Shown here: positions 1-63,406 of the stretch, piece by piece
Numbering within the stretch: position 1 is the stretch's first letter
How the letters are laid out: each line of letters starts with the position of its first letter
Virus record (IMG/VR): IMGVR_UViG_3300025135_000005
Coordinates: 1 to 63,406 of that record
Strand: one strand, 5' to 3'
DNA from: a virus
Length of the DNA stretch: 63,406 nt
Program-made: the position numbers and the translations under genes
Notes under the pieces: generated by a model
Seen by the model: the letters and a program-made list of their open reading frames with translations, nothing else
Databases searched by the model: none
What the model was told of the DNA's origin: nothing

Positions 1-1059
1 GCTTTAGGGCACTATCACGGTTTTAAAGCAATTTCAAAAAAAGCCTTTTTAACTGGAATTACAGGTCAGGATGGAAGTTACCTTGCTGAACTTCTTCTTG
101 AGAAGGGATATATTGTGCATGCGATTATTAGAAGAGCCAGCACATTCAACACAGAGAGAATTGACCACTTGATGGACCACCCAAGACTGCATCTTCATCA
201 CGGAGACATCACGGACCCAACAAACATCATGAGACTAATTTCTGAGGTTAAGCCAGATGAAATATATAATCTTGCAGCACAATCTCACGTTAAGGTGTCA
301 TTTGAGGTTCCACACTACACTGCTCAAACAGATGCACTTGGAACTCTTACTATTCTTGAGGCCATGCTTGCATATTGCCCGAAAGCCAAGTTCTATCAAG
401 CTTCTACTTCTGAGTTATATGGAGGAATGGAGTATAATAAGAACAGCGAAGGCTTCTATGATGAGGATTCACCATTCCACCCACGCAGTCCATATGGAGT
501 TGCAAAACTTTATGGTTTCTGGATTATTAAGAATTATCGTGAATCATACAATCTTTTTGCATGCAACGGGATATTATTCAATCATGAGAGCGAGAGAAGG
601 GGAAAGACTTTTGTTACCAAAAAAATCACAACCAACATGGTCCAAATAAAAAAAGGCAAGCGTGATGTGTTGAAAATGGGTAACTTAGATGCAGAGAGAG
701 ATTGGGGTCACGCCCAAGAGTATGTTGAGGGCATGTGGAGAATGCTCCAACAGGATACACCACAGGATTTTGTTCTTGCAACTGGAAAGACTTATAAGGT
801 CCGCACGTTTATCGAAATGGCTGCGAGGCATCTTGGCTGGGAAATTGAGTGGAGAGGTGAAGGAGTTGATGAGAAGGGTTATGATAAGGAATCTGGAAAA
901 CTTATTGTTGAGGTGGACCCAAAGTATTTTAGACCAGCTGAAGTTGATAGACTTATTGGAGACCCAAGTAAGGCTAAAAACGTTCTTGGATGGGAGGCGA
1001 AGGTTGACCTTGACGAACTTATTGAGAGAATGGTTAAGCATGATTTAGAACACGAATAA
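1..1059 (+). CDS. gmd: GDP-mannose 4,6-dehydratase, 5'-truncated by the window edge
   Basis: Converts GDP-mannose to GDP-4-keto-6-deoxymannose, the precursor of GDP-fucose and related deoxysugars. The reading frame is open from base 1, so the start lies outside the window; about 352 residues are visible against roughly 370 for the family. The Rossmann NAD(P)-binding motif [13 protein letters not shown] is encoded near bases 52-90, before the first internal GTG at 115. The SDR catalytic pair is in SPYGVAK (Tyr and Lys encoded near 493-507). The family-typical segments NHESERRG and ERDWGHA are intact. Two glycosyltransferases lie about 4 kb downstream, which suggests a sugar-modification function for host surface or virion; that is inference. 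Identity is secure from the motifs. Confidence 0.95.
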
Positions 1060-1061
1060 TT

Positions 1062-1100
1062 TTAAAGAATTAAAAAAATTTTTTTCTTTGAGTTTTTTTG
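1062..1100 (+). terminator. weak AT-only hairpin with T-tract
   Basis: AAAGAA pairs with TTCTTT across an A/T inner stem and is followed by a seven-T run. The stem has no G or C pairs, so terminator strength is doubtful. It sits in the 85-base gap between gmd and the A1-like gene. Confidence 0.3.
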
Positions 1101-1144
1101 CGTTAATTTGCACCAGAGAGAATATCTAATAGACAAAATTAACT

Positions 1145-2770
1145 ATGAAATTTGATGAACTAACTGAAGATGATATTCTTCATATCAGGGAAATATACTC
1201 TTCGAGAGATTTTTCTTGGGATGAAAGAATTATGGAGTTGATGAAATACCTTGGAAAGAGCGAGAGAACAACTCGAAAATGGCTTGTTAAACTTGGTATT
1301 AAACAGAAGGAGCAAGAGGAATCTCCTCAATTTAAAAGTGCTAAAAGTAGAAAGATTAGCAAAAAATCAAAAAGATTCATTATTACGTGGGCACAAAACA
1401 ACACTCCAGTCCATGAGGTCTTTTTGAGAAATATAGAAGGGTACGCCAAAGAAATTAATGCAGAAATAATTATCTTAGCTGGAAGATATAAAAATCCAAC
1501 TTCTGTATTTGAGGATGAAGCCCATGAATCATGGCACTCAAGAGTTGAACCATATCTTTATGCGAATCGACACAATCTACACAAACATCTTGTCCTTGTT
1601 GGGGATGTTAAAATTTCTCCAACAGCAGTCACGCCAATGACTGGAATGAGGGGGTTTAGCGGTTCTGAATCTTGTATTTTTGGACATCCAAAAATTCAAA
1701 TGGAGATGGTTCCAGTTCTTGAGGGGCAACCAGCAAAGATGATGTTAACTACTGGAGCCTGTACTGTTGCAAATTATACAGATTCTAAGGCTGGTAAAAA
1801 AGGAGAATTTCACCACATACTTGGCTTTGTTATTGTTGAGATTAAAGATAATCATAAGTTCTTCACAAGACAAGTAACTGCTACTGATGATGGAAATTTC
1901 TATGACTTATACTACAGAGTTCAATTTGAGGGTGGCGCTAAAAAGGTTAACTTAATTCCTGGGTTGACATTTGCCTCGAAAGAAATTGAAGGCAAATCAA
2001 GGGTTAAGAGAATCAAGGAAATTGATGCGGCTATTCTTGGTGACATTCACTTTGGAGAGCACGACCAAACTGTTATTGACAGCACACTAAACGTCTTGTT
2101 TAAAAATTTAAGGCCCAAGGAAGTTGTTCTTCATGACATATTTAATGGCCACTCAATAAGTCATCACGATAGAAAAGATGCCTTTGCTCAATACAGAAAA
2201 GAAATTGAGGGCAAGAATGATGTTGACAAGGAGATTAGAGAAATGATTGATGGCCTTAAGCCATTTTCTAAATATAGAACGATTATTGCCAGGAGTAATC
2301 ACGATGACTTTATTGATAGATGGCTTAGGGATGCAGATTGGAAAAGAGATGGTAGTATTAAAAATGCTCCAGCTTACATGAGATTCTCGGCCATGCTTCT
2401 TGAAGACAAGGCTCCTAAGGGAATTATTCCAACCATTGTAGAGAAAGAGTACCCAGAAATGATTACACTTGGTAGAAGTGATAGTTATAAAGTTCATGAC
2501 TGGGAAGTTGGTCAACATGGTGATATTGGAGCGAGCGGAAGCAGGGGCTCAATAAATCAGTTTAGAGGATTAAACTCTAAGATGATTATAGGTCACTCAC
2601 ATTCTCCAAGTCGTAAGGATGGCGTAATTCAAGTTGGAACATCAACCTTGTTGAGAGTTGGATATAACATCGGTCCAAGTGGCTGGCTTCAGACGCACGC
2701 AATTGTTCACGAAGATGGAAAGGCTCAGCATATCAATTTTATTGGCGGAGAATTTACAACATTTGAATAG
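1145..2770 (+). CDS. metallophosphoesterase resembling phage T5 DNA-transfer protein A1
   Basis: 541 residues. The N-terminal 50 residues form a helix-turn-helix-like segment (SERTTRKWLVKLGI). Residues 77-120 contain a block typical of T5 A1-type proteins (AQNNTPVHEVFLRN, then RYKNPTS). The C-terminal half carries metallophosphoesterase metal motifs in order: GDIH 299-302, GHSISHHD around 335-342, SNHD 384-387, GQHGD 456-460 and GHSHSP 483-488. T5 A1 is needed for second-step DNA transfer and for host DNA degradation. Whether this homologue does the same is inference; a general DNA phosphoesterase is the alternative. Its start is the only suitable ATG after an 85-base gap, and a small gene follows one base after its stop. 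Confidence 0.72.
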   Translation: MKFDELTEDDILHIREIYSSRDFSWDERIMELMKYLGKSERTTRKWLVKLGIKQKEQEESPQFKSAKSRKISKKSKRFIITWAQNNTPVHEVFLRNIEGYAKEINAEIIILAGRYKNPTSVFEDEAHESWHSRVEPYLYANRHNLHKHLVLVGDVKISPTAVTPMTGMRGFSGSESCIFGHPKIQMEMVPVLEGQPAKMMLTTGACTVANYTDSKAGKKGEFHHILGFVIVEIKDNHKFFTRQVTATDDGNFYDLYYRVQFEGGAKKVNLIPGLTFASKEIEGKSRVKRIKEIDAAILGDIHFGEHDQTVIDSTLNVLFKNLRPKEVVLHDIFNGHSISHHDRKDAFAQYRKEIEGKNDVDKEIREMIDGLKPFSKYRTIIARSNHDDFIDRWLRDADWKRDGSIKNAPAYMRFSAMLLEDKAPKGIIPTIVEKEYPEMITLGRSDSYKVHDWEVGQHGDIGASGSRGSINQFRGLNSKMIIGHSHSPSRKDGVIQVGTSTLLRVGYNIGPSGWLQTHAIVHEDGKAQHINFIGGEFTTFE

Positions 2771-2771
2771 T

Positions 2772-3005
2772 ATGGAAGATAAGGTGCAAGAAGTAAAATT
2801 AGCAGTTAGAATCAGTGGAGACTATGCTGCTTGGCATGAAATATCCCATAATATAATGTGGGATTATACGAATGACATCAAAACTGGACTATACAGCAAG
2901 GAAGAGGCTGAGGATGCGTTAGAAGAAGGGCATGACCAAGGGTATTCTGATTGTCAAATGATGGATGGCATACTTTATAAGGGAAAATACTATGTTAAAC
3001 TTTAA
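2772..3005 (+). CDS. small hypothetical protein
   Basis: 77 residues, not recognised. The chosen ATG lies one base after the stop of the A1-like gene, so the two are probably translationally coupled; the frame extends upstream inside the previous gene but only as overlap. The protein is mildly acidic, with a central helix rich in Glu and Ala (KEEAEDALEEGHDQG) and a Cys-Gln-Met-Met stretch near the end. No membrane segment or signal peptide is visible. It closes an apparent three-gene run with the HAD-like gene 11 bases downstream. Confidence 0.7.
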   Translation: MEDKVQEVKLAVRISGDYAAWHEISHNIMWDYTNDIKTGLYSKEEAEDALEEGHDQGYSDCQMMDGILYKGKYYVKL

Positions 3006-3016
3006 ATAGATTTATA

Positions 3017-3733
3017 ATGAAAACAATAGGAATTAGTATTGATGGTGTGATAAGAGATTTTTATGCCGAATTCGATAAGCAGTATCGAAAAGCGTTTATT
3101 CATAATCCAAGTCTGGTTGAGATGAATAAAGATATGACAGTTAAGGAAAATTCAGAAGAAGAATTAATTCTTCTTGATAAGAAAATTGAACTAAAGGAAA
3201 AAGAGTTAATCACTCTCCCTATGAATTCATACGACCTTGTTAACCACTACAAATTTGACAACACAGTTGGAATGGATGGGGAAACAATTCTCTCTCCACA
3301 AGAAGCTCTTGAAGAATTCATGTACCAAAAATTCCCATTCCAGATTTTTGGAAAAGGGGAAGAGTATAAGGGGGCAAGTGAAGCCTTCAACAGAATCCAA
3401 GCTTACGGACTTCAAAACAAATTGTATAAGACAGTTCTTCTTACAAGTATCGGTGGAGCAGCACTTCCAGCTACATGGCACTTCCTTGCAACACATAACT
3501 GCAGAATGAGAAGTTTTCAGTGTGTTGAGCAAGAACATGAGAAGTGGAGTCATTGCGATATTTTAATAGACTGTGTTCCAGAAATTCTACAAGATGTTCC
3601 AGATGGAAAAACAGCAATCAAAATCGAACACGCTTTTAATTCCTGGGATAAGGCTGACCACAGTTTTAAATTACTATCAGATATTAATCCCTCTTTCTTA
3701 GAAGATTTGTTGGTTGGAGAAAAAAAATCATAA
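3017..3733 (+). CDS. HAD-like protein with altered catalytic motif
   Basis: 238 residues. The N-terminus GISIDGVIRDF (5-15) matches HAD motif I of phage 5'-nucleotidase-like proteins (DxDGVxRD). However, the first aspartate, the nucleophile, is Ser7; Asp9 remains. A second family-like element near the C-terminus reads DILIDCVPEI, where relatives usually have DILIDDRPE. A charged helix insertion follows the first strand at about residues 38-65. Known HAD nucleotidases need the first Asp, so this copy may be inactive or a binding protein; that is inference. It lies 11 bases after the small gene 2772-3005. Confidence 0.6.
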   Translation: MKTIGISIDGVIRDFYAEFDKQYRKAFIHNPSLVEMNKDMTVKENSEEELILLDKKIELKEKELITLPMNSYDLVNHYKFDNTVGMDGETILSPQEALEEFMYQKFPFQIFGKGEEYKGASEAFNRIQAYGLQNKLYKTVLLTSIGGAALPATWHFLATHNCRMRSFQCVEQEHEKWSHCDILIDCVPEILQDVPDGKTAIKIEHAFNSWDKADHSFKLLSDINPSFLEDLLVGEKKS

Positions 3734-3796
3734 AAATTTTGTTTTATGATAATTTTTTTTTAATCTGTTATTTAGAGTTACACTTAAAATTTAATT

Positions 3797-4654
3797 ATGT
3801 CGATTAAGAAAAACAAAAAGTCTTCTAAGAAGACAACAACCACAGTTACAACAACCATTGTAACAACCACTACTACGGTAGATAAAAATCTTGATACCCA
3901 CTATCTTCTTGTTTTAGACAGAAGCGGGTCAATGTCCTCGTGCTGGAACTCAACAATCAGCGGATTAAATGAGCAGCTTGGAACTATCAGACACCTTGAG
4001 GAGAAATATCCAGAACAAAGATATTTTGTTTCTCTTGTGGTTTTTGATACAGAAATTGATACAATCATGGAAAATAAGCCTATTTCCGAAGTTAAAGATT
4101 TCGATGGGACCGAATTCTCACCAAGAGGCGCAACGGCTTTGCATGATGCAATTGGAGTTGGAATTTCAAATCTTAAATCTTACTTGAGCAAAAAAGATAA
4201 GAATAGCGACAGCATTTCAACAGCGCTTGTTGTTATTATGACAGATGGTGAAGAAAATTCATCAAGAGAACATAACGCAACATCAATTAAAGAAATTATT
4301 GGTGAGCTTGAGAAAGGTGGAGCATGGACTTTTAGTTATATGGGAGCAAATCAAGATGCTGTATTAACTGCAAGTAGATTTGGAATTTCAGCAGGTAATT
4401 CAATTAACTACTCATCTACTTCAGCTGGGGCAGCAGCCGCTTCCAATGCCCTTTCAAGGGGTATTATGGGAAGAGCTAAGATGAGTAATGCTTCATATAC
4501 AGCATCTGCATCTTTAGGTGATGTAACACTTGAGTCAATGACTTTAAATGATATGACCAATACAGCATTTTTCTCATCAGTAGTTGAAGGGGATACAATC
4601 GGTGAAGACCTTTCTAATGTGAAGGAGGTTGAGATTGATGAAGAAAAAGCTTAA
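3797..4654 (+). CDS. von Willebrand factor A domain protein with Thr-rich leader
   Basis: 285 residues. A lysine- and threonine-rich leader (residues 1-30) precedes a VWA domain. The metal-ion-dependent adhesion site is complete: DRSGSM at 41-46, Thr113 in GATAL, and Asp150 in MTDGEEN. The C-terminal third is Ala/Ser-rich (SAGAAAASNAL) and resembles the C-terminal tail of phage and bacterial VWA proteins of tellurite-resistance type. VWA domains bind partner proteins through Mg2+. The partner is unknown and no AAA or MoxR ATPase is adjacent. No signal peptide is seen. A strong terminator follows. Confidence 0.85.
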   Translation: MSIKKNKKSSKKTTTTVTTTIVTTTTTVDKNLDTHYLLVLDRSGSMSSCWNSTISGLNEQLGTIRHLEEKYPEQRYFVSLVVFDTEIDTIMENKPISEVKDFDGTEFSPRGATALHDAIGVGISNLKSYLSKKDKNSDSISTALVVIMTDGEENSSREHNATSIKEIIGELEKGGAWTFSYMGANQDAVLTASRFGISAGNSINYSSTSAGAAAASNALSRGIMGRAKMSNASYTASASLGDVTLESMTLNDMTNTAFFSSVVEGDTIGEDLSNVKEVEIDEEKA

Positions 4655-4712
4655 TAGTAGCAATACGAAAAAGATTAGTACAACTATTTAGCCGCTACTT
4701 TTATAAATTTAG

Positions 4713-4748
4713 AAAGACCAGGAAATTAATTTCCTGGTCTTTTTTTTT
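4713..4748 (+). terminator. rho-independent terminator
   Basis: A perfect 13-bp inverted repeat (AGACCAGGAAATT and its complement, 4715-4740) is followed by eight T. It ends the unit finishing with the VWA gene and precedes the glycosyltransferase gene. Confidence 0.92.
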
Positions 4749-4825
4749 AAAAACTATTTATTTTCTTTATGGAGCTTTATATATTTATTTCAATACGATA
4801 AAACACTTTAAATAAATAAATTTTC

Positions 4826-6019
4826 ATGGAAAAGAATGCTGAAGTACAAGAAGAGGTGAAACAGCCTAATCAAAATGACATTATCGACAACGCTATCGGT
4901 AAGCTCAGAGACAACACTTTCAAAACATATTTCTATTGTCCACCAATGAATAGCCCAAGCGGGGGAATTGGTGTCCTTCTTAGAGCGGCTAAGAATCTTA
5001 GTGATAATGGTTTTGATGTAACACTTGTTTATGAACCAAGACAAGACCAAAGAGCTTCATACGAAGCTTCAACAAAAGCAAAGAAGCAAGTAGATATTTT
5101 TGAAAGATTTAATCCTATTTGGGTTGACTTTGACATCTCTAACATTAAAATAATGCCCCTTGGAGATAAAGAAATAACATTTAACGATGGAACCACACAG
5201 GCTTGTATTCCTCTTAGTGTTAATCCTGAAGATTTCTTAATCATCCCAGAAGGTTTCCCAGATGTGATGAAGAAGACAATGCAAGTTTCTTGTAAGAGAA
5301 TTATCTTCGCACAAAGCTGGTTCTATGTATTGAATGCAATGCAGCCAGGAGAGAAGTGGCAACACTTCGGAATCAGAGATGTAATCTCAGCTTCTGACGC
5401 AATTACTGAATACTTAGTATCAGTTATGCCTGGTCTTTATGTTAAAAATTTTAAGCAAGGAATCAATAGAGACATTTTCAAAGTTCCAGCAAAAGTATCT
5501 GACAAACTTCCTATGGTCGCATTCAGCGCATCAAGAGGTCCAGAAAATAAACTTAAGACCTACAACATCATCAAGACATTCTACGCATTTTATCCACACC
5601 TTAAGTGGGTTAGGTTCCAGGAGCTTGAAGGAATGGATAGAGAGCAATTTGCAGAAAGACTTTCTTCTTGCGCATTTTATTTATACACCGATGACATTGC
5701 AGGATTTGGTACAGCTCCACTTGAGGCTATGGCCTGTGGAACTCACACAATTGGCTGGGCTTCATTTGGAGGTAAAGAATATATGACCAACGAAAACGGT
5801 TTCTGGTGCAACAATGGAGATATATTCCAGACTGCAGAAATTCTTGGGCTTGCTATTGATAAGTGGCTTAACGGTGATATGGATAATGAAACCATCCAAG
5901 AAAAATATGAAGAAACTCTTAGTAAGTATACTGTTGAGGGAGAAAAAGAAAACATAATCAAACTTTTAAATGAATATAAAGATGAAAGAATCAAAGAACT
6001 TGAAAGCTTCAAGCAATAA
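4826..6019 (+). CDS. GT-B type glycosyltransferase
   Basis: 397 residues. It has a GT-B layout: an N-terminal Rossmann half with a glycine-rich loop SPSGGIGVLLRAAKNL (about 43-58), and a C-terminal half with the nucleotide-sugar site GFGTAPLEAMACGT (about 294-307) followed by GGKEYM. This is characteristic of GT4/GT1-like enzymes that transfer a sugar from a nucleotide donor. Substrate and acceptor cannot be read from sequence. The next gene, a GT-A-like transferase, overlaps its 3' end by about 38 bases, so they are probably co-translated. With gmd upstream they may decorate DNA, virion or host glycans; that is inference. Confidence 0.85.
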   Translation: MEKNAEVQEEVKQPNQNDIIDNAIGKLRDNTFKTYFYCPPMNSPSGGIGVLLRAAKNLSDNGFDVTLVYEPRQDQRASYEASTKAKKQVDIFERFNPIWVDFDISNIKIMPLGDKEITFNDGTTQACIPLSVNPEDFLIIPEGFPDVMKKTMQVSCKRIIFAQSWFYVLNAMQPGEKWQHFGIRDVISASDAITEYLVSVMPGLYVKNFKQGINRDIFKVPAKVSDKLPMVAFSASRGPENKLKTYNIIKTFYAFYPHLKWVRFQELEGMDREQFAERLSSCAFYLYTDDIAGFGTAPLEAMACGTHTIGWASFGGKEYMTNENGFWCNNGDIFQTAEILGLAIDKWLNGDMDNETIQEKYEETLSKYTVEGEKENIIKLLNEYKDERIKELESFKQ

Positions 6020-6926
6020 TATCCTTGTAGGATTATACCTTGATAAGATTAAGCACGAAGGTCAATTGGCAGAATGCCTTTTTGGTCTTGCTAATCAAAC
6101 ACATCCAGTTGATGTTGTTATTTTAGATGCTGGCCTATCAGACAAAGAGGTCGAGGCTTTGATGAAGATAGCTAAGGCACCATCTATCAAAATGATAAAG
6201 ACAAACGAGGATGGAACAGTGAAGGAGGAAATAATTGATGCTAAAAATGGTGTTGATGTAAATATCATTAAAACTGATGTTAGCAATTTCTCAAAAGTTT
6301 TCAATAGTCTTTTTAATATTGCACTTGAGGGTGGATATGAAGCTTTATCTATCGTTGAGGTTGATGATGCAGTTGGTGCCAATTGGTATAAGATTGCAAA
6401 TGTGTACATGGAAGAGAACGAAGAAGTTGGTTTTTTCTTGCCTATGATTAGAAACTTCCAAAACGGAGCTCTCACAGGACTTATGAATGAAGCTGCTTGG
6501 GCAGAGGGTATTTCTGAGGAACCAGGTAAATTCGATATGAATTTATTGCTAAGATTCAATTGCGCAAATCCACTTGGTGGAGTTTTTAGAGTTAGCAGCC
6601 TGAAAGAATATAGCGAAGATAAGGATGGTAGATTGTGTCCAATGAAAGAAAGCATTAAGATAAGTCATTACTATGAATTCTTCTTGAGAATGATATATAA
6701 TGACATTAAAATGATGACAATTCCACGAGTTGGATACGATTTCAGAGTAAACAATGTGCAAGAATTTAGTCACTCATCTTCTAAGGTTCCTAACAACCTT
6801 GTAACCCTTCCAGAGGAAAAAGGAGGTATGAGCGCTCAAGAAACTTCTTTCTGGGTTGAACTTGCCAAGAAAGAATACTTTTTTGAAGAAGATAGAAATA
6901 AGGTATATGAGCAGCAACCACAATAA
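5982..6926 (+). CDS. GT-A (family 2-like) glycosyltransferase
   Basis: About 314 residues. The beginning NILVGLYLDKIKHEGQLAEC followed by LANQTHPVDVVILDAG is the first Rossmann strand-helix of family 2-like transferases. A probable DxD metal/nucleotide-sugar motif lies in VEVDDAV near residue 126. Later segments (LGGVFRVSSL, YEFFLRMIYND) fit the acceptor half. Two in-frame ATGs, 5970 and 5982, overlap the previous gene; the later is reported and the choice is uncertain. The 3' end overlaps the sigma-factor gene by 20 bases. Substrate unknown. Confidence 0.65.
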   Translation: MKESKNLKASSNNILVGLYLDKIKHEGQLAECLFGLANQTHPVDVVILDAGLSDKEVEALMKIAKAPSIKMIKTNEDGTVKEEIIDAKNGVDVNIIKTDVSNFSKVFNSLFNIALEGGYEALSIVEVDDAVGANWYKIANVYMEENEEVGFFLPMIRNFQNGALTGLMNEAAWAEGISEEPGKFDMNLLLRFNCANPLGGVFRVSSLKEYSEDKDGRLCPMKESIKISHYYEFFLRMIYNDIKMMTIPRVGYDFRVNNVQEFSHSSSKVPNNLVTLPEEKGGMSAQETSFWVELAKKEYFFEEDRNKVYEQQPQ

Positions 6927-7812
6927 AAAGAATAAGGTAGCTAAGAGTAAAGAATATTGGACATCAGAGACCGAAGAGGCGGTCAAAGAATATTTAAAAA
7001 ACGACTTTAATTTTTATCAGTATAAAATTGATAGACACATTGAAGAAGTTGGAAAAAGTATCGAGAAGAATAGAGCCAATCCAAGGTTTAAAGTTATTGA
7101 CTTGGATGAAGATTTTATTCTTATAAATCAATCTATGGTAGACTATACCAGTAGACCAGCGATTATAAGAAAAAAAGAAGAAATCTTTAGAGGGTATATT
7201 CACAAGCCACTTACAAGGTTAGTTGAGAACATAATATTCAGCTTTAAGTTGTTTAGACAGGGTGTAGACGTTAAAACGCTGCACAACGACTGCATGTCTC
7301 ATGTTATCGAGAAATTTTGCAACTTTGACCCTGACCAGAACACTAAGTCTTTCTCATTCTACGGAACAGTAGCTAAGCACTACCTTCAAAATAAAAAAAA
7401 GGAAGTAGATAAAAGCACCAAGGTGATTCTTCCCTATGAAATTCATAGCGAAGAAGCCGATGAGCTATCTGCCTATGAGCTTGATGATGAGTCTGACCTT
7501 AATAGCTCACTCGCCCTCTTTAATCATATAACCAATCTTTTTGAGAGTGAAATAGATAGGGTAGACATTTCTAAGAATGATGCAAAAGTAGCAGAGGCAA
7601 TTGTTGATATATTTAAAAATCATGAGCTGATAGGTGTATACTCCAAGAGTTCTGTTTATAAATTAATCAAGGAGCACACCAACCTTGAAACAAAAGATAT
7701 TACATACTCGCTACATAGATTTAAAATCTTATACAAGCTTAAGAAGCAGGATTTTGTTGAAAAACACAAAGATAAGTATTACGGTTATGATGATGACGCA
7801 TTCCCTTATTAG
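6907..7812 (+). CDS. gp55-like late sigma factor
   Basis: 301 residues from the ATG that overlaps the previous stop by 20 bases; an in-frame upstream ATG at 6856 would lie deep inside the glycosyltransferase gene. Residues 138-166 match the core of T4 gp55-type sigma factors (region 2): CNFDPDQNTKSFSFYG, then AKHYLQNKKKEVDK. The C-terminal 80 residues form a helical module, and the protein ends in an acidic-aromatic tail (YYGYDDDAFPY). T4 gp55 directs RNA polymerase to late promoters together with a clamp-bound co-activator. The same role is inferred here, and a shared motif upstream of virion genes is the likely target. The next gene starts 3 bases later and looks like a relative of this C-terminus. 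Confidence 0.75.
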   Translation: MSSNHNKKNKVAKSKEYWTSETEEAVKEYLKNDFNFYQYKIDRHIEEVGKSIEKNRANPRFKVIDLDEDFILINQSMVDYTSRPAIIRKKEEIFRGYIHKPLTRLVENIIFSFKLFRQGVDVKTLHNDCMSHVIEKFCNFDPDQNTKSFSFYGTVAKHYLQNKKKEVDKSTKVILPYEIHSEEADELSAYELDDESDLNSSLALFNHITNLFESEIDRVDISKNDAKVAEAIVDIFKNHELIGVYSKSSVYKLIKEHTNLETKDITYSLHRFKILYKLKKQDFVEKHKDKYYGYDDDAFPY

Positions 7813-7815
7813 GTT

Positions 7816-8184
7816 ATGAAAAAGGAGTTGAAGAAAGAAATATTTTTATTAATACTTGAATCTATATTTGGAGATAAAACCAGGGAGATTGATAAGAAAA
7901 ATTGCATTTCTTTTTATCACTTTCTGGTAAATACTCTCTTAGATGAAATACAAGAAATTCCTCCTCACGAAGAAGAAGATATATACCTATGCAGCTCCAT
8001 CATTGAGCTATTGTGTAATTTTGACATAATGGGAGATGGTCTTGAGGATTGGGAGGGTGATATGACAATAGATTTCTTGAGAGACTTTTCTGGTCTCAGC
8101 GATACTGAATTCGACAGTACAATTATTAAATTCAGAAAAATTTACATACTCATAAAAGACGACTTCCTACTTGATTTAATGTAG
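7816..8184 (+). CDS. small acidic protein related to the C-terminus of the sigma factor
   Basis: 122 residues, strongly acidic. By eye, residues 59-118 align with the C-terminal module of the preceding sigma factor with one 4-residue gap: IIELLCNFDIMG against IVDIFKNHELIG, and KFRKIYILIKDDFL against RFKILYKLKKQDFV. It ends in a hydrophobic-acidic tail (IKDDFLLDLM). T4 encodes a small co-activator, gp33, whose hydrophobic-acidic C-terminus binds the sliding clamp. Position, size and tail make a gp33-like role plausible but unproven. It begins 3 bases after the sigma gene. Confidence 0.7.
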   Translation: MKKELKKEIFLLILESIFGDKTREIDKKNCISFYHFLVNTLLDEIQEIPPHEEEDIYLCSSIIELLCNFDIMGDGLEDWEGDMTIDFLRDFSGLSDTEFDSTIIKFRKIYILIKDDFLLDLM

Positions 8185-8198
8185 TTTTTTTCTGAAAT

Positions 8199-8207
8199 CT
8201 ATTTATA
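8199..8207 (+). promoter_or_regulatory. putative late promoter, CTATTTATA
   Basis: Copy of the recurrent [CA]TATTTAT[AG] element, 18 nt before the ATG at 8226. No TTG box is visible 20 nt upstream. Confidence 0.6.
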
Positions 8208-8225
8208 AGAACAAAAACTATTAAA

Positions 8226-8633
8226 ATGGAAAATAATACAAATAATAGCTCTGGAAGTAATTCTTCTGGAAAGAGGATGGACCCAACAAGGGAGTTGTAT
8301 GAAAAACTCATGTCCGAAGTTTATAAATATAAGCTTGAGGAGAGAGAGATGGCCCTTGATAGATACAGAAGGGCTGATGCTCAGATGGATTCAGCAGAGA
8401 GTTTTATATTAATGGGTAAGAATGCAATCGACTTTCTTAAGCAGGCGGCAAATGCTTCTGATGGTATTGAGAAGCTTGCAAAAGAAATTAAGAGCATTGT
8501 GTATAAGGAAGACTCATCATCAAATGTTGAGGTTAACTTTAACGATGCGACAAAGCGTGCGCTTATTGATGCTATTAAAGAAGAGGAGGATATGAACAAC
8601 GCCCTTCCAGATGAAGATTTAGAAGATAAGTAA
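8226..8633 (+). CDS. hypothetical helical protein, probably virion-related
   Basis: 135 residues, not recognised. A Ser/Asn-rich leader (residues 1-15) is followed by a long charged helix (about 20-55), a second helix, and an acidic tail (EEEDMNNALPDEDLEDK). It is the first gene after a late-type motif and directly precedes a run of structural genes, with its stop 2 bases from the next ATG. Size and acidity would fit an assembly chaperone or small terminase, but no motif supports either. Confidence 0.65.
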   Translation: MENNTNNSSGSNSSGKRMDPTRELYEKLMSEVYKYKLEEREMALDRYRRADAQMDSAESFILMGKNAIDFLKQAANASDGIEKLAKEIKSIVYKEDSSSNVEVNFNDATKRALIDAIKEEEDMNNALPDEDLEDK

Positions 8634-8635
8634 CA

Positions 8636-9919
8636 ATGGCACTAAAAATTCCAGTATCATCTCCGCTTACTGAAGCTCAGTCTGAATTGACCTCAAAAAT
8701 AGGCTCAATGAAGAGTCTATTGTCTCTACCGATTGAAACAAATTTAAACATTCCTAAGTCACAGCAAATTTCTACATTTGACTATTTACTCAAGGTAATG
8801 AGGGCTCTTGGGATTGAACCCGAACTAATATTCAATTTATTTTTAGATAAAGTATTTAGTGAAACTGGAACATTCTTGGATGAAAAGGTAATTACCGCTG
8901 TAGCTGATTCAATTGGTCAAAAGGGACGACAATTACCAAACGTAAATAATCCAGCCGCAACTCAAGCTCAAAAAGATGCTTATAAAATCATCAATAGAGA
9001 CTATTTATTAAATCTGGTACCAACGACATTTCTTCAAGTGTACAAGCAGCAGATGGCAAAGAATCTTACCTTGATGGTTTTTGGTCCCAAGAATGGAGGA
9101 GCAGCTAATTTTCTTAACTCTAACGCCTCAGAGAGAGATAGACTTTTTGAGGAAGCTATATGCGGAGTTAGTCTGTTCAGTTTATCAAGTGACCCAATTG
9201 TCCTGCAAGAAGATGTAGAATTCAATAGAGTGGCACTTAGGAAGCAACTTGAGAAGGGTGAGGTAATTTTCGAAGTTAGTTGTCAGGATGTCAAGGTTTT
9301 ATTGCCAGCAAATCCAGCCTATATTTTTGAGGGTGGTGGGCAATTCACATCAAGCTCTACACTTCCTCCGACCCCAGCTCAAAGTCTTAATACACTGGTT
9401 CAACATGTAAAGAACCAGGGGCAAAGAATTAATAATGAGCAAAACTCAAATTCTATTGGAAAAAGTTTCTTTGAAATATTGATAGTAAAACTTTTGAATT
9501 ACATTTCATCTCTTGTGTTTCCATTTCTTGGACCTATATTTACTGCGATTTCATCTGACTCAGCTGCCGCAGGATTGGGGCCCTCAAATGTTGCTTATAG
9601 CAATTGCGATATAATGAATTCTACGCAAGACCCAAAAGAGAAGCAAGAGTTTTTTAGAAGTCTTGCAAATGCTCTTCTAAAGGAGCTGTTGAGAATGCTT
9701 CTTGTTTTTGTAATCAAAGAATTTAAGAGATTAGTTGCAAATTATTTTACGAGAACAGCTATTGAGAAACAAAAGAGAAGGTCAGAAAAAGTAAAACAAA
9801 AATTTGCAATATTTGATAAAATTGGGGGAGCTGCAGAGCTCGCCAGTAAAGCTAAAAAATACGCAGCAGCTGTTGCAACACTTGCTGCTATACTTGGAAC
9901 TATATCAACAAATCAATAA
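8636..9919 (+). CDS. predicted virion structural protein
   Basis: 427 residues, not recognised by family. The first half is mixed alpha/beta; about residues 285-310 form a hydrophobic stretch (LLNYISSLVFPFLGPIF). A basic helix around 350-395 (RTAIEKQKRRSEKVKQKF) and an Ala-rich C-terminus (AAAVATLAAILGT) follow. It is the second gene of the run that leads to the baseplate hub protein, with 3-base gaps on both sides. A baseplate or tail-tip component is the likeliest class from position alone. Confidence 0.6.
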   Translation: MALKIPVSSPLTEAQSELTSKIGSMKSLLSLPIETNLNIPKSQQISTFDYLLKVMRALGIEPELIFNLFLDKVFSETGTFLDEKVITAVADSIGQKGRQLPNVNNPAATQAQKDAYKIINRDYLLNLVPTTFLQVYKQQMAKNLTLMVFGPKNGGAANFLNSNASERDRLFEEAICGVSLFSLSSDPIVLQEDVEFNRVALRKQLEKGEVIFEVSCQDVKVLLPANPAYIFEGGGQFTSSSTLPPTPAQSLNTLVQHVKNQGQRINNEQNSNSIGKSFFEILIVKLLNYISSLVFPFLGPIFTAISSDSAAAGLGPSNVAYSNCDIMNSTQDPKEKQEFFRSLANALLKELLRMLLVFVIKEFKRLVANYFTRTAIEKQKRRSEKVKQKFAIFDKIGGAAELASKAKKYAAAVATLAAILGTISTNQ

Positions 9920-9922
9920 ATT

Positions 9923-10339
9923 ATGGCAGTTATACCAATAGATGAGGACTTGCAAATGTCCGAAGAGATAGCAGATTTTTTGCTATTCCTACTTAAGGAG
10001 GATAGGGTGCCAGTGCCAAAGCCAAGCATTCCACAAATCCTTCTTGCAAAGACAAGACCTGGGCTTAATGCTCAAATTTTAACCTCATCCATAACCGCAA
10101 GGTTTGAAGAGGCTGGAATACCTACTGGACCACTTGTTGGTGGTACTCCAAATGTTATGGAAAATTTTGTTAAAATTATGATGGAGGAAATTGTGTCTGC
10201 AATACAAACGGATATGAGGGTTGACATTGCAACTGACCCAGGTGCAATTGTTACTGCATCAGGAGCTAATGCTGGTGGACCTGTAGCCGTTGTGGGTGCG
10301 ACAACAGCTCCTCACTCAGCAACTGGAATCGCAAGCTAA
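9923..10339 (+). CDS. predicted virion protein
   Basis: 138 residues, unrecognised. The N-terminal 50 residues are helical with Pro-rich turns (EDRVPVPKPSIPQ). The C-terminal 35 residues are low-complexity Gly/Ala/Thr (ASGANAGGPVAVVGATTAP), typical of flexible tails of structural proteins. The stop codon overlaps the next ATG by one base (TAATG), so the pair is probably coupled. It lies between a large structural gene and the baseplate hub gene. Confidence 0.6.
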   Translation: MAVIPIDEDLQMSEEIADFLLFLLKEDRVPVPKPSIPQILLAKTRPGLNAQILTSSITARFEEAGIPTGPLVGGTPNVMENFVKIMMEEIVSAIQTDMRVDIATDPGAIVTASGANAGGPVAVVGATTAPHSATGIAS

Positions 10340-10581
10340 TGGAAGAGAAAGTTAAAACTAAAAAAGAGTTAATCATAGAGGCTCAAGAGCTTGCTGATAA
10401 GCTTATTGAGAAAAAAGCAGTTATAGAGACAGCTCTTAATGACCTTGATGCTAAGGTCATAAAAGAAGGTGTCACTCAAGAGCATTTGAGTGGTATAGTT
10501 TTGATTGAAGAATTGTTTACAGAATTTGCTGAGATTGAACTTGAGCAAGCAAAAATATTTGAGCAAATAAAAAAATCATAA
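10339..10581 (+). CDS. small coiled-coil protein
   Basis: 80 residues, almost entirely helical and rich in Glu, Lys, Leu and Ile (KELIIEAQELADKLIEKKAV), consistent with a short coiled coil. Not recognised. It overlaps the previous gene by one base and ends one base before the hub protein start, so it may be a baseplate-associated chaperone or linker; this rests on position only. Confidence 0.6.
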   Translation: MEEKVKTKKELIIEAQELADKLIEKKAVIETALNDLDAKVIKEGVTQEHLSGIVLIEELFTEFAEIELEQAKIFEQIKKS

Positions 10582-10582
10582 C

Positions 10583-11554
10583 ATGCCAGGAATAGATAAA
10601 TTAGCAAGAGCCACCCTTCAGGGGCAGGGGATTACTGGGGGGATTTCTTCTGAGGGAAACCAAAGTTCAAGAAATATATACCCTGCAATTGTAGTAAATA
10701 ACGAAGACCCTCTTGGTATGAAGAGGATTGTTGCTCGTATTATTTCTCTTGATGAGAAAGACGAAATTAATGGTGGTAGAGATAGAGACACCCCAGATGA
10801 CCAGCTTCAATTTTGCGTTCCAATGATGCCGAATAGTTTTCACATCATTCCTCTTGTTGATGAAATGGTTTATGTATTTTTGGAGAATCCAAGTGACAAT
10901 TCAGCGCCAAGATATTATATGGGCTCTCAAATTAATAGTCCATTTAAACTTAAATTTCAGTCATACTCAGAGGCTATAAGGGTTTTTAAATATACAGATT
11001 TTAATCTTAATCCAAATAAAGATAATAATCCCCAAGCAGCATCCATTCTTCCAAAGCCTGGTGACATAGCCATTCAGGGTCGCTCAGATTCAGACTTGAT
11101 TCTAAAGCCAAGAGAGGTATTTCTTATTGCTGGTAAATTTGAAAAAGATACTCTTAATATAAATAATACCACGCCATCCTTTCTTCAGTTGATTCAACAA
11201 GAGAATGATATTAATTCAAACAGAGACCTCCTTCCTAAGTATTCTCAAGCTAATTTTACATCCACTAACATTAACCTGTATTCAATTAGGGGTAAGTTTA
11301 GGGATTCTGGACTATCTGAATTTGAAATAAATGAAGATTTAAAGTCATTTGGTGATTTAGCCAACACACTCCACCCAGCTGTATTTGGAGATGAATTAAT
11401 TAAATTACTTGACCTTATCATAAAGGTTTTATTGAATCACATTCACACTCCACAGCTGCCACTTCTTGCAACTCCAGAGTCTGATGAAGTTTCTTCTTAT
11501 ACAATAGATGGTAATCTGCAAAGAATTATATCAAATCACATAAGAATTAACTAA
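10583..11554 (+). CDS. baseplate hub/spike protein with gp5-type OB-fold
   Basis: 323 residues. Residues 32-120 contain the OB-fold of phage gp5/VgrG-type proteins: YPAIVVNNEDPLGMKRIVAR, then FCVPMMPNSFHIIPLVDEMV and YYMGSQIN. This domain joins the central spike to the baseplate hub at the tail tip. Unlike T4 gp5 there is no lysozyme domain; the C-terminal part is predicted to be beta-rich without a recognisable needle repeat. It closes the 8226-11554 transcription run and precedes, across an inserted metabolic gene and an opposing gene, the gp25-gp6 pair. Confidence 0.8.
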   Translation: MPGIDKLARATLQGQGITGGISSEGNQSSRNIYPAIVVNNEDPLGMKRIVARIISLDEKDEINGGRDRDTPDDQLQFCVPMMPNSFHIIPLVDEMVYVFLENPSDNSAPRYYMGSQINSPFKLKFQSYSEAIRVFKYTDFNLNPNKDNNPQAASILPKPGDIAIQGRSDSDLILKPREVFLIAGKFEKDTLNINNTTPSFLQLIQQENDINSNRDLLPKYSQANFTSTNINLYSIRGKFRDSGLSEFEINEDLKSFGDLANTLHPAVFGDELIKLLDLIIKVLLNHIHTPQLPLLATPESDEVSSYTIDGNLQRIISNHIRIN

Positions 11555-11605
11555 AAAACATTAACTTTGAATTTTATAAACCTTTAGATAAAAACTTGTG
11601 TAATT

Positions 11606-12097
11606 ATGAATTTAATTGAAAAAATTGGTAAAATATTAAAAGACCAAAACTGCAAATTGTCAACAGCAGAAAGTTGTACAGCTGGATACATAAGTAGCCT
11701 CCTAACATCAATTGCTGGAAGTTCTGATTATTTCGAGGGCTCCTTAGTGGTTTATAGCAATAAAGCCAAGATAAGCGCCCTTGGCGTAGAAGAGGAGTTG
11801 ATAAATGAGCACACCGAAGTAAGTGCTGAAGTTGCTTGTAGAATGGCCGAGAGAGTTAAAGAAATAATGGGTACCGAATATTCCATAGCAACTACTGGCT
11901 ATGCTGACGCAGGTGGTTTTGGTACAGAAAAAAATCCAGCTGGAACTATTTATGTAGCCATATCTACGCCCGATGAAACTATATCTCAAAGACTTGAATT
12001 AAGTGAAAGTAGAAGTAGGAATATTTATCTAACTACTATCTCAGCATTAGAGATGTTTATTAAATCTATTGAAAGCCGTCAGGTCGTATTACCTTAA
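11606..12097 (+). CDS. pncC: nicotinamide-nucleotide amidase (PncC / CinA C-terminal domain)
   Basis: 163 residues, the size of stand-alone PncC. Family motifs are present in order: STAESCTAGYISSLLTSIAG (residues 19-38), YFEGSLVVYSNKAK with the conserved Tyr-Ser-Asn and Lys, HTEVSAEVA, and TGYADAGG followed by NPAGTIYVA. Relatives have TGIAGPxGG in the last block, so Ile-Ala-Gly-Pro is replaced here by Tyr-Ala-Asp-Ala. PncC deamidates NMN to nicotinic acid mononucleotide in the pyridine-nucleotide cycle. It is an isolated metabolic gene among tail genes, and its 3' end overlaps the opposing gene by 32 bases. Confidence 0.9.
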   Translation: MNLIEKIGKILKDQNCKLSTAESCTAGYISSLLTSIAGSSDYFEGSLVVYSNKAKISALGVEEELINEHTEVSAEVACRMAERVKEIMGTEYSIATTGYADAGGFGTEKNPAGTIYVAISTPDETISQRLELSESRSRNIYLTTISALEMFIKSIESRQVVLP

Positions 12098-13502
12098 ATA
12101 CTATTTCATTTGGCATCAATCTCTTGGTACCAAACTCGTCAACCCTAAACTGAATAGCATAAGTTTGATTGGCTAACAACCACCCAGTCTCAAGAACAAA
12201 GTAATTTTGCTTGCACCTATTTATTACAGCTTGATTTACTGATGTCCAAGGAATTACTTCCTCCTGATTATTCATTACCATCCTGTACTTTAAATCATAA
12301 GCTGTGCTCGGTTGATTTCTACTGCTATAATTAACTCTTAAGTCAACAAAAATCTTATGAGTTTCTCCTATTGATAATTTTGAGTTATTCCCAATTCCAT
12401 ATACAGAAATTGAATAGTCATTAACTTGAGGAACGTTGTTTAGATAGTAGTTGTCACGCACAGTAAATACTTGAGTAATATCTTGTTGGTCAACTCCAGG
12501 AACAAAGGTAATACCTTTCCAAACATCTTTGTATTGCTCTCCACGAGTTGCTGAGTTCATCAAAACATCTATGTAATAGACACCATTCTCCATTTGAGTC
12601 GGAGTAAGTCCAGTTATTACAGGAGCTCCTGCCAACGTTTGTATTTCAACTGTTCCTGCAGAAAAGTAATTGACTGGATTATTGCCACTATATGTATATA
12701 AGAAAAGTTTTGATGTTCTATTGTTGGTTACCTGAAGTCTATCGTCCTGAAAAGATTGGTTATATGTAACTTCTATGTATGGCTTAAATGCTGTGTTTGT
12801 TTTTTCGGTAAAAAATGATGCAACATATCTCGTATCTGTACTGAGAACCTCATAGTCCCTTCTATAGGCAATTCCAAGCCCGTTGTTCTGAGAGCCACCA
12901 CTAAGCCAATCATTAACAATCCCAGTAATGTCCATGTCAATATTTTCATTGCCTAAGTCAAAGTGTTGGGTTGAATACTGCGTTACAGCTGTAGAAGCAG
13001 TTGGATTTATAAACACACCTGGCTCATCCCAGTTATCTACAAAAGTTGCAGAGTTCCAGTTTGAGTATCCAGAATTTAAAGGATTTCCACGCTGTTTAAC
13101 AAGGTAGCTTTCTTTAAATAAGTCATATCCACGTCCCTCATCCCAATCTTTATTTATTGGGAACACGATAAGGTCATACGATGCTGAAATTTTCTTATCA
13201 AGAACATCAAATTCATACTCAGGCTCAAGAATTTTGTCTGATGGTATAGCATTGGTCATCTTAAGCCTATAAGATGCAACTACATTTTGATTAATTTCTC
13301 TTAGTGCAAACTTTTCAGAAAGCTCATCAAGGTCAAATTTAACTATAAATCTGCTAATAGAATTTCTCTTCTCAGGAGCAGTGTCTGTACCCCCTCCACC
13401 ATACCAAAGGTCAGTAACTGCATTTTGACCTGAGTTAAAGTTTTGATAAGCTCCACTGGCTATTGTATTTGACTTTGATGGATATATTCTAAAAACTCCC
13501 AT
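12066..13502 (-). CDS. fibre-like virion protein with DNRLRE-like domain
   Basis: 478 residues. The N-terminal half carries elements of the DNRLRE/carbohydrate-binding-like beta-sandwich often found in surface proteins: SRFIVKFDLDEL, NKDWDEGRG, ITGIVNDWLSGG and GLGIAYRRDYE. The C-terminal half is beta-rich and unassigned. It is a minus-strand gene inside a plus-strand tail cluster, with its own late-type motif 12 nt upstream, divergent from the gp25 gene. A role in fibre or host recognition is inferred from composition and position. The 3' end converges on and overlaps pncC. Confidence 0.6.
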   Translation of the reverse strand: MGVFRIYPSKSNTIASGAYQNFNSGQNAVTDLWYGGGGTDTAPEKRNSISRFIVKFDLDELSEKFALREINQNVVASYRLKMTNAIPSDKILEPEYEFDVLDKKISASYDLIVFPINKDWDEGRGYDLFKESYLVKQRGNPLNSGYSNWNSATFVDNWDEPGVFINPTASTAVTQYSTQHFDLGNENIDMDITGIVNDWLSGGSQNNGLGIAYRRDYEVLSTDTRYVASFFTEKTNTAFKPYIEVTYNQSFQDDRLQVTNNRTSKLFLYTYSGNNPVNYFSAGTVEIQTLAGAPVITGLTPTQMENGVYYIDVLMNSATRGEQYKDVWKGITFVPGVDQQDITQVFTVRDNYYLNNVPQVNDYSISVYGIGNNSKLSIGETHKIFVDLRVNYSSRNQPSTAYDLKYRMVMNNQEEVIPWTSVNQAVINRCKQNYFVLETGWLLANQTYAIQFRVDEFGTKRLMPNEIVFKVIRPDGFQ

Positions 13503-13514
13503 AAATTGTTTTCT

Positions 13515-13523
13515 TATAAATAT
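13515..13523 (-). promoter_or_regulatory. putative late promoter, ATATTTATA (minus strand)
   Basis: Reads ATATTTATA on the minus strand, 12 nt before the ATG at 13502. It is paired divergently with the copy at 13572. Confidence 0.6.
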
Positions 13524-13571
13524 TCATTAATTCTTTTTATAGCCATCTAACCCTTTATTTTTTTTGTAAGC

Positions 13572-13580
13572 ATATTTATA
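13572..13580 (+). promoter_or_regulatory. putative late promoter, ATATTTATA
   Basis: Recurrent late-type element 18 nt before the ATG at 13599, in the 90-base divergent region. Confidence 0.6.
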
Positions 13581-13598
13581 TTAAAATAAAGATTGGCT

Positions 13599-14009
13599 AT
13601 GCCTATAAGTATCAGATTCCCATTTCAAGAGACCCAAGAGGGTGGTGTGTTTTTGTCAACAAAAACTACTGCTGAAGCAATTCAGACGAATCTAATCGCT
13701 CTTCTCACACTTAAGAGGAGGCACAGGGTTATGAATCATGATTTGTACTCTCCACTTTGGGATTACATCTTTGAGCCGTGGGATGATATATCTGCAACAA
13801 AACTTAGGGACGAACTAATTGAAAAAATATCTGAATATATATCTGAAATTGATGTAACAGACATTGGGTTTACTTTTAATGAACAGGAAAATTTACTTGA
13901 AGTTAAGGTTGTTTATAAAATCATTGACCTCGGTGGAGTTAGAGATAGTGTTAGTGTTATAGTTCCTGTTGAACCAGGTGAAGATGCTGAGAATAGCCCA
14001 AGTTTTTAA
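13599..14009 (+). CDS. baseplate wedge protein, gp25-like
   Basis: 136 residues from ATG 13599; a TTG two codons upstream (13593) is less likely. It belongs to the gp25/W family of contractile-tail baseplates. The N-terminal pattern FPFQETQEGGVFLS, the central RRHRVMNHDLYSPLWDYIFEP (shown from Arg to Pro with breaks at conserved residues) with the family-typical aromatic-Pro element, and a C-terminal beta hairpin all fit. gp25 bridges gp6 and the sheath initiator in T4. It is followed 10 bases later by gp6, the usual order. Identification is firm from the combination. Confidence 0.85.
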   Translation: MPISIRFPFQETQEGGVFLSTKTTAEAIQTNLIALLTLKRRHRVMNHDLYSPLWDYIFEPWDDISATKLRDELIEKISEYISEIDVTDIGFTFNEQENLLEVKVVYKIIDLGGVRDSVSVIVPVEPGEDAENSPSF

Positions 14010-14019
14010 AAATTAGAAT

Positions 14020-15915
14020 ATGGCACAAAAAACTGTAACAGTAAATTATTTAAGCAGGGACTTCTCTTCAATCAGGGGAGATTTAATTAATTATCTAAAA
14101 ACATTTTTTCCTGAACAATGGCAGGATTTTAATGTCACATCTCCAGGTATGGCATTATTGGAATTAAACGCCTACGTTGGTGACTTGCTATCTTATGCTA
14201 CTGATAAAAAGTATAATGAACTGTTTATTGATGGAGTTCAAGAGAGGAGGTCTGTATACAGACTTGCTAAGACTTTTGGATATAAACCACCAGGTGTTAG
14301 GCCAGCAGTTAGTGTTGCTGACATTATTATAGAAGTACCACCTACTGCAGACGGTCCAGATGCAAGTTATTTGCCTGTATATAGAGCTGGAATGAAGGTT
14401 AAGGGTGCTGGACAAACATTTGAGACAGTTAATGAAATAAATTTCTCAAGCGATTTTAGTGAAGATGGAATTTCTAATAGAATTATTGAACCCATTTTTA
14501 ATGGTAATCAAGATTTGATAAGATATAGAATAGTAAAGAGAGAGAAAATTAAAGCAGGTATCACTAAGATATTTAAAGTCGAAGTTCCTGCAAATCAGGC
14601 TGGGCCATTCTTTCAAATTGAACTACCAGATAAGAATGTCCTTGAAGTGGTAAGCGTAATTGTTCTTAACGGTCTTGGTATTGATAGAACTCCAAGTTTT
14701 ACTGAATTTAACGACTTCCAGCTTAATTATTTTGAGGTTGACTCTCTTGCTACAGATAAAATATTTATAGGAGATGATAGTGCGGATGATATTAATGGAG
14801 TAAAAACTGGAAGATATGTTGAGGTTGAGAAGAGGTTTGAAAAAGAATTTCTTTCTGATGGTTCTTGTATTATTACTTTTGGTGGTGGCGTAGAAGACTA
14901 CGATGCATATGAGGCTTATATTACAAGTCTTACTAACACAGTAAAATGCCCAGATTCAAATTCACTTGATGTATCTGTTATTCTTAATAACACAGCACTG
15001 GGAGTCCAAATACCACCAAATTCAACCATATTTGTTAAATACAGAGCTGGTGGTGGACCTCTAAGCAATGTTGGCTCCAATGTTCTTAATGAGGTTTCAA
15101 ATATTCAGAGCCAATCTCTTGGAACAAACTTAACCTTAGTTCAGGGAGTGCTCTCTTCAACGAGGGCAAATAACCCAATTCCAGCAATTGGTGGCGTTGG
15201 CCTTCCTTCTGTTGAAGAAATTAAGAGCTATATTGCAGCTAACTATAACGCTCAAAATAGAGCGGTGACTTTAGATGACTACGTTTCAAGAGCATTTCAG
15301 ATGCCTGGAAAATTCGGTGCCCCATTTAGAGTGTTTGGTAAGGTAGAAGATAATAAGGTGAAAATGTACATCCTCACCAGAGATGGAGCAGGTAAGCTTC
15401 TTGACGTTTCAACGAGTGCTGTTAAGACAAATCTTGAAAGATACTTGGTTCCCTTTAGAATGATAAATGACTACGTGGAAATTAATGACGGTAAAGTTAT
15501 AAATATGCAAACTGAAGTTGATTTGTTTATTGATAAGACTTTTAATGCAAGTGAGGTTAAGGCTCAGGCTATAAGTGCCATAAAAGACTATTTTGATGTG
15601 GAGAAGTGGCAAATGAATCAGAATATATACATATCACAACTTGTTGATTTCTTAAGAGACATCCCAGGCGTAATAAATGTTGTTGATGTTAGGATGTTTA
15701 ATATGGAGGGGGGAGGCTATTCTCCTACAAGACACTCTCAAGCTTCTTTTAACAGAACTCAAGACCCATCAACTGGCGGTTTTAGAACTCAGTTTTCATA
15801 TATTGATAATGCTATATTTGGAAACCCCATTTCTATGTTTGAAATAAAATTTCCAGAAAAAGATATTCTTTGCAGAACAAGCTCTGGTTCAGCAAATAAC
15901 ACTGCAATTACATAA
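14020..15915 (+). CDS. baseplate wedge protein, gp6-like
   Basis: 631 residues, close to T4 gp6. The N-terminus shows the gp6/J-family pattern: VNYLSRDFSSIRGDLINYLK (8-27), SPGMALLELNAYVGDLLSY, then RSVYRLAKTFGYKP. The C-terminal domain NAQNRAVTLDDYVSRAFQ and the final beta region fit the J-type core. gp6 forms the ring of the wedge that controls sheath contraction. It sits directly after gp25 and ahead of a gp7-sized protein, separated from the latter by two inserted genes. The final 50 residues are Gly/Ser/Thr-rich. Confidence 0.9.
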   Translation: MAQKTVTVNYLSRDFSSIRGDLINYLKTFFPEQWQDFNVTSPGMALLELNAYVGDLLSYATDKKYNELFIDGVQERRSVYRLAKTFGYKPPGVRPAVSVADIIIEVPPTADGPDASYLPVYRAGMKVKGAGQTFETVNEINFSSDFSEDGISNRIIEPIFNGNQDLIRYRIVKREKIKAGITKIFKVEVPANQAGPFFQIELPDKNVLEVVSVIVLNGLGIDRTPSFTEFNDFQLNYFEVDSLATDKIFIGDDSADDINGVKTGRYVEVEKRFEKEFLSDGSCIITFGGGVEDYDAYEAYITSLTNTVKCPDSNSLDVSVILNNTALGVQIPPNSTIFVKYRAGGGPLSNVGSNVLNEVSNIQSQSLGTNLTLVQGVLSSTRANNPIPAIGGVGLPSVEEIKSYIAANYNAQNRAVTLDDYVSRAFQMPGKFGAPFRVFGKVEDNKVKMYILTRDGAGKLLDVSTSAVKTNLERYLVPFRMINDYVEINDGKVINMQTEVDLFIDKTFNASEVKAQAISAIKDYFDVEKWQMNQNIYISQLVDFLRDIPGVINVVDVRMFNMEGGGYSPTRHSQASFNRTQDPSTGGFRTQFSYIDNAIFGNPISMFEIKFPEKDILCRTSSGSANNTAIT

Positions 15916-15980
15916 TCAGGAAACTTTACTTCGAACTTTGTTTTTTAATTTCTATTTACTATTATAAATAAAATAATTGT

Positions 15981-16898
15981 ATGAAGAAGTTAAGTAAAGA
16001 AATAGAAGATAAAATAATTCAATTGTATGTCAATCAAAAAATGTCTACCACAAAAGTGGCAGAAGAAATTGGTATTAGTTCAACTGGTGTATCTAAAATT
16101 TTAAAGAGAAGAGGTCACTCAACTCGAAGTATTAGTGGCGCTAAAAAGGGCGTTAAAAGAGGTACAAAATTACCTGTTGATGAAATAATAGATTTATATT
16201 CAAAACAAAACAAAACATCTATTGAAATTGCTGAAATAATCAAATGTTCTAAGCCGTCTGTATTAAGGGTTTTAAAGGACAATGGCATTGAACTCAGAAA
16301 ACCTGGGTACAGTTATAATTATGAAAACGAAAAAACAAATGAAATTAAAAAACTTTATTTGAGCGGAAAACCTATAAATGAAGTTTGTTCTATCGTTAAT
16401 ATGTCTTATGGAGGAGTTAACAAAATACTTAATAAATTGGACATTATTAGGTCGGAGGATAAAAATAAAGGAATGATTGGTCAAATAATATCCGAAGAAC
16501 ATAAAAATAAAGTAAGAAAAACAATAAAAAACAGAAAAGAGGCAGGAGAATATGACCACATATATTTAAAAAAGACTGGTTATACTTATAAAGAATATCA
16601 AAAAAAATTGCCAGAAATTAGAAAATACTACCAAAAAGTTAGAGCCACAACAAATCAGCAACCCCTTGATATGCTTGAAAATTATAATAAAAGAGGTCAG
16701 TCAGGTGTTGATGGAACATATCATTTAGACCACAAATATTCAATAGCTGAGGGTTTTAAAAATAATATTGACCCAGAAATAATTGGAAATATTATAAACC
16801 TTGAGATGATTCCGTGGGAAGAAAATCTCATGAAAAATCAAAAATGTTCTATAACAAAACGAGAATTATTAACTATTTACAAACATGATAAGTCATAA
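15981..16898 (+). CDS. HNH-type homing endonuclease with three helix-turn-helix repeats
   Basis: 305 residues. Three successive homeodomain-like HTH units are visible at about 4-48 (TKVAEEIGISSTGVSKILKR), 52-98 (SIEIAEIIKCSKPSVLRVLK) and 108-150 (INEVCSIVNMSYGGVNKILN). The C-terminus has the nuclease block YHLDHKYSIAEGF, then INLEMIPWEENLMKNQK, which resembles phage free-standing HNH endonucleases. Such enzymes cut an allele lacking the insertion and spread by repair. It interrupts the gp6-gp7 gene order, as expected of a mobile gene. Its stop overlaps the following gene by 14 bases. Confidence 0.8.
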   Translation: MKKLSKEIEDKIIQLYVNQKMSTTKVAEEIGISSTGVSKILKRRGHSTRSISGAKKGVKRGTKLPVDEIIDLYSKQNKTSIEIAEIIKCSKPSVLRVLKDNGIELRKPGYSYNYENEKTNEIKKLYLSGKPINEVCSIVNMSYGGVNKILNKLDIIRSEDKNKGMIGQIISEEHKNKVRKTIKNRKEAGEYDHIYLKKTGYTYKEYQKKLPEIRKYYQKVRATTNQQPLDMLENYNKRGQSGVDGTYHLDHKYSIAEGFKNNIDPEIIGNIINLEMIPWEENLMKNQKCSITKRELLTIYKHDKS

Positions 16899-17511
16899 TA
16901 AAATACGTAAAATAATTAAAGAAGAAATCTCTCATATATTTGAAGAGAAATCTAATGGCGGTATATTTTATCATGGAACCAGTAGTAAATTCCCTTTTAA
17001 GAAGTTTAGTAAGTTTGCAGAGGGAACTGGAATAGTTAGTTCTGGAGATAGGAAGTATGGTGGATTCTTTTTTACAAGTGAATTCGAAAATGCCGAGTAT
17101 TATACAGAGTGGTTTGTTGCTGAGGTTAAGATAAACAACATTCATGAAGACCCACTTAAAAGTAATCATCCCCCTACAGTCATGGATAAGGCCGTTGAAG
17201 ATAATAGAATTTATATTGTCAGAGATGTTTATGATGGAGCTATGTATTCAGATATTGTTGTAGTTCCGCATAGCCAAATTAATAATATTGAAATTGTTAA
17301 TTGGAAATTTGTAGGGGACAAAGAATTTTACTACGAGCAACTTGACAGTTTTTTTGGTGGAGATGAGGAAGAGTATGACGAAGAAAGTAATTTGATGGAG
17401 CCATATATAGGCCAAGATATGATTAATTCATTTATTAATATGACTGGTGTAGAATTGGATTATCTTCTATCAATTCCTATATTTAAGGAATATTATGATT
17501 CAAAAACCTAA
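16885..17511 (+). CDS. ADP-ribosyltransferase-like protein with shared N-terminal helix tag
   Basis: 208 residues. Residues 6-20 (KIRKIIKEEISHIFE) belong to the short helix motif shared by at least six other proteins here. Residues 27-80 resemble the nucleotide-binding half of ADP-ribosyltransferase-fold proteins: FYHGTSSKFPFKKF, then YGGFFFTSEFENAEYYTEW. The His in YHGTS and the FFFTS strand are the informative residues; a catalytic glutamate cannot be assigned. T4 packages the ADP-ribosyltransferase Alt in its head, and a similar injected role is speculation. It ends at a strong terminator and overlaps the HNH gene by 14 bases. Confidence 0.55.
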   Translation: MISHNKIRKIIKEEISHIFEEKSNGGIFYHGTSSKFPFKKFSKFAEGTGIVSSGDRKYGGFFFTSEFENAEYYTEWFVAEVKINNIHEDPLKSNHPPTVMDKAVEDNRIYIVRDVYDGAMYSDIVVVPHSQINNIEIVNWKFVGDKEFYYEQLDSFFGGDEEEYDEESNLMEPYIGQDMINSFINMTGVELDYLLSIPIFKEYYDSKT

Positions 17512-17512
17512 T

Positions 17513-17547
17513 AAAAAGGCCAGAAACTAATACTCTGGCCTTTTTTT
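17513..17547 (+). terminator. rho-independent terminator
   Basis: AAGGCCAGA and TCTGGCCTT form the stem around a 9-base loop, followed by seven T. It ends the unit containing the HNH and ART-like genes. Confidence 0.92.
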
Positions 17548-17625
17548 GGTTTTATAAATTTAGAAAAAATAGTATTAACTATTTATCTCAGTTTTTTCTT
17601 TGCCTATATTTAGAATAAAAGACTC

Positions 17626-20600
17626 ATGAACATTCAGCAAGAGGAGATATTATTGAAAGAATTTACATCAGGAACTACCCTGTTGTTTTTTAGTACTCAT
17701 TTAACTTCTGATAGTAATACTTTGTCGAGAGACCCTGATATTATTTATACCCCTACCATTCTTTGGCTTGACAATTTTAACACCCCTGTAAAGGTATCTA
17801 CATTTGATGGGAAAAATATTTGGACTCTAAATTCTGAAAATAATTATGTACCAATTGAGGAATTGTCAAATAATCACATGACAGGGTATTCTTATGTGAG
17901 GGATTATTCACATATAATTAACGACAATAGACTCAATCAAATTAGGGAAAGATTTACTCAACAAATAGAAGAATCACTCAATACTGGAGCAACAATAACA
18001 ACATCTGAGGGTGTAATACCAAATCCTAATCCACCAATTGTTCCTACGCACATAGATTATGTTTTTCGACAATTTAATGAAATTGATGATTTTTTTGTAA
18101 ACATCAAATTAAATAGAACATTTGGAACTCTTGATACGCTAAATATTTATAACAACCTTGTAAATAGTATGCCAACCCAAGAGGCAGATACAGGTGTTGT
18201 TTTTGGTAGGCTAATGGCACGTCAAAAGATAAAAGATGAAGAGGGTAATAACATAAGCATCCCACTTAGAAATGTTCCAATAGGTATTTTTAACTCATCA
18301 GAAGACTATCCATCCTCAACATCAACAGATTCGGGTGGAAACAGGATTTATCTTAACAACAAAGAAAATTCAAATCCAAGCGAATACTTTAACATCCAAT
18401 CTTTTAGCGCTGATACAAACAGCTATCTGAGGTCTGTATCTCAATTTACATCAGTCCCAGACCAGTATAAATATATCACTACCACCAATGAAAATGGGGA
18501 ATTTATTATATATGATGTTCCTGTGGGAAATAGGATAGTTATTTTTGAGGTGGATTTATTTAAACAAGGTCTTACAAAAGATGAGATTGCACTAAATTTC
18601 TTTCCTTTCCCAATTGATGACGAAAGTAATATTGACACTATTCCAAGTTTCTCTTTTAAGCAATTTCCAATTGATGTTGTAAAATCTTGGGGGACCATAC
18701 AAACTGGGTATACAGAACTTGATATTGTTGTTAATTATGACCTTAGAAAGTGGGCAACATTCTATGTTCCGCCAATGGGTTACGACAATAAAAAGCTTGG
18801 CTCTCAAGAGTTAGCAAACTTCTCTCCGACTCTTAATGTTGAGATTAGAGATATGTCTAAAGAAGATTTTCCGATTAGGAAACTACCTGTAGTAGAGATT
18901 CAAGACATCTATGACAAAGAAGAGGAGCAAACCCTCCTTTGGGATGCAGAATTTGCTCAACTTAAAAATACGGCTAAATTTTTTGAACAGGGATTTAGAG
19001 CCTTTAAAGTTCCAGCTAATATGTATGACCCCAAAGGATATAGGACAGATAATGACGGAATTCCAAGGTCAGAGCCTACCTCTCAAGGGGTATGGCTTGC
19101 TGGATACCAATTTAAACTATATTATAATCAAAAGAATTCTATATTTAGAACAACTGGCTTCCAAAGGGATTGGGGATATACAAACCAACCTGGCGGATGG
19201 ATTGGTAGAGACCACTTCCACTTAAATAGAGGAGAAACTTCAGATGCACCGAATACATCAGTAGTTAATCAGACATATTCCCCTTATGATAAACCATGGA
19301 CTGCATTATATCCTGATAAATATAAAATACCTGCCAAACCCATTGACAAAAACTACATAAGAAGCACTATGGTTGGTAGACTTCCCGCCACTAATCCTCG
19401 CTATCTTGAACAACCTGAGTATAAAGATGGTGACCTAAACGGACTTCAAGTAACATTGTCAAGTATAACTACAGCTGATGTTGGAGGATATGGCATACAA
19501 CGTAGTATATCAAATAATTTTTGGTTTCCTAATAGGTTTTCTAAGGAGGTTACATCTGGATTCATATATAAATACGAAGCTGGAGTAGCTCGGAATGAGA
19601 CTTATTCAAATGGTTATGAACCATCTAATGGTAGTTTTCCAATTCAACCAGGTATATCCAGGGTTCTTAATGGAGAGAGGTATCAAAGAGTTGAATGTGG
19701 ATACGGTTATTGGCTAAGGCCTGAGGGTTGGCCCCCAGTTTCTGCAGAGCCTTGGGGAGATACAATTTTTTCTCAAGCCACAAGAAATGGAGCTGGTTTA
19801 ACGGGGCCAGATTTTAAACCTGGTGTCTTAGCTGTTGGGCAAAGTAATGGAAACAATATAGTCCAAGTTCAAAATATACCTATTGATGTATATAATTTTG
19901 AGGATAAAGACATTGCGCTGGCACTTGATAACAATGCAACATATAGTGAGGGAGCTCTTAGTTTATATAGAATTATTGACCCAAACAAAAGAATAGAAAG
20001 AGGCCCAGAAATTATATCAACTTCAGCCACATTCAATTTTCAAGATTTTTATTTCCAGAGAGGGCCAAATAGCTCAAAAATTATAACAGCACACGATACA
20101 GACAATAATAATACTGATGATAGATATTTTTCTAAGCTTGTAGGAGGAAGTCCGCATGCTCAATTTGGCTATAATTTGTTAGAATTTGAAATAACTAATT
20201 TAGGGAATATTACAGTTAGTATCCCAGGGACGAATATTAACTTATCTCCAGGTGGAAGCGCTATTTTTACAACAAGTCAGCTACCTCTTCAGGGGGCTTC
20301 AATTACACTTGCTGGTAATTCAAATTTTGATTTTGCTACATCTAAATACACGAGAGCTAATTATAGAATGAAATTCAAAAATATATTATGTAGAAAAAAT
20401 AATGGTGACCCACTTGGCGGAAGTGGAACCAATGTGCCTCAAGAAAGAATTATAGCAAATACCAATGTTACAGCACAGGCTACACCACCAAATTATTATT
20501 TAATAACAAGATATGGTAATGTTAGAACTCAATACGATAAAAATAATGATTCTTGTAAAACATCTGGAACGCTTGAAACTTCTTTAGACAGGTGGGTAAA

Positions 20601-20772
20601 TAAAGTTAAAATGAATGGAGCTTTGTTCAATGTTCCAAACACATCTGGTGGCGGGTATATTATAGACATGAGATTTTGGGATGCTCCTGTAGGTCCGCCA
20701 AATCAAACTTGTGCTGGTGGCAATTCTCATGGTGGAAATGCTTTTAGTATTGCAATTGAAGTTTTTGAATAA
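17626..20772 (+). CDS. large baseplate wedge protein, gp7-like by size and position
   Basis: 1,048 residues, against 1,032 for T4 gp7, and next after gp25-gp6 once the two inserted genes are ignored. Sequence similarity to gp7 cannot be judged by eye. An internal carboxypeptidase-regulatory-like beta-sandwich is visible near residues 290-330 (NENGEFIIYDVPVGNRIVIF). The middle is Pro/Gly/Tyr-rich with repeated aromatic-Gly patterns (GYGYWLRPEGW). The C-terminal 150 residues are beta-rich and contain Cys pairs. A wedge or short-fibre-attachment role is inferred. A TATATTTAG element lies about 13 nt before the ATG. Confidence 0.6.
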   Translation: MNIQQEEILLKEFTSGTTLLFFSTHLTSDSNTLSRDPDIIYTPTILWLDNFNTPVKVSTFDGKNIWTLNSENNYVPIEELSNNHMTGYSYVRDYSHIINDNRLNQIRERFTQQIEESLNTGATITTSEGVIPNPNPPIVPTHIDYVFRQFNEIDDFFVNIKLNRTFGTLDTLNIYNNLVNSMPTQEADTGVVFGRLMARQKIKDEEGNNISIPLRNVPIGIFNSSEDYPSSTSTDSGGNRIYLNNKENSNPSEYFNIQSFSADTNSYLRSVSQFTSVPDQYKYITTTNENGEFIIYDVPVGNRIVIFEVDLFKQGLTKDEIALNFFPFPIDDESNIDTIPSFSFKQFPIDVVKSWGTIQTGYTELDIVVNYDLRKWATFYVPPMGYDNKKLGSQELANFSPTLNVEIRDMSKEDFPIRKLPVVEIQDIYDKEEEQTLLWDAEFAQLKNTAKFFEQGFRAFKVPANMYDPKGYRTDNDGIPRSEPTSQGVWLAGYQFKLYYNQKNSIFRTTGFQRDWGYTNQPGGWIGRDHFHLNRGETSDAPNTSVVNQTYSPYDKPWTALYPDKYKIPAKPIDKNYIRSTMVGRLPATNPRYLEQPEYKDGDLNGLQVTLSSITTADVGGYGIQRSISNNFWFPNRFSKEVTSGFIYKYEAGVARNETYSNGYEPSNGSFPIQPGISRVLNGERYQRVECGYGYWLRPEGWPPVSAEPWGDTIFSQATRNGAGLTGPDFKPGVLAVGQSNGNNIVQVQNIPIDVYNFEDKDIALALDNNATYSEGALSLYRIIDPNKRIERGPEIISTSATFNFQDFYFQRGPNSSKIITAHDTDNNNTDDRYFSKLVGGSPHAQFGYNLLEFEITNLGNITVSIPGTNINLSPGGSAIFTTSQLPLQGASITLAGNSNFDFATSKYTRANYRMKFKNILCRKNNGDPLGGSGTNVPQERIIANTNVTAQATPPNYYLITRYGNVRTQYDKNNDSCKTSGTLETSLDRWVNKVKMNGALFNVPNTSGGGYIIDMRFWDAPVGPPNQTCAGGNSHGGNAFSIAIEVFE

Positions 20773-20774
20773 TT

Positions 20775-22853
20775 ATGGATGATAAGAAAAAAATAGTACT
20801 TGCTACTGAAGATATTTTAGCAAAAAAATTAGAGGACATTTATATTAATGTAAACCTGCAACAAAGATTTAATTTAATCAAAAGAGATAGGTATGACAAT
20901 AATTTTGACCTTGCTGAACAATTCAGGAAAGAAAGAAATGCCTCAAGAAGTTTTAGAATTTATGGTATAATTGATTCTCCCGCTGTAGATTGTGACAACT
21001 TGACCATAAAAGTATTTTCAAATTCAAGTGAATTATTTGGATTTCAAATTCTTACCAATCAAATTTCTACAATAAATTCTCAACCACTTGGTTTTGGGGA
21101 CAAGAATGTATTTGGAAAAAAAAGGGGTAAATATATTATTGAATTAGATAACTATAAAATATCAGACGTAATTTATCTTGAAATTGCGGGAGATGGAGTC
21201 ACCTATTCAAGGACTATAGTTGAACAGAGACTTGTATTTAAAGACGTTGATGGTAATTTTGTAGAATACGGTACAGATACCGTTGATTTTGGAATAGACG
21301 GTGGTTTTGACGTTATACAAAACGACTTTCCATTCTTCTACAACAAACATTGGATTAAAAATAATTTTCAGGTAAATAGAGTTATTAAGAGAAATATTAG
21401 ATTTGAAAAATCTTTTTACTCTTTAGATGAGGGGCAGCAAGGTGTTGTAAGGGTTGGTTTGAGTGAGCCAAGTGTATTTGGAACAGAGAGTGTTACAGTA
21501 AATATATCAACCCCAGTTTCCCCATTGGATGCAGCGACTCTTGGGTTAGATTTTACTGTAGACACATTTCCGTTTTCTTTTCCCATGAATTTAAGTTGGG
21601 GTATTGGCCAGCAATTTAGAGATATAAATATAACGGCTTTAAATGATTCTTTGGTTGAGAAAAGTCCAGAACAGTTTACACTTACCTTAGTTAATCCAAT
21701 TAACGCAACAATAGACCAGGGAATTCCTAATATTGAATCCACCACAGTTTCAATAGTAGACAAAACACCTAAGGGTTATGTTAATTACAATTTCCAGAAA
21801 ATAATTAACAATATCACTCCAGTTACAGACCCAATAATATTTTCAGAAAACCTTGGCCAACTTCCAGGTTATCAAATGAATTTATACGGAGCCAAAGATG
21901 GTGCTGGATTGCCAGGTGATGTTAATAATAATTTCAGATTCTTTCCTAATGATACTTATGAAATATTAGTAACCAACGATGGAGATTCAACGACTCTACC
22001 TATAATTCCAGGAGTAACAACTCAAGAGCAAGGATTTCCAGCAGGAGGCAGCATCACTATTTCTGTTGAGAGTAAGTATTTTAATCACAACTCACTCCCT
22101 AAGGAATCTGCTGTTTTTGATTTTAAAGAAAAAAACACTGCCTTTGGAAGTCCAAGTTATTATAATGATATATTTTACATAAACGGTCTCAGGTTTGACT
22201 CAGGCCCTCTTGTTGCAGATAGTTTTGTTCAAAAAATAACACAAAAATATGCATCAGTTAATATGGTAATTCCATTTAATATAACACAGCAAAATAAAGT
22301 AGTTACACTAACAGCTAAGCATCCCGCATATAATATCAACGGTTTTATACCTAAAGAGAGTGGGCTTGAAAATTATGCGCTTGTAGATTCTGTAGAAATC
22401 CCACAATATCCAAATGGAAGAGTTTCAAGTATAACTGAACAAATTCCTTTTAACTTAAAGTTGTATGCTAATTTTAATGGTTACACATCTTGTAGGTACA
22501 GTTTTTCAATTAAAAAACAAGGATTTAAAGATGTGTTCGTACCATCTACAGACATAATTTCTTCAAGCGTTGGGGTTGACGCATATTTAGTAACCCCTAT
22601 AAGAGATGTTTCTGGTCCAAGTTTACCTCCAGGAGATGCAAATGTTTGTGACCCACTAACAAATGCTCTTGATGTTGATGGATATTATTTGAATGGAGTT
22701 GCCCTTCTTGCCTCTGAATTACTTAATTCTCAAGAGGTAACAGCCACAAATACCCACTCATCTGGTTATTTACCATCTTTTAGACCAAACCCTCTTACAA
22801 GCGACCTAATCACTTGTAATAATTTGATAGGAATATCTAAAGTTTTATCTTAA
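20775..22853 (+). CDS. virion protein with Calx-beta domain
   Basis: 692 residues. Residues about 213-332 form a Calx-beta-like domain: SLDEGQQGVVRVGLSE, then DFTVDTFPFSF, NITALNDSLVEKSPEQFTLT and TTVSIVDKTP. Calx-beta domains are Ca2+-binding beta-sandwiches found in adhesins and some phage fibres. The rest is beta-rich with two further sandwich-like segments. It starts 2 bases after the gp7-sized gene and is probably a tail or baseplate peripheral protein. Confidence 0.65.
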   Translation: MDDKKKIVLATEDILAKKLEDIYINVNLQQRFNLIKRDRYDNNFDLAEQFRKERNASRSFRIYGIIDSPAVDCDNLTIKVFSNSSELFGFQILTNQISTINSQPLGFGDKNVFGKKRGKYIIELDNYKISDVIYLEIAGDGVTYSRTIVEQRLVFKDVDGNFVEYGTDTVDFGIDGGFDVIQNDFPFFYNKHWIKNNFQVNRVIKRNIRFEKSFYSLDEGQQGVVRVGLSEPSVFGTESVTVNISTPVSPLDAATLGLDFTVDTFPFSFPMNLSWGIGQQFRDINITALNDSLVEKSPEQFTLTLVNPINATIDQGIPNIESTTVSIVDKTPKGYVNYNFQKIINNITPVTDPIIFSENLGQLPGYQMNLYGAKDGAGLPGDVNNNFRFFPNDTYEILVTNDGDSTTLPIIPGVTTQEQGFPAGGSITISVESKYFNHNSLPKESAVFDFKEKNTAFGSPSYYNDIFYINGLRFDSGPLVADSFVQKITQKYASVNMVIPFNITQQNKVVTLTAKHPAYNINGFIPKESGLENYALVDSVEIPQYPNGRVSSITEQIPFNLKLYANFNGYTSCRYSFSIKKQGFKDVFVPSTDIISSSVGVDAYLVTPIRDVSGPSLPPGDANVCDPLTNALDVDGYYLNGVALLASELLNSQEVTATNTHSSGYLPSFRPNPLTSDLITCNNLIGISKVLS

Positions 22854-22855
22854 TG

Positions 22856-22864
22856 CTATTTATA
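22856..22864 (+). promoter_or_regulatory. putative late promoter, CTATTTATA
   Basis: Recurrent late-type element only 4 nt before the ATG at 22869. A transcript from it would be nearly leaderless or would start inside the gene. Confidence 0.45.
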
Positions 22865-22868
22865 GTTA

Positions 22869-23381
22869 ATGAATGAAATAAATTACATACAGCAATATAA
22901 AATCTATGTAGATTCAGTAGAGGTGGCTCCTGATTGTTGGGAGTTTTTACATAAAGACAAAAATTACTACGGATTTCCAGAGTTTGATTTTTTCCTCCCA
23001 GTATTTCTTACGAGGACAAATGAGATATTCGAATACGTTCAAATAAATAGAGAAGAAGAGATAGAGTCAATAGTGAGACAGGAGGTAAATCCATTTTTTA
23101 TAGAACTCTCATTCTTTAATGGTATTACACAAAATAAGGTTAGATACGGTAGTGATTTGACAAATGATATGATTGACTACATTAGAAGTGTGAGAGTTGA
23201 TATTGCTGAGCTAAGTAATTCTGAGGTTATTTTCTGGTTTGACCAAATAGGCATCAATGAATTTCCATGGAACAAAGGGACTTTATCTGAGGTAACTCTT
23301 GATGATATTGATAAGGTCAATATCGTTCCTAATCATATTATTTCTAAGGCAAACTATTTTAACATAGATATAAACAAATAA
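22869..23381 (+). CDS. hypothetical tail-cluster protein
   Basis: 170 residues, unrecognised, acidic, mixed alpha/beta. Features are a Trp-containing N-terminal segment (APDCWEFLHKDKNYYG), a charged centre and a C-terminal helix. Its stop overlaps the next ATG by one base. The position between the Calx-beta protein and another structural candidate suggests a small baseplate or tail-completion protein; nothing in the sequence confirms this. Confidence 0.6.
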   Translation: MNEINYIQQYKIYVDSVEVAPDCWEFLHKDKNYYGFPEFDFFLPVFLTRTNEIFEYVQINREEEIESIVRQEVNPFFIELSFFNGITQNKVRYGSDLTNDMIDYIRSVRVDIAELSNSEVIFWFDQIGINEFPWNKGTLSEVTLDDIDKVNIVPNHIISKANYFNIDINK

Positions 23382-24094
23382 TGATTCAAAGACATAAAAT
23401 ATTAATAACACTTACTGGGGAGACATCTCCTGTGAACTCTAATTTACAAAATGTGAATGGATATGTGGTAAATAATATTCAAGGGCTTGGCGGTGGTATT
23501 GTTAATTATTCTAATGTTAGAAATTTCCTAAATAATCAATCTAATTTAGTAATAATTAATGATTTTTTCTCATATCTAACAGGTTCAACAACAACAATTG
23601 AATTTGCCGAGATTTACAATAGTGACCAAAAATTATCAGATGTATTCAATAGCTACTACAACTCAAGTGTTTTAAATGCTCAATTTCCTCCAGTTGAAGT
23701 TATAGAAAATAGTCTTACTGGAACCACTGGAACCACTGTTATTGAAAACTCCACGTTTCAATATAATGGAGTGGCCCCTCAAAAAGGTCTTCAGAGTATT
23801 CCATTGAGTATAGATAATTCAACAAGAATTTTGAAAGTTTTTTCAGCACTTACCACGTTTACATATGAACCAAGTTATTACATTCCTGTTTTTGTTAAGA
23901 GAAATTTTAGCCAATTAGATAGGGAGAGTATTTATTTTGAAAATATAATAGAAGTGTTAAATGATTTCATTCCAAATACAGGTGGAGGAGGCAAAGAGAT
24001 TGGCGATGTAATAAGAGACAATAGTTATGACACAAAAATTATAAATACTGAATTTTCAGGTCTAACAGGACTTGAAGAATTAAAGCCTGACTAA
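23381..24094 (+). CDS. hypothetical tail-cluster protein
   Basis: 237 residues, not recognised. It is rich in Asn, Ser, Thr and Gly (VNSNLQNVNGYVVNNIQGLG), with a repeat-like TGTTGT stretch near residue 115 and beta propensity, as in many phage structural proteins. It overlaps the preceding gene by one base. The C-terminus has a Gly run (NTGGGGKEIGDV). A structural role is inferred from position and composition. Confidence 0.6.
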   Translation: MIQRHKILITLTGETSPVNSNLQNVNGYVVNNIQGLGGGIVNYSNVRNFLNNQSNLVIINDFFSYLTGSTTTIEFAEIYNSDQKLSDVFNSYYNSSVLNAQFPPVEVIENSLTGTTGTTVIENSTFQYNGVAPQKGLQSIPLSIDNSTRILKVFSALTTFTYEPSYYIPVFVKRNFSQLDRESIYFENIIEVLNDFIPNTGGGGKEIGDVIRDNSYDTKIINTEFSGLTGLEELKPD

Positions 24095-24109
24095 TTAACT
24101 AAGAACATA

Positions 24110-24940
24110 ATGGCAAGAATACACACAATATTACAGGGATTCGTAGACATTAATCTTGAGACAGATGAGAATGTTAATACTAAAATAATTCCAACAAATC
24201 AACTTCAACAGGCTATTGGAGCACTTAATTTGAATTCTGGTTTTGTAGTCCTCAGAAAATCTTTATCTGTACCAGATAGAGTAGAGCTGCCAGTTCCTGC
24301 TGAAGTTTTGTTTGAAGCAATAGGGATAAACATCTCATCAGTACAATCCGCTCACATACAAGGCTCAAGACTTTATGGGGTTGATAATTTTGATTCTGAT
24401 TGGGATTTGGCAGTAATATCAACTGATGTTGTGGGGCACAGGTTTTTAGAAGCAAGTATAGATGGAAATGAATTTGATGTACATTTGTATTCTAAACAAG
24501 AATTTCAAAATAGATTAAATAATCATGAAATGCGTGAACTTGAGTTTTTAAGTCACCCAGAAAAGTTTTTTATCATTAACAACAAGAGTTTTTCAGTTGA
24601 ATTAGATAGTGATAAACTTGTGAACAAGGTTAAGCTTGAATCGGATGAGCTTTGGAATAGAGCAAAGTTTATATTAGATTCAGATGGAATTCAATATGTA
24701 GCACTAAAAAATATTTGGCATTCATTTAGGTTTTTAATTTTTGCAGAACAAATCCTTAAAGATGGTAAAATAACAGATTTTTCTGCGGCAAACTATCTTT
24801 ATGAATCAATAATAAATTCTAAACAAAGTAATTTTGAATTTTTTGAATTAAACTTCTCCACGCTAAGAGATACTTTAAAGCTAAACTTAGATACCTACAA
24901 AAAAGATGGTGGTCTTGAATTTATAGACCTCACCGTTTAA
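24110..24940 (+). CDS. DNA polymerase beta superfamily nucleotidyltransferase
   Basis: 276 residues. The signature is complete: GSRLYGVDNFDSDWDLAVI spans residues 85-103, with metal-binding Asp97 and Asp99 and the third carboxylate at Asp123 in NEFDVHLYS. A helical C-terminal domain follows. It resembles the predicted nucleotidyltransferases of the COG3541 type seen in phages. Members of this superfamily transfer a nucleotide to RNA, protein or small molecules, and the target here is unknown. It is an unexpected enzyme among tail genes, 15 bases after the previous stop. Confidence 0.8.
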   Translation: MARIHTILQGFVDINLETDENVNTKIIPTNQLQQAIGALNLNSGFVVLRKSLSVPDRVELPVPAEVLFEAIGINISSVQSAHIQGSRLYGVDNFDSDWDLAVISTDVVGHRFLEASIDGNEFDVHLYSKQEFQNRLNNHEMRELEFLSHPEKFFIINNKSFSVELDSDKLVNKVKLESDELWNRAKFILDSDGIQYVALKNIWHSFRFLIFAEQILKDGKITDFSAANYLYESIINSKQSNFEFFELNFSTLRDTLKLNLDTYKKDGGLEFIDLTV

Positions 24941-24961
24941 GGGTTTATTTTTTTTTATGAA

Positions 24962-24970
24962 TTATTTATA
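24962..24970 (+). promoter_or_regulatory. putative late promoter, TTATTTATA
   Basis: One-mismatch copy of the late-type element, 16 nt before the ATG at 24987. Confidence 0.5.
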
Positions 24971-24986
24971 TTAAACTAAAAGAATT

Positions 24987-25862
24987 ATGGCAGTAGGTAC
25001 TTATGGAACTGTGAAATTGGCAGATGTTGACTTTAATGATGTCGATGTGCTTTACGCCTATTCACCAAACAGGGAGTCTCTTGGAGATACACAATTCCTA
25101 CCACTATTTAATAGTGTCACCAATAATGAGTTTAGAAAAATGATTGGAGGTGATGGTGGATATAAACTAAGACTTCCAGCTTCTATTTTCAACAGACTTG
25201 GATTCTACATGATTCTTATCAGGCCTAAGACATTTCAAACAGAAATTATTGATTGTTCTTTCGTAATTACCAATAATGACCAAGAAATTCAAATCTCTAA
25301 AAAGGGAATTGTAATTCCAAAACTTCAATTTCAAAGTACAGGTTCTCTAATTGGATACCAGCTTGAGTATTTTGATGACAATGGAAACAAGATAAAGAAC
25401 TTTCATAGGATTATAACCAGTAGTGACCTTGTTAGTGTTAATCCAAATAACAACACTACAAACGCAAGTTCCACAACTTATGTTATCGACCCAAGTGGAA
25501 ATCAATTATTCATCACTCTTACTCCAGATGAGGCAAGTTTAATTACAAATGAAGTTTCAGTTGACCTTGGTAAATCTGGCCAAAAAATACTTCTTTCAAA
25601 TACCTTCTTTGACCCAGTTATGATTGAAGTTGAAATGGTAGACCAAAATATTAAAACCTTGTCATATGCTCTTTACGGTCAATCTACAAGAGACCTTGAG
25701 ACAGGCGTTTACTCTATCTTTGACGAGAGTGGAAATCTTTATAAGCAATACACCCTTCTCACACGTAAGAAGGAGTTTAGCAATGGAAATATTGATATTA
25801 AACAGGAGAGAACCCAGATTGATAGAGCACAAACATTCTTCAACCTTTCTCAGGGAGGTTAA
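24987..25862 (+). CDS. predicted virion structural protein
   Basis: 291 residues, not recognised. It opens with MAVGTYGTVKLADVDFNDVD, followed by alternating beta-rich segments and a C-terminal charged tail (IDIKQERTQIDRAQTFFNLS). Its own late-type motif and its position at the junction with the minus-strand fibre operon point to an abundant structural or assembly protein. Its 3' end overlaps the convergent small gene by 4 bases. Confidence 0.65.
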   Translation: MAVGTYGTVKLADVDFNDVDVLYAYSPNRESLGDTQFLPLFNSVTNNEFRKMIGGDGGYKLRLPASIFNRLGFYMILIRPKTFQTEIIDCSFVITNNDQEIQISKKGIVIPKLQFQSTGSLIGYQLEYFDDNGNKIKNFHRIITSSDLVSVNPNNNTTNASSTTYVIDPSGNQLFITLTPDEASLITNEVSVDLGKSGQKILLSNTFFDPVMIEVEMVDQNIKTLSYALYGQSTRDLETGVYSIFDESGNLYKQYTLLTRKKEFSNGNIDIKQERTQIDRAQTFFNLSQGG

Positions 25863-26068
25863 GGATTGTATTCTAAGTTTAGAACATATATCTCAGTGTG
25901 ACACTCAGCTTCTGTTGCTGCCAGAAAAATATTATGCATTGATTGAGTAATCCCAGATTGTTCGGCAAGTGAAATAACTTTGGTCCCATCGTGAATAAGC
26001 CTCCAAGATGTCTCATAATCAGTTTTATTAATAGTGATTCCGCTAAGGTTGTATTGAGTCACTTCCAT
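25859..26068 (-). CDS. small protein at the end of the fibre operon
   Basis: 69 residues, unrecognised. It starts 2 bases after the stop of the LRR-like protein gene and is the last gene of the minus-strand operon. The composition (WRLIHDGTKVISLAEQSGIT) suggests a compact domain. A fibre assembly factor or tip peptide is possible by position only. Its stop overlaps the convergent plus-strand gene by 4 bases. Confidence 0.6.
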   Translation of the reverse strand: MEVTQYNLSGITINKTDYETSWRLIHDGTKVISLAEQSGITQSMHNIFLAATEAECHTEIYVLNLEYNP

Positions 26069-26070
26069 AA

Positions 26071-27426
26071 TTAGTTAGTTGATAAAGACCAGCCTTTTGT
26101 TAATAAATTTGCAGTGGCACCAGTACCATCGTATCCACCAGAAAATCCATCTGGAGCACCGTTTGTTCCTCCCTGTATCCAAAATGTACCTCCAGTCCAG
26201 CCCATGTTATCAAGGTCGTACAACATTTGATTAACGCCAGCTGTTGGTATAAAATTAGAATTAGCCCTAATATCTATGTTATTATGGGTAATTCCAGATA
26301 TAGTTGTAAGATTTACATATGTTGATAACTTGCAGTCATCAAAATATATTTTACTAAACACACCAGATACAACTGTTGGAAAAATTATAGAGTTTAAATC
26401 TTGGCAACTTGACAGGAAAAGATTGCCACTCATACCACTCAGGGGAGAAAAGTCTACTGAAGAAAAACCTAAGTTAGAGGACATCCCCATTGAGCTAATT
26501 ATATTTGATACAGACGGAAAAGTCAAGCCAGTTAAATTTGCGTGATTTTGTATTATAACACTTCCACCAAGTCCAGAAAGTGGTGTTAAATCATAACCAT
26601 AAACAAGATTATTAAGTCCAAGATTAATAGATGACAAGCTATTTGAACTTGGCGGAAAAACTATAGAACTTAAATTAGGGTTATTATCTATTTGAATGGT
26701 TCCACCAAATCCTCCCAGACCACTAATATCAAGCTCTCCTACAATTCCAGTAGAGCTGGCGTTAAAAAATATTATGTTTGTTGAGTTGGACGGAAATGTT
26801 AATCCTGTTAAATTTGGATTAAAACCGAAACCTAAAAAACCTCCGAATCCGCCAGTATAACCAGAAAAATCTAACCTTCCGCTTATATTACAACTATTAA
26901 CTCTAAAATCTGTAAATGATTTTGTGCTTGCCGAAGGTATTGTGAGGCCTGTTAGGTTTGGGTTGTTTGAGAGAAAAACAGTTCCCTGTATATTTGGCAT
27001 TGTCGTTAGGTCAATCGCTCCATTGATGTTACATAAGAAAAAGTTCAAGCTATTTACATTCGCTGTTGTTGTTGGAAAAGTAACCCCAGTTAATCCAGGG
27101 TTTAAGCTAAATTGAAAATTTGAACAATTTACCATTTTAGATAAATCTATATCCCCTACAATACTGTTATCTGGGAATTGCAGCAAGGTTATGTTAGATA
27201 GTCTATCAATTGAGAGTTTAACAGTTTTACTTGAGCCACTATCAGAATATGTGTGTGAAAGTGAAGTGCCAGCTTCGGCAAACCCATCACCATAGTCAAT
27301 TCTCGGAATCTTTCCACTAAAGGCAGAAACGTTAGAGTCAAAGGTGGTTCCGCTATCTAATTGGGTGGTAAGCGTAAAAACATCACCCTGATTGTTGTTG
27401 ATGTTAAAAAATGCTGAATTACTCAT
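26071..27426 (-). CDS. tail-fibre-like protein with leucine-rich repeats
   Basis: 451 residues. After a beta-rich N-terminal domain with a PKD/BspA-like turn (RIDYGDGF, then SHTYSDSG), the protein has LRR-like units. The phrase NPNLTGLTFPS or a close variant recurs about six times at roughly 47-residue spacing (near residues 108, 155, 206, 252, 302 and 347), alternating with GELDISGLGG-type segments. The C-terminus has a Gly/Trp-rich tip (GGTFWIQGGTNGAPDGF) typical of surface-binding domains. LRRs bind proteins or glycans, and a receptor-binding role is inferred. It is fourth in the minus-strand operon. Confidence 0.7.
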   Translation of the reverse strand: MSNSAFFNINNNQGDVFTLTTQLDSGTTFDSNVSAFSGKIPRIDYGDGFAEAGTSLSHTYSDSGSSKTVKLSIDRLSNITLLQFPDNSIVGDIDLSKMVNCSNFQFSLNPGLTGVTFPTTTANVNSLNFFLCNINGAIDLTTMPNIQGTVFLSNNPNLTGLTIPSASTKSFTDFRVNSCNISGRLDFSGYTGGFGGFLGFGFNPNLTGLTFPSNSTNIIFFNASSTGIVGELDISGLGGFGGTIQIDNNPNLSSIVFPPSSNSLSSINLGLNNLVYGYDLTPLSGLGGSVIIQNHANLTGLTFPSVSNIISSMGMSSNLGFSSVDFSPLSGMSGNLFLSSCQDLNSIIFPTVVSGVFSKIYFDDCKLSTYVNLTTISGITHNNIDIRANSNFIPTAGVNQMLYDLDNMGWTGGTFWIQGGTNGAPDGFSGGYDGTGATANLLTKGWSLSTN

Positions 27427-27437
27427 GTCAACAATTA

Positions 27438-29222
27438 TTAGCTATAGTTATATCCTGAACTCCAATTGAATTCAGAGCCATCATAGAAGAATGTAATAAT
27501 GTCAATGGCTCCAGGATTAGAAGTAAGTGTTATTGAACCACCACCCCCATTTGCAACCTTGTGTGTACCAGTCCCCAGTGTCAAAACACGAGAGCCTACA
27601 CCATCTTGTTGTATTCTAAGGGTTCCGAAATCTCCACTTGACACATTGAGAACATTTAAAGTAACATTGCCACTTAATATTACCTTTGCTGTTTTAGATT
27701 GATTTACTACATCCCAACCTAAAGTTGTAGCAGTAGTTCCATAGTCAAATGTTGGGGCTGGCGAGCTTCCAGTTCCAAATATACTATAAAGGTCAGTTCC
27801 TGCAGAGTATATGACTCCTCCGTTCTCAGCAAGTCGAGCATTCATGGTCATGAATGTATTATTGAACGAGTTTGTCATCCCTGAGCCACCAGCTATTGCT
27901 GATAGGTTTCCTGAAACTGTATTTCCCGTTCCAGCAAGGACAGATGAAAAGTCTCCTGATGCAATATTTAAGATTCCACCACCAACAAAAGAACGATTTC
28001 CTGATGCTAAATTACCTCTGCCTCCAACAACTGATGAATATGCCCCCGATGCTGAGTTTGAGCCACCACCACCAATAAATGAGTGTTGTCCTGATGCTAT
28101 ATTTACTTGTCCTCCAACAACTACTGAATATTGTGCTGTTGCTGAGTTTAAAAAACCACCACCAATAAATGAACGAACTCCAGATGCCGAGTTTTGTTGA
28201 CCACCACCAACAAGCGAAGCGGTTCCTGATGCTAAATTATTAAAACCACCAGTGACCGTTGAATATGTTGTTGTTGCTGAGTTTTGTCGTCCACCACCAA
28301 CAAATGAACGAAGTCCTGGTGCTATATTTGTTTGCCCTCCAACAATAGATGAGTATTGTGCTGATGCTGAGTTTTGTCGTCCACCAACAACTATTGAATA
28401 TTGTGCTGATGCTGAGTTTTCACGACCACCACCAACAGATGAACGAGCTCCAGATGCTGAGTTTTGATAGCCACCAACAACTGATGAAAAATTACCTGAC
28501 GCATTATTTGAGCCACCACCACCAATAAATGAGTTTTCTCCAATTGCTGAGTTTTGTAAACCACTACCAACAAATGAAAAATTACCTGATGATAAATTTT
28601 GTCGTCCACCAACGGCTGTTGAGTAAAATGTTGTCGCTGAGTTTTGTCGTCCACCACCAGCAAATGAAAAATATCCAGATGAAGTGTTTAATAAACCGCC
28701 AACTACAACACCATAAGGTTGAATTGACTTATTATAGGCACCACCACCAATAAATGAGTGAGTACCAATTTCCCAGTTTTCCCTACCACCAACAACTGAT
28801 GAATAGGTTGTTGTTGCTGAGTTTGAGTAACCTGCTCCAACAAAAGTTCCATCTCCTAATGAGCGATTTTTGTAACCTGCTCCAACAAAAGAATATGAGC
28901 CGTTTGCTCGACTATTTCTACCACCAACAAAAGAATAGTCTCCACTCGCCAAGTTACCAGACCCATTATTTGCAATAATAGAGTTTGCTCCAGTTGAGCC
29001 GCTCCAGAGGTCACCAGATGTTGGATAACTTGAGCTCGCCAAGAAAATATCATAAAGATTAGTTCCTCCAGAGAATAACACACCACCACCTGTACCACCT
29101 GAAAAGTTGGCACCAGATTCCAAAATAATGTTATTGAACTCGGCAGTTCCACTAAATTGGTCGTTTATTGAATTCCTTCCAATTCCAAACGTTACTCCAG
29201 TAGGTATTAATTCTCCAGTCAT
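27438..29222 (-). CDS. tail fibre with YadA-head-type 16-residue repeats
   Basis: 594 residues. Residues about 88-435 are roughly 21 tandem 16-residue repeats of the type SFVGGGRQNSASGxYS, which is the hallmark of trimeric autotransporter head (left-handed beta-roll) domains. The N-terminal 85 residues would anchor the fibre, and the C-terminal 130 residues (TLRIQQDGVGSRVLTLGTG) form a beta-rich tip. A homotrimeric adhesin-like fibre is inferred. The near-identical units (QNSASAQYS twice in succession) make the gene prone to repeat-number change. A late-type motif lies 16 nt upstream. Confidence 0.8.
   Translation of the reverse strand: MTGELIPTGVTFGIGRNSINDQFSGTAEFNNIILESGANFSGGTGGGVLFSGGTNLYDIFLASSSYPTSGDLWSGSTGANSIIANNGSGNLASGDYSFVGGRNSRANGSYSFVGAGYKNRSLGDGTFVGAGYSNSATTTYSSVVGGRENWEIGTHSFIGGGAYNKSIQPYGVVVGGLLNTSSGYFSFAGGGRQNSATTFYSTAVGGRQNLSSGNFSFVGSGLQNSAIGENSFIGGGGSNNASGNFSSVVGGYQNSASGARSSVGGGRENSASAQYSIVVGGRQNSASAQYSSIVGGQTNIAPGLRSFVGGGRQNSATTTYSTVTGGFNNLASGTASLVGGGQQNSASGVRSFIGGGFLNSATAQYSVVVGGQVNIASGQHSFIGGGGSNSASGAYSSVVGGRGNLASGNRSFVGGGILNIASGDFSSVLAGTGNTVSGNLSAIAGGSGMTNSFNNTFMTMNARLAENGGVIYSAGTDLYSIFGTGSSPAPTFDYGTTATTLGWDVVNQSKTAKVILSGNVTLNVLNVSSGDFGTLRIQQDGVGSRVLTLGTGTHKVANGGGGSITLTSNPGAIDIITFFYDGSEFNWSSGYNYS
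27910..28960 (-). repeat. 48-bp tandem repeats encoding the beta-roll
   Basis: Imperfect 48-base units encode SFVGGG-type repeats. On the plus strand they read as recurring CCACCACCAACAA and GCTGAGTTTTG words. They are coding repeats, without spacers of CRISPR type. Confidence 0.8.
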
Positions 29223-29238
29223 TTTACTCTAATTTTAT

Positions 29239-29247
29239 TATAAATAG
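29239..29247 (-). promoter_or_regulatory. putative late promoter, CTATTTATA (minus strand)
   Basis: Reads CTATTTATA on the minus strand, 16 nt before the ATG at 29222. It could give extra expression of the repeat fibre within the operon. Confidence 0.6.
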
Positions 29248-29252
29248 TTTGT

Positions 29253-30926
29253 TTAATATTTAATTATGTCATTTTCCTTGGTAGCCCAAATATCATAGTT
29301 ATTGTCCCAGTTAATTTCAATCTCAATAAACAAACTTGTATCTGAATTTATTATCACAGGTCTGCTGTCAAGAGCATAACCTCTATACATTGTGTTAAGC
29401 GTATAAGTACCCTCCTCAAGGTCATTAAATGTAAATTCTCCAATTGTACTTGTTGTTGTGGTAACAAAACTTGAGTTAGGGTATACAAGCTGCATTGTTG
29501 CTCCAGTAACCGTTGAACCAGATACAAGTCCGCTTAGTGAATACTCACTCAATGGACTCTCTGAATCAAGAGAATTAGGAGTTACAAGTCCAGATATTTC
29601 TCTTGAGTATTTACTATCAGATTCAGTGTAAACAAATGTTTTAATAGGCTCAACTTGTGTACTTAAACTATAGGTATCTGAAAATGTAACGACACTTTGC
29701 TTAACGTCAAATAAATTTTGCAATTCTTTTACATTACCAACTCGATACAACAAATTCTTATTTGTTTTAAGTGAAAGTTGATACTTTCTAATTGTCTTGT
29801 CTGCAGAAAATTCAGATGTGGTATTTTTTGTCTTACTATTAGCAACTTCCTTATAGTCATCGGATTTGGGGACAATGTACGTAAACACAGTTCCAGTAAA
29901 CCCAGTATCTCCAGTATTATAATTTACCTGAACAACATAGCTATCTGCATTTTCTCCATTTGACCAAAATATCTCTGGAGTAAATGTGTTTGTTTGACCA
30001 GTAGGGGTCGGATATTCAAATATTGGCTTATCTGGAACTTCAAAGAATGAGAAATAATCTCCACCCTTAAAATTAAGCCCCTGAAATTCACCCTTATCAA
30101 TAACCATTTCCTCTGAAGAAGTCTCTCCCCTTACAGTGGAATTATAAACCTGATTTGTTATAGAACCATCCTCTTCAATAGTCTGTAAGTCAGTTAACCC
30201 AGGGGTGAGCTGAATGTCGAATATGAAATTTGTATCTATTATAAACTGGTCTCTATCTTGGAACAATTCTGTTTTAAAATCTCCAAATTTCTTTATAAAC
30301 TGGTCTATTTGAAGGTCATATATATTTGTGGTAATCCCTGTTGTTGAGGCTGTAATTGAGTAGAGGGGTTCATCCAGCTGGTTCTGAAGAACACTCATCA
30401 ACTCTTCCGTGGAAATAGGAGCACTACCGATTCCAGGAGTTGTATTCCCAAAGCCATCCTTATTTTTAAAGTTTTTAGTTATATTATTAACTTCATTATT
30501 AGTTCTGTTTATGGTTTTTTTGCTAATTACTCCAGTGGCCTCATCGAGTTCTTCAATTATCTCTGTTGTAATTTTTTCAGTACTGATTGACTCCTCGGAA
30601 TCAATCAAAAATTTTTCTTTAGCTCTCTTAAAAACATCCCAACTTACACGATATATGTCATGCTTTATGTAAACATTTGGACCGAAACTTGTTGTGTTTT
30701 TAGAAAAATCAAACCTTATGAATGGTTTAACCAAACTTGTGAATATCGCATTTGGGTTTTGTCCATAATAATCTTTTGTCCCTCCCACAGTTGTGTAGAT
30801 AGGTACCTCAAACGCAAACGGTAATGTAGCGGCTTCAGCAACATCAAAGAAAATGTTTTGCTTAAAACTTTGCGCCACATTCTCGTCAGTTCCAGTTGTC
30901 TCTTGTATAGATTTTTTAATTATCAT
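29253..30926 (-). CDS. virion protein with C-terminal carboxypeptidase-regulatory-like domain
   Basis: 557 residues. The C-terminal 90 residues form a transthyretin-like beta-sandwich: YSLSGLVSGSTVTGATMQLV, then TIGEFTFNDLEEGTYTL. A helical charged segment lies around residues 120-165, and a fibronectin-like stretch around 320-350 (ENADSYVVQVNYN). The N-terminus is beta-rich. It is second in the minus-strand operon, 10 bases after the tail protein gene, and is probably a fibre connector or baseplate-peripheral protein. Confidence 0.65.
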   Translation of the reverse strand: MIIKKSIQETTGTDENVAQSFKQNIFFDVAEAATLPFAFEVPIYTTVGGTKDYYGQNPNAIFTSLVKPFIRFDFSKNTTSFGPNVYIKHDIYRVSWDVFKRAKEKFLIDSEESISTEKITTEIIEELDEATGVISKKTINRTNNEVNNITKNFKNKDGFGNTTPGIGSAPISTEELMSVLQNQLDEPLYSITASTTGITTNIYDLQIDQFIKKFGDFKTELFQDRDQFIIDTNFIFDIQLTPGLTDLQTIEEDGSITNQVYNSTVRGETSSEEMVIDKGEFQGLNFKGGDYFSFFEVPDKPIFEYPTPTGQTNTFTPEIFWSNGENADSYVVQVNYNTGDTGFTGTVFTYIVPKSDDYKEVANSKTKNTTSEFSADKTIRKYQLSLKTNKNLLYRVGNVKELQNLFDVKQSVVTFSDTYSLSTQVEPIKTFVYTESDSKYSREISGLVTPNSLDSESPLSEYSLSGLVSGSTVTGATMQLVYPNSSFVTTTTSTIGEFTFNDLEEGTYTLNTMYRGYALDSRPVIINSDTSLFIEIEINWDNNYDIWATKENDIIKY

Positions 30927-30936
30927 TTTTTAAAAA

Positions 30937-33375
30937 TTAAGGCCAAGGCAATGGTGGAGGGTTAACGCCAGGTTGAATTTCTCCAAAAATTTCAAACCCA
31001 TCAATTCCAGCGCCAAGATTATTTTGGTTGATATATCCTTCAATTTTTACTGGTGTTAATCTTTTTGTTATACCTTGGCTAATCCCTGAATTAATAACTA
31101 TACTGTTAATTGCCACACCAAAGAAGTCATTTATTTTTGGACCTAAATGAACTGGAGTAAGTGGGGGCCTAATATCTGGCGGCAATCCATTCTGAAACTC
31201 TGAGCCATCATTTATTCCCTCCTTATACACAAATCTTTGCCTTTGAAATACCGTATTCCTATACGTTGTCCCCTGACATTCAAGTATTGTTGTTGCTGGT
31301 ATCAGCTGCAATAAATAATCCTGGAAATTAGTCTCCATCAAATTAAGAAATGCTTCAAGCTTTTTTATTGTTAGTCTATTTGATTGGGGATATGACATGA
31401 GATAATAATTCATGTATATCCTCTTTAGTTCTGGATAGCCAAAGGTGGTGTGAATCTGAGAGTTAGTTTTTCTATTTCTCGGCTCTATATTGGATGTATA
31501 AATGAATTGCATATAATCATTAAACGTCATTCCAGTAATATTTTCTGGAGTAACGAATTCACAATCAGTTATTGTATATTCATACGGCACCGTGTTTGCA
31601 CTAAAATAAGGGGAGCCCATAGTTCCCCAAACCCAACATGTCCCACTTAATTTGTACCACTCAAAAACATCACACTCAATTGCATTTGCAGGACTTAAAG
31701 TTGCACAAACCTCCTTTGTGTTAACGATGTTTTCGCTACCAGTAAAACCAGTATCTCCAACTTGAACCTTAATGTTGTTAACTCTTTTTATTGGATTAAA
31801 TTCGGGCACCCACTGATTGATGTACCTTTGTCCATCTCCTCTTCCTGGTCCTCCTTCTTGGAAAATATATTCACTGACCTCATAATTTATGAACCCTCTT
31901 GAGTTTGCTTTATTTACTTGAGGTGGAAATGCAGTGGTGTCTATATCATTCTCATCTATAATCGTTCTTTCTATGTCATAAACAAATTCATTAAAAACAA
32001 CAAGACACTCTGGAGCACCCATCAGTTTAAAAATAAACTGGAGAGCATCTCTTGTTCCCTTTCTCTTATATAGCCAATTGATATTAATCAAAATTCTCTT
32101 CCACATCTCTACGTTGTAGTATGCAAATGAGTTTTGTTCTGGATTTTCATCATCAGCTAAATATTCGAATAAATCTATCTCACTGAATGAGCTTGAAAGC
32201 TTCCACCCAAGTAAGTTGCTGAGTTTAATTAAGAATTTTTCAGGAACACTCTCCTGGTCATTGTAGCCAATGGAGTGAGCGTATGCAATGTTGTCTATAA
32301 ATTGCTTAATCTCATCAAATTGCTTAGCGTAAGAAGCAGTTAACTTTTGGTATATTTGTGTTTTTGTATCAAATTGAATGTAGTTTTCTGGAATCATGGT
32401 TTTAATCATGATGTCAGTCTTGTCCATATCTGTATTTCCAGCTAATAGGAGCATATTGCTCTTATACTGCTCAAAACTATCACCTCTTGTGTCTGGATTA
32501 AACCCATCAATAGTTCTTGGCCACTGAATTCTATAGGTAAAACTCGTATTCTCATCATCAATATCTGGAATATCAAATACCCCCTCCCCAAGAAGTTGCC
32601 TCTCAAGTCTTGACTGTTGCATTCTATATTCAGTAACCCTTTTTCTCGATGGTCTAATATAAACTGGTAGCGTGCTCGTGGTTCCTGTGAGTGGAATTGC
32701 AGCTCCGCTTGATAAGTGACCATTTATCTCAAATTCAAGATATGCTGATACTCCAGGAAAATATGAATACGTATTAATTGTAAACGATTCTGTCTGAGCA
32801 GTTGTTGTTGCGCTTAATTGTATCTCAAACAAATTTGTTTGGGTCATCAAGCTAACTTGATTTCCTATTGGAGAGCCTGAGTTGAATAATATATACCCCT
32901 CATTAATTATAGTGCTTGCAGGTATTTTAAACCTCGATGTTTTCTGTCCAGTTGTATTATTGTATTCCTCGCTATAATCATATATGGTGACACCATTAAA
33001 ATTATCAAACGCTAAGGCCGCATAAGGAAATGTATCAATTATATTATTTATTGAGCGAGCCACCTCGGTATAGAAGGAGCCAAAATAGCTATAACTATAC
33101 GGGTCTGACTTAACTGGTCTAAGCTCATTGTTCTGAATTGAGGTGTTTATTATGGGGTTAAAATTCTCAACCCCCATATTCTCAAGTGTAGAAAATGGTG
33201 TAAATGATAAATTATTGGCAGTATTTGTAAGTAAGTCAGGCTCGCTGCTTCTCTCAATTCTATAGTCACCAAAAGTAAAAATAGACTCAGAGGACGTGTT
33301 TGCAAACCTAAGGTCCTCCCCAGGTCTAAATGCTGTTGATAATGTAATTCCTGAATCTACTTCGAATGTTGACAT
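30937..33375 (-). CDS. baseplate/tail protein with P2 gpI-like segment
   Basis: 812 residues. Residues about 445-480 contain WLYKRKGTRDALQFIFKLMG, the pattern of tail proteins of the P2 gpI type, which attach fibres to the baseplate. It is preceded by a helical region (KLTASYAKQFDEIKQFIDNI). The N-terminal 250 residues are beta-rich. A Cys-containing insertion lies near 575-620 and a Pro-rich end (PGVNPPPLPWP) closes the protein. It leads the five-gene minus-strand fibre operon with a late-type motif 12 nt upstream, which fits a fibre-attachment role. Confidence 0.65.
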   Translation of the reverse strand: MSTFEVDSGITLSTAFRPGEDLRFANTSSESIFTFGDYRIERSSEPDLLTNTANNLSFTPFSTLENMGVENFNPIINTSIQNNELRPVKSDPYSYSYFGSFYTEVARSINNIIDTFPYAALAFDNFNGVTIYDYSEEYNNTTGQKTSRFKIPASTIINEGYILFNSGSPIGNQVSLMTQTNLFEIQLSATTTAQTESFTINTYSYFPGVSAYLEFEINGHLSSGAAIPLTGTTSTLPVYIRPSRKRVTEYRMQQSRLERQLLGEGVFDIPDIDDENTSFTYRIQWPRTIDGFNPDTRGDSFEQYKSNMLLLAGNTDMDKTDIMIKTMIPENYIQFDTKTQIYQKLTASYAKQFDEIKQFIDNIAYAHSIGYNDQESVPEKFLIKLSNLLGWKLSSSFSEIDLFEYLADDENPEQNSFAYYNVEMWKRILININWLYKRKGTRDALQFIFKLMGAPECLVVFNEFVYDIERTIIDENDIDTTAFPPQVNKANSRGFINYEVSEYIFQEGGPGRGDGQRYINQWVPEFNPIKRVNNIKVQVGDTGFTGSENIVNTKEVCATLSPANAIECDVFEWYKLSGTCWVWGTMGSPYFSANTVPYEYTITDCEFVTPENITGMTFNDYMQFIYTSNIEPRNRKTNSQIHTTFGYPELKRIYMNYYLMSYPQSNRLTIKKLEAFLNLMETNFQDYLLQLIPATTILECQGTTYRNTVFQRQRFVYKEGINDGSEFQNGLPPDIRPPLTPVHLGPKINDFFGVAINSIVINSGISQGITKRLTPVKIEGYINQNNLGAGIDGFEIFGEIQPGVNPPPLPWP

Positions 33376-33387
33376 GAAAACTTTTTC

Positions 33388-33396
33388 TATAAATAT
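33388..33396 (-). promoter_or_regulatory. putative late promoter, ATATTTATA (minus strand)
   Basis: Minus-strand copy 12 nt before the ATG at 33375. It drives the fibre operon and is divergent from the copy at 33489. Confidence 0.6.
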
Positions 33397-33488
33397 TAGG
33401 GAAAAAGTTTTCGAATCTAAATAATAAAAGATTATTTTTTATCCTTAACTATTTATTTTCGAACAAGAATTAAATAAATTTTATCATT

Positions 33489-33497
33489 CTATTTATA
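33489..33497 (+). promoter_or_regulatory. putative late promoter, CTATTTATA
   Basis: Plus-strand copy 14 nt before the ATG at 33512, in the 136-base divergent region. Confidence 0.65.
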
Positions 33498-33511
33498 GAA
33501 AAAAAGCTGAA

Positions 33512-35563
33512 ATGAGTTATTTACCAAACGAGCCGCAGACGTTCATAAATATAAAACTTACTGATGATGGAAGGAGGCTTCTATCTTTAGGTCAATTGAC
33601 GTTTAATAAAGCGCTCCTGTCTGATAGAGAGATAAATTATGGAATTGACAGAACTGGGGCTTATGACATCGGATGTTGCAATAGAATTATAGCACCAAAA
33701 GATGCGGCACCAAAATTCTCTCCCTCACTTAGTTTTGATGGTTCCGATGCGGTTCCGATAACAGTTGGTTCAGCCACTCAAGTAATTACAGCACAAACAG
33801 AGACTACTGGTTTTTTTACAGGAACCACAACTGGAACCACATGGGCAATCGACTTCGATGAATATAAGGGTTCTAACACAATCGACTACTCAACATATGT
33901 TCCAGATGGAACAAATAATGTTACAGTTGCTGGTGGTGGTACAGGATATTTTCCTTTTGCTGGAGACTTAATGTACATTCCTTGGGAGCCAATATCAGCA
34001 AGCGGATTAACTTATGACGCATCTACAACAATAAACTCTGGAACTCCATTTAATAATTTATGGTATAGAGTACTTTCTGCTGACACAGGGACTTCAGTTG
34101 TTACACTTGATAGAAATGTCCCAAATTTTGGAACAGCCTCTACATCTCAAATAATAAACACTTATTTCTATCCTTTTAATGGCGTTGAAACCTATTATGG
34201 TTCAGCGGCTACTGTTAACACAGGGGTTTGGAATATGAATATTATTAGAACCAGCTCTGTTGAAGGCACAAACCCATCAATCAGTGGTTATACTACCTAT
34301 GGCTCAATTCAATACAATGGAACAAAACAGTACCTTGGATTTGGAAGTGAAACAAGGCAGTTTGGAGTAATCCACTATACAAACGAGTTTACAGGGAATA
34401 CATATGCTGAACAGTTGGTTGAAAAAACTGTTGTCATAGATATTCCAAATATAATGTGGCACAGAACTGCTGGCCTTGCTGGTCAGGTAACTAATTTTGG
34501 AATAAAGCTACAAGATTATGCTGGCTCAACATTTTTTGACAATGCCGCACAAACAAATTATAGAGAACTTAGAGACGGTTCAACATCGCTTGATTTTGTG
34601 GTTGGTAGAGTTTATCATAAACTTAAAATGATTGTGATTACTGACCCAGAATTATTAACCGCCTTGACATATAAGTCAAATAGGTCCTACACACTTCCAG
34701 GTCTTAGCGTTGATTCTTCGCCCTCTCCAAACAGTTCATGTTCAAATACTGTTTTGGACACATCAAACACAACAGGATTGCTTCAGAGTGGCTATACGTA
34801 TTATGTAACATATATTACAGAGAGTGAGCCGACATATTCATCTGGAACATCTCTTGGATACCCTCAATCACTACCTTGTCAATACATACAAAGAATTGAT
34901 GGCTCTGTAGATGCGCTGGATAATCCGCAGTATTTAAGGGCATTCTTCAACACATCGTTTTTTCCTTACTTGAGAAATTCTGCTGGATTAGATTCTTTCT
35001 CTGGAACAGGCTGGAACACAAATAAGGTGCAGCTTCTTGTTAATAGAGTTAATACATCTCTAAACCCAGATACAAATTTTGACAATATTCCTACAGATGG
35101 ATGGAGACGCATGTCATCTGGTACAACTGGAAATGGATTATACACTGGAGCAACAAACTCTCTTACAATTGACCCATTAAACCTTGCAGGATTCCAATTT
35201 ATAGTTTCACAGGAAGACTGGGATAGTGGGAGCACTTATGTTCTTGATAGCTCTTTTTATGACAATAATGATGTTAATCAATCTGGGCTTACATTTGGTA
35301 GCGAAGCTTTCTTCTTTGGAAATATAAGAACAGCAATAAGAGCAACGTCATTTAAGTCAGTGATGACAGTTTTGGCTCCAGACCCTAATTACAACACATC
35401 AAATAACTCAAGTTTTAATGGGCTATTGGATACAGATACATATATAACTGAAATTGGAATCCTGAATGATAACAATGTTCTTGTGGCAGTAGGAAAACCT
35501 ACTTACCCAATTAAGAAGAATGATTCAAGATACCTTGCATTCCAGTTGGAAATTGATTTTTAA
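33512..35563 (+). CDS. fibre/collar-type virion protein
   Basis: 683 residues. The N-terminus INIKLTDDGRRLLSLGQLTF and then ALLSDREINYGID is a pattern shared with the gene at 35604 (YLTETGRNYLF, then FTLSDIDTNY). The C-terminus ITEIGILNDNNVLVAVGKP is shared with the gene at 36629 (VTEIGLYNKNSELIAVAKL) and resembles phage tail-collar fibre proteins. The middle is Thr/Ser/Gly-rich beta structure. It leads a four-gene plus-strand set, and a fibre or collar role is inferred. Confidence 0.65.
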   Translation: MSYLPNEPQTFINIKLTDDGRRLLSLGQLTFNKALLSDREINYGIDRTGAYDIGCCNRIIAPKDAAPKFSPSLSFDGSDAVPITVGSATQVITAQTETTGFFTGTTTGTTWAIDFDEYKGSNTIDYSTYVPDGTNNVTVAGGGTGYFPFAGDLMYIPWEPISASGLTYDASTTINSGTPFNNLWYRVLSADTGTSVVTLDRNVPNFGTASTSQIINTYFYPFNGVETYYGSAATVNTGVWNMNIIRTSSVEGTNPSISGYTTYGSIQYNGTKQYLGFGSETRQFGVIHYTNEFTGNTYAEQLVEKTVVIDIPNIMWHRTAGLAGQVTNFGIKLQDYAGSTFFDNAAQTNYRELRDGSTSLDFVVGRVYHKLKMIVITDPELLTALTYKSNRSYTLPGLSVDSSPSPNSSCSNTVLDTSNTTGLLQSGYTYYVTYITESEPTYSSGTSLGYPQSLPCQYIQRIDGSVDALDNPQYLRAFFNTSFFPYLRNSAGLDSFSGTGWNTNKVQLLVNRVNTSLNPDTNFDNIPTDGWRRMSSGTTGNGLYTGATNSLTIDPLNLAGFQFIVSQEDWDSGSTYVLDSSFYDNNDVNQSGLTFGSEAFFFGNIRTAIRATSFKSVMTVLAPDPNYNTSNNSSFNGLLDTDTYITEIGILNDNNVLVAVGKPTYPIKKNDSRYLAFQLEIDF

Positions 35564-35578
35564 TTTTTTTAATTAAGG

Positions 35579-35587
35579 ATATTTATA
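35579..35587 (+). promoter_or_regulatory. putative late promoter, ATATTTATA
   Basis: Late-type element 16 nt before the ATG at 35604. Confidence 0.6.
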
Positions 35588-35603
35588 ATAAAAATAAAGA
35601 GAA

Positions 35604-36050
35604 ATGGGATATATACCTTCAGCAGAAACAGTTTACGCAGTAGCCTACCTTACGGAGACAGGCAGAAATTATCTGTTCAACAAAAATAATAACAGATTTG
35701 ATACTGCTGGTGACGATTTATTTGAAATCACTAAGTTTACACTTTCTGATATTGACACAAATTATCAGACAATTCCTCTTCTTGAGTCTGGAGAAGTTCC
35801 AGATATTACAGGGAAAAATGATGGATGCCTTAAAGCAACTGCAAACTATGTGCAAACAAATCTTATTGCATTTATATTTGATAGCACACCAACGAATGTT
35901 GAATATAGCACTGATTTAGCTCCAGGAACCCCTCCTGTGTTAAGTATAGCTGAGACAAGTATTCCAGATATAGCCCCTGGCGAGACTCCTCCCTCAAATA
36001 TCAATTTTGTAGTTAACAACCCTATCTTACTACCTGCTTTTGGTGGTTAA
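35604..36050 (+). CDS. short paralogue of the fibre/collar proteins
   Basis: 148 residues. The N-terminal 60 residues align by eye with the start of the 683-residue protein just upstream (LTxxGRxxL, then LSDxxxNY). The C-terminal half is Pro-rich and different (APGTPPVLSIAETS, IAPGETPPSN), so this looks like an N-terminal attachment domain without the long fibre body. A capping or adaptor protein is possible. It has its own late-type motif. Confidence 0.65.
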   Translation: MGYIPSAETVYAVAYLTETGRNYLFNKNNNRFDTAGDDLFEITKFTLSDIDTNYQTIPLLESGEVPDITGKNDGCLKATANYVQTNLIAFIFDSTPTNVEYSTDLAPGTPPVLSIAETSIPDIAPGETPPSNINFVVNNPILLPAFGG

Positions 36051-36069
36051 AAATTAAAAATAAAAAGAC

Positions 36070-36606
36070 ATGGCAATTAAAGGCGTAATAGCAAACGGCA
36101 ATCCAGCAAATAATTCAATAGCTAAAAAGGTTACTTTTAAAACTACTAATCTTGATAATGGGGTTATAGTTGTTGAACCACATACTGTTTCTGGACCAAC
36201 TCCAGTGGGGACATTTAATATTCCACTAAATGGAATAAGTATTGGTACCAATAAATTCGTGGTTCCACTTCAGACTACAACTGGAGCGGGTACATATTGG
36301 CTTAAATTTTGGCTTCCTCAACCGAACTCAAGCATTATGTATGTTACATTTTGTATTAAGACTAATGGCGTTGCAGATGGTTATTATGATTATAACACTG
36401 GTATTCCGAGTGACTACAGAAGTGCTCTTAGAACTTGGATTAGAGACAACGTTTCAACGAATGTTTCAAATGCTGTATCGCTTCAAAAAAACTTACTATT
36501 CACCGTTTACGGTTTAGATACAAATCAAGTTTCATCAGCAATTCAGTATATGGTTAGGTTTACAGCTGTATTTGGTGGCACAGTATCAGTAAGCCCTACA
36601 AGATAA
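36070..36606 (+). CDS. hypothetical virion-associated protein
   Basis: 178 residues, unrecognised. It is beta-rich at both ends with a central helix containing YRSALRTWIRDNVS. There is no signal peptide and no Cys cluster. It lies between two members of the fibre/collar family, with a 19-base gap before it and a 22-base gap after it, and is presumably part of the same substructure. Confidence 0.6.
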   Translation: MAIKGVIANGNPANNSIAKKVTFKTTNLDNGVIVVEPHTVSGPTPVGTFNIPLNGISIGTNKFVVPLQTTTGAGTYWLKFWLPQPNSSIMYVTFCIKTNGVADGYYDYNTGIPSDYRSALRTWIRDNVSTNVSNAVSLQKNLLFTVYGLDTNQVSSAIQYMVRFTAVFGGTVSVSPTR

Positions 36607-36628
36607 TAAATTATAAAATTAGAAAACA

Positions 36629-37750
36629 ATGCCAAACGTACCATATAAAAATATTACAAGCATAATTTCTGCAAGAAATGAGAATGCCACATTTACAACT
36701 ATACCAGGCTCTTATGGGCTTGGGTATAGCGCACTTACCTATACGCTGTGTGATAGAACAGACCTAACAAGTAAAGAGGCTAATTATTTTATTTCTTTTA
36801 AAATACCTCACACACAAGGTAATCTCTCTACGGGTTCTACATTATCTCTCCAGAATCCTCAACTCCAGCAGATGAATGTTGATAAAATGGTTATTTCACC
36901 AATTCCAAGAGAAGCGTATAATGAAATGATTGATGGGCGAAGTGTAACTTTTACAGTTCCTCAATTAAGTGGTTCATCTTATATGTCTGGTATAACAGTC
37001 GTATCATCTACTTATTCTGAGCTTACAAAGTCTCAAAATTCTACACTTCTTGGAAATAACATTGCATTCTTATTTTCAGATGACATCAACCTCCCAAGAA
37101 CTGGGACTACTACTGGTGGAGTGCCAAGTTTTTTCCCAAGAACAACCTGGAATGTAACTCCTTTTGTAAACAGACCACAGGCTCATGCCTACACTGACCT
37201 TCTGGCAGCAGACATCAATACCGACCAAAGGCCGTGGAGTGGAGTTAGTCTTGCAGTTCCAGTTTCAGAAAATTATCCAACAAACACCAATCAAGGATAT
37301 AATTATGACATTCCTGTGGGATATGTTTCTTTGGATAAAGGATTCTTGGTTTTGACTCACCCAGATATTGTTGATAATATTCCTTGGGACCAAGGCTTCC
37401 AATTGCATACAAATGTTGTCAACACAGGTTCAACATCTGCTACAACAAATGTTTATTTTGACAACATAGCATCTAAACTAACATTTAATGACATCAACAT
37501 TAACTTTAGAACTTCTGTAGTTTGTCTCGCTCTTCCAACTGAGTTTGTATTCTCTACGAATCCATCTTGGAATCTTGCCTTTAACATTCAAGAACTTGAC
37601 AGTGAAACTAATGGTTTTGACCCCGTTCAAGTGACAGAGATTGGTCTTTATAATAAAAATAGTGAATTAATTGCTGTCGCTAAGCTTGATAGGCCAGTTG
37701 AGAAAAATTACACAAACTTGATAACCTTCAACCTTGATATAGATGTATAA
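36629..37750 (+). CDS. fibre/collar-type virion protein
   Basis: 373 residues. The C-terminus (VTEIGLYNKNSELIAVAKLD, then ITFNLDIDV) is clearly related to the end of the 683-residue protein at 33512, and the pattern resembles tail-collar fibre proteins. The N-terminal part has a SALTYTLCDRTDLTSKEANY stretch that weakly echoes the LSDxxxNY element of its neighbours. It is the last gene of the plus-strand fibre set, followed by an endonuclease remnant and a terminator. Confidence 0.65.
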   Translation: MPNVPYKNITSIISARNENATFTTIPGSYGLGYSALTYTLCDRTDLTSKEANYFISFKIPHTQGNLSTGSTLSLQNPQLQQMNVDKMVISPIPREAYNEMIDGRSVTFTVPQLSGSSYMSGITVVSSTYSELTKSQNSTLLGNNIAFLFSDDINLPRTGTTTGGVPSFFPRTTWNVTPFVNRPQAHAYTDLLAADINTDQRPWSGVSLAVPVSENYPTNTNQGYNYDIPVGYVSLDKGFLVLTHPDIVDNIPWDQGFQLHTNVVNTGSTSATTNVYFDNIASKLTFNDININFRTSVVCLALPTEFVFSTNPSWNLAFNIQELDSETNGFDPVQVTEIGLYNKNSELIAVAKLDRPVEKNYTNLITFNLDIDV

Positions 37751-37771
37751 CGGATTGATTATCAGTTAGTT

Positions 37772-37936
37772 ATGACTGAAGTTTATAAAATAAAAAATAT
37801 GATTAATGGCAGGATTTATATAGGTTTTGCCATTAATTTTCCAAGACGCATAGGCGAGCATACAAATTTACTTAAGAGAAACAAACACCATTCAAAATAT
37901 TTACAGAACTCCTGGAATAAATATGGATTGGACTGA
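37772..37936 (+). pseudogene. GIY-YIG homing endonuclease remnant
   Basis: A 54-codon frame encodes the N-terminal half of a GIY-YIG domain: VYKIKNMINGRIYIGFAI, then RRIGEHTNLL and YLQNSWNKYGLD. The YIG-equivalent tyrosine and the conserved arginine region are present. The frame stops at TGA just where the second half of the domain, with its catalytic glutamate, should begin. No continuation is found in the other frames before the terminator. This is a truncated, probably inactive copy in the 291-base gap after the fibre genes. Confidence 0.75.
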
Positions 37937-37991
37937 GCTCCCCATCTTCAAAAGATATTTCAATAAATTTAGATAAAAACATAATTAGAAG

Positions 37992-38020
37992 AGCCCTTGA
38001 TATTAACAAGGGCTTTTTTT
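37992..38020 (+). terminator. rho-independent terminator
   Basis: AGCCCTTG and CAAGGGCT form an 8-bp stem with a 7-base loop, followed by seven T. It separates the virion genes from the DNA-metabolism genes. Confidence 0.92.
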
Positions 38021-38041
38021 ATATTTTATAAAAACAAAATT

Positions 38042-38581
38042 ATGATTCTTGCACTGGATGTATCTACAAGCTGTATTGGGTATGCTTTATTTAATGAGGC
38101 TGGCGATGAGCTTATGGAGCTTAACTATATAAAATTTAGAAGTAAAATTAGCTTATTTGAAAAGCGAGTTGAATTTATGAAACAAATTAAGTTTCTTGAG
38201 AATTCAGATATAAAACATATTGTAATTGAAGAACCTCTTAAGAAATTTAAGGGAAAATTCTCAAGCGCAGATACAATTGCTCTTTTAAATTTCTTTAACG
38301 GAATGATTAGTGGAACTGTTCATGAAATGTTTGGCATCGAACCTATACACTACAATGTTAACACAGCAAGAAAAGTGGCATTTCCTAATTTCAAACCCCT
38401 AAAAGACAGCGCTTCAAATAAGCATGCAATTTGGACTCTCGTTAGAGATAGAGAACCTCACATTGTTTGGAAATATGGACCAAAGACTGCAAAGCTTGTT
38501 GATGAAAATTATGACATGTGCGATTCATACGTTGTGGGATTATGCCACATTAACATAATGCAAGAGCAATTGGCTGATTAA
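38042..38581 (+). CDS. RuvC-like Holliday junction resolvase
   Basis: 179 residues from ATG 38042; an in-frame codon at 37997 lies inside the terminator and is rejected. The RNase H-like fold shows ILALDVSTSCIGYALF with the first catalytic Asp, HIVIEEPLKKF with the Glu, and a late CDSYVVGLCH with the final Asp. This arrangement is that of RuvC-type resolvases in phages. It would cleave branched DNA during recombination-dependent replication or before packaging. It leads the set with the primase and the Mre11-Rad50 fusion. Confidence 0.8.
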   Translation: MILALDVSTSCIGYALFNEAGDELMELNYIKFRSKISLFEKRVEFMKQIKFLENSDIKHIVIEEPLKKFKGKFSSADTIALLNFFNGMISGTVHEMFGIEPIHYNVNTARKVAFPNFKPLKDSASNKHAIWTLVRDREPHIVWKYGPKTAKLVDENYDMCDSYVVGLCHINIMQEQLAD

Positions 38582-38585
38582 ATTC

Positions 38586-38616
38586 TTGCTTTACTCACCA
38601 CAATGCCATATATTTG
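38586..38616 (+). promoter_or_regulatory. Bacteroidota-type promoter, TTG-N20-TATATTTG
   Basis: TTG at 38586-38588, exactly 20 bases, then TATATTTG at 38609-38616. This matches the Bacteroidota consensus (TAnnTTTG at -7, TTG near -33). It lies just ahead of the primase ATG at 38621, so the transcript would be leaderless or nearly so. Confidence 0.65.
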
Positions 38617-38620
38617 CATT

Positions 38621-39619
38621 ATGGATGGTAATAATGACTACATAATAGTTCAGACAGTTAGAGGATTTTTGGGGGAACCCAAGAGTGAGCATGACGCATT
38701 ATCCAAAAAACAATGGCAATTTAATTGTCCATCTCCTAAGTGTCGTCATGACATTGACAAATTCAATCTTGAGTACAATTCTGAAAAACACCTATTCAAA
38801 TGTTGGAAATGTGACTACCGAGGTTTTGTATATCAATTGGCTCAAGATTATGGCTCCACAACGGACTTGCAAAGAATACAGTCAATACTCCCCATAAATA
38901 AGGTTGATAGTCTTAGGAGTCAAGCTACAAGCAAACCAAAAGTTGACCATCACCTTGTAACCTGTAAGTTGCCAGAGGGATACCTTCCCCTCGGAATAAA
39001 CAGAAACACTCCATTATACAAACTCGCTTGGGATTATCTTGTCCATGAGAGAAAAGTTAGTCCGAGCTTTATTGACAAATATGAAATAGGGTACACAGAA
39101 GTTGGTCCAAGAAGATTTAGAATAATCATACCATCTAAAAATGCACTTGGAAAGATTAATTACTATGAGGCACGTTCTTATATTAAGGGCCCAAAAGTAA
39201 TTCCATACATTAAGCCTCCAGGAGAAGAAGTTCACAAGAACGATATTATATTCAATGAGTATTTTATAAACTGGGACCTTCCAGTTTTCCTTGTGGAAGG
39301 GGTGTTTGATATGTTTCGATTGCCAAATGCAATACCAGTTCTTGGAAAGGAGATTTCAGACTTATTAGTAAGTGAGTTGATGAAGCATAATTGCACTGTA
39401 ATAATATGCTTTGACCCAGATGCAATAGATAAAACAGTTGAGACATATACTAAGCTCTCTTCTTTAGGTTTGAATGTTTTTTTTGTAGATTTAAGAGACT
39501 ACGATAAAGATATTTCCAAGATTTATGAAGACCACGGAAAAGAGGAGGTTGTCAAAGCAACAAGGAATATAAAGAGGCTTGATTTGTCAATGCAAATTAG
39601 CAAAAACTTAAAAGAATAA
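38621..39619 (+). CDS. DNA primase with zinc ribbon and Toprim domain
   Basis: 332 residues from ATG 38621; an upstream in-frame ATG at 38603 lies inside the predicted promoter. The N-terminal zinc ribbon reads CPSPKCRHD, then CWKCDYRGF. The Toprim domain has the glutamate in FLVEGVFDMFRLPNAIP and the DxD in CFDPDAIDK. The protein is a short DnaG/gp61-like primase that would lay RNA primers for lagging-strand synthesis. No fused helicase domain is present. The gene is 4 bases from the Mre11-Rad50 gene. Confidence 0.88.
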   Translation: MDGNNDYIIVQTVRGFLGEPKSEHDALSKKQWQFNCPSPKCRHDIDKFNLEYNSEKHLFKCWKCDYRGFVYQLAQDYGSTTDLQRIQSILPINKVDSLRSQATSKPKVDHHLVTCKLPEGYLPLGINRNTPLYKLAWDYLVHERKVSPSFIDKYEIGYTEVGPRRFRIIIPSKNALGKINYYEARSYIKGPKVIPYIKPPGEEVHKNDIIFNEYFINWDLPVFLVEGVFDMFRLPNAIPVLGKEISDLLVSELMKHNCTVIICFDPDAIDKTVETYTKLSSLGLNVFFVDLRDYDKDISKIYEDHGKEEVVKATRNIKRLDLSMQISKNLKE

Positions 39620-39623
39620 TAAA

Positions 39624-42600
39624 ATGAAGATAGCTCACTTAGCAGACATCCAAATACGTTTTGGGTCAAGACACGATGAATACAGACAGGTTTTTGATAG
39701 ACTCTATGAAGACCTCAGGAAGCAGAAGCCAGATAGAATTTATTTGGCTGGAGACCTTGTGCATCATAAGATAAACATGTCTCCAGGTTCTTTTAATCTA
39801 TTGGCGGAGTTTTTAATAAATTTATCAAGAATTGCTCCGACTGATGTTATTCTTGGAAACCATGACCTTAATCTTCAGCAGCTTGAGCAGGGCGATGCTA
39901 TTTCGCCAATATTTTATCTTGCTAATTTAATTGAGGGAGGTGCTGAGAAAAAAGCGCATATTGTTACCAATGAAAACAAGTTAGATATAGACTATAGCCA
40001 AAACGCTGTCTATTATTATCCAGACAGTGGATTCTATAATATAAATGACGAACTTGTCTATGGCGTATATTCATGTAAGGATAATGAAATTCTAACTTTA
40101 GAAAAAAAGGAGCCAGGGAAAAAATATGTAGCGTTCTACCATGGAACTGTCTATGGCGCAAGGATGGATAATGGATATGAAGACAAGCGAGATAACCTAA
40201 TGCGCCTAAGCACATTCAGTAATTTTGACATGGTTATGCTTGGAGATATTCACGAATATCAGACATTTAGAGACGATGAAACAGTTGCTTATGCAGGGAG
40301 TTTAATACAGCAGAATTTCGGGGAGTCAATTGATAAGGGTTATCTTCTTTGGGATACCGATACCTGTGAGCACGAGAGAAAGTTTATTCTCAATGATTAT
40401 GGGTTTGCCAAAATTGACATAGCCAGAGGAGAGGATATTGAGGAGAGAGTTGATTTTGTCAAATTTAGTAGCAACAAAAAAAAGACAAAAATATATATCA
40501 TATGGGAGGATTATGAGGAAAACTACTCTGTTGAGAAAGAAAACCACATCAAGAGACTTATTAAAGATAAATATGGATGTGAAAGTGTTCGGGTCGAGTT
40601 TAAGGAGATAAGGAGAGAAATCTCAAGCGTTTCAGAAGATGATGAGACCCATCAATATACTTTCGAGGAGATATTCAAGGAATACATAAAAGAAGGAGAG
40701 TTCAACATTGAAGACGAGCTCATGAAGGAGCTCATCCAATTTTCAAGAGAAGTTGATACAGCGCTTGAGATTGATGAATCTCATTTGAATTATGTTGATG
40801 ACTGGGACTTGAATTCTATAGAAGTAAGCAATATACTCTCGTTTGACAAAAAGCCAATTATAATTGACTTTGACAAGATTACTGGGCTTACTGGTATCTT
40901 CGGAAAAAACTTCAATGGTAAATCAAATGTTGTAAAATCTATTGTATGGGGTCTATATGAAGAAATACTTGGTGGCAACCAAAGTAGTTCAAGGTATCTC
41001 GTAAATATTTATACAGATTCCGATACTGGGTATGTAATCTTAAATCTCACAATCAATGGAGAGAAATATAAGATTACAAGAAAGATTACAAGTAAGAAGG
41101 GGAAGAATACATTCAGCACCAGCTATCAAAAGTTAGTTCAAAAGTACAATGATGACGGTGAACTTGTTGGTGAAAATTGGGAAGATAAATTGTCTGATAG
41201 AAAAACTGGAGAACAAAAGGAGGTTAAGGAACTTGTTAAAGATGCAATCGGTATTTTTGATGATTTTACCAAAACTTCTTTGCAAGCTCAAGGAGGAAGT
41301 GGTGATTACATCAATCAATCACAACAGCCAAAAAACAATCTAATTAGTAGATTTCTTGGTCTTGAGACCTATAAGAATCGACATGATTATGCAAAAAAAT
41401 TCTTCAATGATGTTACCAGGAAGCAAAAGGACCTTGGCAACACAATTGAAATTGAAAATAAAATTATTGATATTGATAGTCAAATTTTAGAGAAGCAAAA
41501 AGAGCACGACTCTTTCAGGGAAGAGAAGAGTATTTCTGAGATTAAACAAAACGATGTTAATGATGAGATTATTGAACTTACAAGACAGCTTGAGAAGATT
41601 GAAGAATCTGGAATAACAAGTAAGCAAGCTGCTGAAGACCAAATAGCAATTCTTGAGAAGACAGCCTCAACCCTGGCAATAAATATTCAATCTGCAGAAG
41701 ATTGGTTATCTAAAAATTTTAAGAAAGAACTCCCATTTAGCGAGGGAGAGAGTTCTCAATCATTAAAAATAAAGCTTGACGCTGAAAACAATCAACTTCG
41801 AATGGTTGAGGCCAATCTTAAGGTTATTAATGACTTTATCACAAACAACCCTAAGAAGAAAGAAATTGCTGTTGATAAATTTCCAAAACAAATAGACGCT
41901 CTTAAAGAAAAGCTTACAGAATTAAATAATAAGCTCCCAACCTACCAAGGAAAGTGTTGTCCAACTTGTGGACATGTAGAACACACTGCAGACCCAGATA
42001 AGGAAGATGCTTGTTTGCATGATATTCAAATCACCAAGGATTTAATAGAATTCAAGGAAAAGGAAATTAAGAGTAATGATGAAATTGTGGTTCACAATAA
42101 AAAAATCGAAGATTACAAAGAAAAGATAGAAATCTCAAATCAATCTATTTCTGTAAAAAAAGAGTCGATAAAACTATTGGAGGATAAGATAAAGTTAATC
42201 GAGGGCTCTAAAGATATTATAGAACACAATAGTGAAGTTGATAGAAAAACCAAAGAGCTTAAATCTAATAAAGAAGATTTAGAGTCTACCAATAAGAAAA
42301 TTGAAGACCTCAATCAGAAGATTGTTAAGTTTGAAGAAAATAAAGACAAGATTAGGAAGAATACCGAAATTCAAGAAAAAATTGATGACAAGAGAGAGTT
42401 GCTAAAGACTTATAAATTATCCACATTCAACCTTGACAAAAATATTAATATAGCCTATGGAGAACTTAAGGTTCTTGAAAACAATAGGGGGAACTATGGA
42501 GAAAAACTTAAGGACATCAAGGATACTGAGAGATTATTTAAGAAATACTCAATATACCTACAAGCCGTTCATAGGGATGGTATTCCTGCTGCAATTATCA

Positions 42601-43070
42601 GAAGAAAACTCCCAATCATCAATAGTAAGATAAACTCTATTTTATCAGAGGTTGTTGAATTTAAGATTGAGCTTGAGATTTTGCCGAATGGAGATATTGT
42701 TGAGACATTCTTTTTTAGTGAAGATAAGTGTGATGCACTTCCTTTGGCTTCTGCATCTGGAAGTCAAAAGTTCATTGCGTCAATTGTAATTACAGAGGCG
42801 CTTCGATATATGAGCCGACTTACCAAGCCATCAATTAGAATTATTGATGAGGGATTCGGAACGCTTGACGATGAGCTTACAATGGGTGTTGTAAATATTT
42901 TGAACTACTTACGTAATAAGTATAAAAATGTTTTGATAATCACTCACAGGAATGAGATTAAAGATTTTGCGGACAGTATCATTGAAGTTGCTAAAGTAAC
43001 TGATGGCCTGGACAAAGAGGTTCTTGAGAACAATCCCAAAGCTGGATTATCTAAGATTACAATTACATAA
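39624..43070 (+). CDS. single-chain Mre11-Rad50 (gp47-gp46) fusion
   Basis: 1,148 residues. Residues 1 to about 400 are an Mre11/SbcD-type nuclease: LADIQI 6-11, AGDLVHHK 42-49, GNHD 78-81, FYHGT 171-175 and GDIH 207-210. Residues about 400-1148 are Rad50/SbcC: Walker A GKNFNGKS 427-434, long coiled coils around the zinc hook CPTC 779-782, signature ASGSQKF near 1044, and Walker B IIDEGFGTLDDE near 1073-1085. T4 encodes these as separate subunits, gp47 and gp46, that process DNA ends for recombination-dependent replication. The reading frame runs continuously through the junction. Motif I has Gln10 where family members have His. The gene overlaps the next by one base. Confidence 0.93.
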   Translation: MKIAHLADIQIRFGSRHDEYRQVFDRLYEDLRKQKPDRIYLAGDLVHHKINMSPGSFNLLAEFLINLSRIAPTDVILGNHDLNLQQLEQGDAISPIFYLANLIEGGAEKKAHIVTNENKLDIDYSQNAVYYYPDSGFYNINDELVYGVYSCKDNEILTLEKKEPGKKYVAFYHGTVYGARMDNGYEDKRDNLMRLSTFSNFDMVMLGDIHEYQTFRDDETVAYAGSLIQQNFGESIDKGYLLWDTDTCEHERKFILNDYGFAKIDIARGEDIEERVDFVKFSSNKKKTKIYIIWEDYEENYSVEKENHIKRLIKDKYGCESVRVEFKEIRREISSVSEDDETHQYTFEEIFKEYIKEGEFNIEDELMKELIQFSREVDTALEIDESHLNYVDDWDLNSIEVSNILSFDKKPIIIDFDKITGLTGIFGKNFNGKSNVVKSIVWGLYEEILGGNQSSSRYLVNIYTDSDTGYVILNLTINGEKYKITRKITSKKGKNTFSTSYQKLVQKYNDDGELVGENWEDKLSDRKTGEQKEVKELVKDAIGIFDDFTKTSLQAQGGSGDYINQSQQPKNNLISRFLGLETYKNRHDYAKKFFNDVTRKQKDLGNTIEIENKIIDIDSQILEKQKEHDSFREEKSISEIKQNDVNDEIIELTRQLEKIEESGITSKQAAEDQIAILEKTASTLAINIQSAEDWLSKNFKKELPFSEGESSQSLKIKLDAENNQLRMVEANLKVINDFITNNPKKKEIAVDKFPKQIDALKEKLTELNNKLPTYQGKCCPTCGHVEHTADPDKEDACLHDIQITKDLIEFKEKEIKSNDEIVVHNKKIEDYKEKIEISNQSISVKKESIKLLEDKIKLIEGSKDIIEHNSEVDRKTKELKSNKEDLESTNKKIEDLNQKIVKFEENKDKIRKNTEIQEKIDDKRELLKTYKLSTFNLDKNINIAYGELKVLENNRGNYGEKLKDIKDTERLFKKYSIYLQAVHRDGIPAAIIRRKLPIINSKINSILSEVVEFKIELEILPNGDIVETFFFSEDKCDALPLASASGSQKFIASIVITEALRYMSRLTKPSIRIIDEGFGTLDDELTMGVVNILNYLRNKYKNVLIITHRNEIKDFADSIIEVAKVTDGLDKEVLENNPKAGLSKITIT

Positions 43071-43588
43071 TGGCAAATAACGAGAATAAATTACAGAATT
43101 CAGAAAGGAGTATTGAGGAAATCGCCAGAGAGGCGATGGATGCAATTAAGAAATCTGAAATTGACGAGAGAAATCGTCAGGAGAGGGATTTTGCAGAGGA
43201 GGCTCAGGCCAGAGAAGCCGCACTTAAGGAGGAAGTAAATCAAAAGATAAAGAGGAAACTTAGGCGACTTGAGAAAGAGGAGTCTAAAAAGCCTGTGGAG
43301 GATTTTCAGGACCCTCGACTAATGGTTAATTGGAGCAATCCAGATAAGTCAGGAATAGTCTATGAAGGTCGCCACAATGACAAGTATACCTTTAGAATAA
43401 AAAGGGGGCTTAATTTATATCACCTTTATGTTGAAGATAAAAAGCTTATGGTTGATGCATGGCAAAGCTCAACATGTACATCCGTTGATTTATTTACACT
43501 AAAAGAGAAAGCGGATAAAATTTTAAAAGAGGCAATATCAAGAGAGGCTAAACTCAAAAAGAGTGAGGAGGCGAAGAAGGGTCTTTAG
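43070..43588 (+). CDS. coiled-coil hypothetical protein
   Basis: 172 residues, unrecognised. Residues 10-75 form a highly charged helix (EEAQAREAALKEEVNQKIKR). A small beta domain follows (YEGRHNDKYTFRIKRGLNLY, HLYVEDKKLM) and then a second charged helix. It is coupled to the Mre11-Rad50 gene by a one-base overlap, so an accessory role in recombination is possible. The 3' end overlaps the convergent gene by 35 bases. Confidence 0.65.
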   Translation: MANNENKLQNSERSIEEIAREAMDAIKKSEIDERNRQERDFAEEAQAREAALKEEVNQKIKRKLRRLEKEESKKPVEDFQDPRLMVNWSNPDKSGIVYEGRHNDKYTFRIKRGLNLYHLYVEDKKLMVDAWQSSTCTSVDLFTLKEKADKILKEAISREAKLKKSEEAKKGL

Positions 43589-43910
43589 GCTTCATTATAT
43601 CATGTTCCCTTGGAAACATTGTAAACCCTCTTTTTTTTCCTATTTTCTCAAGAGCTATTATTCCGATGCTGGAACCAGGAACCAACTGAAGTCCTATTAG
43701 AGCCAGTGCTTTGCCGACATCTATGCTCTGTTCTTTCAAGAATTTAACTTCCTCATCCGTTACCTGCTTTTCATCTCTAATTAATCTTGTTAGTATTTTT
43801 GCTGCAACAATAGTTTCTTTTGACTCTCTCTTGAAAGTCAATTTCACTTCAATTATTATGATGTATAGCTTTTTAGATTGCTTTTTAAACCAAATCTTGA
43901 TTTTCTTCAT
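43554..43910 (-). CDS. small basic protein, LETM1-like segment
   Basis: 118 residues from ATG 43910; a TTG two codons upstream is rejected. A basic N-terminus (MKKIKIWFKKQSKKL) precedes a helical domain with VTDEEVKFLKEQSIDVGKAL and a conserved-looking GSSIGIIALEKIGKKRGFTM. This pattern weakly resembles the ribosome-binding domain of LETM1-like proteins. The resemblance is by eye and the function is unknown. It follows the WYL-like gene by 16 bases on the minus strand. Confidence 0.55.
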   Translation of the reverse strand: MKKIKIWFKKQSKKLYIIIIEVKLTFKRESKETIVAAKILTRLIRDEKQVTDEEVKFLKEQSIDVGKALALIGLQLVPGSSIGIIALEKIGKKRGFTMFPREHDIMKPKDPSSPPHSF

Positions 43911-43926
43911 ATGCAATTATACGAAA

Positions 43927-44610
43927 TTATTTGAAGAAACTCCTAATATCTTTCTTCTTTTCTTGTATTGGCTGGTCAGAATAGCCCATTTGCTCAATAT
44001 CTCTATCCACTGGAGCCTGTTGCTGTGGCTGAGCTTGTGGCTGAGCTTGTGCGACTTGCTGCTTAGACTGAGCAATAAGCTGGTCTTGGTATTCTTTGGC
44101 AACCTTAGGGCTATATGTTACAATCTTAGTTGACATAGCCTTATCGTTTGGATTGTATCCAGGTATATTATTACTAAAGAACCTTCCAGTAAACCACATA
44201 GACTTTAAATTTTCAGTCTTAAAAAGCCTCCAGGCATTCATACCATCTTTCTCCGCCTCTATTTCCGCACTCCTAACTCCAGTTTCTCTTGCGGCCTTTT
44301 CTGATTGGCCAGTGATGTGAAGTCCTCTAATTACAGTGTTTCCTTTTTTATCGGTTCCCATTGCAACTGGGTGAATAATTCTATATTTTGTAACAGGCAT
44401 CTCATACTTATCATTCTTAGAGCGATAACCAATTCCAATTTCACGACCCTGTTCAACAGCTTGCTTCATAAGGTCGGTATTGAAGGGAACTCTCTCATTG
44501 CTCTTAGACATTATTTTGTTCTTTTCTTCAGCGGAAACTTCCAAAATAAGAGATTCGGATAATACTTCTCGAATTATTTTTCTGATATGTGCCTCTGTTA
44601 TATTTGCCAT
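43927..44610 (-). CDS. WYL-like domain protein with N-terminal helix tag
   Basis: 227 residues from ATG 44610; further in-frame upstream codons are less likely because a late-type motif lies just before this ATG. Residues 2-20 (ANITEAHIRKIIREVLSES) carry the shared helix motif. The middle (VTKYRIIHPVAMG, KKGNTVIRGLHITG, then WRLFKTENLKSMWFTG) resembles WYL-type beta domains that sense nucleic acid or ligands. A Gln/Ala/Pro linker and a short basic tail (KKKDIRSFFK) end the protein. No DNA-binding domain is fused. Role unknown. Confidence 0.6.
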   Translation of the reverse strand: MANITEAHIRKIIREVLSESLILEVSAEEKNKIMSKSNERVPFNTDLMKQAVEQGREIGIGYRSKNDKYEMPVTKYRIIHPVAMGTDKKGNTVIRGLHITGQSEKAARETGVRSAEIEAEKDGMNAWRLFKTENLKSMWFTGRFFSNNIPGYNPNDKAMSTKIVTYSPKVAKEYQDQLIAQSKQQVAQAQPQAQPQQQAPVDRDIEQMGYSDQPIQEKKKDIRSFFK

Positions 44611-44614
44611 TTTC

Positions 44615-44623
44615 AATAAATAT
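44615..44623 (-). promoter_or_regulatory. late-type motif, ATATTTATT (minus strand)
   Basis: Minus-strand variant 4 nt before the ATG at 44610. The close spacing lowers confidence. Confidence 0.35.
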
Positions 44624-44634
44624 CTTCTAAATTT

Positions 44635-44665
44635 TTGATTTTTAGGTTTTTTTTTCACATATTTA
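44635..44665 (+). promoter_or_regulatory. host-type promoter, TTG-N20-CATATTTA
   Basis: TTG at 44635-44637, 20 bases, then CATATTTA at 44658-44665, 16 nt before the GTG start at 44682. Two bases differ from the TAnnTTTG consensus. Confidence 0.4.
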
Positions 44666-44681
44666 GTAAAACTCATCAAAA

Positions 44682-45614
44682 GTGGATAAAGATTTAAACT
44701 ACATATCGCCCAATAATAAATATGCTGATAAAATACATATTAGCTTTAGCGAGTTTAGTTTATTTAATCAATGCGGCCACAAGCACTTGGTTGAGAAACA
44801 TTTAAAGCTAACAGAGTCTGCAATGACTGTTCATCTTTTTTTTGGTAATGCAATACATGCTGCCATTGAAAAGTCACTTAAAGATGCAATTGGCCTAAAT
44901 AGGAGGATAGATTTCTTCAAGAGAACATTTGCCAAGGATATGCTTGACCACATGAGAGATGAGCCAGGATTTCAACAGGAGCTTGATGATTACCTAAAGC
45001 AAGGAGAGGAGTTGTTGAATATCCTCTCAATAGAGGATATATTTAGTAAGTATAAGATAATATCTGTTGAGGAGCCCTTATTTGAACATATTCATGGGGA
45101 ATTTTACTTCAAGGGGTTTATTGACCTTGTGGCTCAGAATAGAGAAAGTGGCAAATATGTAATTATTGACTGGAAGACTTCTGGGCAAAAATGGAACATC
45201 AAAAAAAAGCTTGTTGATGACACATTTATTTGTCAAATGAGATTCTATAAATATTTCTGGTCGAGAAAGAATAATATTTCTCTGGATAAAATAAGTTGTG
45301 AATATATAGTTCTTAATAGACTTAAGGATAAAAAAAAATCAGACTCTGGCTGTGGTGGAATACAGTATGTAGAAGTTAACTCAACAAATGAAGAAATATA
45401 TGATTCACTACAAAAATTAGCAGATACTATAGAGAGCATTCACATAAACAAGAGATTTCCTAAAGTTAAACATTTTGGAAATGAATTTCTTGGATGTATG
45501 TTTTGTAAATTTAAAGGAGGGAAACACCCTTTGTGTAATAATAATAAAAACCAAGACAAGCAGTTGCTGCTTGAAAATAAAAACAAAAGTAATGGAAAAC
45601 AAAAAGTTAATTAA
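44682..45614 (+). CDS. PD-(D/E)XK nuclease, RecB/Cas4-like, with four cysteines
   Basis: 310 residues from a GTG start, the only plausible start because an in-frame stop lies five codons upstream. The PD-(D/E)XK core shows GNAIHAAIE (His59), FKGFIDLV with Asp148, and IIDWKTS with Asp163 and Lys165. Cys31 near the N-terminus and Cys272, Cys275 and Cys285 near the C-terminus match the order, though not the exact spacing, of the iron-sulphur cysteines of Cas4 and AddB. It would be a DNA exonuclease in recombination or host DNA degradation. The 3' end overlaps the next gene by 23 bases. Confidence 0.82.
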   Translation: MDKDLNYISPNNKYADKIHISFSEFSLFNQCGHKHLVEKHLKLTESAMTVHLFFGNAIHAAIEKSLKDAIGLNRRIDFFKRTFAKDMLDHMRDEPGFQQELDDYLKQGEELLNILSIEDIFSKYKIISVEEPLFEHIHGEFYFKGFIDLVAQNRESGKYVIIDWKTSGQKWNIKKKLVDDTFICQMRFYKYFWSRKNNISLDKISCEYIVLNRLKDKKKSDSGCGGIQYVEVNSTNEEIYDSLQKLADTIESIHINKRFPKVKHFGNEFLGCMFCKFKGGKHPLCNNNKNQDKQLLLENKNKSNGKQKVN

Positions 45615-46878
45615 AAAAATCAAAAAGAAAGCTTTTAAGCAATTTGAATTAGACCTTAAAGTATCTGTACTTAAGGAGTTGTACGGAAATGAGTCTAAGA
45701 AGCAAATTAAGAAGATTAGAAAGCAAATTTTGCGTGAGATGCAAGAAGAGCTCTTTGGCACGCAAAAAGCTCTTAAAACGACAGAAAAAGAAGAAACCTC
45801 AGAACCAGGTTTTATTCACACAAACACTGTTGACATAAGTGAGTTCGATACTAATTCTTCAGAAGAATCAAAAGAACAAGAAGAGCAGGATGAGCAAGCT
45901 CTATCACACGAGTCTGGAAAAACATTTGAGTACGGTGGTTTTAAATTTGATGTAGACAGAATGAGCTCTATAGTTACTGGAAAAAGACTTGATAAAGTTA
46001 TTTCTAAACCAGGGATTGAGAGAACTGGAAAACCAAGTAAAGAGCTTATGCTTCACACATCAATACCCACCTCGAATCTATCAAAAAAACGTGAAATTGA
46101 GGATAGAATAGCTGATATAAAAAGTGGTACAAATTCAGATATTAAAGATGAATTCTTAAAGCGCATATCTACAAAAGCTCCAGAAACGAGTTCACCAGAC
46201 ATTAAATACACTCAAGGTTTCAATTTAGAGCCAAGAACCCCGCTTAGTTCAATGAATACTGTGCCATCCCTGAAGGAGTATATTAAGAGTGATTTAGGAA
46301 AAATAACCCCAGCAAGAAAAGAAGAGATTTCATTTTTCATTGGAAAACTTAAGGAGGGAATAGATAATCTTAAAAAGGGTGAAAAAAATATTTTCTATAG
46401 AAAAAAAGAAGATGATGTATACACTTTTTCTTTTGAAAAACCAAAGTATGATAAAAATGACTTCAGCTTCAAGTTTAACTTGGATTTGAATATGAATACT
46501 TACGGAGCAAAGATAAACACATTTGATTTTAATATTGATGGGTTTAATTTCGACAAAGGATTCGTTGAAATTCTTGACATCGTTAAGGTCCTTGAGTCAG
46601 CTGGATTTAACCTAATGACATATATTAAAGAAATTAATGAAATTAATAGTACTTCAGCTGAAATAAAAGAATCCATCAAAACTAACTTAGTGAATAACTC
46701 TGAGGCCATAAGAGCTAATACAAAACTTGCAAATTTTATTTTTGATGATAGAATATTAAGAGTTCTTCAAAGTAATGATATTAATACTTATGGTCAACTT
46801 CAGAAAATTGAAGATTTGACATCTCTTAAGGGCATTGGTGCTAAGACTTCTGAAAAAATTAAAAACTTTATCAAATAA
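45592..46878 (+). CDS. hypothetical protein with C-terminal helix-hairpin-helix
   Basis: 428 residues from ATG 45592, overlapping the nuclease gene by 23 bases; upstream codons in this frame are rejected because they lie deep inside that gene. The N-terminus is a basic helix (KKLIKKIKKKAFKQFELDLK), the middle is Ser/Glu-rich and probably disordered, and the C-terminus ends in a helix-hairpin-helix DNA-binding element (LTSLKGIGAKTSEKIKNFIK). No catalytic motif was recognised. With the nuclease and helicase as neighbours, a DNA-repair or replication accessory role is likely. Confidence 0.65.
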   Translation: MENKKLIKKIKKKAFKQFELDLKVSVLKELYGNESKKQIKKIRKQILREMQEELFGTQKALKTTEKEETSEPGFIHTNTVDISEFDTNSSEESKEQEEQDEQALSHESGKTFEYGGFKFDVDRMSSIVTGKRLDKVISKPGIERTGKPSKELMLHTSIPTSNLSKKREIEDRIADIKSGTNSDIKDEFLKRISTKAPETSSPDIKYTQGFNLEPRTPLSSMNTVPSLKEYIKSDLGKITPARKEEISFFIGKLKEGIDNLKKGEKNIFYRKKEDDVYTFSFEKPKYDKNDFSFKFNLDLNMNTYGAKINTFDFNIDGFNFDKGFVEILDIVKVLESAGFNLMTYIKEINEINSTSAEIKESIKTNLVNNSEAIRANTKLANFIFDDRILRVLQSNDINTYGQLQKIEDLTSLKGIGAKTSEKIKNFIK

Positions 46879-46882
46879 GACT

Positions 46883-47287
46883 ATGGCATATTACAATATA
46901 CAACAAATACTTGACTACATAGGCGAGAGCATCAAGGAAATTGAATCAAAGGGATTAAAGCCTCTAAATCCTGTGGCAGAAGTAGTAAAAAGGCTTAATG
47001 ATGAAGAGGATATGGTTGGTTTTTTTTGGCTAAACTACCTTCAGGGGGAGAGTGCTGGAGAAAAAATAAAAATGGAAGGGAAGTCTTGGTATAGAATAAA
47101 TCACAACTTATACACTGACGATAGGTTTGCAATAGACCTCTATCAGGCTATGAAGGCTGGGATTAATGTAACTGATGTAATCAACAAGAGAGAACAAGAT
47201 AAAGAACTTGCTAAGCAGGGAATTGTTGACATAAATTCTCTTGAGGAAAAAATAAAAGAAAATATTAAAGAAGATGGAATTGAATGA
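46883..47287 (+). CDS. hypothetical protein
   Basis: 134 residues from ATG 46883, 4 bases after the previous stop. Not recognised. The first 50 residues are helical (QQILDYIGESIKEIESKG), then an aromatic stretch (FFWLNYLQGESAG) and an acidic C-terminal helix. The end overlaps the next gene by 14 bases, so the two are probably translated together within the DNA-metabolism operon. Confidence 0.65.
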   Translation: MAYYNIQQILDYIGESIKEIESKGLKPLNPVAEVVKRLNDEEDMVGFFWLNYLQGESAGEKIKMEGKSWYRINHNLYTDDRFAIDLYQAMKAGINVTDVINKREQDKELAKQGIVDINSLEEKIKENIKEDGIE

Positions 47288-47639
47288 GTTGGAAGAGCTA
47301 AGGGGTTATAGTGAACTTGATTTATTGTATAAATTGATTGAGGTCGCTAAGGATAACACAAAAAGAACTGAGCAATTCTTAAAGGGCAACAAAACTGCTG
47401 GAGTTGATGTTAGACATTCCATGCAGGATGTTCGCCTATTGGCCGAATTCATTCGAGAATCCATACAAATCAAAAAAGGTACAAAGCAGCCAGATGTTGG
47501 AGAGTATAAGGGAGAATTGATTCCCTTGACCAAATTAGAAAAGGCAATAGTTGACAAGAGAGAGAGTATTGAAAAAGAAGAAATATTCATAAAAAGAGCT
47601 GAAAACCTTAGAATTAAAAAGAAGAGGGAGAGAATATAA
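47274..47639 (+). CDS. small charged helical protein, possibly DNA-binding
   Basis: 121 residues, rich in Lys, Glu and Arg. The segment FLKGNKTAGVDVRHSMQDVR followed by LLAEFIRESIQ resembles the repeat of small histone H1-like proteins in marine phages (GNKxAGxxxRxxLxDIKxLAxxIR). This resemblance is by eye and weak. It would fit a nucleoid-type DNA-binding protein. The C-terminus is strongly basic (RIKKKRERI). It lies just before the SNF2 helicase. Confidence 0.55.
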   Translation: MELNELEELRGYSELDLLYKLIEVAKDNTKRTEQFLKGNKTAGVDVRHSMQDVRLLAEFIRESIQIKKGTKQPDVGEYKGELIPLTKLEKAIVDKRESIEKEEIFIKRAENLRIKKKRERI

Positions 47640-47655
47640 TAATCTCACTTTTCAC

Positions 47656-47686
47656 TTGATTCAATAATCTGTAATGCTTATATTTA
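47656..47686 (+). promoter_or_regulatory. host-type promoter, TTG-N20-TATATTTA
   Basis: TTG at 47656-47658, 20 bases, then TATATTTA at 47679-47686, only 3 nt before the helicase ATG at 47690. Geometry is the same as the primase promoter, with one consensus mismatch. Confidence 0.5.
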
Positions 47687-47689
47687 TCA

Positions 47690-49621
47690 ATGGCAAAGAA
47701 GAAAGAAGTAACACCAGTTAAGCTAAGGAAATTAAGGACAAATTATGAACTTAGATTCGACTATCTACCTATCTTAACTACATATATCAAAACGCTCCCA
47801 AAAGAACATAGAAGCGTCAGAGTTGACAATGTGCTTGATGTTAATGGTGGAACAAGGGATGAGTGGGTTAGAATAATACGGGAAGTTCAGGTGGGAAATA
47901 TTATATCCTTCCTTGTAGATAATTCAATTCCGTTTGTATTTGAAAACCTCCTTCCAGAAGAGTTGGATAGTCTCAGAAGAGATTACGTAGAAAGACAAAA
48001 GAGAGTGGCCGAGGCACTTAAATCAAAAGAGGCAGCACTCACACTTGATGATATGGATTTTAGTTTCATGAAAATACAGCCATATGATTACCAGAAGCAG
48101 GCTGTTAAATTTTTTGAAATAAATCAAGGCAAAGCTATTCTTGGTGACCAACCAGGAGTGGGAAAGACATTGCCCCCAATTGCATATGCAGCTAAAAATA
48201 GATTGAAGACACTTGTAATATGCCCTGCCTCACTTAAATTAAACTGGAGAAAAGAAGTTGTTAATTTTAGTAATGAAAAAGCTCACGTATTTAAGTACAC
48301 TCCAAGTAAAAGGAGTAAAAATAAGAATTACAGCAAAGACGAGAGTTTGTTTCACATCATAAATTATGAATCAATACAGAGCTACATCAAGCTTGAATAT
48401 AAGCATAAGTGTGGTGGGAATGTTATTGTGCCTGGAAAAGGTACACAAAAATGTGGAACCGAGATAATTGACCTCAACAAGAAGCATAAGAAATGTGAGA
48501 TGTGTAAGAACACAAATTCATTCAAGACAAGAATTAATGGTCTTGTATACATACAAGATAAGGATGGTAGTGTTCTTGACCCAGAAGACTATGATATGAT
48601 TGTTATTGATGAGTTTCATAGAATTAAAAGTGTTAAGACCGATTGGACCCAAATTATCAAGAAAGCATTTAGAGATACTGTTGACAAGAGGATTTTAATA
48701 TCTGGAACCGCAATTAAAAGTAGGCCCATGGAATTCTTCTCAGGACTTAATTTTATGGACCCAGATATGTGGAATTCGAGTCATGACTTTGGACTTAGGT
48801 ACTGTGCCGCATATGAAACTAATTTTGGCTGGGATTATAGTGGCGCTTCTAATCTTGAAGAATTATTTACAAGAATATCTCCTTATTTCCTTAGGAGACT
48901 TAAAAAAGATGTACTAAGCCAACTTCCAGATAAAACTTATACAGAGATTGAAATTGAACTTACTCCAACAGAGAGGAAAGAATATGAAAAACTTCTCAAG
49001 GAGATGAAGAAGGTAGTTGGAGAAGGAGGCACCGAAGAAGAGAAGGAGCAGTCATATCTTGAGAAAATACACAAGCTAAAGCAGTTTACTGGAAATGTGA
49101 AACTCAATAGAATGATTAGTGATGGTATAATTGACGACATATCAAGTAATTCAGAAAAAATTGTTGTCATGTCCGATTATCAAATACTGGCAGAAACACT
49201 CTACAAAGAATATAGCGATAGGGCTGTTATTCACACTGGAAGCATGAATCAAGAAGAAAAACAATCTTCTGTCGATAAGTTCCAGGAAGATAAAAATATT
49301 TGCCTATTCTCTGGTATGATTGGGGCCTCAGGAGTTGGAATTACTCTTACAGAGGCATCTAAGCTTATATTTCTTGGATTTGCATGGACTCCAGCTGATA
49401 TGGAGCAGGCAGAGGATAGAATTCACAGGGCTACAACTACACATGACAATATCCAGATAATTCAATACATTTGTGTTGATACAATTGACGAAGACATTAA
49501 CGAATTACTTAAGGAAAAGTCACAAGTTGTAAGCAAGGTTCTTGATAATAAAGATTTTAGTAAAAGGATTAATGTTTCTAATGAAAGCATTTTCAAAAGT
49601 TTATTAGAAAGATTGAGATAG
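47690..49621 (+). CDS. SNF2-family (SMARCAL1/UvsW-like) helicase with inserted zinc ribbon
   Basis: 643 residues. Helicase motifs are in order: Q-like YDYQKQAV 132-139, Walker A GDQPGVGKT 152-160 (relatives have DEMGLGKT), CPASLKLNW (Ia), DEFH 307-310 (II) and SGTAI (III). The second lobe has ASGVGITLTEASKLIF and EQAEDRIHR. Between Ia and II lies a cysteine cluster, C241, C255, C269 and C272, that looks like a zinc ribbon. SMARCAL1-like enzymes anneal or remodel forks, and T4 UvsW does branch migration. An analogous role is inferred. It ends the DNA-metabolism block. Confidence 0.88.
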   Translation: MAKKKEVTPVKLRKLRTNYELRFDYLPILTTYIKTLPKEHRSVRVDNVLDVNGGTRDEWVRIIREVQVGNIISFLVDNSIPFVFENLLPEELDSLRRDYVERQKRVAEALKSKEAALTLDDMDFSFMKIQPYDYQKQAVKFFEINQGKAILGDQPGVGKTLPPIAYAAKNRLKTLVICPASLKLNWRKEVVNFSNEKAHVFKYTPSKRSKNKNYSKDESLFHIINYESIQSYIKLEYKHKCGGNVIVPGKGTQKCGTEIIDLNKKHKKCEMCKNTNSFKTRINGLVYIQDKDGSVLDPEDYDMIVIDEFHRIKSVKTDWTQIIKKAFRDTVDKRILISGTAIKSRPMEFFSGLNFMDPDMWNSSHDFGLRYCAAYETNFGWDYSGASNLEELFTRISPYFLRRLKKDVLSQLPDKTYTEIEIELTPTERKEYEKLLKEMKKVVGEGGTEEEKEQSYLEKIHKLKQFTGNVKLNRMISDGIIDDISSNSEKIVVMSDYQILAETLYKEYSDRAVIHTGSMNQEEKQSSVDKFQEDKNICLFSGMIGASGVGITLTEASKLIFLGFAWTPADMEQAEDRIHRATTTHDNIQIIQYICVDTIDEDINELLKEKSQVVSKVLDNKDFSKRINVSNESIFKSLLERLR

Positions 49622-49646
49622 GAAATATAATTTTGTTTTTTTTGCT

Positions 49647-49655
49647 CTATTTATT
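49647..49655 (+). promoter_or_regulatory. late-type motif, CTATTTATT
   Basis: Variant of the late element 38 nt before the ATG at 49694, giving a longer leader than other copies. Confidence 0.45.
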
Positions 49656-49693
49656 GGAAACAAAGTATAATAACGTTAACAAGTAATACTGTC

Positions 49694-50185
49694 ATGGCAA
49701 AAAAAGAATTAACAATCTCTGAATTCAGAGAAATCATTAGAGAAGAAGCTCTTAAACTTAAGAAGAGAATTGTTCTTGAAAATGAAAAGAAAGCTCTTGA
49801 GTCTGAGCTTAAGTCACTTATGAATGAATCTTACATGGAAGAAATGGAGATGGAAGAAATGGAGATGGAAGAAGATTTGGATGAAGGATTATTTGGACCA
49901 GGCAAGGGCGAAGTTGAATCTAACAGACAAGCGCTTTCTGCACAAATTGATGCACTTCTTGCTAAGGTTCCAGCTGGAATGGAGTTTATGGGTTCTAAAG
50001 ATGAAGTGCTTAAAAAAGCAGCTGCTTCTAACTTTAAGGGTCAGCCTTGGTTGAGAAAGAGTAGAACTGGTAAGTTAGTGCTTGGATTTGAACCAGAACT
50101 TACTGGCCTTCAAAAACTTGCTACTGCGGCAGGTGGCGCACTTAAAGGTGGTCACTCATTCGGTTCAGGTGGACCAAATGAATAA
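49694..50185 (+). CDS. helix-tagged acidic protein, possibly virion-internal
   Basis: 163 residues. It begins with the shared helix motif (LTISEFREIIREEALKLKKR, residues 6-25). A Met/Glu repeat (MEEMEMEEMEMEED) encoded by two near-identical 18-base units follows, and then a compact C-terminal part ending in Gly/Ser-rich residues. The late-type motif upstream and a strong terminator downstream indicate a separately expressed gene. A prohead-core or internal protein role is inferred from the tag only. Confidence 0.6.
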   Translation: MAKKELTISEFREIIREEALKLKKRIVLENEKKALESELKSLMNESYMEEMEMEEMEMEEDLDEGLFGPGKGEVESNRQALSAQIDALLAKVPAGMEFMGSKDEVLKKAAASNFKGQPWLRKSRTGKLVLGFEPELTGLQKLATAAGGALKGGHSFGSGGPNE

Positions 50186-50201
50186 TTAAGGTATATAAAA
50201 T

Positions 50202-50236
50202 AAAAAAAGGCGACTCAAATTGAGTCGCCTTTTTTG
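50202..50236. terminator. bidirectional rho-independent terminator
   Basis: GGCGACTCAA and its complement form a near-perfect stem flanked by seven A on the left and six T on the right. It serves the plus-strand gene ending at 50185 and the minus-strand gene ending at 50250. Confidence 0.92.
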
Positions 50237-50249
50237 TTTGTTTGATGTA

Positions 50250-50603
50250 TTATTTCTTAATTTCAATAGAATCCTCAATTGCTGTGTAAGCCCCCTCCAT
50301 GAATTTGTAACTATTTTTGTGAAACTCACGATAGTTATAAGAGCGAATTGTTTGTTGGATAAACACAAGAGCAAGTGCTCCAGTAATAATTGGCACCACC
50401 ATCCCTAATGTGGGGATAAATAATGTGTAGGCCGTAATTGCAGCAAAAAACACTAAGCTAATTACTGAAAAATTAAGCTTATCCTGGAACTTGTGGATTA
50501 AGTCAATTTTTTCTTTTCTTTGTTCATCTTGAACTTCTCTCATTTCGATTGGTAATAAATTCATAACTTTAATTTTTATTGGTTCTTCCTTGTTATACGT
50601 CAT
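50250..50603 (-). CDS. two-helix membrane protein, candidate holin or lysis regulator
   Basis: 117 residues. Residues about 45-65 and 68-88 are hydrophobic (VISLVFFAAITAYTLFIP, then VVPIITGALALVF) with a short turn between. The N-terminus is charged and cytoplasmic-looking, and the C-terminus is amphipathic. It is divergent from the amidase gene, with about 100 bases between them. Holins often have two helices and lie next to the endolysin; the family is not recognised, so holin is a suggestion. It shares a bidirectional terminator with the gene at 49694. Confidence 0.65.
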   Translation of the reverse strand: MTYNKEEPIKIKVMNLLPIEMREVQDEQRKEKIDLIHKFQDKLNFSVISLVFFAAITAYTLFIPTLGMVVPIITGALALVFIQQTIRSYNYREFHKNSYKFMEGAYTAIEDSIEIKK

Positions 50604-50684
50604 TTGTTATAAAAATGTTACAACATATCAAATCTTTTTAATAAATAGACCAATATTTCTAACATTAGAAACGCTTTTTATTCC

Positions 50685-50693
50685 CTATTTATA
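50685..50693 (+). promoter_or_regulatory. putative late promoter, CTATTTATA
   Basis: Late-type element 12 nt before the amidase ATG at 50706, which supports late expression of the lysin. Confidence 0.65.
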
Positions 50694-50705
50694 GTAAAAA
50701 GTATT

Positions 50706-51614
50706 ATGATTACATTGGGAGATAGAGGCCCTGAAGTGTCTCAGTTACAAAAAAACTTATCTACACTTGGTTATGATTTAATTATTGATGGTCATTTTGG
50801 TAACAAGACTTTGAGGTCACTTAAAGCCTTCCAAAAAAAGTATGGACTATTGGTTGATGGCATAGCTGGTCCCAAAACCCTATTGACACTAAAAGCGGCT
50901 CAAAAAAGAACTTCGAAAGAAGAAAAAGATTCTAAATATAGCAAGAGCTATGGAAATTTAGAGGTGGATATTAACCATAACCAGCCCTCAGAGCAATATT
51001 TAAAGCAAACTACATCTAAGGATAAAATTTTTATTCACTATACTGTTAGTGGTCCTGATGCAAAAAGTGTAATAAAATATTGGGACAAAAATGTGGAAAA
51101 AGTATCTACCGCATTTGTTATAAGCGGTAGAGGTTCTGAGGATGGAAAAATTTATGAAGCATTTAATCCAGATTATTGGAGCTATCACCTCGGAATAAAG
51201 GGAACTAAGGGAAGGCTTGATAGGAGTTCTGTTGGAATTGAAATTTGTTCCTGGGGTAGACTCAATAAAAAAGGAGAAAAATTCTTCAATGCTTATGGAG
51301 GAGAAGTTTCTGCAGATGAAGTTTATACTGTGGACAGCCCTTGGAGAGGAAATTTGTATTATCATTCTTATAGTGATAAACAATTGCAGTCACTTGAAAA
51401 TTTATTGCTTTGGATTATTGGGGAATACAAGATACCAGTTCAAAATATTGAATTTAATAAAGACTGGGCTGAATATAATGATAAGTTAGTTGCATCAGGG
51501 GCCCCTGGCATCTGGACCCACACTAATGTTCGCAAAGATAAGCAAGATACATACCCTGACAATAGATTGTTTGACACGCTTAATAGGGTTAAAGATAAGA
51601 TAAATAGAAAATAA
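50706..51614 (+). CDS. endolysin: N-acetylmuramoyl-L-alanine amidase with peptidoglycan-binding domain
   Basis: 302 residues. Residues 1-68 are a PG_binding_1 domain (GDRGPEVSQLQKNLSTLGYD, then FGNKTLRSLKAFQKKYGL and VDGIAGPKTLL). Residues about 100-290 are an Amidase_2 (T7 lysozyme-like) domain with zinc ligand His in FIHYTVSG, catalytic-site YHLG, GIEICSWG, and a late His in WTHTNV. It cleaves the amide bond between muramic acid and the stem peptide. There is no signal peptide, so export needs a holin; the membrane protein gene beside it is a candidate. It overlaps the next ATG by one base. Confidence 0.9.
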   Translation: MITLGDRGPEVSQLQKNLSTLGYDLIIDGHFGNKTLRSLKAFQKKYGLLVDGIAGPKTLLTLKAAQKRTSKEEKDSKYSKSYGNLEVDINHNQPSEQYLKQTTSKDKIFIHYTVSGPDAKSVIKYWDKNVEKVSTAFVISGRGSEDGKIYEAFNPDYWSYHLGIKGTKGRLDRSSVGIEICSWGRLNKKGEKFFNAYGGEVSADEVYTVDSPWRGNLYYHSYSDKQLQSLENLLLWIIGEYKIPVQNIEFNKDWAEYNDKLVASGAPGIWTHTNVRKDKQDTYPDNRLFDTLNRVKDKINRK

Positions 51615-51850
51615 TGACAGAAAAGGAAGTAAGAGATATTGTTAAGAGTGTGCTCAAGAGTCAAATGACCGATATTCCAACAAAGGAGCAGGTTAAGAAG
51701 ATTTCAAAAGATGAAGCAGAAAAAGTTACAAAGAAATTTGCTGATGACACCCCTAATCGTAAAGAGGTTAAGGATATGATAAAAAACACCTTACTTGCCT
51801 ACCACAAGTGGATGTGGGAGAAAAAGGGTATATGGATGAATCAAATTTAA
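51614..51850 (+). CDS. small helix-tagged protein
   Basis: 78 residues, lysine-rich and helical. The N-terminus (TEKEVRDIVKSVLKSQM) is a version of the shared helix motif, and a second similar helix follows (RKEVKDMIKNTLLAYH). The end is aromatic (KWMWEKKGIWMNQI). It is coupled to the endolysin gene by a one-base overlap and is 4 bases from the next gene. Function unknown. Confidence 0.65.
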   Translation: MTEKEVRDIVKSVLKSQMTDIPTKEQVKKISKDEAEKVTKKFADDTPNRKEVKDMIKNTLLAYHKWMWEKKGIWMNQI

Positions 51851-51854
51851 GAAT

Positions 51855-52520
51855 ATGACCAGAAATGAATTAACAGAAATGATTAGGCAAGAAATTCGTT
51901 CTCTTGCTTTTGAAGAACTTAGAAATAAGTCTAAGGAAAAAAATAGCGAAAAAAATAGGATATTTAAACCTAAGGGTCTTTCTGAAGAAGAGCTTGAGCT
52001 CGCATTGTTTCATGGTGGAGGTAAGCCAGAAGAAAAGGATATTACAAAAATATTACCAGTAACCATAAGAGAAGGTTATGACAATGGTATACCGCAGATA
52101 CAATCATCTGAAGTAACTGAGTTTGAAGATTCATTTGAGGAAATGCTAAGAGAGGTTGATGGTGCGTCTGTTGTTTTTGATAAGCAATCAAATGGCTATT
52201 CACTTAAGATGTGGATTAGTAAAGAGGGTATTGAGGCAGGAGCATCTGGCTCCATCGAAATGGGAAGCAATGGAAAAATTAATTGGGCATATTCTCTTAA
52301 AAATGGTCTTATAATAAGTACTGAAAATTTGAAAGTAGATAAGGGCAATAGAAATGTTCTTGAGAAACTGTACAACAACTACAATACTTGGCAAAAGGAC
52401 TGGAGAGATAAATTAACAATTTCTCCAGGTGAAAATCAGGCTCAGGCAGAAGGTCCAGCCCCAGGGGCACCTGAGCCAGGGGGTCCTGTAGATGCTGGGA
52501 CAGAAACTCCAGCCCCATAA
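51855..52520 (+). CDS. helix-tagged protein with Pro/Ala-rich tail
   Basis: 221 residues. The N-terminus (TRNELTEMIRQEIRSLAFEE) matches the shared helix motif. A central beta-containing domain (SVVFDKQSNGYSLKMWIS, then GSIEMGSNGKINWAYSLKNG) is not recognised. The last 30 residues are Pro/Ala/Gly-rich (GPAPGAPEPGGPVDAG) and likely disordered. It lies downstream of the endolysin in the same direction. Possibly a virion-internal protein. Confidence 0.6.
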   Translation: MTRNELTEMIRQEIRSLAFEELRNKSKEKNSEKNRIFKPKGLSEEELELALFHGGGKPEEKDITKILPVTIREGYDNGIPQIQSSEVTEFEDSFEEMLREVDGASVVFDKQSNGYSLKMWISKEGIEAGASGSIEMGSNGKINWAYSLKNGLIISTENLKVDKGNRNVLEKLYNNYNTWQKDWRDKLTISPGENQAQAEGPAPGAPEPGGPVDAGTETPAP

Positions 52521-52574
52521 TACAATCATAACTATTTACTTTAGAACGCCTATATATTATATTTTATTGGGTTT

Positions 52575-52865
52575 ATGAATACTATTCAAAAAATAATCGA
52601 CAATCAAAGGAGTTATAGGAAACTAATACTTCAGTGGCTAACTAATGATTTGAGAGATGCTAAAAAAGCGTTGTCTGAAATAAAAAGTGAAGATGAATAT
52701 ATTAAGGCTGAAGTTGACAAATTGAAGAATAGATTCAAAAAAACTTTATATAAAAAAGAAATCGACAGATTGTTTTTTATGCACCCCAACAGGAATGAAG
52801 AGTTTTATGCTTGGTGGGATGTTCAAGGACAAGAAGTGCTTATTTTAAATTATGGCAAAAAGTAA
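52575..52865 (+). CDS. small charged hypothetical protein
   Basis: 96 residues, unrecognised. A long charged helix (DLRDAKKALSEIKSEDEYIK) fills the first two thirds, followed by an aromatic segment (FYAWWDVQGQEVLIL). A CTATATATTA sequence upstream is only loosely similar to the late motif. The 3' end overlaps the next gene by 14 bases. Confidence 0.6.
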   Translation: MNTIQKIIDNQRSYRKLILQWLTNDLRDAKKALSEIKSEDEYIKAEVDKLKNRFKKTLYKKEIDRLFFMHPNRNEEFYAWWDVQGQEVLILNYGKK

Positions 52866-53361
52866 AAAAGAACTATTACCAATTCTATTGGATTTACACT
52901 ACAAATACTCAATGAATAAATTTGAGGAGTTTTATGGTGATTCAGTAAGCTATTCCTCAATAGAACAAGAAAGCTACATAGACCTTAAAGAAATGTCTTT
53001 TGAGCAAATAAGTAAGGGTATAAAATTCAGAAAATTTGGAAGACAAGGAAATGTGCTAACAGTTAAGATGGATATTACATTTCCTGATTATGAATTATTT
53101 CTGAAGATATTTAGAGGAGAGTGTGATGATGAAGTTAATCGTAAAAGATTTAATTTTCTTCACGATTTTGAAATATCAAATATTAGAGACCTTACAAGAG
53201 AAGAAAAAATACGATTTAAAAAATCAGTAGACCCCATTGATGATGAATCAGAAGATGAATCCGAAGATGAGTCAGATGATATAGAAATTAATGACTCTGA
53301 TTTAGAATCCCTTGAAGACATCGGGGATATTGATGAAATAGAATTTGAAGACGAAGACTAA
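52852..53361 (+). CDS. hypothetical protein with acidic tail
   Basis: 169 residues. The first 120 residues are a mixed alpha/beta domain that is not recognised. The last 45 are an extreme Asp/Glu/Ser tail (DDESEDESEDESDD, then further acidic residues). Such tails are common in DNA mimics, chaperones and scaffold partners; none can be assigned. It is 11 bases ahead of the 263-residue gene, with which it may be co-expressed. Confidence 0.65.
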   Translation: MAKSKKELLPILLDLHYKYSMNKFEEFYGDSVSYSSIEQESYIDLKEMSFEQISKGIKFRKFGRQGNVLTVKMDITFPDYELFLKIFRGECDDEVNRKRFNFLHDFEISNIRDLTREEKIRFKKSVDPIDDESEDESEDESDDIEINDSDLESLEDIGDIDEIEFEDED

Positions 53362-53372
53362 AAAATAACATT

Positions 53373-54164
53373 ATGACATTAGAAGAAAGAAGAAGAAGAA
53401 TGAAAGAGGCTGGAATTCCATTGCCTATTACAAACCCTCTAAGTGAAGGTTCTGCTGCAGCAATTCCAGTAACATCTCAAAACGCAGATAAGCATGCAAG
53501 ATTGCAGGCACTCAAGAGTGGTGCAAATAGAAATCAAGTTCAAAGCCTTGTTAAGGCGACTGGCTCGCAAGGAAATGCAGGATTTCAAGGAATCCCAGAG
53601 GTTAAGATGAAAAAGAATCCAAACCATCCAGGAAATAAACTTAGCGACCCAAGCATGGCAGTTAAGCCTCAAGATAACTTTGGACCTGTAACTCCTGTAA
53701 ACGATGAGTTGTCAGCCATAGAATCAATGTTTACTGGCGTAGGAGCATCTCCAGCATACAACCCTATGCCAGCGGCTCAAAACACGAATCAACCAGAGTT
53801 ATCAATTCAACAAGATGGTTATGGACCAACTTTTGACCCAGTAGGAATGCTTGCTAAAAAAAGACAGCAAGTTCAAGGTAATCAATATATGCAGTTTGCA
53901 CAGCAAGAGACAGTTCAACAAGCGCTGGCTCCATTGCAGGAGATGTCAGAGCAGCAAAATTTTGACTTTCAGAATATGAAAAGTATGATGGAGCAAATTG
54001 CTAAGAATACTATATCAGAAGTTCTTAATAGCTATACCGAAAAGAATAAGGGCAAGCTTACGTATGAGAATGTTGATGTCAAAACAGCTGATGGAACTCA
54101 GGTTATAAAAACCCAAGACGGCAAGTATTATAAATTGGTCCCAGTTAAATTGAAGAAAGGTTAA
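53373..54164 (+). CDS. hypothetical Gln-rich protein
   Basis: 263 residues, not recognised. A basic N-terminus (TLEERRRRMKEAGIPLP) leads into a long Pro/Gln/Asn-rich, probably disordered middle. A helical segment (QETVQQALAPLQEMSEQQ) and a compact C-terminal beta hairpin with TQDGKYYKLVPVKLKKG follow. The design resembles scaffold or connector proteins, but no family can be named. The 3' end overlaps the convergent HNH gene by 4 bases. Confidence 0.6.
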   Translation: MTLEERRRRMKEAGIPLPITNPLSEGSAAAIPVTSQNADKHARLQALKSGANRNQVQSLVKATGSQGNAGFQGIPEVKMKKNPNHPGNKLSDPSMAVKPQDNFGPVTPVNDELSAIESMFTGVGASPAYNPMPAAQNTNQPELSIQQDGYGPTFDPVGMLAKKRQQVQGNQYMQFAQQETVQQALAPLQEMSEQQNFDFQNMKSMMEQIAKNTISEVLNSYTEKNKGKLTYENVDVKTADGTQVIKTQDGKYYKLVPVKLKKG

Positions 54165-54664
54165 ATTCCGAATTTTTTAAGATATTTTTCGGTGAATATA
54201 AACTTTACCTTACCCTCTAAAGCCCTTCCATCTTTTAGTTCTTCTAAAAAATCTGGAAGGGTTTTTCTTAACACCCTTATGTCTCCACACTCTATGTGAG
54301 ATGATAGTGCTCCATTTCTGCAGATATTAACAAGTTCTCCTTGTGAGAATTGACTGTTTACAAGTGTAACATATTCGTTTTGAATTGCAGCATCAGCATG
54401 CTCAATGATGTGACAAAGTTTACAGGAAGTTCTAAATTTAGAATCTTCAGGGTTCTCAAAATTCTCTTCCACAAGATGAACATCAAGTACTTTATCTGGA
54501 ATAACGTCATAAGGTTCAAATCCGCACCCCTGACACTTATGTCCATCATCTCGAAATGTTCTGCTCTTTATTTTTTCCCATAATTCAGGGCCAACTTTAT
54601 TTCTAAAATCTTTATCTGATGCAGATATGGTTGGGCGTAATTCAAACTTATCGTCTACCTCCAT
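54161..54664 (-). CDS. HNH-type nuclease-like protein with zinc knuckles
   Basis: 167 residues. CQGCGF and SCKLCHIIEH provide two CxxC pairs around LDVHLVEENFENP, the arrangement of HNH domains (usually a VHH-type strand followed by Asn and a CxxCH helix). The first His of the motif is present (VH) but the second position is Leu, so activity is uncertain. It starts one base after the IF-3 stop, so the two are co-transcribed. It could be a free-standing homing or a restriction-like nuclease. Confidence 0.68.
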   Translation of the reverse strand: MEVDDKFELRPTISASDKDFRNKVGPELWEKIKSRTFRDDGHKCQGCGFEPYDVIPDKVLDVHLVEENFENPEDSKFRTSCKLCHIIEHADAAIQNEYVTLVNSQFSQGELVNICRNGALSSHIECGDIRVLRKTLPDFLEELKDGRALEGKVKFIFTEKYLKKFGI

Positions 54665-55210
54665 TTATTTATTCTTTTTTGGTTTGATTATGAAATACAT
54701 ATTTTTGCCCACAAGCTTTGGTAGGGCTTCTGGAATTCCATATTCTCCTATTTCTGTAGCAAATTTTGCAAGAACTAACTCACCTTTGTCTTTAAACATT
54801 ATGGACCTACCCTTGAATAAAACGGAGACCTTAACTTTATTTCCCTTCTCAAGGAATTTAATTGCATGCTTTTTCTTTGTCTCATAATCATGCTCCCCTA
54901 TGTTTGGGCTAAGTTGAATTTCTTTGACAACTACCTTAGATTGTCTGTCTTTGAGCTCTTTTTCTCGCTGCTTCTCTTGGTATAAGAATTTAGTGAAGTC
55001 TAAGACTTTACAAACTGGTGGGTTTGCAGTTTCACTTATCAAAATAAGGTCAAGTCCAATTTCACGAGCCTCCCTTAGTGCATCAGAAGTTCTGTATACT
55101 CCACTGGCTAATCCTTCGATTATTCTCACCTCTGTAAATCTAATTTTCTCGTTAATTGTGTACTTAGACCCAGGCATTTCACGCCTTCCTCTGTTGTTAT
55201 CGTTCTTCAA
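54665..55210 (-). CDS. infC: translation initiation factor IF-3
   Basis: 181 residues if it starts at the TTG at 55210, or 170 from the ATG at 55177. Both IF-3 domains are present: N-terminal YTINEKIRFTEVRIIEG with LDLILISETANPPVCKVLD, and C-terminal VKEIQLSPNIGEHDYETK with KFLEKGNKVKVSVLFKGR. The phrase KFLYQEKQREKE resembles Bacteroidota IF-3. IF-3 binds the 30S subunit and checks start codons; cellular infC often uses a non-AUG start for autoregulation, so the TTG is notable. Phage-encoded IF-3 could bias initiation to phage mRNAs; that is inference. Confidence 0.93.
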   Translation of the reverse strand: MKNDNNRGRREMPGSKYTINEKIRFTEVRIIEGLASGVYRTSDALREAREIGLDLILISETANPPVCKVLDFTKFLYQEKQREKELKDRQSKVVVKEIQLSPNIGEHDYETKKKHAIKFLEKGNKVKVSVLFKGRSIMFKDKGELVLAKFATEIGEYGIPEALPKLVGKNMYFIIKPKKNK

Positions 55211-55259
55211 GTTTTAAATTTTAAGTTGTCGAATGTTTTTTAAACTATTTACTTATACG

Positions 55260-55267
55260 CAAATATA
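55260..55267 (-). promoter_or_regulatory. host-type -7 element, TATATTTG (minus strand)
   Basis: Minus-strand TATATTTG about 49 nt before the IF-3 TTG start. No TTG box is seen 20 bases further upstream, so only the -7 half is supported. Confidence 0.4.
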
Positions 55268-55310
55268 CAAAAAAAGTTTAGATAAAATAGTGGATTTTAT
55301 CTTTTCTGCA

Positions 55311-55319
55311 ATATTTATA
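55311..55319 (+). promoter_or_regulatory. putative late promoter, ATATTTATA
   Basis: Late-type element 15 nt before the ATG at 55335. Confidence 0.6.
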
Positions 55320-55334
55320 GAAAAAATACATCAT

Positions 55335-56024
55335 ATGAATAAGATAACAATTTCTTCTGAAGACCTTAAAAGACTCATCAAAGAAGAGGCAATTAAAATC
55401 CTTAAGGAAGGAAATGACAAGATTACTGACGCAGGGGATACTATGGATGTGAAGATGAATCAATTGGATAGAGTTGATAACTCTGACGGTTCAGCTTTCA
55501 CTAAAAATACTGATGGTAAATTCGAAAAGAAGAAGGCTAACATGACAAATGAAGAGCTTCCTACTGATGTTAAGATGAATAAAAACGATGGTGACCAGGG
55601 TCATGATGAAAAGATAGCTACCGCTGTTAAGGTTGATGCCGCAAATTCAACTAAGAAAGGTACTGCTGACAACCCGCATATTGAGGGAATGAAAAATAGC
55701 AACTTTGAATCTAAGAAAGGAAATCAATCAGTTAAGGCATCAGCTCCTTTCGAGGATAGAAAAGAAAAAGTTGACATGAATTCTGAGGATAGAGTTGTTG
55801 GAGACGGAGCTAAGACTTATGTTGAAGCTGGTGGAGACATAACTGGAAAAGAAAAACATACAACTGGACAAAAGAAGGCTGTAGCCAGCGAAAAAGCTCC
55901 AGGGTCAAAAGAAACTCAAGAAAGAATTGCAAAAGGAATCGAACTTCCAGAAGGATTCAAAAGCAAAAAAGAGTTGATAGATTTCATTAATGAAAATGCA
56001 AAAAAAATCTCTAAATTACTTTAA
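55335..56024 (+). CDS. helix-tagged, hydrophilic protein, possibly virion-internal
   Basis: 229 residues from ATG 55335; codons further upstream in this frame lie before the late-type motif and are rejected. Residues 2-26 (ITISSEDLKRLIKEEAIKIL) are the clearest copy of the shared helix motif. The rest is Lys/Asp/Asn/Thr-rich, lacks hydrophobic core, and repeats patterns such as DVKMNxxD. Only the last 40 residues (LPEGFKSKKELIDFINE) look folded. It resembles T4 internal proteins in composition; that comparison is inference. Confidence 0.65.
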   Translation: MNKITISSEDLKRLIKEEAIKILKEGNDKITDAGDTMDVKMNQLDRVDNSDGSAFTKNTDGKFEKKKANMTNEELPTDVKMNKNDGDQGHDEKIATAVKVDAANSTKKGTADNPHIEGMKNSNFESKKGNQSVKASAPFEDRKEKVDMNSEDRVVGDGAKTYVEAGGDITGKEKHTTGQKKAVASEKAPGSKETQERIAKGIELPEGFKSKKELIDFINENAKKISKLL

Positions 56025-56026
56025 TA

Positions 56027-56248
56027 ATGATAAAGCTATTATTCAACTACAGACCAGAGGGTCACTCGATTTCTACAAATTTAGGAAATAAAGAAATCGC
56101 AGTAATCAGAAAAGGCCCAAGAGGCATTGTGAGTGTTATTAAAAACGAAGGTCCACTTGTTATATGGGATTCAGAAAGTTCTGATGCTCACGAAAATGAT
56201 TCTGAAGCAGATTTGATTCAAAAAACAATTGACGTTCTTAACGCATAG
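56027..56248 (+). CDS. small hypothetical protein
   Basis: 73 residues, unrecognised, starting 2 bases after the previous stop. It has three likely beta strands (IKLLFNYRP, EIAVIRKGPRGIVSVI, LVIWDSES) and an acidic C-terminal helix. It ends at a terminator, so it shares a transcript with the helix-tagged protein. Confidence 0.6.
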   Translation: MIKLLFNYRPEGHSISTNLGNKEIAVIRKGPRGIVSVIKNEGPLVIWDSESSDAHENDSEADLIQKTIDVLNA

Positions 56249-56271
56249 AACTAAAAAATATCACATAATAG

Positions 56272-56302
56272 AAACCAAGGTCCAAAAGGCCTTGGTTTTT
56301 TT
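56272..56302 (+). terminator. rho-independent terminator
   Basis: AACCAAGG and CCTTGGTT form an 8-bp stem with a 9-base loop and end in seven T. Confidence 0.9.
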
Positions 56303-56309
56303 GTATTAA

Positions 56310-58313
56310 ATGAATATATTTCTAAAAATAGATAATATGATAAAAAATACAATTTTAAATTTAGACACAATTAACTCAGAGTATTCATTTATATTTGAAG
56401 AAGCTGTTGCTGACAGATATTTCTGTAATTGTGGAGAACAATTTATAAGCGCCAACGAAGAAGAGGTGGTAGACCTTCAACATGTCCTTAGTGGAGAGAG
56501 TGAGAAAGATGAGTTGTACGGAGGAATTTATAAGGATATTAAATTGTCTCTTGATAAAAAAATAGTCTGTCCTCATTGTGATAAAAATTACAACAATCAA
56601 GATGTAAAAAGAAAGCTAATTACCATAGGGGAGTTTTTTATATCTGGGTACGAGTTCCAAGAAACAGATACTGACCTAATAATATATTATGCAAAAGCAT
56701 GCCCTGGATTAGCCAAGAGAGAGGATGAAGATGGGAATAAAGAATATAAAGTTGTATTTGACGAATCCATAAAATACATTCGATTTGAGAAAGAAACCAA
56801 GAAATTATTCTACAGAGAGTTTGGCGATTCTCCTGAGGTTGAATTTGGTCTTGATAATGTAATCAGGTATGTGAATAAATTTTTCATAGTAGAAACTGAT
56901 AAGGTTATTGATATTTATAAACTACACTTATATATCAATAGATTGGCTAATTTTGTTTCTGACACAAGAAACGGAAATATAGTACATGAATTCTTGAGTT
57001 TCATCAGAAATACTCCAAATGATGTTGGAATAAATTTCATAAAGAAACTTTTATCCATATTTTATGGAATCATAAAGTACAGCAATCTATCAACAATAGC
57101 GCTCACAAAGAGTTCTCAATTTTTATATGAGTTGATGTTGGAGTGTGAGATTCCTTCATCTGAAGAAATGGAGCAAAGTGGTGCTACATCACCAGTTAAC
57201 ATATTCAATTTCCTTGTCAACAAATACATCAATAAACTAAATGAGGAAGTCAATGAGGATAATAAAGATGCTCATGATTTTTATTTCAAGTCAAAAAATA
57301 GAGTTGAGTATGAGAAAGACACCAACAAGAGTGAAGACGACTTAAACTACAAGGTTGTAGATGAAGATGTTGAGGCAAGTTATTTGGTTAGACAAAATAA
57401 GTCATACAAAGGCGGTAAGGTCGTGAATGCAGATGGAAAATTCCAAGTGCTTGATGCTGTTGAAGATGGAACTATCTCTAAATTTATTTACAAAAAAATA
57501 GAAAACTTTTCTCAATACAAGCAAATCATCAAGTATTTTAAATTCTATGATAAAAAAGGAGTTATTAGTTTGCTTCAAAAATATGACCTGGAATTATTGA
57601 CACACGCTATTGATGCATTTTACTTCAGAAGCAAAATGGAGCCAGGTGAGCTTGATAGGGTTCTACAAATAATTGAAAGCTTTGTTGAGACAAGATTTTT
57701 CTTTAAGGACTACAAAAACGTAAAAGATTTCTCTTTTGTCGAATACGATGATGCCCAGTTGATGATGGAAGTCATGGAGTTTGACCCAAAGAAGCACTTC
57801 AATAAAATAAAGACTTATGATGAGCTTGTTGAGTATCATGACAATCTTGTTAAATTCTATAAAGTTAAGAGTGAAATAGAGAAATCAGGCGCTATTGAAG
57901 AGTTTGTTTCTAAGTTTAGATTTCTTGAGACAGTTGGCGAAGGAGATTATGAGGGACCTCTTGAGGTTGTCTTATTTGATACCGCTGGTAGAATTATGAA
58001 GGAAGGTCCAGAGATGAGACACAGTGCCTCTGAATACGCTGTAAATGTTGCTCAGGGAACATATTTAATGGGCTCAGTATTTGATAGAGACCCAAATCGA
58101 CCAGCCAAGGAGATGGAGAGGTACACCATAGGATTCAAGTATGACTCTAAATATAAGGAACTTGTATTTGACCAGGTTAAGGGATTTGCCAATGAGCTCG
58201 GCAGCAATAGATTTAAGAAGCTTGTTATGGAGTACCTCACTGACAAGGACATTTCATTTCAACCAATTAAAGACTTAAGATTGAAGGATGAAGATGGAGT
58301 CGAGAAATTATAA
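56310..58313 (+). CDS. PcfJ-like protein with N-terminal zinc ribbon
   Basis: 667 residues. Near the N-terminus two cysteine pairs (FCNCGEQF and CPHCDKNY) suggest a zinc ribbon. The C-terminal 110 residues carry the PcfJ pattern: EMRHSASEYAVNVAQGTYLM (family MRHCVxxY), then RYTIGFKYD and QVKGFANELGSNRFKKLVME. PcfJ-like proteins occur on conjugative plasmids and phages and their biochemical role is not settled. The middle 400 residues are helical and unrecognised. The 3' end overlaps the next gene by 26 bases. Confidence 0.72.
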   Translation: MNIFLKIDNMIKNTILNLDTINSEYSFIFEEAVADRYFCNCGEQFISANEEEVVDLQHVLSGESEKDELYGGIYKDIKLSLDKKIVCPHCDKNYNNQDVKRKLITIGEFFISGYEFQETDTDLIIYYAKACPGLAKREDEDGNKEYKVVFDESIKYIRFEKETKKLFYREFGDSPEVEFGLDNVIRYVNKFFIVETDKVIDIYKLHLYINRLANFVSDTRNGNIVHEFLSFIRNTPNDVGINFIKKLLSIFYGIIKYSNLSTIALTKSSQFLYELMLECEIPSSEEMEQSGATSPVNIFNFLVNKYINKLNEEVNEDNKDAHDFYFKSKNRVEYEKDTNKSEDDLNYKVVDEDVEASYLVRQNKSYKGGKVVNADGKFQVLDAVEDGTISKFIYKKIENFSQYKQIIKYFKFYDKKGVISLLQKYDLELLTHAIDAFYFRSKMEPGELDRVLQIIESFVETRFFFKDYKNVKDFSFVEYDDAQLMMEVMEFDPKKHFNKIKTYDELVEYHDNLVKFYKVKSEIEKSGAIEEFVSKFRFLETVGEGDYEGPLEVVLFDTAGRIMKEGPEMRHSASEYAVNVAQGTYLMGSVFDRDPNRPAKEMERYTIGFKYDSKYKELVFDQVKGFANELGSNRFKKLVMEYLTDKDISFQPIKDLRLKDEDGVEKL

Positions 58314-58701
58314 TAGCATCGGAGAATACGATAAGTCAAGTAACCTTGTTAAGTATGTTGAGTTTACAAATGACAATCAATATGTTAAGTGCTCGTATAA
58401 TGTGAAGGGTAATATCTTAGAGAGAACTTATTTGCAGGATTTTAGAGCCGATGAAGAGCCTTATGTGGAAACATTAAATAGCATAGTTGAGTATAGTGAT
58501 AACATTATGCTCTTCTCAATGCATCTTGATGGTGAGACATATATTAAGCCAATATTAAGTGGTCAAAGCTTTACCTCGATTAATACACCCGCTATAGTAA
58601 ACACTGTCTTCAGTTGTCAAGAAGAGCACCAGAACTCTGCATCTGTAGAAACTTTTAGTATAAATTCAGATTTAATTAATGATTACTTAAATAAGTTATA
58701 G
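58288..58701 (+). CDS. hypothetical protein
   Basis: 137 residues starting inside the end of the PcfJ-like gene; ATGs at 58288 and 58294 are both possible. It is beta-rich and acidic (VKYVEFTNDNQYVKCSYNVK). No family is recognised. The overlap implies translational coupling with the PcfJ-like protein, and a partner role is plausible. Confidence 0.6.
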   Translation: MKMESRNYNSIGEYDKSSNLVKYVEFTNDNQYVKCSYNVKGNILERTYLQDFRADEEPYVETLNSIVEYSDNIMLFSMHLDGETYIKPILSGQSFTSINTPAIVNTVFSCQEEHQNSASVETFSINSDLINDYLNKL

Positions 58702-58717
58702 TTTCTTTAATTTCAAC

Positions 58718-58726
58718 CTATTTATG
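58718..58726 (+). promoter_or_regulatory. putative late promoter, CTATTTATG
   Basis: Late-type element 13 nt before the ATG at 58740. The context CCTATTTATGATAAAA recurs exactly at 62032. Confidence 0.65.
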
Positions 58727-58739
58727 ATAAAAGTACTCA

Positions 58740-59198
58740 ATGAAAAAGTTAAAGGATTTATGCTTAGGCGTTCTTATTAACGAAGGAGAAGAGGTAATCA
58801 GCATCTCTCCTGGTGAAGTAGGAAAAGTCTTAGATGTCAATTTTGACACTGACGACATTAAATTTGATTTTGAAACCTCTTATGGAAAAAAATTAAACCT
58901 TGTTGTGAAGACTAATGATTTCAAAAAATGGCTTGAGAGTAACAAGGGTAATTTCAAAGACGTATTTCGACATTTCATAATCGACTTTCTTGAAAATTCA
59001 TCTCAAGGAGATGAGAGTCTTAATGAAATTATTGATGATAATGAAAATATAATAGGTGACGATGACATGCCAACCAATTCAACAAACACATTGGTTACAA
59101 GTCCTAAATTTGACCTTGAGAAAATATACAAATCCTTTATTCCTAAGTCAATTAGATATTATTCTGGAGGCCTTGGACTTGGATTCATTACTTGGTAA
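58740..59198 (+). CDS. hypothetical protein
   Basis: 152 residues, unrecognised. The N-terminal 70 residues are beta-rich (GVLINEGEEVISISPGEVGK) and could form a small SH3-like barrel. An acidic linker (DDNENIIGDDDMPTN) and an aromatic end (YYSGGLGLGFITW) follow. It leads a three-gene late-type unit with the next two genes. Confidence 0.6.
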   Translation: MKKLKDLCLGVLINEGEEVISISPGEVGKVLDVNFDTDDIKFDFETSYGKKLNLVVKTNDFKKWLESNKGNFKDVFRHFIIDFLENSSQGDESLNEIIDDNENIIGDDDMPTNSTNTLVTSPKFDLEKIYKSFIPKSIRYYSGGLGLGFITW

Positions 59199-59209
59199 AA
59201 ATTATTACA

Positions 59210-59695
59210 ATGGAAGAAAATAAAGAAAAAGATAGAATGCGTAAGTTAACCCAGTCTTTTGGACAAAAGGGTGAAATCTTCAAAGAGAGTAGAGAAGAGA
59301 CTAATGCTGAAAAATTACAAGAAGAATTCAAGAGATTATCAGCTCTTGCATCTGGACAAGAAACATCAGCACTTAAGGAGTCACAAGAGGGTGGTTTTAT
59401 GGATGGAGCTGGTCAATCAGGGTCGTTTCATGGAACCAATCAAGTGAAGGGTGTAAACTCCATTGTAGACAACATTTATAGCAATCCAACCAAATACATG
59501 GGCGCTCAAGGTAATTCTGTTGCGCTGAGAGATAGTGAGGCACTGGAGCTTTCCATTAAGAGAACACTCAATAGTGGTGCCCCAGTTAATGATATAGCAT
59601 TTTATGATGAAATAAACTGGAATCTTGCCAATCTTGGATTTCCGTCTAAGCTTCCTCAAGACATTAAGACCGCAATTTTGAAGTTGATTAAGTAA
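59210..59695 (+). CDS. hypothetical, possibly virion-associated protein
   Basis: 161 residues from ATG 59210; a TTG at 59192 overlapping the previous gene is rejected. A charged helical N-terminus (NAEKLQEEFKRLSALASGQE) and a compact C-terminal helical domain (FYDEINWNLANLGFPSKLPQ) are visible. Not recognised. The stop overlaps the next ATG by one base. Confidence 0.6.
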   Translation: MEENKEKDRMRKLTQSFGQKGEIFKESREETNAEKLQEEFKRLSALASGQETSALKESQEGGFMDGAGQSGSFHGTNQVKGVNSIVDNIYSNPTKYMGAQGNSVALRDSEALELSIKRTLNSGAPVNDIAFYDEINWNLANLGFPSKLPQDIKTAILKLIK

Positions 59696-60336
59696 TGACC
59701 TACGTATACGAAGACGAATTAGATGATTATTTGGCTATGGGGTATCCTATGGAGCAACTTCGTGTTTTACAGTATGGAGTAGAAAGACCTGAACAACCAG
59801 AGTTTTCTCAAGAAATTTGGGAACGAACAATGAGGCTTCAGGAAGTTAGGAAAATCGTAAGAGAGGTCTTATCCGAGGCTGTAACATTTGACAACAATAA
59901 AACCTTCATTCCACCGCCAAATGTAGCTCAGAGAGCTCAAGAAGCGCTAAATGTCGTATCATCAAATAATTTAACTCAATCTGGAACAGATATTGGCTCA
60001 GGATTATCAAAAGCTAAGGAGCTTGCTGCCAAGCAAACTCAAAATTTTGATATGATGAGAAAAATAAAATCATTTTTTGATAACCAGGAAGATGCTTATA
60101 GAGCTGAAAAATCTTCTGGAAAAACAATTAAAAATTCAGGCCTAATTCAGTCGTGGGAGCTTCGTGGCGGAGATTCTGGTAGAGACTGGGTGAATCAGCA
60201 ACTTGCATCCTTGCATAAGGATAATCTCAACACCAAAAAGAATTTGAGAAAAGCTGGTGGCGCAGGAATTAATAAAGGTATGGGTATTTTTGATACCAAT
60301 ATCATGAAAACAAACAACCACAGAATTCATAGATAA
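59695..60336 (+). CDS. hypothetical protein with internal helix tag
   Basis: 213 residues. The first 40 residues (YVYEDELDDYLAMGYPMEQL) precede a copy of the shared helix motif at about 46-62 (RLQEVRKIVREVLSEAVTF), which in the other proteins is at the very N-terminus. The remainder is helical and basic towards the end (KKNLRKAGGAGINKGMG). Not recognised. It is coupled to the upstream gene by a one-base overlap. Confidence 0.6.
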   Translation: MTYVYEDELDDYLAMGYPMEQLRVLQYGVERPEQPEFSQEIWERTMRLQEVRKIVREVLSEAVTFDNNKTFIPPPNVAQRAQEALNVVSSNNLTQSGTDIGSGLSKAKELAAKQTQNFDMMRKIKSFFDNQEDAYRAEKSSGKTIKNSGLIQSWELRGGDSGRDWVNQQLASLHKDNLNTKKNLRKAGGAGINKGMGIFDTNIMKTNNHRIHR

Positions 60337-60339
60337 CTA

Positions 60340-60370
60340 TTGTTTTTTATCTCATAAAGTTTTACCTTTG
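60340..60370 (+). promoter_or_regulatory. Bacteroidota-type promoter, TTG-N20-TACCTTTG
   Basis: TTG at 60340-60342, exactly 20 bases, then TACCTTTG at 60363-60370. It is a full match to TAnnTTTG and lies 23 nt before the DUF4494 ATG. Confidence 0.75.
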
Positions 60371-60393
60371 TAAAAACTAAAAAATAATTCGTT

Positions 60394-60870
60394 ATGAGAA
60401 GATGGTATACCGTAAAGGTAAAGTACACAAAAAAAATCGAGAAAAATGGTGAAGAAGATTACAAGCAAGTAAATGAATCTTTTTTGCTACCCGCAGTATC
60501 ATTCACAGATGCCGAGGCAAGAATCACTAAAGAAATTGCAAAAGAAGCTCAGGGAGAATTCCTTCCAAGTGCTATGTCGGTGACAGAGGTGGCTGATATT
60601 TTTAGAAGTGACGCTGGAGGACAGTGGTATCTTTGTAAAATAACTATCTCTGAAGAAGATGACAATGGAAAGACTTCTAAGACAAAACAAAATTACATGG
60701 TAGAGGCCTTGTCTGTACAGGAGGCAAACGCAAGTCTTGATGAAAGATTGAGCGATGCTATGTTTAGCTATGAGACAACAAATGTGGACCGCTCTCCTAT
60801 TGTTGATGTGTTTTACGATGACCTTGATGTAGAATTATCAAGAACACGAGTTGAAGAGAACGAAAATTAA
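60394..60870 (+). CDS. DUF4494-family protein
   Basis: 158 residues. The start RRWYTVKVKYTKKIEKNG, then SFLLPAVSFTDAEARITKEI, and a C-terminal beta element (SPIVDVFYDD) match the DUF4494 pattern, a family I know from Bacteroidota and their phages. The two halves look like a duplicated fold (WYTVKVKYT and WYLCKITIS; AVSFTDAEARI and ALSVQEANASL). Function unknown. The full-consensus host promoter upstream suggests early or constitutive expression. It overlaps the next gene by one base. Confidence 0.82.
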   Translation: MRRWYTVKVKYTKKIEKNGEEDYKQVNESFLLPAVSFTDAEARITKEIAKEAQGEFLPSAMSVTEVADIFRSDAGGQWYLCKITISEEDDNGKTSKTKQNYMVEALSVQEANASLDERLSDAMFSYETTNVDRSPIVDVFYDDLDVELSRTRVEENEN

Positions 60871-61139
60871 TGGCAAGTAAGTTAGAAATATTGTCTCAAG
60901 TCATGCTTTCTTTGAAAGTTGACCAAAGCAATGCCATGCACAACATCAATACATTATTGAATAACTCTGGAGCAGAACTTGACTTGGTTGAAAAAGTTAA
61001 GTCTGAACTTGGAGTCCTATCATCTGTGCATGCAAAGATGCAGGAGTGTGAGTCATTCATGCTTCAAATTGCTCAAGCCACAATTAAGTCAGAGACTGAG
61101 GATGGCGTAGGCGCTGAAAAAGACCATAAAAACACTTAG
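60870..61139 (+). CDS. small helical hypothetical protein
   Basis: 89 residues, unrecognised, almost wholly helical (VEKVKSELGVLSSVHAKMQE) with a heptad-like Leu/Val spacing. The C-terminus is hydrophilic. It is coupled to the DUF4494 gene by a one-base overlap and lies 4 bases before a membrane-protein gene. Confidence 0.62.
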   Translation: MASKLEILSQVMLSLKVDQSNAMHNINTLLNNSGAELDLVEKVKSELGVLSSVHAKMQECESFMLQIAQATIKSETEDGVGAEKDHKNT

Positions 61140-61143
61140 AAAA

Positions 61144-61374
61144 ATGATAGTATTGCTTAAAATAATATTGGGATTAATTGCTATTGCTGATGGATTTTCT
61201 ATTTGGAGTGTTTTTAAAGATTTTCAAGCAACAAGAAAGCAGGAGGGATATGATGAATTATCCATATGGAGAAGGTTTAGGTTTAACCTGACTTCTTTCT
61301 TCATGATAGCTGCTATGATTTCTTTATTAGTGTTTCTTATTTATTTTATTATCATAAAAATATCGCTGGGATGA
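61144..61374 (+). CDS. small two-helix membrane protein
   Basis: 76 residues. Helices are at about 2-20 (IVLLKIILGLIAIADGF) and 50-73 (TSFFMIAAMISLLVFLIYFI), with a charged loop between them. Size and layout would also fit a holin or an inner-membrane accessory, but the gene is 10 kb from the endolysin and in the host-promoter unit. The stop overlaps the next ATG. Confidence 0.65.
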   Translation: MIVLLKIILGLIAIADGFSIWSVFKDFQATRKQEGYDELSIWRRFRFNLTSFFMIAAMISLLVFLIYFIIIKISLG

Positions 61375-61673
61375 CATGGTGGAAACACTCAAGATTAAGG
61401 TTTTATCTGCTTAATACACTTTGGAATTATAAGTTCTGGTTATTTGCAGAAAAAATTTTTAGAATACATACTTATGAGATTGAGGATAATAATCTTAGTC
61501 TTGATAATGTTGACATTACTGGTAAAATAATTTATAATAAGAAAAAGATTACTAAGCGCAGGTTTGTTGGGTACATGTATGATGGTAGGATGTATCTGGA
61601 CAACCCTGGACTTAAGAATACGGTAGACATTGATACTTGGCAATCTTGGAAAAAAAAAGGTTTAATTAAATAA
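61371..61673 (+). CDS. small basic hypothetical protein
   Basis: 100 residues, aromatic and basic (WWKHSRLRFYLLNTLWNYKF), with a Trp-rich possible membrane-associated N-terminus and a beta-rich C-terminus. Not recognised. It overlaps the membrane-protein gene by 4 bases and may act with it. Confidence 0.6.
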   Translation: MTWWKHSRLRFYLLNTLWNYKFWLFAEKIFRIHTYEIEDNNLSLDNVDITGKIIYNKKKITKRRFVGYMYDGRMYLDNPGLKNTVDIDTWQSWKKKGLIK

Positions 61674-61676
61674 TGT

Positions 61677-61883
61677 ATGGAAGATTATTTTAAAGATTTT
61701 GAGTTCTTCGGTTTTATCTCCGAATATCAAATGGCAGTTACTATTGTAAATGAATACAACGATTCAGTCAATTATCCTGAGGAGTTTAGAAATAAACCAT
61801 TCAAAGAGCTAATTGAACATTGGATTGACAATAATTCAAAGAACTATGGAATTTCTGCGAAGAAATCAGAAGTTTTTAAGTAA
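61677..61883 (+). CDS. small acidic hypothetical protein
   Basis: 68 residues, acidic and aromatic (MEDYFKDFEFFGFISEYQ). Not recognised. It lies 3 bases after the previous gene. Its end TTTTTAAGTAAG is followed by a GC-rich block that is open in the +1 frame (see the element at 61846-61971), so a frameshifted longer product cannot be excluded. Confidence 0.55.
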   Translation: MEDYFKDFEFFGFISEYQMAVTIVNEYNDSVNYPEEFRNKPFKELIEHWIDNNSKNYGISAKKSEVFK

Positions 61884-61971
61884 GGGTGTAGGACCAAATG
61901 TTATCCCTGGCGAGAGTGGCCGTACAACTCCGAGTCCGTCAAGAAGTGTGAGACGATAACAGCCTTTTTTT
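61846..61971 (+). other. GC-rich foldable block: candidate structured RNA or 37-codon ORF
   Basis: From 61885 to 61964 the sequence is visibly GC-rich against an AT-rich genome. TGTTATC (61899-61905) is complementary to GATAACA (61955-61961), which lies 3 nt before a seven-T run (61965-61971). GGAC (61891) can pair with GTCC (61934) across that stem, and CGTC (61937) with GACG (61952). The same stretch also reads as an ORF from ATG 61846 to TAA 61959 (37 codons, basic, ending SPSRSVRR). An RNA ending at the T-run, a small peptide, or a +1-frameshift extension of the preceding gene are all possible. No known RNA family was recognised. Confidence 0.4.
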
Positions 61972-61980
61972 AAAAAAACA

Positions 61981-62010
61981 AAAGCCTGCTAATTTTTAGC
62001 AGGCTTTTCT
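61981..62010 (+). terminator. rho-independent terminator
   Basis: AAAGCCTGCTAA pairs with TTAGCAGGCTTT around a short T-rich loop, followed by T-rich sequence. Confidence 0.9.
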
Positions 62011-62032
62011 ATTATGAAACAGTTTTTTTGGC

Positions 62033-62041
62033 CTATTTATG
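62033..62041 (+). promoter_or_regulatory. putative late promoter, CTATTTATG
   Basis: Late-type element 16 nt before the ATG at 62058. The 16-base context CCTATTTATGATAAAA is identical to that at 58717. Confidence 0.65.
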
Positions 62042-62057
62042 ATAAAACATCTATTAA

Positions 62058-63406
62058 ATGGCCAATATAGAAAATAACTCAGAAAAGAACGACAAACAAA
62101 GTTCTCAATTTGCAGAAAATCAAAAGCTCAAGTCTGATGTGTATGATGCAATTGAAGAGCAGTTAATTAAGTCTACAGAAGCGGCCTTCAAGTCAGAGGG
62201 TATAAAAACTCGTGAACTTAAGGATGCAACAGGTCAGCAAGGCTGGAACAGAGGCGTTTACGGTGACGGCTCTACTTATGGAACTGGGGTTGCTAAGGGT
62301 CAGGACTCTATTTCAATAAATAGGGTTAAAGGGCCAAAGGCTACTAATGGATTCTTTGAGAAAAACCTAAGCTACGGTGGAAAGAGGATGGTTGCAGAGA
62401 TTCATGTTGATATTGATGTTGAATCTAAAACAATGGATTTCACCTATCAAACAAGTGAACAAGCTGCGTTTAGAGGATACCAAGATAAAAAGAATGGTGC
62501 TTACATGATAAATGATAAGCAAACCTTTAAATTAGATGACTTATCAGAATTCAAAAAAAATCTTAAGAAAGTTCTTGATAAATTTGCAGATAAAGAAGCA
62601 GCATATTTTTTCAGTACCAAAATTGGTATTGAAGATAGAACTGAAAAAAGTATAAATTCAATGGTTGAAAGCAATATGAAAAAATTAAGTCTAACTGACA
62701 TTATCAAAGGAAACTTTAGTGACACTCTTGATAAAATAATGGAATCAACAAAAAAGGTTGACCAAAATCACCCAGAGGTTAAGGATGCAAATTCTCCTGG
62801 AAATCTTTTGTTTGATGACAATGCAGAAGAAGATGAGACAGTTGATGAAGTTACAGCAAGTGCTGGTGGTGCTGGAGCTGGGGCTTATTTGACTCCTGGA
62901 GCTTTCAAGAAAGGTGGGGATTTTGATAAAGAAATGAAAGAAGATGTTCACGAAGCTCTTCAGAAGAGGTTTAATGAGACAGCTTATTCTAAGAAAGATA
63001 AGAAGCGTAGGCTCAATAGAGAAAATACAAGTGGCTGGACAACTGTTGAACTTGACTCTGATGGATATGCTCCTAAGGGTATGAGTAAAAATTATGCAAT
63101 GGGACTTCATGGTGTTGACGTTAATTCAACAGAAGAAGACAAGCTTTCTAAGGGCTCTCCTAAGGGTAGGGGTGCGATGAATGAAACTTTCGACCCAAGC
63201 AAGAAGAAGTTTGTTTCACTTACGGAGAATGAAGAAAAAGGTGTAAACAAGAGGTATATCATCACTCATCAATTATCTAAAGAAGAAGAGGCTAAGAAAT
63301 GGGCTAACCTATCTAATTTCCAGAAAAATTCAACTATTAGAATTGCTGAATCTTGTGGATGTCCAGTTGACGATGGTACTACTGAAAAAATGGTATCGAG
63401 AGAACA
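62058..63406 (+). CDS. large hydrophilic late protein, 3'-truncated by the window edge
   Basis: At least 449 residues; the frame is open to the last base, so the C-terminus is outside the window. It starts MANIENNSEKNDKQSSQF. A central charged helical region (SEFKKNLKKVLDKFADKE) is followed by an acidic stretch and a low-complexity element VTASAGGAGAGAYLTPGAF (about residues 270-288) of a type common in marine and environmental phage proteins. The visible end contains two close cysteines (ESCGCPVDD). The late-type promoter suggests a virion or assembly protein. Family not recognised. Confidence 0.75.
   Translation, partial: MANIENNSEKNDKQSSQFAENQKLKSDVYDAIEEQLIKSTEAAFKSEGIKTRELKDATGQQGWNRGVYGDGSTYGTGVAKGQDSISINRVKGPKATNGFFEKNLSYGGKRMVAEIHVDIDVESKTMDFTYQTSEQAAFRGYQDKKNGAYMINDKQTFKLDDLSEFKKNLKKVLDKFADKEAAYFFSTKIGIEDRTEKSINSMVESNMKKLSLTDIIKGNFSDTLDKIMESTKKVDQNHPEVKDANSPGNLLFDDNAEEDETVDEVTASAGGAGAGAYLTPGAFKKGGDFDKEMKEDVHEALQKRFNETAYSKKDKKRRLNRENTSGWTTVELDSDGYAPKGMSKNYAMGLHGVDVNSTEEDKLSKGSPKGRGAMNETFDPSKKKFVSLTENEEKGVNKRYIITHQLSKEEEAKKWANLSNFQKNSTIRIAESCGCPVDDGTTEKMVSRE

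Follow-up and report, generated by a model that had tools for sequence, protein, structure and literature searches.

A single-frame Mre11-Rad50 gene in a tailed phage, with a ligand-variant nuclease centre and naturally re-split relatives

The joining of Mre11 and Rad50 in one polypeptide has been on record since the survey of Yoshida, Claverie and Ogata (2011; PMC3175470), who described such fusions in Mimivirus (R555), Bacillus phage 0305phi8-36, plasmids, bacteria and eukaryotes, argued that the linker length fits the T. maritima geometry, and found that the fusions overall are not one clade. The same study found aquatic metagenomes to be rich in R555-like sequences, which were assigned to viruses, and an Asp at the His206 position was already noted for R555 (PMC3175470). 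Among cultured phages, GenBank entries for Microcystis phage Mel-JY01 and Tenacibaculum phages pT24 and PTm1 contain single ORFs with both domains and a GDxH motif in the nuclease part, annotated merely as AAA protein, DNA repair or exonuclease. In T4 (gp47/gp46), the Herelleviridae and E. coli (SbcD/SbcC), the homologous nuclease and ATPase are encoded by two genes, and the nuclease motif reads GHxH.

The window analysed here, by which we mean the whole 63,406-nucleotide stretch of IMG/VR record IMGVR_UViG_3300025135_000005, is a metagenomic virus contig in which one frame runs from ATG to stop without interruption and takes in both proteins, Mre11 first, in the layout of the R555-like viral fusions. 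Its features are as follows.

39624..43070, plus strand: fused Mre11-Rad50 ORF, 1148 aa, a single open frame with Pfam, PHROGs and PDB matches of both kinds
39624..40268, plus strand: Mre11 phosphoesterase core, residues 1-215, with ligand positions D8, Q10, D44, N79, H173, D208 and H210 (Pfam; alignment with T4 gp47 and E. coli SbcD)
39651..39653, plus strand: Q10, in place of metal-ligand His10 (P. furiosus Mre11) in the window's subclade
40245..40247, plus strand: D208, in place of metal-ligand His206 (P. furiosus Mre11)
40266..40304, plus strand: loop, residues 215-227, intact in the window and the site of mobile-DNA insertion in split relatives (L008, L009, L014, L070, L101)
40269..40613, plus strand: Mre11 capping domain, residues about 216-330
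40614..40808, plus strand: junction, with disordered residues 331-343, helices 347-357 and 364-380 at the position of the Mre11 helix-loop-helix, then the linker into Rad50 (AF2 model; identity to near relatives)
40800..41423, plus strand: Rad50 N-terminal head half, residues 393-600, with Walker A at 427-434 (40902-40925) (AAA_23; motif table)
41424..42503, plus strand: Rad50 coiled coil, with zinc hook CPTC at 779-782 (41958-41969) (AF2 secondary structure; hook columns)
42504..43067, plus strand: Rad50 C-terminal head half, with signature at 1043-1050 (42750-42773) and Walker B at 1071-1079 (42834-42860) (SbcC_Walker_B, SMC_N; motif table)

Pfam assigned Metallophos, a calcineurin-like phosphoesterase, to residues 1-212 (E 1.2e-11) and the Rad50/SMC ATPase halves to residues 398-632 (AAA_23) and 1043-1128 (SbcC_Walker_B at 1043-1093, and SMC_N), and the PHROGs matches to the one protein were the SbcD-like phrog_100 (2.7e-26) and the SbcC-like phrog_77 (2.5e-50). 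A search against PDB sequences aligned residues 15-376 with nearly the whole of T. maritima Mre11, matched the N-terminal part to archaeal Mre11 as well, and aligned residues near 1000-1125 with Rad50. Together with the AF2 model, the T. maritima alignment places the strands of the capping domain and the two helices of the C-terminal helix-loop-helix in the chain. The ATPase part carries Walker A (GKNFNGKS, 427), the zinc hook (CPTC, 779), the ABC signature (SASGSQKF, 1043) and Walker B (IIDEGFG, 1073), its head halves divided by the coiled coil. On these sequence matches, the protein is a single-chain Mre11-Rad50 (SbcD-SbcC) of a tailed phage, which bears out the preliminary description both in placing the two homologues in one polypeptide and in its positions for Walker A (427), hook (779), signature (near 1044) and Walker B (near 1073).

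The AF2 model, a monomer prediction with a pLDDT of 81 and a pTM of 0.46 that is low due to the coiled coil, gives the order phosphoesterase core, cap, low-confidence residues 331-343, two helices and a Rad50 head interrupted by the coiled coil. Foldseek returned Chaetomium Rad50 as best match, followed by other SMC heads and by Mre11/SbcD of T. maritima, E. coli and S. aureus, and the solved structures of E. coli SbcD/SbcC match the model; among viral models the best matches were long giant-virus proteins (Tupanvirus, Harvfovirus, Yasminevirus, Catovirus), and proteins of Tenacibaculum phages PTm1 and pT24 ranked high as well. A PADLOC model for LmuB matches residues 394-1130 at 7e-23, as it might if the Rad50 half belonged to a Lamassu-like conflict system and not to replication and recombination. 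However, LmuB, which is encoded with an LmuA effector and LmuC, is a Rad50-like protein in its own right, which makes the match a generic one that concerns the SMC part only; the PHROGs SbcC match is the stronger, an Mre11 domain is fused to this half, and the identified neighbours are replication and recombination genes; we give a Lamassu role next to no credence.

Since the window was assembled from a metagenome, the two genes could conceivably have been joined by an assembly or sequencing error. A second IMG/VR contig, L010, matches a 17,444-bp stretch that includes the fused gene with 100% identity, although it could come from the same source sample as the window. The same single frame occurs in 57 other distinct relatives, whose identities range from about 24% to about 75%. 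Codon-position composition shows no shift at the junction between the Mre11 and Rad50 parts. We conclude from the identical contig and, more strongly, from the 57 other fused sequences that the fusion is not an artefact, an explanation that the uniform composition also makes scarcely credible. Values of dN are low across both halves and the junction, with dS mostly saturated, and both halves are under purifying selection. Within the fused family, the Walker A GK and Walker B DE are invariant in the 58 distinct sequences and the signature SG is kept in 57; most have a CxxC zinc hook, the second Cys being present in all and the first replaced in 14 of the 58.

The fusion itself is not new, and the window protein adds to an already known viral family. 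The preliminary description knew of no well-described phage system with this architecture, a view that cannot be upheld given the fusions published since 2011 (PMC3175470) and those of pT24, PTm1 and Mel-JY01: the arrangement has been described and is common among environmental phages. A scan of IMG/VR gave at least 569 relatives, for part of which the fusion state was checked. A scan of genome contigs gave one short MAG contig only, probably viral, and tblastn did not recover the plasmid fusions of PMC3175470. The fusion supports the suggestion made in 2011 that R555-like metagenomic genes are largely from phages, and many full-length examples now join those known. The window protein resembles R555 in being viral, in having Mre11 at the N-terminus and Rad50 at the C-terminus of one chain, in keeping the cap and helix-loop-helix region and in the Asp that replaces His206; it differs in coming from a tailed phage, in length (1148 versus 1351 aa) and in the additional replacement of His10 by Q10. 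It shares with the three cultured-phage proteins the single ORF, both domains and GDxH, and with pT24 and PTm1 also DxQ, but is distant from them in sequence (about 26% identity to Mel-JY01, and partial matches for the other two). With the T4 and Herelleviridae pairs it has in common the motifs, the two activities (predicted here) and a similar place in replication and recombination blocks; these pairs lie on the other side of the tree, and E. coli SbcD/SbcC is distant from it. The N-terminal and C-terminal parts give trees with the same main groups, in which the fused and re-split forms all fall on one side of five separate outgroup sequences (N part 87/99, C part 95/91) in an analysis with a small outgroup that left out R555. 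With so small an outgroup, and since the 2011 survey did not find the fusions overall to form one clade, we suggest a single origin for the present viral set and not beyond it.

The nuclease centre calls for a correction. The preliminary description credited the protein with all Mre11 nuclease motifs, which is right for the domain and for five of the ligands, and overlooked substitutions at two of the seven canonical metal-ligand positions, namely of His10 by Q10 and of His206 by D208 (P. furiosus numbering first). In the phosphoesterase core GD, GNHD, H173 and H210 are kept, DxH has become DxQ, and GHxH has become GDxH, the latter change being shared with R555. GDxH is found in all fused sequences (58/58) and in five split relatives, in contrast to the separate Mre11 proteins of T4, cyanophage S-RIM4, Listeria phage WIL-1, Bacillus phage BSP38 and E. 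coli, five in all, which keep the His. DxQ occurs in 16 of 57 fused sequences, including the window's subclade and PTm1, the other 41 having His; pT24 also has DxQ. Positions D44, N79, H173 and H210 and the catalytic H80 are invariant or nearly so across the fused sequences. This centre is a ligand variant, so its metal preference or rate may differ. Nuclease activity cannot be assumed, as two of the seven canonical ligands are changed, and the replacement of His206 throughout the family and of His10 in the window's subclade would suit a nuclease half that has lost its usual activity and either senses DNA ends or works as a phosphodiesterase with another specificity, the tethering being left to Rad50. 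Against this, Asp and Gln can still bind metals, the core is strongly constrained with its remaining ligands and H80 invariant, and most of the fused family keeps DxH; we hold a sensor or altered phosphodiesterase to be unlikely. In our opinion, the near-invariance of the other ligands and of His80 predicts an active enzyme with altered metal handling.

In the surroundings of the gene, four neighbours could be assigned.

37997..38581, plus strand: RuvC-like resolvase, upstream (phrog_159, 2.3e-12), the true start probably being an internal ATG
38603..39619, plus strand: DNA primase, immediately upstream (phrog_47, 9.5e-36)
44682..45614, plus strand: PD-(D/E)XK (PDDEXK_1) exonuclease, downstream (PDDEXK_1, 5.1e-21; phrog_1218)
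47690..49621, plus strand: SNF2-type helicase, downstream (SNF2-rel_dom, 1e-33; phrog_62, 6e-100), for which a T4 UvsW-like role is a guess

By these assignments, the fused gene sits in a replication and recombination block comparable with the surroundings of T4 genes 46 and 47, and a similar RuvC-like gene is also found near the fused gene of the relative L059. The window is a genome fragment, and a separate Mre11/Rad50 pair may lie elsewhere in its genome. In a search of 13 large relatives, no such pair was found in addition to the fused gene in 12. The exception is record W05 (735 kb), where Rad50-like and SbcD-like matches occur besides the fused gene. A second SbcD-like match in contig G008 turned out to be a different small phosphoesterase.

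We consider it likely that the gene encodes a single-chain nuclease and ATPase with a ligand-variant centre, two chains of which assemble as M2R2 and resect DNA ends for recombination-dependent replication; assembly, activity, ATP gating and the role in replication are what we infer from the named families. In the most probable arrangement, the two chains would contact each other at the dimer surfaces of Mre11 and of the Rad50 heads and at the zinc hook, so that the usual M2R2 particle would be built from two chains instead of four, with the short variable linker spanning the distance from the Mre11 C-terminus to the Rad50 N-terminus and the geometry of the subunits unchanged. Binding of ATP would close the heads, which would then hold DNA and cover the nuclease, and hydrolysis would open the di-metal nuclease to DNA ends; breaks, hairpins or blocked ends would be resected for recombination-dependent replication, which is the job of T4 gp46/47. 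The junction is the fastest-changing part of the protein outside the coiled coil (identity 0.48-0.62 to near relatives), and its low-confidence, fast-changing residues 331-343 ahead of the helix-loop-helix might be read as the cutting site of a precursor that is processed into Mre11 and Rad50 after translation. The junction alignment has no evident conserved cleavage motif, and the linker length suits a working fusion (PMC3175470), both of which speak against such processing; we regard it as quite improbable. For the single-chain enzyme, the earlier suggestion that fusion fixes stoichiometry adds little, as the separate proteins already assemble 2:2. Its companion suggestion, that ATP-to-nuclease coupling may be changed, is speculative, and the naturally re-split relatives show that this family can do without a single chain. 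One chain nevertheless offers a simple experimental handle, with a fixed 1:1 ratio and both sites mutable in one gene.

These re-split relatives are a more novel lead than the fusion. We collected 17 distinct split sequences, all broken at one loop right after D208/H210, following the DIHxxQ segment and before the next conserved strand (GSLIQQ); many were brought in by a search with a tail-containing query, so that the share of split contigs is not a frequency. In five relatives (L008, L009, L014, L070 and L101), an additional tail closes the first half, e.g., DRWEEKLIDEDELEDYEASGWEILK, EKEETMIIDESELDKYKKEGWEVVGYEE or KVSEYEVEEMVVEEDELEKYLNSGWKLDENLDDY, while a new head (MGKKIRIRRK, MGRKIKIKRK, MSDDKYRVKR) opens the second. 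The ORFs between the halves gave PvuRts1I/DUF559-like PD-(D/E)XK matches in L009, L014 and L070, all weak, a TnsA-like endonuclease match in L101, an N6/N4 methylase in addition in L014, and a weak prohead-protease match only in L008. In a further group (L111-L114, L117, L119-L125, L131, L133 and L135), the halves are separated by a conserved, unrelated ORF of some 300 aa, whose coding region overlaps theirs by a few bases at both joints; Pfam gave a sub-threshold DUF354 match only, and to our eye it resembles GT9-type glycosyltransferases. The halves overlap with nothing in between in L142, L149 and L162, whereas L147, L151 and L152 carry tail and head together as one in-frame insert. An AF2 model of the L147 N-terminal part (pTM 0.83) folds this insert as strand-helix-strand-strand, with a confidence of about 62-76, below that of the rest. 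The five split N halves examined keep all family-typical ligands.

Self-splicing elements were considered and rejected. No group I or II intron was matched in L008 or L009 at the Rfam gathering threshold, and the insert of L009, at 535 nt and mostly coding, seems too short for one. An intein is not indicated either: the N tail of about 26 aa starts with Asp or Glu, not Cys or Ser, stops break the frame, and the scanned intervening ORFs had no Pfam intein match; in the longer protein of L040, the alignment puts the extra segments in the coiled coil.

From the loci themselves, relatives of the fused gene look to have been repeatedly re-cut by DNA that inserted within the nuclease domain and left a short additional tail on each half. 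A quick tree of 77 sequences, with SH-aLRT support only and several long branches, needs six changes between fused and split states. Fused L003 and split L014 are neighbours in it and form a pair of empty and occupied sites in which 36 bases are replaced, with DNA identities of 85% before and 93% after the site. In split pairs, the halves have dN/dS ratios of about 0.03-0.13, and the N tails, whose shortness makes the values rough, have ratios of about 0.07-0.22; on these ratios, both halves and the N tails look translated and constrained. We lean towards a scenario in which the viral fused Mre11-Rad50, a distinct catalytic variant (GDxH, partly DxQ), has been a recurrent target of mobile endonuclease elements cutting inside the nuclease domain. 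The N half would have been left with a strand-helix-strand tail and the C half with a matching strand, which would allow the two to reassemble in trans; later, depending on the lineage, the endonuclease would have been lost, another gene would have taken its place, or the halves would have re-fused with the tails as a scar. The series of intact, split, three-gene and rejoined forms would allow the chain continuity needed by the nuclease domain to be tested, and likewise whether it is the mobile elements that provide what holds a broken enzyme together in working order.

A search of a limited literature library found no paper on split Mre11-Rad50. The closest precedent is, by analogy, the NrdA of phage Aeh1, whose gene was split by mobE with the enzyme remaining functional (PMC2988022, PMC3653736). 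Both cases have an endonuclease gene inside an enzyme gene, two polypeptides in need of reassembly and a tail on the N half; the Aeh1 case concerns another enzyme and another class of endonuclease (PMC2988022), whereas the window's own gene is intact. The open frame of Aeh1 NrdA-a ends in MLFKVKKSEVDKFKLMVATDQYKSLRY, a pattern loosely similar to the N tails of split Mre11. In 2011, Crona and others reportedly found the Aeh1 tails to act as interaction domains.

Five relatives of the fused Mre11-Rad50 gene (loci are given as L-numbers, with locus-internal coordinates) are re-split by inserted ORFs:

L008:7001-11401; L009:7001-10979; L014:3973-9799; L070:4986-9504; L101:2944-7166, re-split loci

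In the tree of fused and split relatives these loci are scattered over different regions. Each break lies directly 3' of the DIHxxQ metal-ligand segment, where the inserted ORFs, of PD-(D/E)XK type at the majority of the five loci, are situated; the N half carries an additional, conserved C-terminal extension (tail) and the C half begins with a new N-terminal segment (head). Three inserts start with a prohead-protease-like fragment, as if mobile DNA carried part of another phage gene:

L008:8038-8523; L009:7719-8102; L014:4700-5176, fragment with motif NLNGR.YS...

Two further split arrangements are evident:

L111-L114, L117, L119-L125, L131, L133, L135, about 4419-8660 in most, three-gene loci
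L142:4401-7738; L149:4428-7704; L162:4425-7738, adjoining halves with nothing between

The three-gene order is stable, the Mre11 N half being followed by a conserved, unrelated ORF of about 300 aa and then the C half, with coding overlaps of a few bases at both joints. In the adjoining halves the two frames overlap, and the tail is of the same type as in other split relatives.

Tail and head also occur together in frame inside the Mre11 domain:

L147:2420-5725; L151:4443-7742; L152:4410-5360, in-frame tail plus head

This insert resembles a scar from a rejoined split, and in the predicted structure model of L147 it forms a strand-helix-strand-strand unit. The long C-terminal part is broken once more in two loci, 3' of the Mre11 cap, with small ORFs intervening:

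L152:5353-8303; L129:5175-7744, second break

One fused protein has a longer coiled coil, the extra residues flanking the hook on either side:

L040:2740-6522, about 100 additional residues

Two other ORFs of the window are of note:

43070-43588, ORF overlapping the fused-gene end (TAATG), position conserved
15981-16898, ORF matching HNH-endonuclease and DNA-binding families, amid tail/baseplate genes

A search for family matches to the former found none, and many near relatives have an ORF of similar size after the fused gene. The latter is perhaps a free-standing homing endonuclease of the window phage.
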